DNA of 26,373 bases, taken from positions 1 through 26,373 of IMG/VR virus record IMGVR_UViG_3300030060_004022; one strand, 5' to 3'. The notes below the pieces were generated by a model. It was not told the DNA's origin, did no database searches, and saw nothing but the letters and a program-made list of their open reading frames with translations. How positions within the stretch are numbered: position 1 is the first letter of the stretch; each line of letters begins with the position of its first letter. Source of the stretch: a virus. A program made the translations under genes and the position numbers. Shown here piece after piece: positions 1 to 26,373 of this stretch.

Positions 1-863
1 TTAGGGATTGTTCTTTGGGATCTTAACCTAATCGTATCACCGTTAATATCAAGAATTTGTGCAGGACTGTCAGTATTGATCCCGATCTTATCTGCGCTGC
101 CATCGACAAATAACATGTGTGTTTGGTTGTTTGATTCAACTCGGAAGTCTACCAACGATTCAGATTGTTGATTAACTACCACCTCTGGGACAGCTCCATC
201 TAATCGTAACCCTTCTCTCACTACCCCTTGATCGTTAACTTTAAAAACAATGTGCTTGTTCGTTGTTTTGTTTTCAATTAAGATATTATCAGAAGAGTTG
301 ATACCGATTTCTGCTTTTTCAGTAACACCATCAGCAAAAAAGATTGTTGATTGTGTTCCGTCCAGTTTCATACTGCCGCCCACATGCAAAGCCTTGTCGG
401 GGGTACCTACTCCGTTGATTCCTAGTCTGTTTGTATCAGCATCAAACTTCATTCCGGGGTTTCCTTGACCAGAGCCGTTACCCTTAACAACAAAATCTAT
501 GTTGTTGCTTCCATCATTGATGGTAACCTCATGGGGCGCAGAACCTTTTTCCTCCATAGTAACCATCGCTTTGCCGCCGGCCTTGAGGATCAACTTATCA
601 TCAGAAAAATTGATGAAAGTATTGGCATCCCCGTTATGATAGATGTATTGATCAACCCCAATGTTTCCGGCTACATCAAGTGTATAGTCTGGTGTCGCTG
701 TGCCGACTCCAACCATAGAACCAGACACGACCAACATACTGCTACCATTAGTTACTAGTCCAATGTAGTCCTCTTCAAAATCAATTTTGGTGTTTGCTTG
801 CGCGTCAACTTCGGCGGTTATGTCGTCAAAAGTTCTCTCGCCTAATGAAAATTTATAACTCAT
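1..863 (-). CDS. Phage tail fibre-like repeat protein, C-terminus cut by window edge
   Basis: The reading frame opens at ATG 863 (MSYKFSLGERTFDDITAEVD) and stays open to base 1, giving 287 residues without a stop, so the C-terminus lies outside the window. It contains at least three degenerate copies of a G-x-G-T/N-x-(T/S/P)-P-x-x-x-L-D/H-V-x-G type unit: VGVGTATPDYTLDVAGN near residue 48, LGINGVGTPDKALHVGG near 140 and IGINTDSPAQILDINGD near 262. It also has the QYIYHNGDANTFINF segment (about residues 70-84), which I recall as common in structural proteins of marine phages. Such repeats build elongated beta-rich tail appendages for host recognition. It starts 11 nt after the propeller gene and shares its MxYKF amino terminus. 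Assignment to the virion is inference from composition and context; no receptor-binding domain is visible in this part. Confidence 0.72.
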   Translation of the reverse strand, partial: MSYKFSLGERTFDDITAEVDAQANTKIDFEEDYIGLVTNGSSMLVVSGSMVGVGTATPDYTLDVAGNIGVDQYIYHNGDANTFINFSDDKLILKAGGKAMVTMEEKGSAPHEVTINDGSNNIDFVVKGNGSGQGNPGMKFDADTNRLGINGVGTPDKALHVGGSMKLDGTQSTIFFADGVTEKAEIGINSSDNILIENKTTNKHIVFKVNDQGVVREGLRLDGAVPEVVVNQQSESLVDFRVESNNQTHMLFVDGSADKIGINTDSPAQILDINGDTIRLRSQRTIP

Positions 864-873
864 ATTTTAATTC

Positions 874-1989
874 CTAAAGTGGTAGATAATAGTTTGAGGC
901 AATACAATTAATGTTGCAGTCGGCGGCGGGGAAGCTGTCAACTATTTTAGTCCAGTTAGCGCCGTTGTCTGTGCTTTCAAAAATTTCACCTTCTTCACAT
1001 GTTACAAGCCATGTGCCACCGCCATCAGTCGCAATATCTCGCGCTGCTTTAACTGCGAGACCAACAACCGTGTTGTTGCTAGTATTAGTTCCATTTACAT
1101 CTACGAATCCAACACCCGTCCTATCTGGGCTGATAAAAACTACGCGGCCGGCGCTATTGGCTGCTAATCTTACATTTTCAATCTGACCTGCGGTACCGGG
1201 TTCTTGAATTCCATTAAAGTTAATTTCGTTACTCCAAGTTGTTAGGTCACTATCAGCAGCAGAGCGAAGATATACTTCATTATCATCGTCTCTATCATAA
1301 ACCACAACGTAGCTATTGTTTGTGTAAATAACACCTAAAAACTTTGAAACATTGCTGATGCCGTGAGATATTTCTGTGAAGGTGGCACCATTGTTTGTGC
1401 TCTTAAACAACCTAGAACTCTGAGCCATTACCCACTCTCCGCTGCCATTAGCGGTCATACCTATAACATCTCCAGAACCCCATGTTCCCGGCAAGTCACT
1501 TGCTCCTGTGGTAAGCTCTGTCCAGTTAGCGGCACCGTCAGTGCTACGGAACACCTTTCCAGAATTTGAGCCAGCTAGCCATACTCCAGAGGTAGAACTT
1601 GTTGAGTCCTCTGACCAAAGAATTCTTTGGATAGTGTTACTATTATTAGCCACACCGACAAGGGATACTTCTGTCCATGTGTTGCCATCAGTAATATCTT
1701 CCCCACTAACAGCTAATTCGTGTGTATTGTTAGGACTGGTCATTTTTTGACCAATCACGAAGATGCCGTTACCCGCAGCGTTCTTTCCAACTGCCGCTAC
1801 AAATGTGGCGTTTCTGTTCGATGTAACATAGTCAGCAGAAGTCCAACTAGTTCTGTCTGAATTTGATGCATACGCATATCTACCGGGGCCATTAGTTCCA
1901 TTGGCAAAGGCAATAAGCCAGTCTGGTTGATTATCGGCTTCTTCGGCTGCGGGTGGGTTATATCCTCTAACCATAAACTTATAAGTCAT
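874..1989 (-). CDS. Asp-box (BNR-like) beta-propeller protein, probable tail appendage
   Basis: A 371-residue protein with recurring beta-propeller signatures. Asp-box-type turns (S-x-D-x-G-x-x-W) are visible at residues 149-156 (STDGAANW, degenerate), 197-204 (STNNGATF) and 339-346 (STDNGANW, canonical), each followed by a T-E/K-I/L strand. The spacing suggests a six- or seven-bladed propeller like those in sialidases and Ycf48-type proteins, but I see no sialidase catalytic residues. No signal peptide or membrane segment is visible. The start codon is ATG 1989, preceded by GGAGGATAAGTT; this Shine-Dalgarno lies in the last codons of the upstream gene. It begins MTYKF, like the MSYKF of the next gene, suggesting a common attachment peptide. 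A carbohydrate-binding or receptor-contact role on the tail is inferred. Confidence 0.65.
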   Translation of the reverse strand: MTYKFMVRGYNPPAAEEADNQPDWLIAFANGTNGPGRYAYASNSDRTSWTSADYVTSNRNATFVAAVGKNAAGNGIFVIGQKMTSPNNTHELAVSGEDITDGNTWTEVSLVGVANNSNTIQRILWSEDSTSSTSGVWLAGSNSGKVFRSTDGAANWTELTTGASDLPGTWGSGDVIGMTANGSGEWVMAQSSRLFKSTNNGATFTEISHGISNVSKFLGVIYTNNSYVVVYDRDDDNEVYLRSAADSDLTTWSNEINFNGIQEPGTAGQIENVRLAANSAGRVVFISPDRTGVGFVDVNGTNTSNNTVVGLAVKAARDIATDGGGTWLVTCEEGEIFESTDNGANWTKIVDSFPAADCNINCIASNYYLPL

Positions 1990-1992
1990 AAC

Positions 1993-2340
1993 TTATCCTC
2001 CGTCATATATAGTCTGTTCACCATCTTCAAAGGTGATAATTGTTTTATTTGTTGGGTGGGGTTTTATGTGTATTTTTAAAAAGTCGTCGAAAGCATCAAA
2101 GAACGCAATTGAACCTCTAGGTGCTGGCGTTAACCAGTGGATAACAGTATGCCCTGTGGCAAACGTCGCTCCTTCAATAACAACACCTTCACCGGACACT
2201 CCGCTTTCATCATGTTGCCTACACACAGTGAACGTTCTAATTCCTTGGGGGGCGCGATTTGTTGGCTTTTTTGGTTTCAAATCCGCCAAATCAGCCGAAA
2301 CTAATTCAGCAACGTCATCATGTTCATCGTTATCAGTCAT
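1993..2340 (-). CDS. Conserved small phage protein of unknown function
   Basis: A 115-residue protein. I chose ATG 2340 (MTDNDEHDD) rather than the in-frame ATG at 2379, because 2340 forms an ATGACTGA overlap with the stop of the 56-residue gene upstream, while the 2379 start lies deep inside that gene and lacks a good ribosome binding site. The first 30 residues are acidic and low in complexity. The rest is a compact beta-rich domain with T-V-C-R-x-H-D-E-S-G-V-S-G-E-G near residue 37 and a V-I-H-W segment near 67. I recall similar small proteins (R-x-x-D-x-S-G-V-S-G-x-G) in phage and bacterial genomes without assigned function. Its place directly before the tail propeller suggests a structural or assembly role, which is inference only. 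Confidence 0.62.
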   Translation of the reverse strand: MTDNDEHDDVAELVSADLADLKPKKPTNRAPQGIRTFTVCRQHDESGVSGEGVVIEGATFATGHTVIHWLTPAPRGSIAFFDAFDDFLKIHIKPHPTNKTIITFEDGEQTIYDGG

Positions 2341-2503
2341 TATCTTTAATCTCAGGTTGTTGATCATCGCTCGCCTCATAAAGATTATTACATATTCTAC
2401 CTACATTTTTAAGCTCTGACTTTAATAATTTAACCTGTTCTTCAAGTTTACCTATTTTTTCTAACAACAAATCAAACGATACATTATTTATTTTTGTTTT
2501 CAT
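2333..2503 (-). CDS. Small coiled-coil protein (56 residues)
   Basis: A short gene reading MKTKINNVSFDLLLEKIGKL at its start and ending EIKDND. Support comes from the junctions. ATG 2503 overlaps the TAA of the protease gene as TAATG, and the strong Shine-Dalgarno GGAGG sits seven bases before the ATG. Its own TGA at 2333-2335 overlaps the ATG of the next gene as ATGACTGA. Residues 12-36 (LLLEKIGKLEEQVKLLKSEL) have leucine-rich heptad spacing, so a short dimeric coiled coil is likely. No domain is recognised. It may be an adaptor or chaperone for a neighbouring structural protein, but nothing in the sequence decides this. Confidence 0.6.
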   Translation of the reverse strand: MKTKINNVSFDLLLEKIGKLEEQVKLLKSELKNVGRICNNLYEASDDQQPEIKDND

Positions 2504-3288
2504 TATTCTGCCTCCGTGATTAGTTTAGTCCAATCAATTTTAAAAGATGGTACCACTAATACAACATTATTTAATACCTGTACACCAAACTCAGTAGCAC
2601 CTACATCGATAGCTATAACATATCCTATAAATCTTCCTTTAGAATCAAAAACACCAGAGCCTGATGAACCCTCCCAAGCGTAGGAGTCTAGATATATAAA
2701 GTTGGTACCATTCGCACCCGTAACATGTCCGCCGATAGACAAAGGCCCTATGTTATTTGGATAGCCTGTGTATATGACCTTGCTGTGTAAGCCAAAGGCG
2801 TGGCGCCATTGTTGCCTTTTTGGTAAATCTCTCGGCATTTTAACCGCAACTCTATTTGGTATTGGCTCAACTTGTATGACGGCGTAATCTATCGCATCAT
2901 TTTTTTCTATGATTTTAACGCAATCGTATAACTCATCGGCATAAACTACCTTTGTAAACTCACAGGGCCCTGCTAACCCGTGGGCGACCGTGACTACAAA
3001 ATAGCTTCCGTAAGATTTAATATATGTACCAGAAAATGTTGATACATGTCCTTCAATAGAATCAATGGATATTATTCTAACTGCGCTATCTCTAGATTTT
3101 TTAACTGCTTTCTTGTAAGAAACCGAGTGATATTTTGATACCTGTTCTTGACTATCGATTATAATTTTATCATTTACTGAATTGTCAACTAAGGCGCTGT
3201 AAAATGATAGACCTATCAAAAAGACTACGAGCCCCCAACTTAGGCCTCTGTAAAACAGTTTACGAAAAGTTTCTAAGAAAGAAATCAT
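2503..3288 (-). CDS. Membrane-anchored trypsin-like serine protease
   Basis: A 261-residue chymotrypsin-fold (S1/S1C-like) peptidase. A hydrophobic segment at about residues 18-34 (GLVVFLIGLSFYSALV) follows a basic amino terminus and looks like a signal anchor, which would place the catalytic domain outside the cytoplasm. The triad reads His103 in VTVAHG, Asp134 in AIDYAVI and Ser209 in G-S-S-G-S-G, with spacing normal for the family. No PDZ domain follows, so it is not a DegP/DegQ-type protein; the length fits a bare protease domain. Its ATG overlaps the stop of the 1181-residue gene (TAATG). The last codons ACG GAG GCA GAA encode T-E-A-E and also supply the Shine-Dalgarno of the next gene. 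Possible roles are processing of virion or envelope proteins; the substrate is unknown. Confidence 0.82.
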   Translation of the reverse strand: MISFLETFRKLFYRGLSWGLVVFLIGLSFYSALVDNSVNDKIIIDSQEQVSKYHSVSYKKAVKKSRDSAVRIISIDSIEGHVSTFSGTYIKSYGSYFVVTVAHGLAGPCEFTKVVYADELYDCVKIIEKNDAIDYAVIQVEPIPNRVAVKMPRDLPKRQQWRHAFGLHSKVIYTGYPNNIGPLSIGGHVTGANGTNFIYLDSYAWEGSSGSGVFDSKGRFIGYVIAIDVGATEFGVQVLNNVVLVVPSFKIDWTKLITEAE

Positions 3289-6200
3289 TAAACCTGCCTT
3301 TGGTAGCTAAAGAAAACGGGCACCTCTTTAAGACCAGCACGTTTAGCAAACCATACTATGTCCTCTCCACCAGTAATCTTCGCTCTCTTGTTTTTTCCTA
3401 GAGCCACATATACGGGAGCCGTTGGCCCGTTCTTAATGAATTGTTGATACATGCCGTCAAAAGCGTCCATGGGTGCTCTAAATTCTCTACCAAGGTAATC
3501 AAGAAGTTCTTCAACAGGATACATGACGTGATAACCCATCAAATTATTTGGTGCTATTTCGTCATACATTTTAACTCCACCCTCGGCCCAGTCTATCATT
3601 ATATCTTCGATTGTCGCCCTTGGTGTATGCATCTTTGTGCCCATTGAGGCGCGGCCGCCCATGGCTCCCAGATTACCAACACCTCCACCAAAGTTTGCAA
3701 TACCACCATATTCCATCAATTCTTCGCGCACTGTTCTAATTGTACCTCGCACGTTTGTACGATGCATCGAACTAATCCGCAAAATCCTCAAGCCCTTAAT
3801 CTTCATCAAACCGGGAATCAAAATCTTATCACGATATTTAACACGGCCAATATTACCAATAAGTTCAAACTTAATTTCGTATGTTCCGACGTTAGATGTG
3901 CCAACGTCCCTAGTATCACCCACGGTTCGCACGGTAGTCACACCTTCAATCCCTCTAATCTCAGTCTGGACCTCTTGGACTTCACCCCCAAGGTCTTTAG
4001 AGATCGCAACATCTACTTTCATGCTGTATATTCTAAGATCATAGGTTTCATCTTTCTCGTTTAAAAGGCTATCGATTCTAAGTATCTGGCTTTCCATGCT
4101 TTCCTGTGCTGGTCTAGGCGCTCCCATCGTACCGCGGATAGGGTTTTCCCTGCGTGACGCCTTTTGTGAGTGGGACGCACCCATCTTATTAAGCTGCTGT
4201 TCTACTGCCGCGTTAAAACCCTCTGGCTTGCCAGCGTCATCGCCGTCAGTCTGAATTGGGTGATACGCTTGCGCAAACCTTTGTGCGACGATTGGACGCA
4301 GATAATGGAAATAAGCCACATACTTCTCAACCTCATCCATCTGCTCAAGGTTTTGGTTAATCCAGCTAGCAATCATGACCACCTTATTTGCTAATTCATT
4401 GGCTTCTGCACGACCAGCATACATACTATCAATACGCCTAATCATAGCAAGGGGCATGCGATTATCCATAATGTCTGCTTTGACTGATTCTGCGTATGCC
4501 ACGTTGGAGGCCAGCGCATCGTTAATTGTTTTCATAGCCGCTCTATTCATCATCTCAGGGTTCTCGTTAAAGAAGTCCAGTATGTCTTGTGTAAGTTGGA
4601 TCTGTGCGTCAGATGTATTAGAATTCATCTTAACCCTGTAGATCCATCCGATTGGCTGTGTCGGATATCTGCTGTTTTGTCCGATCGCGCTGTTGGTTCC
4701 TTGAATAACAAAGTGTGAGTCCTCTGCTAGTATAAGTCGTGCGGCTTTCGCAGCGTATTTAGGATCAAGTGTAAATCCCATTTTTTGTTGGCCGGGATTT
4801 TCTTGGCTAGCTGCGTACAAATTCTCTAGGTTTCTCGCCATGTTGCGGTTTAGATCGGGGTTCTCCAATCTAGGTGGATGTGTCCTAGACATTGTACCAC
4901 CAAATACCTTGCCGTATATCTCGCCTATGTTCCTATCAAAAGGCAGTCCGTACATTTGCAACACCATTGGTATCTGACCACCATCGTTGATGATGTTCTT
5001 ATCACCTGTCGCCCTCCAAGCAAAATCCAGTGCGCCTCCGCTACCTTGGGTTACGTCCCAATGTTCGAAGGTTTTATCAATCAATTCTCCGCGGGTTCTG
5101 TCGTATGCGTTCTTCTCCATGTACTCGCCATCAACCAACTCGGTTCTGATTGCTTCCATGTAATCTGGTATTGATTCTTCAAGGCGCGCAAGTTCCCGCA
5201 CGATAAACTCAACTTCGGAGCCGGCGGCTTCTGCGTTATCGGCACTCTCAGTGGTGGTAGAACTGATACGGACACGCAAGTGTGCTGTCTTTGTTTCTTC
5301 TTCGCCAACATCGTCGTTGCGAACAAAGCCGGTGGTCATGATGACTTCGTATTCAACTTCAGCGTCCTCACCGGGCAATTCGTATCCGAGATCATCTAAG
5401 TCAATCTCCGATATAAAATCGCGGGCTTCTCTGTTATACGAATCGAAGGGGATAGAATCCAACATATCGTTAATGTCACCGGAGTCGGCTTCGTCTGCGC
5501 AGTAGTAGTTATTATCGCGCCTTACAATATCAGGCCAGCCTAAGTTAATATCAAAACTCATGTCGGTGCTGATGTAAATATAAGCATATTGTCCGTCACC
5601 GCCGAAGTCTTCAGGATCTTGTACTTCTACGTAGATACCTGTGTATTCTCCGTCGTGCTCCCTAGCCGCGTCTTGGGCTGCTTCTTCGATAGCACCAAGA
5701 TCTAATGTGCCTTCAAAATCAACTTCAGGATTCTCGCGTTGAAGATAATCATTCATTTCTTGAAAGCCAGAGTAATCGCTTGAGTGTTCGCCAGTTTCTC
5801 TTACGTCATTGATCGGTGCGTTCTTGACGAACCAGTCAATATAATCCCAAAGTTCGTAATCGGGGGCATTGTTACCCTCACCTTTAATTTGATAGAGTAT
5901 TCGGTCATTTTGAGCCCACGTCATTGTAACGAAGGAATCTGATGTGCCAAGTCTGCGTCGATCTGCTACCGACATGGCTTCTTCATCTTCGGGAGTCTTT
6001 GCTTTGCGGAGCGATACAAGCACACCACGCGAGTCATTACCGCAGTGTCCCATACGCTCTGCCTCAACAGCGCAGTTTGACTTATCAAGGTTATACCAAT
6101 AATAGCCATCATCAAATTCGTGGATAATCTGATCGGGCTTTTCACCGCCCTTTATATCTGCTAGCGCAATCTCGGCCGCTTCTTTAATATCCTCTTCGTC

Positions 6201-6833
6201 TTTAATCATTTCATAGTTGGTGGGCTCATCATTCAACCAAGAGAATAACGTATCATAGTTATACCACCAACCTTTAAACTCGCGCATCATTGTGGCGGCG
6301 AGTTCTTCTTTTACTTTCTCGACCTTTTCTGATTCAACACCTGCTTTGCTTAGTGCCTTAACCGCTTTCATGAAAGGCTTTCGCCATTGACCTGCTGGCT
6401 TTGTTAAGGTGTTGCGTATATTATCAACCACGAAAACAATGCGCTTGTTTTGCTCAATCATTTCGTCGTTGTATTCCTTGCGTACAACAGGCTTGCCACC
6501 AACACCGCCAACATAATACGGAGTCATTGTTCTAGCTCTGTACGCTGCGTTGCCGGCCGCGGATCTATCCTCGGGCTCGATGTACTGAATCTCGTCCTTG
6601 AAGGTTCTTTCCATGAAACCTCCCCAATTCTGTTGAGCGTAGGTTGTTCCGTTTTGATTCAACTCGTACTTCTTCCACATATTACCGGCATACATCTTAG
6701 CCTTCTCGGGTGCGTTCGGCATCGCTGCCTCAATAAAATCAACAACGCTCTCGGGCAAACCTATGTCTCGCAAGCCCTCTGTTAAAACTTCTTCGCGAAG
6801 ATACTCGAACCAACTTCCTGTAGAAATATCCAT
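3288..6833 (-). CDS. Large multidomain phage protein of unknown function (1181 residues)
   Basis: The largest gene in the window. Start ATG 6833 lies 11 bases after a GGAG. Several blocks can be seen. The N-terminal stretch has WFEYLREEVLTEGL and then VVDFIEAAMP. Around residues 242-324 a Cys/His segment (C254, HC at 263-264) precedes VLVSLRK and then QIKGEGNNAP, an order resembling the PcfJ-type domain of mobile-element proteins. The centre is rich in helices and acidic residues. A compact alpha/beta block follows (GVTTVRTVGDTRDVGTSNVG, then ILIPGLMKIKGLRILRIS). The last 43 residues (PVYVALGKN... ITGGED... GLKEVPVFF) look like a shortened ParB/Srx-type nucleotide-binding fold without its usual catalytic residues. 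The role could be an internal virion protein or a portal-associated protein; neither is demonstrated. No membrane segment is evident. Confidence 0.6.
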   Translation of the reverse strand: MDISTGSWFEYLREEVLTEGLRDIGLPESVVDFIEAAMPNAPEKAKMYAGNMWKKYELNQNGTTYAQQNWGGFMERTFKDEIQYIEPEDRSAAGNAAYRARTMTPYYVGGVGGKPVVRKEYNDEMIEQNKRIVFVVDNIRNTLTKPAGQWRKPFMKAVKALSKAGVESEKVEKVKEELAATMMREFKGWWYNYDTLFSWLNDEPTNYEMIKDEEDIKEAAEIALADIKGGEKPDQIIHEFDDGYYWYNLDKSNCAVEAERMGHCGNDSRGVLVSLRKAKTPEDEEAMSVADRRRLGTSDSFVTMTWAQNDRILYQIKGEGNNAPDYELWDYIDWFVKNAPINDVRETGEHSSDYSGFQEMNDYLQRENPEVDFEGTLDLGAIEEAAQDAAREHDGEYTGIYVEVQDPEDFGGDGQYAYIYISTDMSFDINLGWPDIVRRDNNYYCADEADSGDINDMLDSIPFDSYNREARDFISEIDLDDLGYELPGEDAEVEYEVIMTTGFVRNDDVGEEETKTAHLRVRISSTTTESADNAEAAGSEVEFIVRELARLEESIPDYMEAIRTELVDGEYMEKNAYDRTRGELIDKTFEHWDVTQGSGGALDFAWRATGDKNIINDGGQIPMVLQMYGLPFDRNIGEIYGKVFGGTMSRTHPPRLENPDLNRNMARNLENLYAASQENPGQQKMGFTLDPKYAAKAARLILAEDSHFVIQGTNSAIGQNSRYPTQPIGWIYRVKMNSNTSDAQIQLTQDILDFFNENPEMMNRAAMKTINDALASNVAYAESVKADIMDNRMPLAMIRRIDSMYAGRAEANELANKVVMIASWINQNLEQMDEVEKYVAYFHYLRPIVAQRFAQAYHPIQTDGDDAGKPEGFNAAVEQQLNKMGASHSQKASRRENPIRGTMGAPRPAQESMESQILRIDSLLNEKDETYDLRIYSMKVDVAISKDLGGEVQEVQTEIRGIEGVTTVRTVGDTRDVGTSNVGTYEIKFELIGNIGRVKYRDKILIPGLMKIKGLRILRISSMHRTNVRGTIRTVREELMEYGGIANFGGGVGNLGAMGGRASMGTKMHTPRATIEDIMIDWAEGGVKMYDEIAPNNLMGYHVMYPVEELLDYLGREFRAPMDAFDGMYQQFIKNGPTAPVYVALGKNKRAKITGGEDIVWFAKRAGLKEVPVFFSYQRQV

Positions 6834-6876
6834 TTATTTAAACTCCAACACTATAAATAGTTGTTTTTATCAGTAT
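6834..6876 (-). promoter_or_regulatory. Short intergenic region with motif shared with 14938-14947
   Basis: A 43-base gap between phosphomannomutase and the 1181-residue gene. On the minus strand it holds ACTATTTATA (6852-6861 in forward coordinates), part of the imperfect palindrome ACTAT-TT-ATAGT, then GTTGGAG as the ribosome binding site. The same ten bases occur in the gap before the acidic repeat protein. The forward-strand reading TATAAATAGT contains the T4 late promoter core TATAAATA, but in the wrong direction for these genes. GATAAAAA, one mismatch from the cyanophage late motif NATAAATA, precedes it in the right direction. No sigma-70 promoter with good spacing is visible. A late-promoter role is a guess. 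Confidence 0.3.
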
Positions 6877-7635
6877 CTACGCAAAAGCCTCAGTCTTTAG
6901 TAACTCTGCTGTATCTTCCCAAGTCTCTACCTCATAAGCGGCTCCATTTGGATGCTGACGGAGAGCTTGCGCTAAGGTGTGGTCGTTACCCGGCGCAGGG
7001 ATTCTATCACCTACAAAGTGAATCTGGTTGTGCTCTAGTGCTTCAGCGAAATAACGAGGTATGACCTGCGATTTGTCGTTGCCTTTGTCGAAGATGTCGA
7101 TACTGACAGCACCCCCGATAACAAAGTCAAGTTCGGGATACTTTTCGCTTAACTTTTTAACGATTCTCTTTCTCTCGCCAAAGTCACCCTCCCACTCTTT
7201 AAACTTTTGACGCTGCTCTGTTGTAGCATCTATGCCGACGATGGAGAAGTTCATCATACCGGGGCGTTTCTCCCAGTGTGTGCCTGTCTTGATTGGAAAA
7301 TCTGATTTTGCTACGTAAGAGTTTAACGAACGTGTAAGGTTCTTGGCTCCGGTAAACTTGTTTTCGTAAACCTCAATCCACTCACTATATCCATTTTCGT
7401 TGATTTGGTCGCGGCGTTGATAAAAAACATTACCCATGCAGGAAAACACCCCATCAACCATATTCATAATTTGTAAACCAAGCTGATCTACTATCCTGAT
7501 AAACGTACCACCCGATACTATGTAGACTTCCTTATCTTTTGCCCAACGGCTAAATTGTTTTTTGAATACCGGTGTAATTTTAGATTTAGCTGGCGTGAGT
7601 GTTCCATCCACATCAAACAAGTAAATATTGCTCAT
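6877..7635 (-). CDS. Eukaryotic-type phosphomannomutase (HAD superfamily)
   Basis: A 252-residue enzyme expected to convert mannose-6-phosphate to mannose-1-phosphate, the precursor of GDP-mannose. It belongs to the PMM branch of the HAD superfamily, not the ManB/AlgC alpha-phosphohexomutase family usual in bacteria. Visible hallmarks: DVDGTLT at residues 8-14 (nucleophile Asp8, acid/base Asp10), the S-G-G-T loop at 41-44, substrate-cap signature KRPGMMNFS (123-131), GGAVSIDIF followed by GNDKS (174-189), and metal-binding FVGDRIPAPGND (207-218). Length matches the family (about 245-260). Its ATG overlaps the cupin stop as ATGA, so the two are translationally coupled. Together they suggest a phage supply of activated mannose or a derived sugar for glycosylating virion, DNA or host surface; the acceptor is not identifiable. 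Confidence 0.9.
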   Translation of the reverse strand: MSNIYLFDVDGTLTPAKSKITPVFKKQFSRWAKDKEVYIVSGGTFIRIVDQLGLQIMNMVDGVFSCMGNVFYQRRDQINENGYSEWIEVYENKFTGAKNLTRSLNSYVAKSDFPIKTGTHWEKRPGMMNFSIVGIDATTEQRQKFKEWEGDFGERKRIVKKLSEKYPELDFVIGGAVSIDIFDKGNDKSQVIPRYFAEALEHNQIHFVGDRIPAPGNDHTLAQALRQHPNGAAYEVETWEDTAELLKTEAFA

Positions 7636-7964
7636 CTGTCGTAATCATCCGCGAGGCGAACCACGTCATCAAGATGCGGTGTTGATACTTCCATAAGTCT
7701 GACCATCTCTTTACCAGCACCAAACCTATGTACCTGATTTGGTTCAACGTGCAGCGTATGACCTATTTTGATTTTTTGTGGCGGACTGTCTTCATCAGTC
7801 CAGTTCAAAAGTGTCCCTTCTATAACATATATTGTTTCTTCTTTTAATTTGTGGTACTGTAGCGATAACCTCTGTTTAGGTTCAATATGTAGCATCTTAG
7901 CCACGTAGCCGTCAGTTTCAGCCCAAATATATTCAAAGCCCCAAGGCTTTTCTACGATCCTCAT
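7632..7964 (-). CDS. Cupin, mannose-6-phosphate isomerase type II-like
   Basis: A 110-residue single-domain cupin. I placed the start at ATG 7964 (MRIVEKPWGFE), because GGAGATAAT precedes it and the E-K-P-W-G-x-E opening is typical of the C-terminal isomerase domain of mannose-1-phosphate guanylyltransferase/phosphomannose isomerases; the upstream in-frame ATG at 8015 would lie inside the membrane-protein gene. Cupin motif 1 is seen as LSLQYHKLKEETIYVIEGTL (residues 33-52, metal ligands likely His38 and Glu42/43) and motif 2 as VEPNQVHRFGAG (73-84, His79). It lacks a nucleotidyltransferase domain. Fusion-like coupling (ATGA) to phosphomannomutase supports a role in producing mannose-6-phosphate from fructose-6-phosphate. 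A dTDP-sugar epimerase-like role is less likely given the neighbour. Confidence 0.8.
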   Translation of the reverse strand: MRIVEKPWGFEYIWAETDGYVAKMLHIEPKQRLSLQYHKLKEETIYVIEGTLLNWTDEDSPPQKIKIGHTLHVEPNQVHRFGAGKEMVRLMEVSTPHLDDVVRLADDYDR

Positions 7965-7965
7965 A

Positions 7966-8310
7966 TTATCTCCAAAATAGTTGTACGCCCACGATGGCGA
8001 ATGAAAGTGCAGCACAGATCATTGTTTTAGTTGTGAACATGCTTTCATGCAAAAAGTGCCATGTTAACAACGGAAAAGTCAAATAAGACATGGTGAATAT
8101 CAAGAACCTAGGACCCCATACTTCACCCCATTCTTCATAACAAAGTTTAACACCATACCAAAAGCATATACCGGTGGGGATAGAGAATAACATTGCCGAC
8201 AGTATCGGTTTATCCTTCCACCAATCCCAGACAAACTGAGCGTTAAGCTGAAACCACCCTAGCGTTTGCCCAAGTGCGAATAGAACACATGCTAAAAAAA
8301 TCTTACTCAT
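7966..8310 (-). CDS. Small four-helix membrane protein
   Basis: A 114-residue, very hydrophobic protein with about four membrane helices (residues 2-20, 36-54, 68-86 and 94-112), rich in Trp and Phe. Size and topology are those of small multidrug resistance/DMT-type transporters, but I see no conserved Glu equivalent to EmrE Glu14 in the first helix; that position region reads LGQTLGWFQL. Its ATG overlaps the stop of the methyltransferase-like gene (TAATG) and its stop is one base before the cupin start, so it belongs to the same unit as the two mannose genes. A role in sugar-lipid or nucleotide-sugar transfer across the membrane would fit the neighbours but is speculation. Confidence 0.6.
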   Translation of the reverse strand: MSKIFLACVLFALGQTLGWFQLNAQFVWDWWKDKPILSAMLFSIPTGICFWYGVKLCYEEWGEVWGPRFLIFTMSYLTFPLLTWHFLHESMFTTKTMICAALSFAIVGVQLFWR

Positions 8311-9077
8311 TAAAAGTTACTCACTATCAGATCTTCAGCTAACTCTGAGTTTTCGGTAACAAAACCAAGTTTGTTAATAAAAATTTTATTGGTGTCGTAA
8401 AACTTCTCAGCCTTTTGATCATACTTATGTACAATAATCATTTTATGTTTACCTTCTTTTAGATAGCTTTGTAATTTTTCATAGTCATAAGATGGAGCGG
8501 AGAGCGAGTGGGGGTTTTTTTGAATAATATAACTTTTTTTAAATTTTCCGATTGGAAGTAAAATAGTTTGCTCACTGGGTAGCTCTGAAAATCTTTTAAT
8601 TAGATCCTCGTCTTGTAAATAGAATAACCTTAATTTCTTCGCAGCTTCTGCATGGGCTTGTAAAGTTCTCAAATTAAAAACAGAAAAATTATGTTTTGTT
8701 ATACCAGAACCATATATTTGCCCATTCTCAGAGTACCTATTTAATAAATAATATATCGCCGCTCTATCATATGGATCATCAAAATTATCGTACCAGCTCT
8801 CTTTGTGGAATTGCACTTCACTGATGGATAAATTTTCATGAAAAAATTTAACTGCGGATATCACAGATTCAGGCGAATTAGCTAAACATTTCCAGAATTC
8901 ATACACCCAATATCTGTTACTGTAAAACATTATATCATGCCCAGATTGGTAAAGATCCATCTCGATTGCTCCCGATGATAGACCAAAAGTTGAAATTCTT
9001 TTTGTGTTATCAATCTTTTCTCTAATAAAGCCGGCACTAACGAATTTATTTGGACATTTCAGTAGTATCTTCAGCAT
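8310..9077 (-). CDS. Degenerate D12-class DNA adenine methyltransferase-like protein
   Basis: A protein of 255 residues from ATG 9077 (MLKILLKCPNKF); ATG 9131 would add 18 residues but overlaps the upstream gene by 86 nt. Neither start has a strong ribosome binding site. The order of segments follows Dam/D12 enzymes. FGLSSGAIEMDLYQSG (longer-form residues 49-64) stands where motif I (PFxGxGAxxxxL) is expected. NRYWVYEFWKCL matches the N-D-x-N-x-x-L-x-x-x-Y region. DRAAIYYLLNRYSENGQIYG (122-141) matches the R-x-x-x-x-Y-L-N-x-x-x-F-N-G segment, followed by HNFSVFNLRTLQAH. At the place of the catalytic DPPY the sequence reads LLPIG (191-195), so methyl transfer is unlikely. AT-rich compared with its neighbours. 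Function unknown: a DNA-binding remnant or a decoy are possible. Confidence 0.5.
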   Translation of the reverse strand: MLKILLKCPNKFVSAGFIREKIDNTKRISTFGLSSGAIEMDLYQSGHDIMFYSNRYWVYEFWKCLANSPESVISAVKFFHENLSISEVQFHKESWYDNFDDPYDRAAIYYLLNRYSENGQIYGSGITKHNFSVFNLRTLQAHAEAAKKLRLFYLQDEDLIKRFSELPSEQTILLPIGKFKKSYIIQKNPHSLSAPSYDYEKLQSYLKEGKHKMIIVHKYDQKAEKFYDTNKIFINKLGFVTENSELAEDLIVSNF

Positions 9078-9369
9078 TTTGAGCCGTTCCAGTTGTGGGT
9101 ATTTCAGGGGCAGTAAGTTTTGATAATTCATACTCTACATATGAACCAACAATACCGCTGACGTCGCTTAATGCGTGGTCAAGGCACGTCAAGTCGCGTC
9201 GTATGACATCTAGTTTTTTTAGAACATCTGCAGTCAGTAGCTTTTCACCCGCCTCATCGGGTAAATTAATATTTTCAAAAATAGTTTTAGCTTTCAAGTA
9301 GATTCTATCAATCTCGCTAGGCAGTTCTTCAAGGTCTATCGAATACTGTATGTTTACTCTTCTTAGCAT
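9046..9369 (-). CDS. Conserved phage protein of unknown function (107 residues)
   Basis: The start ATG 9369 follows AGAGGATAAA, whose AGA-GGA-TAA are the last codons of the preceding gene, so translation is coupled. The protein opens MLRRVNIQYSIDLEELPSEI and is predicted mostly helical, with a polar, Thr/Pro-rich tail (residues 90-107). No cysteine pair, nucleotide-binding loop or membrane segment is visible. Its 3' end overlaps the methyltransferase-like gene by 32 nt. I recall similar short openings in marine phage genomes, but no function is assigned. It lies third after groEL in the same transcription unit. Confidence 0.6.
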   Translation of the reverse strand: MLRRVNIQYSIDLEELPSEIDRIYLKAKTIFENINLPDEAGEKLLTADVLKKLDVIRRDLTCLDHALSDVSGIVGSYVEYELSKLTAPEIPTTGTAQNAEDTTEMSK

Positions 9370-9370
9370 T

Positions 9371-9664
9371 TTATCCTCTTATTAATTTTTTATTTTGGTT
9401 TAAAGATTTTTCAATAATATCAGGTGCACCGACCACAACAATTTCAGTGCCGGTGTGTCCGCGATTAATAGTTAACTTAGTGAACCTATGAGATTCACTT
9501 AAATTATCGGGCAGCGCACCTTGCTCCCTCAGTTGCTGCATTCTTGCTTCTTCGCGTATCATCACTACATGCTCTGGGTTTACAAACACCTCTCTCAAAG
9601 TATAATCCTGTTTTTTGCTGGTTAGCATATTATTCTGACATATCTCCGTTAGTCGAACTAGCAT
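9371..9664 (-). CDS. Conserved phage protein of unknown function (97 residues)
   Basis: I set the start at ATG 9664 (MLVRLTEICQ). It is preceded by ATGGAGGCAGC, an excellent Shine-Dalgarno that also encodes the M-E-A-A-C end of the previous protein; the in-frame ATG at 9706 lies deep inside that gene and has no such site. Residues 24-36 read REVFVNPEHVVMI and residues 62-80 KLTINRGHTGTEIVVVGA, giving an open-beta pattern reminiscent of small FlbD-like regulators (K-L-T opening, a V-N-P-x-x-V-x-x-I turn). That resemblance is weak. Nearly the size of GroES but without a mobile loop or the GroES amino-terminal pattern. Function unknown. Confidence 0.6.
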   Translation of the reverse strand: MLVRLTEICQNNMLTSKKQDYTLREVFVNPEHVVMIREEARMQQLREQGALPDNLSESHRFTKLTINRGHTGTEIVVVGAPDIIEKSLNQNKKLIRG

Positions 9665-9861
9665 GCTGCCTCCATCGGGTAAACATCCCTTCTTTTCAGT
9701 TTCCATTCGTGACCGTTAGCATAAACTTGGTAGACAGCGTTGGTACCACTTAAATAGACACCCACGGTTGGTCGTTCGGTATACCGCAGTCTCATTCCCT
9801 TATCAGTTTCACACCATAGTTCAACGCCCTGTGGGATATGCACTAAATCTCCTTGGTTCAT
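9658..9861 (-). CDS. Small beta-rich protein directly after groEL (67 residues)
   Basis: A short protein beginning MNQGDLVHIPQGVELWCETD and ending M-E-A-A-C. Two adjacent ATGs (9864 and 9861) exist; I prefer 9861, because GGAGG is then seven bases away and the ATG overlaps the groEL stop as TGATG, exactly as at 2503. The G-D-L-V-x-I-P opening followed by alternating hydrophobic residues (MRLRYTERPTVGVYLSG) and Gly/Asn turns suggests an SH3-like or OB-like barrel. Its tight coupling to groEL raises the idea of a chaperonin partner, but there is no GroES signature and no mobile loop. Function unknown. Confidence 0.58.
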   Translation of the reverse strand: MNQGDLVHIPQGVELWCETDKGMRLRYTERPTVGVYLSGTNAVYQVYANGHEWKLKRRDVYPMEAAC

Positions 9862-11444
9862 CATTCTGCCTCCGTTTGTATAATACCATAATTAGTTGTG
9901 ATTAATGTCCCAGCACAGCTAGAGGCATTTTGCAGGGCTGTTTTAGTAACTTTCACTGGATCAATAATACCACTACTGATCATGTTAGTCAAGCTGTTAT
10001 TTCTAAAATCCCAACCATTTCCGTGATCAGATGTTAAAACTTTATCAATTATTATATCTGGTGAAAGACCTGCGTTAAGGGCCATTTGTGTTATTGGCGC
10101 ACGGCAAGCGTTTACCACGATAGTCACTCCATAGCTTTGATCTCCGTGCGGGTCAGAACCTGTGACCACAAGGTCTTGCGAAGCCCTGAGTAGGGCGGTA
10201 CCGCCGCCACCAACAATGCCTTCGTCTTGAGCGGAACGAACAGCCTCTAGAGCATCTTCGACTCTGTGTTTCTTTTCAATCATTTCAACCTGAGTGGCGC
10301 CCCCAACTTTAATTACTGCAACACCTGAGACGAGTCTAACGATTCTGCCTTGCATAAGTTCTGCTAATTGCATATCATCGCAACTTTTAATATCATTTTT
10401 TAAAGATTCGATTCTCTTCTCGATTTGTTCAAAATCAGCATTACCTCCAACAAACGTAGTTGTATACTTGTTACCTTCGACACTTTTAGCAGAGCCTAAA
10501 TGTTTGAGCTGTACTTCGTTAAGTTTGATTCCCGATTCTCTTGTGACGAAGAAAGCACCTACCGAGGCTGCGAGATCACTCATTGTATCCCTGCGTTCAT
10601 TTCCGTAGAAAGGAGCTTTGATGGCTGCCACCTTTAACGTACCCCTCATAGCATTCATGATCAAGGCCGCTAGTGCCTGACCTTCAACCTCTTCGGCCAC
10701 AATGATGAGAGGCCGGCCTTCTCTTGCAATCATTTCTAAAATAGGCAAAATGGGCTCAACAGCGTCAATTTTATAATCGGTCACAAGAATGAGAGGTTCA
10801 TTATAAGACATAACAGAACGCCTTTCGTCAGTGATGAATGCAGATGCAGCAACACCAGCAGGCACCTTGAACCCCTCTTCAATGTCGATAGATGTATCAA
10901 GTGAACGTGATTCTTCAATTGTAATCGAGCCGTCTTGCCCCACCTTATCAATAGCCATAGCAACCAAGTCACCTATGGTTGAGTCGTTGTTAGCTGATAT
11001 GGTTGCGATGTGTTTAATGTCATCGATGCTAGTGACTGGTGTTGATTGCTCTGATAGCTTGTTGCATATCTCCTTCACTGTATTAGTGATGCCTCGTTGA
11101 AGCTCAATAGGCGCAGCACCGGCAGCAATGTGCTTTTGTGATTCTTGTAAGATTGCTCTCGCAAGGATGGTTGATGTGGTTGTACCATCACCAGCAGTCT
11201 CGTTGGTTTCGATAGCTGCTTGTCTGGCTACCTGTACAGCAGCATTCTCGATTGGATCTTCCAAAGCTACAAAGTGTGCTACAGTCACTCCGTCTTTCGT
11301 AACGAAAGGCGCCTTTCCTTTCTCTTGTAGTAGGACATTCCTACCGCGTGGGCCAAGTGTGGATGCCACATTATCAGCTAGGACATTCACACCACTCATA
11401 ATCTTTTGTTGTAGCGATTGATTGTTGTCGTATTCGCGACTCAT
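9861..11444 (-). CDS. groEL: Phage-encoded GroEL-type chaperonin
   Basis: A 527-residue group I chaperonin, expected to form an ATP-driven folding ring. ATPase residues are intact: TLGPRGRNV (29-37), Asp51 in FVTKDGVTVA, GDGTTTSTILA with Asp86, Asp397 in HRVEDAL (E. coli Asp398) and the GGGGTALLR loop (412-420). The apical domain differs: where E. coli has RGYLSPYF with Tyr199, Tyr203 and Phe204, this protein reads AGVAASAF (197-204 region), so two aromatic substrate/GroES contacts are lost, while the L-P-x-L-E hydrophobics are kept. The flexible GGM tail is missing; it ends YGIIQTEAE. Start ATG 11444 follows AGAGGTGTAA. A perfect sigma-70 promoter lies just upstream. No groES is in the window. 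Phage GroELs are known (for example Pseudomonas phage EL); the client here may be a virion protein. Confidence 0.97.
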   Translation of the reverse strand: MSREYDNNQSLQQKIMSGVNVLADNVASTLGPRGRNVLLQEKGKAPFVTKDGVTVAHFVALEDPIENAAVQVARQAAIETNETAGDGTTTSTILARAILQESQKHIAAGAAPIELQRGITNTVKEICNKLSEQSTPVTSIDDIKHIATISANNDSTIGDLVAMAIDKVGQDGSITIEESRSLDTSIDIEEGFKVPAGVAASAFITDERRSVMSYNEPLILVTDYKIDAVEPILPILEMIAREGRPLIIVAEEVEGQALAALIMNAMRGTLKVAAIKAPFYGNERRDTMSDLAASVGAFFVTRESGIKLNEVQLKHLGSAKSVEGNKYTTTFVGGNADFEQIEKRIESLKNDIKSCDDMQLAELMQGRIVRLVSGVAVIKVGGATQVEMIEKKHRVEDALEAVRSAQDEGIVGGGGTALLRASQDLVVTGSDPHGDQSYGVTIVVNACRAPITQMALNAGLSPDIIIDKVLTSDHGNGWDFRNNSLTNMISSGIIDPVKVTKTALQNASSCAGTLITTNYGIIQTEAE

Positions 11445-11465
11445 TTACACCTCTAGGTTGTGTTT

Positions 11466-11494
11466 ATTATAATCAATTTTATATAAAATGTCAA
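11466..11494 (-). promoter_or_regulatory. Perfect sigma-70 promoter for groEL
   Basis: On the minus strand the gap before groEL reads TTGACA (11489-11494), exactly 17 bases, then TATAAT (11466-11471), a full match to both consensus hexamers. The expected transcription start is near 11459, leaving about 15 bases before the start codon that include the AGAGG ribosome binding site. The spacer contains the 12-base palindrome TTTTATATAAAA, which could be a protein-binding site or chance in AT-rich DNA. The leader is too short for a riboswitch or attenuator. No CIRCE-like heat-shock operator is visible. Confidence 0.85.
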
Positions 11495-11502
11495 ATGTTT
11501 TT

Positions 11503-13095
11503 TTACTCAATGTCCGGCTCTTTCTGACTAGCTTGCGCCTCTTCTGCGAGTGTCTTAACAATAGCCTTACCTTCGTCTTGCGCCTGCACATTGGCATTCA
11601 TTGCGGTTGAACGACGATCAGCACTAAAGTATTTGCCGATGTTTTTGGTAAACTCTTCTGTCGTTTTTAAAAGGTTTACAAGACTTTCGCCCATAATCTC
11701 GATATAAATATCGGTGCATGCCTTAATATTTTCGTTGGTTAAATTAAGTTCACCATAATAGTCAACATCGGCAATGTTGGCAAGCTTTTCTGTAGCGGCG
11801 GCGCTGATTGACCATTGTTTACCGCCGGTGCCACCCTTGGCTTCCATAAGTTCGCGTTCGTGTTCCATCATAAGTTTCTCTCTTTCATGAAACTCTCCGA
11901 AGTAGGATTCAGCAAGTGGCGCAGTCTGTTCGGGCTGTTCGGGCTTATATTCAGCATAGCCAGCTTTGTATGTTCTCAACGCTGCACTGAGTGCTCTTTT
12001 TTGCTCTGGATCTTTGAGTTGGGGCGCATTTGCTTCAATCCAACTTTCAAAATCAGGCTCTTTGCCTGCGGCAGCATCAGCAAAACCTTGCTTGCGTGCA
12101 GCAATCCTTTCTGCTCTTGTTAATTCTCCGCCATATTGTCTCTGCTTTACAGCCGGATCTTTGGGATCACTGGCTTGAGCGTCAAAACTCGCATCGTCAC
12201 CAACATTCTTTATGAACATACCTAAAGTCTGGTTGTATCCCGGGGTTCTCTTAAGAACATCACGCATCTTAAGTATTTCTTCTTTGCTACCATTCCAAAC
12301 TTTAGCAAGTTCTTCGATTGCTTTGGCTTGATCTCCAAGCAGGCCTTCATTACCAGAAGCCAGCATAATCGGCACAAAGTTTCTACGATTGATAACAAAT
12401 TCAAGCAACATCAGCTGTGTAACACTCCCGGCGTCATCGGAGTTTTTTCGACCAATCAGGTATTTGATATTGTCGACACCGGTTCCACCACGAATAAATA
12501 AGTAATCAACAAGGTTGGTGAAGCTTCCGTGAATAGGCGTCTTGGGGCTCAACAACTTGAGACTGACCGGCTCGCCGTCGCCAGCAACAAAGTCCTCAAT
12601 CGGTAATGTTCCCCCAACACGACCAGCGATCTGCTTACCCCCTGTGACCGCAGCCATAAATCCCTCAAAAACAAAACCGGAGGATGACTCGCTATAGTCG
12701 TTGAGGCACGCCTGCAGTGATTCCAGAATCATCATCATGTTTAAGATGGTGTTGAATCTCTGGCCAGTGCCCTTTCGTTTGGCCCGCTGAGGATCAGCAA
12801 AACTATTAATGTGATCTATTCTTTCTTTAATGGTGCCTTTTCTAGTAATCGAGGCAAAAATTCTATCGATGTCTTTTCTTGATTGGCTGTCGGGATCGCC
12901 CCACGACTCATTGGGGGTCAATCTAGGCAGCGACAGACGCACACTAAAACCTTCTCGGGCTTGCTCTTGAACAATGAATGCGTTGCCTAGCACCTTGCTA
13001 ACATCCTCTATCATTTGCTCTAGTTCAGTGAGTGGCGAGATCGTTTCGTCTTTCTCTCTCACTTCAATAAACATATCTTTAATATAATCAGACAC
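11503..13095 (-). CDS. Conserved phage protein, possible PD-(D/E)XK-like core (530 residues)
   Basis: The start is a GTG at 13095 preceded by AAGGAGATTGTAG; the next ATG (13074) has no comparable site. The protein has an N-terminal helical region, then a conserved-looking block at residues 138-200: FVFEGFMAAVTGG, then TLPIEDFVAG, then PVSLKLLSP and IHGSFTNLVDYL. The order Glu144 in a helix, Asp168, and S-L-K180 resembles the PD-(D/E)XK nuclease core in its S-x-K variant; this is my inference and the fit is only moderate. A charged helical middle (residues 300-400) and a helical C-terminus (EEFTKNIGKYF...) follow. No membrane segment. It could equally be a virion or prohead protein. Follows ClpP-like gene by 11 nt. 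Confidence 0.55.
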   Translation of the reverse strand: MSDYIKDMFIEVREKDETISPLTELEQMIEDVSKVLGNAFIVQEQAREGFSVRLSLPRLTPNESWGDPDSQSRKDIDRIFASITRKGTIKERIDHINSFADPQRAKRKGTGQRFNTILNMMMILESLQACLNDYSESSSGFVFEGFMAAVTGGKQIAGRVGGTLPIEDFVAGDGEPVSLKLLSPKTPIHGSFTNLVDYLFIRGGTGVDNIKYLIGRKNSDDAGSVTQLMLLEFVINRRNFVPIMLASGNEGLLGDQAKAIEELAKVWNGSKEEILKMRDVLKRTPGYNQTLGMFIKNVGDDASFDAQASDPKDPAVKQRQYGGELTRAERIAARKQGFADAAAGKEPDFESWIEANAPQLKDPEQKRALSAALRTYKAGYAEYKPEQPEQTAPLAESYFGEFHEREKLMMEHERELMEAKGGTGGKQWSISAAATEKLANIADVDYYGELNLTNENIKACTDIYIEIMGESLVNLLKTTEEFTKNIGKYFSADRRSTAMNANVQAQDEGKAIVKTLAEEAQASQKEPDIE

Positions 13096-13106
13096 CTACA
13101 ATCTCC

Positions 13107-13760
13107 TTAAATAATTATGTCCGCGATTCCCAATTCGACCGCTTCTTCTGCTGACAAGTATACATTGACCTTGCGCTCAAGAAGTTTCTTTAAATCTTTC
13201 TTGGTCATGTTAGTCTCAGCTACTAAGGCGTCGATATAGTCTTTTTGAATTTGCTGCATCGCTTCCATCTCGTTTGCGAGATTCGGAAGTGAACCGTGAC
13301 TGCCGCCAATGACCGAGTGTATCATCACTCGACAATATTTGCCAATCTTTCTTTTGCCCTTGGTGCCGGCAGCGAGGATGAGGACACCAGCAGACATCAC
13401 TTTGCCCATTCCTACTGTATGTATCTCTGTGGATTCTCTCACTTGCCGCATAACATCGTACAGGGCGAACATATCATCGGCCGAGCCGCCATACGTACAC
13501 ACATAAAACCCAATCGGTTTTTCTTCCTTGCGAACTTTGTTGACTTCATCCAAGTACAACAGGGCGTGAACTAATTCCGCTACCTTCTCATCCATGACTT
13601 CCGTGAACAACCCAATCAATCTAAGATCGGGCTCCTGTGGCGGTGCGCCAAGCAGTTCTTGAATTATTTGTTCCTGCTCTTCAGCCGAAAGCGGCTCTAT
13701 TTGTTTTTGTTCTGTAGACGACAAGCTCTCTACAAGTTTTTTAATTTTATCAATTACCAT
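13107..13760 (-). CDS. ClpP-like serine protease (first of two), Asn at triad acid position
   Basis: A 217-residue ClpP/crotonase-fold protease. About 40 extra charged residues precede the core. Landmarks: FYVCTYGGSADDM (85-97, oxyanion-side GGS), GKVMSAGVLILAAGTKGKR (119-137) with nucleophile Ser123, CRVMIHS with His148, and YLSAEEAVELGIAD near the end. Where ClpP normally has the triad Asp (and where the second homologue in this window has Asp168 before W-F-L-D-A), this protein has Asn199 (VNVYLSA). Activity may be reduced or use another acid. No ClpX/ClpA ATPase is in the window, so it either works alone, as in phage prohead proteases, or borrows host partners. Starts at ATG 13760, overlapping the previous gene by 11 nt. 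Confidence 0.85.
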   Translation of the reverse strand: MVIDKIKKLVESLSSTEQKQIEPLSAEEQEQIIQELLGAPPQEPDLRLIGLFTEVMDEKVAELVHALLYLDEVNKVRKEEKPIGFYVCTYGGSADDMFALYDVMRQVRESTEIHTVGMGKVMSAGVLILAAGTKGKRKIGKYCRVMIHSVIGGSHGSLPNLANEMEAMQQIQKDYIDALVAETNMTKKDLKKLLERKVNVYLSAEEAVELGIADIII

Positions 13761-14157
13761 CGTGATTCCAAAAGTTAAATGCTTCTTGTTTTTTATTCTT
13801 GAGAAAGTTTATCGATGAATCCCAATCGTCAAATTCTAAACTGTCCCTGTAAAATTTAGGATGCATATTAATTAGGTAATTTATTGAATTATCCTTTAAA
13901 ATAGATATTTCAGAGTCTATATTTTCATTAATCTCGTTGCAGACCGTGGACATTTCTTTTACACTTTTTTGTATAGCGGTTGAAAATAATTTAATATTAA
14001 TTAATTTTTGAATAATTTTTAACATTATAGAGAGATATATTATTTGAGAATAAACCAATATTCTCAAACTAATCCTGCTAGCACGTACAAAATAAAAAGT
14101 CCTACAAGTCAAATATCCAAATATGAATACTAAAGTATACATCCACCACGGGTCCAT
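13750..14157 (-). CDS. Small membrane protein with helical cytoplasmic tail
   Basis: A 135-residue protein from ATG 14157 (MDPWWMYTLVFIFGYLTCRT), preceded by GGAGAGAGTA; an in-frame ATG at 14181 falls inside the hairpin upstream and is unlikely. Residues 5-24 form one clear membrane helix, and a second hydrophobic stretch lies at 32-50. The rest is polar and helical with a D-D-W-D-S segment and an N-F-W-N end. No recognised domain. Similar short proteins with a W-M-Y-T-x-V-F-I-F-G-Y opening occur, as I recall, in marine phage genomes. First gene of a unit driven by the promoter at 14196-14224; it precedes the ClpP-like protease. Function unknown; a membrane-disrupting or anchoring role is possible. 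Confidence 0.62.
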   Translation of the reverse strand: MDPWWMYTLVFIFGYLTCRTFYFVRASRISLRILVYSQIIYLSIMLKIIQKLINIKLFSTAIQKSVKEMSTVCNEINENIDSEISILKDNSINYLINMHPKFYRDSLEFDDWDSSINFLKNKKQEAFNFWNHDGN

Positions 14158-14167
14158 TACTCTCTCC

Positions 14168-14198
14168 AAAAAAATAACCACTACTATGAGTGGTTATT
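14168..14198 (-). terminator. Intrinsic terminator of the 19.6-14.2 kb unit
   Basis: On the minus strand AATAACCACT (14198-14189), loop CATAGT, AGTGGTTATT (14182-14173), then an uninterrupted T run to 14168. The ten-base-pair stem is perfect though only 4 of its pairs are G-C. It lies 27 bases after the stop of the acidic repeat protein, so it is well placed to end transcripts of that unit. Its upstream arm overlaps the -10 hexamer of the following promoter, so transcripts starting there would lack that arm. Confidence 0.7.
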
Positions 14199-14224
14199 AT
14201 ATCATCACAGGGTAATTTTGTCAA
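14196..14224 (-). promoter_or_regulatory. Perfect sigma-70 promoter overlapping a terminator
   Basis: Minus strand: TTGACA (14219-14224), exactly 17 bases, TATAAT (14196-14201). The -35 hexamer directly follows the stop codon of the acidic protein. The predicted start near 14189 falls at the edge of the hairpin loop, so the palindrome covers about -9 to +17 of this promoter and could also serve as an operator. Drives the membrane protein, the ClpP-like protease and the 530-residue protein. Confidence 0.85.
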
Positions 14225-14899
14225 TTACTTGGATGTGATTTTTTGAAGAATTCTTTCTGCAAGTTCTTCAACCATTTTTTCTTTGGTCTGCTTGACTTGA
14301 AGACGAGCAGCTACTCGACGAGCAACTTCATTAACAACTGCTTCCTCATCATCTGCTTCCATCATCGGCTCTTCTTCGGGAGCCATTGCGTCGGCGTCGT
14401 CACCCATGTCGCCCATATCATCAGCTGCCTCTTCGTCATCCATGTCGACTTCAACTTCGTCGCCGAGAACATCTTCAAGGGCGCGCTCTAGAGCACCCAT
14501 GAAATCATCAACAGAGACCATCTGACCGCCGGCATCGGGGCCGTCCATGTCCATCTCGGCGTCACCCATTTCGTCTTCGGCTGCGTCCATATCGTCCATT
14601 GCGTCCATTTCGTCCTCTTCTTCTCTCATGGGGTCGCGCATGCCGGGCTCATCATCGTCATCACGCATACCGGGCTCATCACGCATACCGGGCTCATCAC
14701 GCATGCCGGGTTCTTCATCGCGCATTCCGGGCTCGTCATCGTCGCGCATGCCGGGGCGCATACCACCCTCATCCATCTCTTCATCATCGCGCTTAGCGTG
14801 ATACATCTCTTTGAGCTTGGCATCACCTACTGGGCCAATGTTAGCTAGTTTAAGAAACTGACGTACTTCAGCTTCAGTAAGTAAAGTTTTACGGGACAT
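14225..14899 (-). CDS. Acidic repeat protein, probable virion/scaffold-type protein
   Basis: A 224-residue, extremely acidic protein. The N-terminus (MSRKTLLTEAEVRQFLKLAN) is a short helical module that I recall from structural proteins of marine myoviruses. Residues about 46-92 are tandem copies of (E/D)PGMRD(E/D), encoded by 18-base DNA repeats. Next comes a Met/Asp/Glu-rich segment, a short ordered helix (VSVDDFMGALERALEDVL, about residues 128-145), more acidic sequence, and a basic coiled C-terminus ending ELAERILQKITSK. This composition resembles phage scaffold or internal head proteins but no homology is shown. Start ATG 14899 follows AAGGAGAGAAATTTAA. Its gene is the last before the terminator. 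Repeat number may vary between relatives by slippage. Confidence 0.65.
   Translation of the reverse strand: MSRKTLLTEAEVRQFLKLANIGPVGDAKLKEMYHAKRDDEEMDEGGMRPGMRDDDEPGMRDEEPGMRDEPGMRDEPGMRDDDDEPGMRDPMREEEDEMDAMDDMDAAEDEMGDAEMDMDGPDAGGQMVSVDDFMGALERALEDVLGDEVEVDMDDEEAADDMGDMGDDADAMAPEEEPMMEADDEEAVVNEVARRVAARLQVKQTKEKMVEELAERILQKITSK
14636..14762 (-). repeat. In-frame tandem repeat encoding PGMRD(E/D) units
   Basis: Units of about 18 bases, with longer variants of 21 and 24 bases, encode successive PGMRDE/PGMRDD peptides. Two copies are identical and adjacent (forward strand ACGCATACCGGGCTCATC at 14663-14680 and 14681-14698); the third (14699-14716) differs at four bases. All length variants keep the reading frame, which points to selection on the peptide. 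Confidence 0.85.
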
Positions 14900-14937
14900 T
14901 TAAATTTCTCTCCTTAATTTATGAAATTAAATTCTAG

Positions 14938-14947
14938 TATAAATAGT
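14938..14947 (-). promoter_or_regulatory. Intergenic motif ACTATTTATA before the acidic protein
   Basis: The 61-base gap 14900-14960 holds, on the minus strand, ACTATTTATA, identical to the gap before the 1181-residue gene. A possible -10 (TATACT) overlaps its end, but the -35 region is poor. CATAAATT, one mismatch from the cyanophage late motif NATAAATA, lies nine bases before the AAGGAG ribosome binding site. A late or middle promoter is possible; nothing decides it. Confidence 0.3.
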
Positions 14948-14960
14948 GCGCATTTTTTGA

Positions 14961-15224
14961 TTAACCCATATCTTTAAAAGAAAATAGGTCAGTGTTTTTT
15001 ATTTTCTTGAGAGCCGCACTTTCAATTTGTTTAACTCTCGCAAATGATATTCGTAGTCTATCTCCAACTTCACGTAAGGTCATTCGGCCATTTTTATGGA
15101 TTGATATAAGACTACAATTATATTCATCCTCATAATGTATAAAGTGCTTGCATTGTACTTGGGGGCACTTTTTCTGCTTCCTCAAGCATTCCCTGCTACA
15201 CGGTAGTAATCCATCACCTCTCAT
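14961..15224 (-). CDS. Cys-rich protein with sigma-70 region 4-like helix-turn-helix
   Basis: An 87-residue protein. Residues 48-76 (MTLREVGDRLRISFARVKQI and on to LKKIK) closely follow sigma-70 region 4.2, which recognises the -35 element: T-L-x-E-I/V-G-x-x-L-x-I-S-x-x-R/A-V-x-Q-I-E-x-x-A-L-x-K-I/L. The first 40 residues carry Cys9, Cys13, Cys20, Cys25 and Cys37, enough for a zinc-binding module. There is no region 2, so it cannot be a complete sigma factor; it may be an anti-/co-sigma regulator or bind DNA with RNA polymerase. Translationally coupled (ATGA) to the preceding gene. It lies in the unit with methyltransferase and nucleotide genes, suggesting a mid-infection regulator. The domain call is firm, the role inferred. 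Confidence 0.75.
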   Translation of the reverse strand: MRGDGLLPCSRECLRKQKKCPQVQCKHFIHYEDEYNCSLISIHKNGRMTLREVGDRLRISFARVKQIESAALKKIKNTDLFSFKDMG

Positions 15225-15547
15225 AATTCTGGGAACTCCCCAGATATTAAATCAAATATATTATCTACTTGATCCTCTGATAAGCCCAAATCGTGAACTA
15301 CTTGTTTTCCAGCTTCTCTAAGTTTAGTATTTTTTTGTTTTTTATTTTTAGACAAACTACTGGAGTTGATCACATAGCTTCTAATTCTATCATCATCGGA
15401 TAAGTAACCGGTAATAATAGACCTGAAGAATTTAGCCTGCGTCATACCATCATCTTTTAACTTTAATGTTAGTTGAGCGTGGCGATGATCTGTATCAGTA
15501 AAAATTATTCTCTTGTTATTTTTACCATAATTTATATTTTCAGACAT
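15221..15547 (-). CDS. Possible ribbon-helix-helix protein (108 residues)
   Basis: The start ATG 15547 lies one base after the stop of the IMP dehydrogenase-family gene. Residues 12-18 (KRIIFTD) could form the DNA-contacting strand, followed by a helix with H-A-Q-L-T-L-K-L-K-D-D-G and, after a T-Q-A turn, a second helix FFRSIITGYL: the strand-helix-helix order of Arc/MetJ-type repressors. A basic Lys-rich linker (residues 66-80) and a helical C-terminus (DLGLSEDQVDNIFDLI) follow. I recall this family from marine phages without a defined function. It is coupled to the sigma-4-like gene, so a regulatory pair is plausible but inferred. Confidence 0.58.
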   Translation of the reverse strand: MSENINYGKNNKRIIFTDTDHRHAQLTLKLKDDGMTQAKFFRSIITGYLSDDDRIRSYVINSSSLSKNKKQKNTKLREAGKQVVHDLGLSEDQVDNIFDLISGEFPEL

Positions 15548-15548
15548 T

Positions 15549-16574
15549 TTACCAGACCCTATTAAGGATATGAGTTTTACTTTCCCCTAGTCCTGAACTA
15601 GTTTGTATGATAAACTCAGCACATGCTTGCAGTTCTGGTATACTCCGAGCGCCGCTATATGAAAGACCTGAGCGCAATCCTCTTTCTATGTCTTCAAGTA
15701 GTCTTTTAACACTGCCCCTATAGGGTACTCTAGCAGATACACCTTCGTGAGAAGAATACCTGCCCCTCCAATTTACTTGAGCCTCTTTGCTAGCCATGCC
15801 TCGATAGTTTTTCCACCTAGTACCATCACTTTCTTCTATAATTTTACCCGGTGTCTCATCAGTTCCAGAAAAAACAGAGCCACACATAACTGCGTCGGCG
15901 CCGGCGGCGAGCGCTTTCACCATGTCACCAGAATTCTTAATCCCCCCATCAGCAATGATCGCTACATTCCGATCTGTTTTAGCACATTCAAAAATAGTTT
16001 CTAGTCCCGGCATGCCGTGTCCTGTTTGAATACGCGTTGAACATATAGAACCGCCACCTATATTGCAGCGAACACTATCGGCGCCCCAGTCTGCAAGGTC
16101 GTTTACTCCTTTTAAAGTTGCAACGTTCCCAGCCATAATGTGAAAGTCTGGGCCTAGTTCTTCTCTTAAAGCGGATAGGGCCTCTTTCATAAGTATATGA
16201 TGACCATGGGCAACATCAACACAAATAAAACTAGCGCCGGACTGTCTAGCCAATTTTGCTCGGAGTAGAAAATCATCTGAAATTCCTACGGCGGCGCCAA
16301 CGTTGATATCTTTACCTAAATCGCGTGACAAACTAATCATTTTTGATTGTTCTTGGACTGTGTTATACCTGTGAATTATAGCTGACCCGCCGAATTTACC
16401 AATTGCGGTGGCCATGGGAGCTTCAGATATAGTGTCCATCGGCGAAGACAGTATAGGAGTAGACAATCTTAACCCATTTCCTAGATCGGCATCTAAAGAT
16501 ACCTCTGACCTAGATTTTATGTCTGAATACTGAGGCACCAACAACACATCGTCGTATGATAAGGTTTTATTCAC
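15549..16574 (-). CDS. IMP dehydrogenase/GMP reductase family enzyme without CBS domains
   Basis: A 341-residue TIM-barrel enzyme of purine nucleotide interconversion. Catalytic loop GGGSICSTR with Cys178; phosphate-binding [10 protein letters not shown] (208-217) and MCGSVFSGT (230-238); N-terminal YDDVLLVP and SSPMDT. The CBS pair of typical IMPDH is absent, and length equals GMP reductase (about 345). CVDVAHGH (118-125) and AGNV (148-151) look like GMP reductase, whereas Arg272-Tyr273 in GRYSSHEG matches the Arg-Tyr dyad used by IMPDH for hydrolysis. So the reaction (IMP to XMP, or GMP to IMP) is not settled. Starts with GTG 16574, overlapping the thioredoxin stop as GTGA, with GGGAGGCACT upstream as Shine-Dalgarno. 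Probably helps adjust nucleotide pools in infection. Confidence 0.88.
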
Positions 16575-16945
16575 AGTGCCTCCCTATTGAGAAAATTACA
16601 GATGTCGCTTGTCTTATACCAAGTTTTATCATTCGGGCTCTCGGGCTCTGGTAAAAGCCTCAATTTTGGCCGGCGATTTCCTATGTTAGCATGTACTACA
16701 AAAATACTTGGTACACCTTTAAAATTAAGTTTATCTTCAATATCAGGATAATCATCTATATTATAAGCAAAAAATTGTAAATCTTTATATTCATCTCTAT
16801 CCGAAATGTCGACGTAATAGTCTCTCAAGCTGTGACATAAGTGACAGCTATTTGAATAAAACTTTAAAACAAAAGTTACATTTTCTTTAATTTCTCCGCG
16901 CAGCAAGCTGTCAAGTGCTTCTCGGGATATTCTGGTCACGGCCAT
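16571..16945 (-). CDS. Thioredoxin-fold protein with CHLC active site
   Basis: A 124-residue thioredoxin-like protein. The strand FVLKFYSNS leads into C34-H-L-C37, a redox-active CxxC with an unusual His-Leu pair (thioredoxin has Gly-Pro). The cis-proline is Pro79 in GVPSIFVV. The C-terminal part contains an insertion (NIGNRRPKLRLLPEPESP) where the last two strands of thioredoxin lie. Start ATG 16945 follows GGAGGTAATAG, within the 3' end of the zinc-ribbon gene (35-nt overlap). Its last codons AGG GAG GCA serve as ribosome binding site for the next gene. Could reduce host or phage enzymes, or protein disulfides; the partner is not evident, as no ribonucleotide reductase is in the window. Confidence 0.85.
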   Translation of the reverse strand: MAVTRISREALDSLLRGEIKENVTFVLKFYSNSCHLCHSLRDYYVDISDRDEYKDLQFFAYNIDDYPDIEDKLNFKGVPSIFVVHANIGNRRPKLRLLPEPESPNDKTWYKTSDICNFLNREAL

Positions 16946-17177
16946 CTATTACCTCCTTAGCTGTGTTCATACAATCTGGACAAAATAGTCTAACAATTTC
17001 TTGCTTAACGACCACTGACCATGATTCTACCATTTGTTTGTTCTTTTTGTCAAACTCTTTCTTGCATAAATCACATTGTTCCGGCATTTTTCCAAACTGG
17101 GCTACCTGTTGGGACATTTTTTCCTGTGATTTTGCTCCGACATGTTTTTTCATTGCCCTGCGTTGTTGCCGGTTCAT
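16911..17177 (-). CDS. Small zinc-ribbon protein
   Basis: An 88-residue basic protein. The N-terminus is MNRQQRRAMKKHVGAKSQ, probably unstructured and nucleic-acid friendly. Two CxxC knuckles, C-D-L-C (35-38) and C-P-D-C (66-69), are separated by about 27 residues and define a single zinc ribbon; between them is an F-D-K-K-N-K-Q-M-V segment and a beta strand. Its ATG overlaps the Dam-type gene stop (ATGA). I recall close relatives in marine phages and a few bacteria, function unknown. Nucleic-acid binding or a link to transcription is a reasonable guess. Confidence 0.7.
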   Translation of the reverse strand: MNRQQRRAMKKHVGAKSQEKMSQQVAQFGKMPEQCDLCKKEFDKKNKQMVESWSVVVKQEIVRLFCPDCMNTAKEVIDGRDQNIPRST

Positions 17178-17647
17178 CGATTCATTGCTCCAATTATTTG
17201 TCGTTGGTTACACCCATCAAATACCACAACCGCTGACGGGAACGGTGCTGAGTTTTCGCTATCACCAAACTTCAGCCTACCTTTAACAAAGTGTATCTCG
17301 TCGGCTTTCATAACATATTGATGCCAGTATTTAGTATCAGTTCTAGCGGGGATCAGCATCACCACTTTTGTATTGTCTTTGCGAGATTCTTCGTAAGCCT
17401 TTTTAATCCACTTATCGATACCTCGCCCATACGGAGGATTTACAAAGCTTGTAAATCCCTCCCAGCTCTGCGAAAGACCGTCATCACCTTCGGTGAAAAA
17501 CTTTGTGCATTTCGCATTTTCTAAATCAGCGCACGGGTCTAGGTTAAATGGCCCGAAACGCCAATCCAGTTTATCATAAAATTCTTGTGGTGTGGCCCAT
17601 TGTCCTGTTTTGGACGAGAACATTACCACCTGTGTTTGTTTGTTCAT
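17174..17647 (-). CDS. Phage Dam-type DNA N6-adenine methyltransferase
   Basis: A 157-residue protein of the compact phage Dam family (DNA N-6-adenine-methyltransferase, PF05869 type). Characteristic elements: W-A-T-P-Q-E-F-Y (17-24), FNLDPCAD then N-A-K-C (34-47), catalytic N-P-P-Y (70-73) in FVNPPYGRGIDKW, and V-V-M-L-I-P-A-R-T-D-T-K-Y-W-H (94-108). Length is normal for the family. It would methylate adenine in a short site, either to protect phage DNA from restriction or for regulation. Start ATG 17647 follows AAGGAAATTAA. Adjacent to the nuclease/methyltransferase pair but separated by 12 bases and a separate ribosome binding site. Confidence 0.88.
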   Translation of the reverse strand: MNKQTQVVMFSSKTGQWATPQEFYDKLDWRFGPFNLDPCADLENAKCTKFFTEGDDGLSQSWEGFTSFVNPPYGRGIDKWIKKAYEESRKDNTKVVMLIPARTDTKYWHQYVMKADEIHFVKGRLKFGDSENSAPFPSAVVVFDGCNQRQIIGAMNR

Positions 17648-17659
17648 TTAATTTCCTTT

Positions 17660-18427
17660 TTAATAGTTTATAGTTTGCAGTGTGGGAATTTTTACTAGCA
17701 TTTCAGCCACTTTGTCTTGTTGGACTTTGAATACTGCCTGTGACGACTTGTTTGCATTACTCTTCCCTAAGAGTGCTTTTACGCCGTTGTTCAACACCAA
17801 CCGGCCACGAAGACCAAAATCATATTCGTTGCCTTGCGAATCATTAAATACAATCCTCGCAGATGTTTTGCCTCTCCCCCATTTGAACACAGGTGTGTAC
17901 CGACAAATTGCATTATACAACGGAGTGTCTTTGAAATTATAAGCGTAATCTGTTTTTGTAGTTGTGTCCGTGACAATGATAGTCATGTCTTTGTTTTTAT
18001 CGGCAACATGCTCCTTCAAAATTTGCTTAAGCATGTCTCCACTCATTTCTTTCATCATATTATGGCTGGCGTCCGTAAAAGTTTTTCTAGCCTTGCTAAC
18101 ACTAGACTCAGAATTTTTCAAAGACGACACGATATTTTTTAAAGGATTAAAAAAGCTGTTCTGATTAATCACTCTGCTCGTGTTAATATAGTCGAACGAG
18201 CCAGTGTAGATGCTTTTCTTGCGCTTAGCTGAAATCATCTTTGTTGTGTGCAAATCAGACACTTCAATGTCTTGTTTATATTGGGTACCACCGCGATGAC
18301 GAACCTCAAACTCAGACAGCAGGTCTGGAAACAAAGCCGCCGCGAGGCCCCCTAAAAGTCTCGTCCCTAAATTAACTTCGTTAGCAATACCCTCTTCGTG
18401 TACTGAGCCATCTGTTTTCCAAGCCAT
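17660..18427 (-). CDS. Putative PD-(D/E)XK restriction endonuclease-like protein
   Basis: A 255-residue protein from ATG 18427 (MAWKTDGSVHEEGIANEVNL), which overlaps the methyltransferase stop as TAATG with AAGGAAG upstream; a longer in-frame start at 18457 is less likely. A possible nuclease core: Glu17 in the first helix (GIANE), then HRGGTQYKQDIEV with Asp53, and KMISAKRKKS with Lys68, i.e. the D-x(12-13)-S-x-K variant of PD-(D/E)XK, followed by TGSFDYINTS. The C-terminal half contains TIIVTDTTT and FGLRGRLVLNNG. Direct coupling to a site-specific methyltransferase is the classical gene arrangement of a type II restriction-modification system. Cleavage and specificity are inferred, not shown; it could be a phage nuclease for other DNA. 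Confidence 0.6.
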   Translation of the reverse strand: MAWKTDGSVHEEGIANEVNLGTRLLGGLAAALFPDLLSEFEVRHRGGTQYKQDIEVSDLHTTKMISAKRKKSIYTGSFDYINTSRVINQNSFFNPLKNIVSSLKNSESSVSKARKTFTDASHNMMKEMSGDMLKQILKEHVADKNKDMTIIVTDTTTKTDYAYNFKDTPLYNAICRYTPVFKWGRGKTSARIVFNDSQGNEYDFGLRGRLVLNNGVKALLGKSNANKSSQAVFKVQQDKVAEMLVKIPTLQTINY

Positions 18428-19398
18428 TATGTTTCTTCCTTTACTCTTTTTTTGCAAATTTGTATTGCATCTGGGTTTTTATCAATGAGAATAAATTCTC
18501 TGTTTAATTGTGAAGCAGCAACCCCTGTGGTTCCAGAGCCCGCTACTGGATCTAGTATAACATCGCCCTCGTCAGTAGTCAACTGAATTATTCTTTTTAA
18601 TAAAGAAATTGGCTTCTGAGTTGGGTATAGTCTAGACTCGGTGCCTTGAGCTAGGGAGTGTAAATCGTCCCATAGATCTGTACAAGGCTTGCCGTTTGAT
18701 TCGTGCTTATAAATCTTTTTGTATGGGTTGGCGCCGACTTTGGTGGGGAAATGCACGCGATCATCATCAACAAGTTTTAATAAATCTTGTTTAGAAAGTC
18801 GCCAACCGTTTGCCGGCTTATATGTAACGCCGTTGTGGGTTAGTGAATACAGCCTGTCTTTGTTCTTGGTCCGTTGCGTGGCTGTGTAAACAATGTGACC
18901 GAGAGCATAATTGCCTCTGCTATCTGTATTCTTGTAAGAATTTTTAGCGTAATATTCATCTAGTGGCTGGTACACTATATTGAACTTTGGTTTCTTAACT
19001 TTGGAACACCACAGGATCACATCAATCGTTGACCCAAGTTTTGTCTTAACATTATTTTTTGAGCGAGAGCGTTTCCAAAATATGGGCTGCACTCTCTTAA
19101 AATGTTTCTCGCAAATAACCAATGGGATGGTCATCTGATCTGCCGATATGTGGAAGAACAATGAGCCATCTTTTTTTAGTAACCGCTTACACTCTACTAC
19201 AATCGGTTCAACTAGCTTTGCGTATTCAGAACCACTGCTAAACACGTCATCAAACCCAAGCTGGCTGTCTGGGTTTAGCCTGTACTTTGCATCGGAGTTA
19301 AACGGTGGGTCCATGTAAACACAGTCAACAGACCCATCGCTCAACTTCTTTAATGATTCACGACTATCACCCAAGATGTATCTGGGTACATCACCCAT
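18427..19398 (-). CDS. Site-specific DNA methyltransferase (DPPF type, permuted order)
   Basis: A 323-residue amino-methyltransferase. Catalytic D-P-P-F (30-33) near the amino terminus is followed by the S-L-F-F-H-I strand (79-84), W-x-K-R-S-R-S (108-114), a long target-recognition region (about 140-240), T-D-L-W-D-D-L (240-246), Y-P-T-Q-K-P (258-263) and the SAM-binding D-P-V-A-G-S-G-T (283-290). The order IV before I marks the beta class; DPPF suggests adenine-N6 rather than cytosine-N4, but this is not certain. ATG 19398 overlaps the preceding stop by 8 nt; the longer frame would need TTG 19452 with no ribosome binding site. Coupled to the putative nuclease and co-transcribed from the promoter at 19665-19693. 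Confidence 0.9.
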   Translation of the reverse strand: MGDVPRYILGDSRESLKKLSDGSVDCVYMDPPFNSDAKYRLNPDSQLGFDDVFSSGSEYAKLVEPIVVECKRLLKKDGSLFFHISADQMTIPLVICEKHFKRVQPIFWKRSRSKNNVKTKLGSTIDVILWCSKVKKPKFNIVYQPLDEYYAKNSYKNTDSRGNYALGHIVYTATQRTKNKDRLYSLTHNGVTYKPANGWRLSKQDLLKLVDDDRVHFPTKVGANPYKKIYKHESNGKPCTDLWDDLHSLAQGTESRLYPTQKPISLLKRIIQLTTDEGDVILDPVAGSGTTGVAASQLNREFILIDKNPDAIQICKKRVKEET

Positions 19399-19639
19399 TG
19401 TCGGATTCACTTGAGATAATATCAAGGTTGTCGAGGATTGTGTCAATCTCAATTGTGCCTGTGTGCAATCGATATGCCTTTACCGCAGCGCGGATCTCGT
19501 CAAGATTAAGCCATCCGTTTTCCTTAAACTCAGATCGCAACTCCCGTCGTTGCTCTTTGTATGGCTCCATCGCATCTTCGATAGCTTTCAAAGAGCGGAT
19601 ATATTCTTTTACATATTGTCGTTTTTGTTTATCAGTCAT
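19391..19639 (-). CDS. GapR-like (DUF2312-like) small coiled-coil protein
   Basis: An 82-residue, helical, charged protein (MTDKQKRQYVKEYIRSLKAI...). The layout of a long charged coiled coil (ENAMEPYKEQRRELRSEF-type region, residues 17-38) followed by K-E-N-G-W-L-N-L-D-E-I-R-A-A-V-K resembles the DUF2312/GapR family (coiled coil, then A-K-x-N-G-F-D-x-x-x-L/I-R-x-x-V), nucleoid proteins that clamp overtwisted DNA. Similarity is by eye and moderate. The strongest ribosome binding site of the region (TAGGAGGTATA) precedes ATG 19639. First gene after the promoter at 19665-19693 and just before the methyltransferase, where restriction-modification systems often have a controller gene; it has no helix-turn-helix, so a C-protein role is unlikely. 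Confidence 0.6.
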   Translation of the reverse strand: MTDKQKRQYVKEYIRSLKAIEDAMEPYKEQRRELRSEFKENGWLNLDEIRAAVKAYRLHTGTIEIDTILDNLDIISSESDNG

Positions 19640-19664
19640 TATACCTCCTAGTGACTACTCATAA

Positions 19665-19693
19665 AGTATAACATTGCGGAGGTCAGGAGTCAA
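19665..19693 (-). promoter_or_regulatory. Near-consensus sigma-70 promoter for the methyltransferase/nuclease unit
   Basis: Minus strand: TTGACT (19688-19693, five of six), 17 bases, TATACT (19665-19670, five of six). The -35 lies in the last codons of the J-domain gene. Expected start near 19658. The leader carries GGAGGT (19643-19648). An ACCTCC complementary to it lies at 19678-19683, upstream of the start point; only read-through transcripts would contain it, and they could mask the ribosome binding site. Confidence 0.75.
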
Positions 19694-20393
19694 GCCGAAA
19701 ACGGAAAAGATGCCACATAAATTGTTTAATAACTTCGTCTTTTTGCTCATCTGTCTCGCATTCAGCAAATTTGTAATTGTATGTTGTCTTTGCTTTTAAA
19801 ATAGTTTTCATCAATATGTCGCGTTCTTTGCTAAACCATTTTAGCTGCAGCGAAAAAAGTTCTGTTACGTGTATGTTATGCTTTTTCGCTATTTGAATTA
19901 GTTTAAAATAGTTTTTCTTATCTAAGGCAGATTTAGCCTCTGAAAAATCCCATGCTAATTTTCTTTTGTATTCGTCGTCGGCGGTATAGTTTTCTATTCT
20001 ATCCGGGTGCAGGCGCATTGCTAATTTTTTAAACAGCTTGTTAAAATATTCATGTAGGTCTTTAAACCTTCCGAGTTCTTCCTTAGTTTCCTCAAACAAT
20101 GGTTCGTCTTCAGGTGTATCAATTTTAATCATGGCGGCGGAGCCGGTGTATTCACTAATTGGAGTTTCTTTTACTTCTTCCGGCTCCACCCCATAAAGGT
20201 CAGAAATCCTATCTTTGTTTTCATCGTTAAGTTTGTTTATATCAATGTTATTGCGAGCACAAAATTCTCTGTAGTATACTTCAAAGTCTCCTGCTGCAGC
20301 CCCTATTATATCCTCTAATAGCTCAGATTCTTCGTGTAGATATTCTAGCTCATTCATTAACCGGCGATACTTAATTTTTGTGGTTTTGATCAT
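19683..20393 (-). CDS. J-domain-containing protein
   Basis: A 236-residue protein with an H-P-D tripeptide at 129-131 inside LFKKLAMRLHPDRIENYT, preceded by a helix and followed by a helix with F-S-E-A-K-S-A-L, the arrangement of a J domain (helix II, HPD loop, helix III). J domains stimulate Hsp70 ATPase. The N-terminal 110 residues are acidic and helical (coiled-coil tendency, L-E-Y-L-H-E-E-S-E-L-L-E-D), and the C-terminus is helical; there is no Gly/Phe-rich or zinc-finger region, so it is not a full DnaJ. No DnaK is in the window; it probably recruits the host one. Start ATG 20393 has no good ribosome binding site. A palindrome lies just upstream at 20397-20418. Confidence 0.7.
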   Translation of the reverse strand: MIKTTKIKYRRLMNELEYLHEESELLEDIIGAAAGDFEVYYREFCARNNIDINKLNDENKDRISDLYGVEPEEVKETPISEYTGSAAMIKIDTPEDEPLFEETKEELGRFKDLHEYFNKLFKKLAMRLHPDRIENYTADDEYKRKLAWDFSEAKSALDKKNYFKLIQIAKKHNIHVTELFSLQLKWFSKERDILMKTILKAKTTYNYKFAECETDEQKDEVIKQFMWHLFRFRLDS

Positions 20394-20396
20394 ATA

Positions 20397-20418
20397 CTTT
20401 AAGTAGTATTACTTAAAG
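20397..20418. repeat. Perfect 9-bp inverted repeat before the J-domain gene
   Basis: CTTTAAGTA, four bases GTAT, TACTTAAAG. It spans the stop codon of the ClpP-like gene and ends four bases before the J-domain start codon. No T run follows, so it is not a typical terminator. It occupies the place of a ribosome binding site and could be a regulatory hairpin or an operator. Confidence 0.5.
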
Positions 20419-21014
20419 GTGATCTTGACCGACGTATCTATTTTAAGGTCAGGCACACGCAAATGATTAGCTAATTTATGCTTTTTACACTCTTTTGCAT
20501 CTAAAAACCAATCGGCGTGACCTTTATCGTGAACAATATCAAGGAAGTAATTTTCATCTTGGCCGCAATTTTCAGCCATCATATGATAAATCTTTTGGTT
20601 TAAGCGGTCTGTTTCTTCAGCGCTGACTTTAACTTCCTCTACTTTACCCCAACTCATAGAACTAACGTCGTGAATCATAAGTGTTGCGTCTGAATCCATA
20701 TATCTTTTACCCGGCGCGCCAAAGCTGAATAATATGGCTCCGCAGGACATTGCTTTCCCTTGTACGATTGTTGCGACAGGTATGGAAGAGTGTTGGATAT
20801 CTGAAATCATTGACATTAGGCTGTACACCTGACCGCCATAACTGTCGATGATAACTGGTACAACTGGCTGTCCAGTGCTCTGCGCTTTGGACATTAATTC
20901 AGAAAAAGTCTTTGCTGCTGCTTCATCAAATTTGTTAACCCTGATGATCACAGGGAGTTCATCTCTAAGCTTCGCCTCTTTAAGAAGAGGACTAAATGTT
21001 TTAATTACGTTCAT
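20409..21014 (-). CDS. ClpP-like serine protease (second of two), complete triad
   Basis: A 201-residue ClpP-fold protease. Visible: VIIDSYGGQVYS (54-65), GKAMSCGAILFSFGAPGKR (86-104) with Ser90 as nucleophile, ATLMIHD with His115, and HADWFLDAKE with Asp168 as third member. So unlike the other homologue in this window (13107-13760) it has all three residues. The Ser is followed by Cys rather than Ala. The insertion after the His strand (SSMSWGKVEEV) matches the handle region. Size fits ClpP (about 200). Starts at ATG 21014, two bases after the dnaE stop, with TTAGGATAA upstream. No Clp ATPase nearby. May process phage proteins or act with host ClpX/ClpA. Confidence 0.88.
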   Translation of the reverse strand: MNVIKTFSPLLKEAKLRDELPVIIRVNKFDEAAAKTFSELMSKAQSTGQPVVPVIIDSYGGQVYSLMSMISDIQHSSIPVATIVQGKAMSCGAILFSFGAPGKRYMDSDATLMIHDVSSMSWGKVEEVKVSAEETDRLNQKIYHMMAENCGQDENYFLDIVHDKGHADWFLDAKECKKHKLANHLRVPDLKIDTSVKITFK

Positions 21015-21016
21015 GT

Positions 21017-24000
21017 TTATCCTAATAGTTTGAATGTTTTGCCGACCGCGTAAGTCGAGAAGCCCCAGTTCTCATCATACTTAAGACGAGCCATGTATGG
21101 GCGGTTAAGATGTATAACATCTTTATGAGGCTTGATACCCCAGCATCGGATACGAGTCGACTCATTGTTTGAGTCAATAACCTCGACAATCCAATAATCT
21201 TTTCCGTTTTTGGTTTTCTTTGGTGTAATCTTACGAGGTATAAACCAACACACCTGCAGGCCTTCATCAAACTCAGAGATTGGCGGAATATACTTTTCTT
21301 GTAACTTCTCCACTGTTTCTGTGCTGATAACTAAGTTGATCGGGAACACTCCGGTCAGGTCAGTCTTGAACTGGATCACTTCTTCCTCGCTGAAGTCTCC
21401 TTCGGGTCTGAATAACTCAATGTTTTCTCCAAACTTCTTGAGGTTCTTGGGTCGTTCTACCACACAGGCAGACCAGAAATGCTTACGACCAGAGAAGCGA
21501 TCATCCACGATGTTATCTAGTGCCCCACCTCGACACAGAGCATCAAGCGCCTTCTTGTTTAGTTTAGAATAAGATACATCTTCTCGGAACAATAGGTCCT
21601 CCGCGTTCATAAATGGCCGGTTCTCAAGAATCTGCTCGATGGCTGACATACCTAGGCCCTTGATTGACGTAAGTGGTTGGATAAGAGTTTTACCGTCCTC
21701 GCTGATCTCCCATACTGTTCCTGACTTATTAACATCAAGCGGTGCGATATCAAACCCAAACTTCTTTGCAATGTTGATTGCCTTTTCTTTCCGAGTCTCT
21801 GGTTCTTTATCCAAGAACGCAGCCATCCACTCAGCAGGATAGTAGTTCCAAAGCCAAGCGCACTGATATGATATAATCGAATACGATACAGCGTGTGACT
21901 TGTTGAATCCATAGCCGGAGAAAAACTCAAACTTGTCCCATAAGGATTGCGCTTCGTCCCTGTTAATCTTATTAGTTATACAGCCCTTAATAAATTTTTC
22001 GTGAAGCTTAGCCTTATAACTGTTCTTACCTGTCCCCTTCTTGGTCAGCACTTTGCGAAGCATGTTACCTTCGTCTAGCGTCAGACCACCAAGCTTGTGA
22101 GCGAGCAAAGCAATCTGCTCTTGGAAGATTAGGAACCCAAAAGTTTCTTCAGTGATCTCTCGCGCTTCTTCAGATAGATACTTGATGTAGTGTGGGCTTT
22201 CCTTGGCCTCCACATAGTCAGCATCGACGCCAGCAGACAGTGGGCCGGGACGGAAGATGGAAGTGATAGCGGACAAATCAATAATGTTGTTTGGCTTTAC
22301 CTTCGTACAAAACTGTTGGGCTCCGTGTTCTGTAAACTGAAAGATACCAGCCCATTTGCCGGGGTGGAACACATTCCGATATACCTCTTGATCGTTCAAG
22401 TCTAGTATATCAGGGTGCAAATACTCTTCATAGTAATCTCGGATTTGTGCGAACGTTGGCTCTTCGACACCGTGATGGCGCTTCAGGATATGATAGATCG
22501 CACCCTCCATCATCTTTAGAGTAGAGAGGCCGAGCAAGTCGAACTTGATGAAACCCATCGGTTCAAGATGTCGGACGTTCTGGCCCTCAGCCCACGGAGC
22601 CTGACGGACACCGCCTGAGTTAATCAGAGGCATGCTCTTGTCTAGATCCTCTGCGATAACCACACCACCAGCATGTCTAGAGCATGAGCGAACCTGACCT
22701 ACCAGACCCTCAACGTGCGTCTTGACTGCTGGGTGCTTCGCGAGATACTGCCTCAGTGTTGGCGAAAACTCCATGACCTCTTGCCATGTTGGTGCATATA
22801 CTCCAGCTTTGATACCATGTTTCTGTTTGGCTAGTGGAGTTGCTTCGCGAATCATGATCGATGTGACAGTGTTAACTTCTGTGAAGGGAACATTGTATAG
22901 CTTGGAAATGTCTTTGATTAGAGATTTAAGCTGTAGTGTGTTCCAGTTCGAGATAGGCGCGACACAATCTTGACCCCACATCTCTACTAGCTTTTCCTTT
23001 AAAGCCATGCTATCGGACACATCGTAATCGATATCAGGATAGTCGGTAGCGTCTGACCGCAAGAATCGCGAGAACAGAAGCCCGTGCTTAATTGGGTCGA
23101 CTTGTGTAATATTCAGAGCGTACGCAACTAAGGAGCCAGCCGCAGATCCCCGGCCGGGGCCCGGAAGCATCATGTTTGTGGCTACATCAACAATTGATTT
23201 CATAGTCAGGAAGTATTTAGAGAATCCGCGGTCATCAATTACATGTAGTTCGTGCCTAAGACGATCGGTGTACTCTTTATTTGTGTGAAGCCCCTTATCT
23301 TTGAGTCCTTCGAGTGCGTAGTTAACTAATGCTTGTGTAGCAGTGAATCCCGCAGGAACAACAAATTCGGGGAGGCGAACTGTATTGTCGGGCAGGAACG
23401 ATTCAATGCGCTCGAAGGCGATCCTATACGTTTCCTCAATACTTTTCAAGACTACATTGTCGTCGTACTCGAACCCCGTGGATTTTGAGTATTCCTTGTA
23501 GCTTTCCCAGATCTGGTCACCATTTTTTGGATACAACTCATATCCAATTTCTTCCACTCCTTCGGGAAGCTCTGACTCATCTTCGGCCCAAGAAGGTCGT
23601 CCCTTACCAAGCCAACCAAGACGCTTGTAAAGCTCACGATCCTTCCAAGCGTCAGGGTTGGGGTAGTGGCTATCGGCTGTCGTGACCAGTCCAACGCCAA
23701 ACTCTTCAGCAACTTGAATTACGTACTTGTTAAGTTCATGCTGCTCTTTAATATTGTTCCATTGTATCTCGGCATACCAGCGATCACCGAAAATGTCGAC
23801 CATGCGACGTGTGGATTCGCGCATCGCATCCAATACTGCTTCATCCCCCTCTTCTCGGTTCTCCCAGTAGTTTCCGGCGTACACCCCACCAAGACAAGCA
23901 GAAGAAGCAATGATGCCTTCATTGTACTTCTCCAGTAGTGCATAGTCGATACGTGGATAACGATAAAAATTCTCCGGTTGGTATGATTCGGATACCAACT

Positions 24001-24448
24001 TAAATAGGTTGTTCAACCCAGTTTGGTTCTGTGCCAGCAGGACAAGGTGACGGCGGCGCTTAAGAATACCTTGAATCTTCTTACTATCGCCTTCGTCTTC
24101 TACCGTGGCCCCAGATTGAGCATCCTTCTTGATGGCTCGGGCGCGCTTCTTATCAGCCATCGCCTGCTCGTAAGCATCGCGCCAATCAGAGATAGAAGGC
24201 GTGAAATATGCCTCACATCCAAAGATAGGCTTAAACTCTTTGCCTTCTTCTTGCATTCTCTTAGCGTGCAATACTTGATAAGCTAGACCGTTCATATTTC
24301 CGTGGTCTGTAAGAGCCAAGGCGTCACACCCGTTCTCATAAGCAAAGTCCATGTGGTCTTGCGGGTAACCAATAGCATCAAAGATAGAGCCTGCTACTGA
24401 GTGAGCATGCAAGCCCACAAACTTAATTTTGGAATCCTTACGATTCAT
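21017..24448 (-). CDS. dnaE: DNA polymerase III alpha subunit (C-family polymerase)
   Basis: A full-length, 1143-residue replicative polymerase. The PHP domain is intact at the amino terminus (GLHAHSVAGS, then ALTDHGNMNG, SACLGG and TTADSHYP). The palm has GPGRGSAAGSLVAY followed by YPDIDYDVSD with the two catalytic aspartates, and the third in GFIKFDLLGLSTLK. Further on are FQFTEHGAQQF, IFRPGPLSAGVD, IFQEQIALLAHKLGG and GYGFNKSHAVSYS, typical of the fingers. An OB-type segment (WIVEVIDSNNESTRIRCWG) lies near the C-terminus. E. coli DnaE is 1160 residues; no intein is inserted. ATG 24448 follows CGGAGGGATAA. It is expressed from its own promoter at 24471-24499. Phage DnaE occurs in some large phages; here it likely replicates the phage genome, perhaps with the host beta clamp. 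Confidence 0.98.
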   Translation of the reverse strand: MNRKDSKIKFVGLHAHSVAGSIFDAIGYPQDHMDFAYENGCDALALTDHGNMNGLAYQVLHAKRMQEEGKEFKPIFGCEAYFTPSISDWRDAYEQAMADKKRARAIKKDAQSGATVEDEGDSKKIQGILKRRRHLVLLAQNQTGLNNLFKLVSESYQPENFYRYPRIDYALLEKYNEGIIASSACLGGVYAGNYWENREEGDEAVLDAMRESTRRMVDIFGDRWYAEIQWNNIKEQHELNKYVIQVAEEFGVGLVTTADSHYPNPDAWKDRELYKRLGWLGKGRPSWAEDESELPEGVEEIGYELYPKNGDQIWESYKEYSKSTGFEYDDNVVLKSIEETYRIAFERIESFLPDNTVRLPEFVVPAGFTATQALVNYALEGLKDKGLHTNKEYTDRLRHELHVIDDRGFSKYFLTMKSIVDVATNMMLPGPGRGSAAGSLVAYALNITQVDPIKHGLLFSRFLRSDATDYPDIDYDVSDSMALKEKLVEMWGQDCVAPISNWNTLQLKSLIKDISKLYNVPFTEVNTVTSIMIREATPLAKQKHGIKAGVYAPTWQEVMEFSPTLRQYLAKHPAVKTHVEGLVGQVRSCSRHAGGVVIAEDLDKSMPLINSGGVRQAPWAEGQNVRHLEPMGFIKFDLLGLSTLKMMEGAIYHILKRHHGVEEPTFAQIRDYYEEYLHPDILDLNDQEVYRNVFHPGKWAGIFQFTEHGAQQFCTKVKPNNIIDLSAITSIFRPGPLSAGVDADYVEAKESPHYIKYLSEEAREITEETFGFLIFQEQIALLAHKLGGLTLDEGNMLRKVLTKKGTGKNSYKAKLHEKFIKGCITNKINRDEAQSLWDKFEFFSGYGFNKSHAVSYSIISYQCAWLWNYYPAEWMAAFLDKEPETRKEKAINIAKKFGFDIAPLDVNKSGTVWEISEDGKTLIQPLTSIKGLGMSAIEQILENRPFMNAEDLLFREDVSYSKLNKKALDALCRGGALDNIVDDRFSGRKHFWSACVVERPKNLKKFGENIELFRPEGDFSEEEVIQFKTDLTGVFPINLVISTETVEKLQEKYIPPISEFDEGLQVCWFIPRKITPKKTKNGKDYWIVEVIDSNNESTRIRCWGIKPHKDVIHLNRPYMARLKYDENWGFSTYAVGKTFKLLG

Positions 24449-25330
24449 TTATCCCTCCGAATCATATGGTATTGTAACATGCTGACGCGGCCGTGTCAAG
24501 TCGTCTAAAGGCTTATCTAATAAATTATCTGAAGAAAGATAATCAACGTAGTTTTGCCAGTTACAGATATTATAATGCCACTCCAAATCAGCTGATTCGT
24601 GCGGCATTGTAACTAAAGGTTCGTAGATATCACTTAAAGTGAAGTGACGAGCGGACCACCTCTCTTGGAGCGGGAGCTTCTGGGATGGATACTGCTGGTC
24701 TGGTAAAGGGGGTAAATATCCCCTTGTTGTCTTTTTGTTTATCGCTCTTCGGCATAATTTAAAATCTTCTCCTGTCATTGTAAACGGCAAATATTTGTTG
24801 TCGGCAACACTTTGTCCGTTATACTTAAAAAATAAATTCTTGGTTTTGTCTCGAATCAATTTCCTATGTTTTCTTATAAAGTAGATATCAAAAACTCCAA
24901 ACGGAAAGGAAATGTAATATTTTTCCGGTGTTAACCATTTTGAAATTTTGAGAGAGGTCATGTAGGCGGCGTGTATGCCTTCTAATATTGACCAACCATA
25001 GCTATCTCTTTTATCTTGATCCTTGGGCTTGATTCCGACATAATAAATAGGCACTTCTTTCCTAAGTTGCGAATAAAACTTTGATTCCATGTCCCGTTTG
25101 TAATAAACCGGGTCATAAACCCAATCACCTATAGTTTTTCTTATAATCGGAGCCATGTCGTCGTTGGCAACAATCCAGATAGTATTACACCCAGCCATAG
25201 CACACTCATGCACTGACTTTTGAATAAGATTAAAGCCATCAGCCACCGGTATCAGCAATTCAGGAAACGACACATTTAAGTCAGTCTCATAATTTGCTAT
25301 TGGTATTATTCCGCTAAGGTGTAGAGACAT
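24449..25330 (-). CDS. Conserved phage protein, nucleotidyltransferase-like N-terminus
   Basis: A 293-residue protein from ATG 25330. The first 70 residues (SGIIPIANYETDLNVSFPEL, then PVADGFNLIQKSV and E-C-A-M-A-G-C-N-T-I-W-I-V-A-N-D-D-M) follow the beta-alpha-beta order of GT-A/sugar-nucleotidyltransferase folds, in which an I-P-V-A-x-x-x-x-x-I opening leads to a helix and a hydrophobic strand. The usual G-x-G-T-R loop is absent, so activity is uncertain. Middle part: PIYYVGIKPKDQDKRDSYGW, S-F-P-F-G-V-F-D. I recall relatives in marine myoviruses as hypothetical proteins. The phosphomannomutase and cupin elsewhere in the window would fit a sugar-activation role, an inference. The last 50 bases contain the dnaE promoter. 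Confidence 0.6.
   Translation of the reverse strand: MSLHLSGIIPIANYETDLNVSFPELLIPVADGFNLIQKSVHECAMAGCNTIWIVANDDMAPIIRKTIGDWVYDPVYYKRDMESKFYSQLRKEVPIYYVGIKPKDQDKRDSYGWSILEGIHAAYMTSLKISKWLTPEKYYISFPFGVFDIYFIRKHRKLIRDKTKNLFFKYNGQSVADNKYLPFTMTGEDFKLCRRAINKKTTRGYLPPLPDQQYPSQKLPLQERWSARHFTLSDIYEPLVTMPHESADLEWHYNICNWQNYVDYLSSDNLLDKPLDDLTRPRQHVTIPYDSEG
24471..24499 (-). promoter_or_regulatory. Sigma-70 promoter for dnaE inside the preceding gene
   Basis: Minus strand: TTGACA (24494-24499, full match), 17 bases, TACAAT (24471-24476, five of six). Entirely within the last codons of the upstream gene (D-L-T-R-P-R-Q-H-V-T-I). Predicted start near 24464, giving a leader of about 16 bases with CGGAGGG as ribosome binding site. 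The hexamers constrain the coded residues L-T and T-I. Confidence 0.8.
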
Positions 25331-26198
25331 GTAACGCTTCTAAAATTGTACTGCAGGGGTTGTCAGCATTCTGTAGAAGCCCGAACATGCTTTCTTCGCT
25401 GTTGGTTTTAATTTGGATATTAGTGCTTGTTGCTGTGATCTTGCCTCTGATGCGGCTAGTCTCGCGTCGGATGCTAGTTGTTCTAAAATCATAGTGCCTA
25501 GGTGTACCTTTCTTTGTGTATCCACTTTGCCTTCCTCTCATTCCATTGTCTTTCATAATCTTGAGAACTTTAAAACGAGCCATCGTTTCAGAGTAATCAA
25601 AATCTAATAGTTGCTTTCCTGTTAGTTTTGATACCGCACAAGCATCTCTAATAGGAGTATTTCCATCAATACGGTCGGAACCATAAAACCAAATCTTGCT
25701 GACAAAATTATCGCTTGTGTTGATAAAGTCGATATCATGTTTCCCTCCACTATTGAACGCAATATAATCATAACATATATAACTATCATCGTCAAGCTTC
25801 TTTTCACGAATAAATCCTTTAGCGTTATGGTCACCAAAATAATGACATGTATCAAATTTAATTTCACATATCTTTGAATATTCATTAGAGCATATAGCTT
25901 TCTCTCCATCAAATCTTATGTTTCGACACAAGTTTGATACTGGGACCAAGCCATTTAGAGATAGTGAAAAATACAATCTATCCCATAGTAGTTGTTTGGA
26001 TGGACCTACGACAACACGTTCATTAAACGTTTTAAGGCTATGGTTATGTTCTGGTATTAGCAATGGGAAGATTCCGTGAGTTAGGTAATCAAAACGTCGG
26101 GGCATCTCAGCTTTAGTGAAAACCACAGGGAAATTGTGTATATAAGAGTACATTAATGCCGACAGAGTATTCCCTACTACAACATTTTCAAATTTCAA
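25314..26198 (-). CDS. Conserved phage protein of unknown function (294 residues), TTG start
   Basis: Start codon TTG at 26198 (coded MKFENVVVGN), preceded by AGAGGATAAG; no in-frame ATG upstream exists in the gap, and the next Met would lose the opening strand. The amino terminus FENVVVGNTLSALMYSYIHN resembles a Rossmann beta-alpha motif but lacks the full G-x-G-x-x-G. A middle block YDYIAFNSGGKHDID is followed by KIWFYGSDRIDGNT, then S-E-T-M-A-R-F-K and a basic, Arg-rich region (residues about 216-252, GRQSGYTKKGTPRHYDFRT) that could bind nucleic acid or phosphate. I recall it as a neighbour of the preceding gene in marine phages. It overlaps that gene by 17 nt. No catalytic function can be named. 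Confidence 0.6.
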   Translation of the reverse strand: MKFENVVVGNTLSALMYSYIHNFPVVFTKAEMPRRFDYLTHGIFPLLIPEHNHSLKTFNERVVVGPSKQLLWDRLYFSLSLNGLVPVSNLCRNIRFDGEKAICSNEYSKICEIKFDTCHYFGDHNAKGFIREKKLDDDSYICYDYIAFNSGGKHDIDFINTSDNFVSKIWFYGSDRIDGNTPIRDACAVSKLTGKQLLDFDYSETMARFKVLKIMKDNGMRGRQSGYTKKGTPRHYDFRTTSIRRETSRIRGKITATSTNIQIKTNSEESMFGLLQNADNPCSTILEALHVSTP

Positions 26199-26206
26199 CT
26201 TATCCT

Positions 26207-26373
26207 CTACTTTTGTTTATTTTTTAAACCATACGAATCATGACCGCCGTGTCTCCATGTTGGGTGCATGATGTGAGTTTTTTGATTATAATGACTCCAT
26301 CCAAGGGCGTGACCTATCTCATGTTCTAATACTCTTTCTTTCATACCGTTTATGGGTAATATGAATATTTTGG
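26207..26373 (-). CDS. Metzincin-type zinc metalloprotease, C-terminal end only
   Basis: The frame is open at the window edge and ends at TAG 26207-26209, giving the last 54 residues (KIFILPINGMKERVLEHEIG...). It holds the complete metzincin zinc-binding consensus HExxHxxGxxH as HEIGHALGWSH and, eight residues later, a Met-turn (T-H-I-M-H-P), matching matrixin/M10-like proteases. The C-terminus is short and basic, without a hemopexin or peptidoglycan-binding domain. The N-terminal propeptide or catalytic start is outside the window, so latency (cysteine switch) cannot be judged. Likely virion-associated or released to cut host surface proteins; substrate unknown. Its stop is 9 bases before the TTG of the next gene. 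Confidence 0.78.
   Translation of the reverse strand, partial: KIFILPINGMKERVLEHEIGHALGWSHYNQKTHIMHPTWRHGGHDSYGLKNKQK

Follow-up and report, generated by a model that had tools for sequence, protein, structure and literature searches.

A phage chaperonin with a complete ATP site

How a GroEL encoded by a phage is closed, whether by a GroES of its own, by another protein or not at all, is the question raised by a gene in the window. The window, i.e. the whole stretch analysed here, is one complete IMG/VR record of 26,373 bases, and nothing past its ends is visible. The gene is an uninterrupted ORF on the minus strand that begins on the side of position 11444 (Table 1). Its product matched Cpn60_TCP1 (PF00118) of Pfam with an E value of 5e-61 over residues 22–519 and the PHROG 5725 chaperonin GroEL family with an E value of 5e-131. 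Among the NCBIfam models, it scored above the cut-off of the GroEL subfamily NF000592 (565 bits vs 397) and slightly below that of the equivalog TIGR02348 (554.7 vs 582.1). The solved structures matched by the protein were GroELs throughout the list, and the identity to E. coli GroEL was 41.9% over the alignment. The window protein is a genuine phage-encoded group I GroEL chaperonin. A search of cellular genomes found no close relatives and hence gave no clue to a prophage or host. The best cultured-phage match in the collection searched was the GroEL of Flavobacterium phage immuto, with 43.6% identity. In a GroEL tree the phage family of the window formed one group; a long branch connects this group to immuto, and that join is unreliable.

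A sequence-only reading of the locus had named residues 51, 86 and 397 as the three ATPase aspartates. Alignment with E. coli GroEL placed them at D52, D87 and D398, in agreement with this assignment, and the ATP-site set D52, D87, T89–T91, D398 and G415 (E. coli numbering) was complete. We infer from these conserved residues that the window GroEL would bind ATP and act as an ATPase. The same reading had noted that the flexible GGM tail is missing; the protein indeed stops at TTNYGIIQTEAE. For comparison we used 79 bacterial GroELs from many phyla, which were chosen by similarity to a mixed alignment and are thus a non-random set; a GGM tail was present in 73 of them.

Table 1. Positions of the features discussed, in window coordinates.
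Feature	Position	Strand	Basis
groEL, phage group I chaperonin, 527 aa	9861..11444	-	ORF; Pfam, PHROG and NCBIfam; E. coli alignment
ATPase Asp51 codon (= E. coli D52)	11292..11294	-	alignment
ATPase Asp86 codon (= E. coli D87)	11187..11189	-	alignment
Apical underlying segment, residues 196-203 A-G-V-A-A-S-A-F (E. coli 197-204 R-G-Y-L-S-P-Y-F)	10836..10859	-	alignment
ATPase Asp397 codon (= E. coli D398)	10254..10256	-	alignment
GroEL C-terminus, residues 518-527 NYGIIQTEAE, without GGM tail	9864..9893	-	translation
68-aa ORF, sharing ATGA with the groEL stop; SH3-like beta barrel by model	9658..9864	-	ORF; model
111-aa ORF that follows the 68-aa gene (an internal start would give 97 aa); no assigned function	9371..9706	-	ORF
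Right end of the record; groES projected beyond it, outside the window	26199..26373	-	collinear relatives

Apical and salt-bridge residues are lost at different depths of the family

The E. coli segment GYLSPYF (198–204) paired with GVAASAF of the window, with no gaps nearby. Y199 is replaced by V198 and Y203 by A202, the residue at R197 is Ala, and F204 is retained. The earlier claim that the two tyrosine positions read Val and Ala, with no aromatic residue at either, was therefore borne out. In the bacterial comparison set Tyr199, Ser201 and Tyr203 were invariant and position 386 was always Glu (79/79 each); the Y199/Y203 aromatic pair is a usual trait, which none of the family models used formally requires.

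Within the phage family, position 203 was Ala in 33 of 35 sequences and Gln in the other two. Six further members had Ala (five, including three near-identical copies) or Ser (one), and Y203 was absent from all 41. Of the 35 sequences, 23 had Tyr or Phe at position 199 and 12 had Val; the latter form a single clade that contains the window, and Y199V is confined to it. Since Tyr203 is lost family-wide and Val199 occurs in one clade, the loss of Tyr203 is an old family trait and that of Tyr199 a recent one. R197 was lost in 35/35 members (Ser, Ala or Gly), and E386, part of an inter-subunit contact with R197 that is broken upon ATP binding (PMC3326522), was mostly Gln across the family (n = 35), as it is in the window (E386Q). 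At E461, which forms an inter-ring salt bridge with R452 in E. coli (PMC7174398), 34 of 35 members have Ser, and the window GroEL has Thr at position 452 (E. coli numbering). Y360Q was also seen in the window protein.

The surface of helices H and I (L234, L237, L259, V263, V264, N265 and R268) was kept or conservatively replaced. L237, L259, N265 and R268 were retained in 35/35 family members, V263I and V264M were likewise found in 35/35, and position 234 was Leu, Ile or Met (Ile or Met in a few).

Y199 and Y203 are among the residues whose mutation alters substrate binding (PMC3268035). An altered client range of the family GroEL is plausible because the E. coli Y203 is itself a substrate contact, seen to touch non-native Rubisco in cryoEM maps of GroEL (PMC10723157). 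Taken with the losses at R197 and E461 and the Y199V of the window clade, the absence of Y203 suggests that client binding and allostery may have been retuned.

A groES gene lies upstream of groEL in the relatives

No GroES was found within the 26,373-base window. To look beyond it, we used 37 relatives found in IMG/VR, of which 12 longer contigs were chosen for the groES search. Pfam detected Cpn10 in 8 of the 12 and missed G003, G004, G005 and G007; a family HMM built from the Pfam-found Cpn10s added three contigs, with E values of 1e-15 to 2e-21. Cpn10 was also present in a further contig of 195 kb (G013). The 33.9-kb contig G007 has groEL and gave no groES match; only about 17.9 kb lie upstream of its groEL, which is barely long enough. 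In 12/12 contigs measured, groES was on the same strand as groEL and 13.0–18.8 kb upstream. A search started from GroES yielded six more contigs with both genes, and six GroES contigs without GroEL stop short of the expected place of groEL, as worked out from their coordinates. No related contig that clearly covers the groES–groEL interval was thereby found to lack Cpn10.

The window is collinear over most of its length with G001, whose GroEL is 94% identical, and with G012, G009, G010 and G002. Projection from 15 contigs, namely those that carry groES and match the right part of the window, places the groES stop at window positions of about 27,700–29,200, i.e. 1.3–2.8 kb past the right edge. 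Because of this synteny with relatives whose GroELs are at most about 94% identical, the window phage probably carries groES just beyond the end of the record. The earlier remark that no GroES is in view thus holds literally for the window, and the record probably just ends too early. More generally, since the family splits the two genes by about 15–18 kb, little can be concluded when a short viral contig shows no groES.

The linked upstream gene encodes a predicted Cpn10 with a mobile-loop anchor

The GroES of the relatives is 88 aa long and matched the PHROG co-chaperonin GroES family with an E value of 3e-8. Its similarity to known Cpn10 is weak (19–33 bits in Pfam; under the NCBIfam cut-offs), and a tblastn search against cultured phages gave no match at E 0.1. 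The AlphaFold model has a pLDDT of 80.4, with a low-confidence stretch at residues 17–21, just before the mobile-loop tripeptide. With this model, the top Foldseek rows were all Cpn10/GroES and the clear matches were only Cpn10, GroES or gp31. VIA gave Z scores of 10.4 to 8.1 for 15 Cpn10/gp31 entries, the best to Thermus Cpn10 (10.4) and those to T4 gp31 at 9.2–9.3. Unrelated folds reached at most 6.4, and the single intermediate row (Z 7.8) was a chain of a CrClpP-S2c entry. The product of the linked upstream gene is accordingly modelled with a Cpn10 fold.

Its mobile loop reads SLIVLPED. Across 27 sequences I24 was near-invariant and L26 and P27 were invariant, so that the I-x-L anchor equivalent to I25-V26-L27 of E. 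coli GroES is present; there I25 and L27 are needed for GroEL binding, which is abolished by their replacement (PMC5575113). In the closer relatives of the window the roof-hairpin region is about 5 residues shorter than that of E. coli GroES, and the residue aligned with its Tyr71 is not Tyr. With T4 gp31, which has no roof loops, the chamber that receives the capsid protein gp23 is slightly larger (PMC6318259); a larger chamber from the shortened roof of the phage GroES would be a guess by analogy.

A GroES with the I-x-L anchor and a GroEL with the helix H/I docking residues make a normal lidded pair the most likely arrangement. We put at roughly 0.85 the probability that the window GroEL belongs, as the large subunit, to a GroEL/GroES pair encoded entirely by the phage, with the two genes about 15–18 kb apart on the same strand. 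The sequence-only reading had taken the absence of GroES as a hint of a non-standard lid. Against this stand the fixed upstream place of Cpn10 in the spanning relatives, its predicted fold and its anchor; a groES elsewhere in the genome, which that reading had itself named as counter-evidence, was found through close relatives and not on the window record.

The two genes could also serve different partners, the phage GroEL working with host GroES and the phage Cpn10 with host GroEL. Such independent use is conceivable for genes that lie separate, and T4 gp31, to which the phage GroES is structurally close, does pair with host GroEL (PMC6318259). The co-occurrence of both genes at similar spacing family-wide fits a dedicated pair instead, and we regard the exchange of partners as improbable.

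The genes directly downstream of groEL

The small gene reported earlier as coupled directly downstream of groEL does overlap its stop codon. The model of the 68-aa protein is confident (pLDDT 92.7) and shows an SH3-like barrel with no long disordered mobile loop. Cpn10 was absent from its 50 listed structure matches, none of which fell below E 0.038. The gene abuts groEL or lies very near it in about 22 nearer relatives. Two deeper members (L022 and L024) have a related gene about 770 bp from groEL, and in L023 and L025–L035 no match was found within 3.5 kb of groEL. The 111-aa gene stays near groEL somewhat deeper into the family.

The beta-rich character and position of the 68-aa protein had been pointed out in the earlier reading, and its overlap with groEL, its adjacency in the nearer relatives and its confident beta-barrel model would suit a non-standard lid or cofactor. 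An SH3-like model without a Cpn10 match, an adjacency restricted to the nearer part of the family and the Cpn10 gene that the family already has leave this role scarcely credible, and we rejected the protein as a lid. An operon neighbour of groEL is the best description of the 68-aa gene.

Comparison with known phage chaperonins

According to a passage of PMC7185714 that cites Marine et al. 2017, some phages carry genes for GroEL as well as GroES, and in a few there is GroEL only. Phage GroEL/GroES pairs, marine viruses included, are already known, and the window is a divergent variant of them. Flavobacterium phage immuto and Bacteroides phage DAC16 likewise combine a group I GroEL and a phage Cpn10 in one genome. 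Their GroES-like gene lies directly upstream of groEL, whereas that of the window family is 13–19 kb upstream, and they keep Y/F199, P202 and Y203 where the window has V198 and A202. Marine et al. are said to have linked, in 2017, the order of the large- and small-subunit genes to GroEL phylogeny in virioplankton.

With the E. coli system the window family shares the ATPase aspartates, the helix H/I docking residues and the I-x-L anchor of GroES. The window GroEL differs from that of E. coli by Y199V, Y203A, R197A, E386Q, E461S, Y360Q and the lack of a GGM tail, and the GroES of the closer relatives by its shorter roof hairpin without an aligned Tyr71. T4 gp31 resembles this GroES as a divergent phage Cpn10 fold with a reduced roof; it differs in its longer mobile loop and in acting with host GroEL, whereas the family of the window phage also brings its own GroEL.

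Phages EL, OBP and AR9 encode GroEL-like ATPases in which, as in the window GroEL, the salt bridges between rings and those of allostery are changed, and which reportedly do without a co-chaperonin (PMC7185714, PMC9598537). The window GroEL might similarly work alone and lidless, as these single-ring or ring-splitting chaperonins do. The replacements at E461 and at position 452, the absent GGM tail and the lost R197–E386 ion pair (kept in AR9, unlike OBP; PMC9598537) would all suit such a protein. The three chaperonins are far more distant, though: AR9 is 21.9% identical to the window GroEL, and EL is 22% identical to GroEL (PMC7185714). The window family also keeps the helix H/I surface and, as judged from its relatives rather than the window record, a Cpn10 with the I-x-L loop. 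Nor would a single ring by itself exclude a lid, since human mHsp60–mHsp10 works both ways (PMC7174398). We consider lidless operation very improbable. With E461 gone, the window GroEL may operate as a single ring like the chaperonins of OBP and AR9 (PMC9598537). That the predicted lid-docking features are kept while Y203, the R197–E386 pair and the E461 contact are lost together may indicate a client-specialised, perhaps single-ring, lidded chaperonin for phage proteins, which we offer as a tentative suggestion.

For the lidded phage pair, the following cycle can be proposed. Heptameric GroEL rings would bind ATP at the conserved site, and unfolded phage or host proteins would bind the apical face, where helices H and I are conserved and the underlying 199–203 segment is altered. 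The phage's own 88-aa GroES would then dock by its I-x-L loop on the groove equivalent to L234/L237/M264 and close the cage. The losses of Y203, R197 and the GGM tail would retune client binding and allostery, with the lid retained. Residues, predicted fold and synteny are observed, and we infer the GroEL–GroES pairing, the change of clients and the number of rings. An uncultivated phage family keeps the GroES-docking surface and drops residues that do not vary among the sampled bacterial GroELs and that have been linked, in earlier work, to substrate binding and allostery. It offers a natural separation-of-function set in which the share of the GroEL apical surface that serves clients could be weighed against the share that serves the lid.

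Other genes in the window

All further genes described here are on the minus strand. Two ClpP-family proteases are encoded at 13107–13760 and 20409–21014 (PF00574, E 7e-33 and 1e-23), and a trypsin-like peptidase domain (PF13365, E 1e-9) at 2503–3288; the latter protein has a hydrophobic N-terminal stretch and is weakly similar to the protease part of RT-Protease defence proteins (E 3e-6). The 224-aa product of the gene at 14225–14899 is highly acidic, contains consecutive short repeats of the PGMRDD/E type and has no family match.

An N6/N4 DNA methylase (18427–19452; PF01555, E 3e-44) is followed, within 17660–19452, by a 265-aa protein, perhaps a partner nuclease, that matched no family. 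In G009 and G012 the interval shrinks to 90–514 bp, and it therefore looks like a mobile methylase cassette. At 6877–8015, a eukaryotic-type phosphomannomutase (PF03332, E 8e-31) adjoins a cupin that resembles the C-terminal part of mannose-6-phosphate isomerase (PF01050, E 8e-9), which suggests a phage mannose-sugar pathway. A purine-metabolism gene is also present on this phage, a 341-aa member of the IMP dehydrogenase/GMP reductase family at 15549–16574 (PF00478, E 7e-100). Finally, the gene at 21017–24448 encodes a DnaE-like, bacterial-type DNA polymerase III alpha of 1143 aa (PHROG 405, E 2e-234), whose best cultured-phage matches are about 30% identical.
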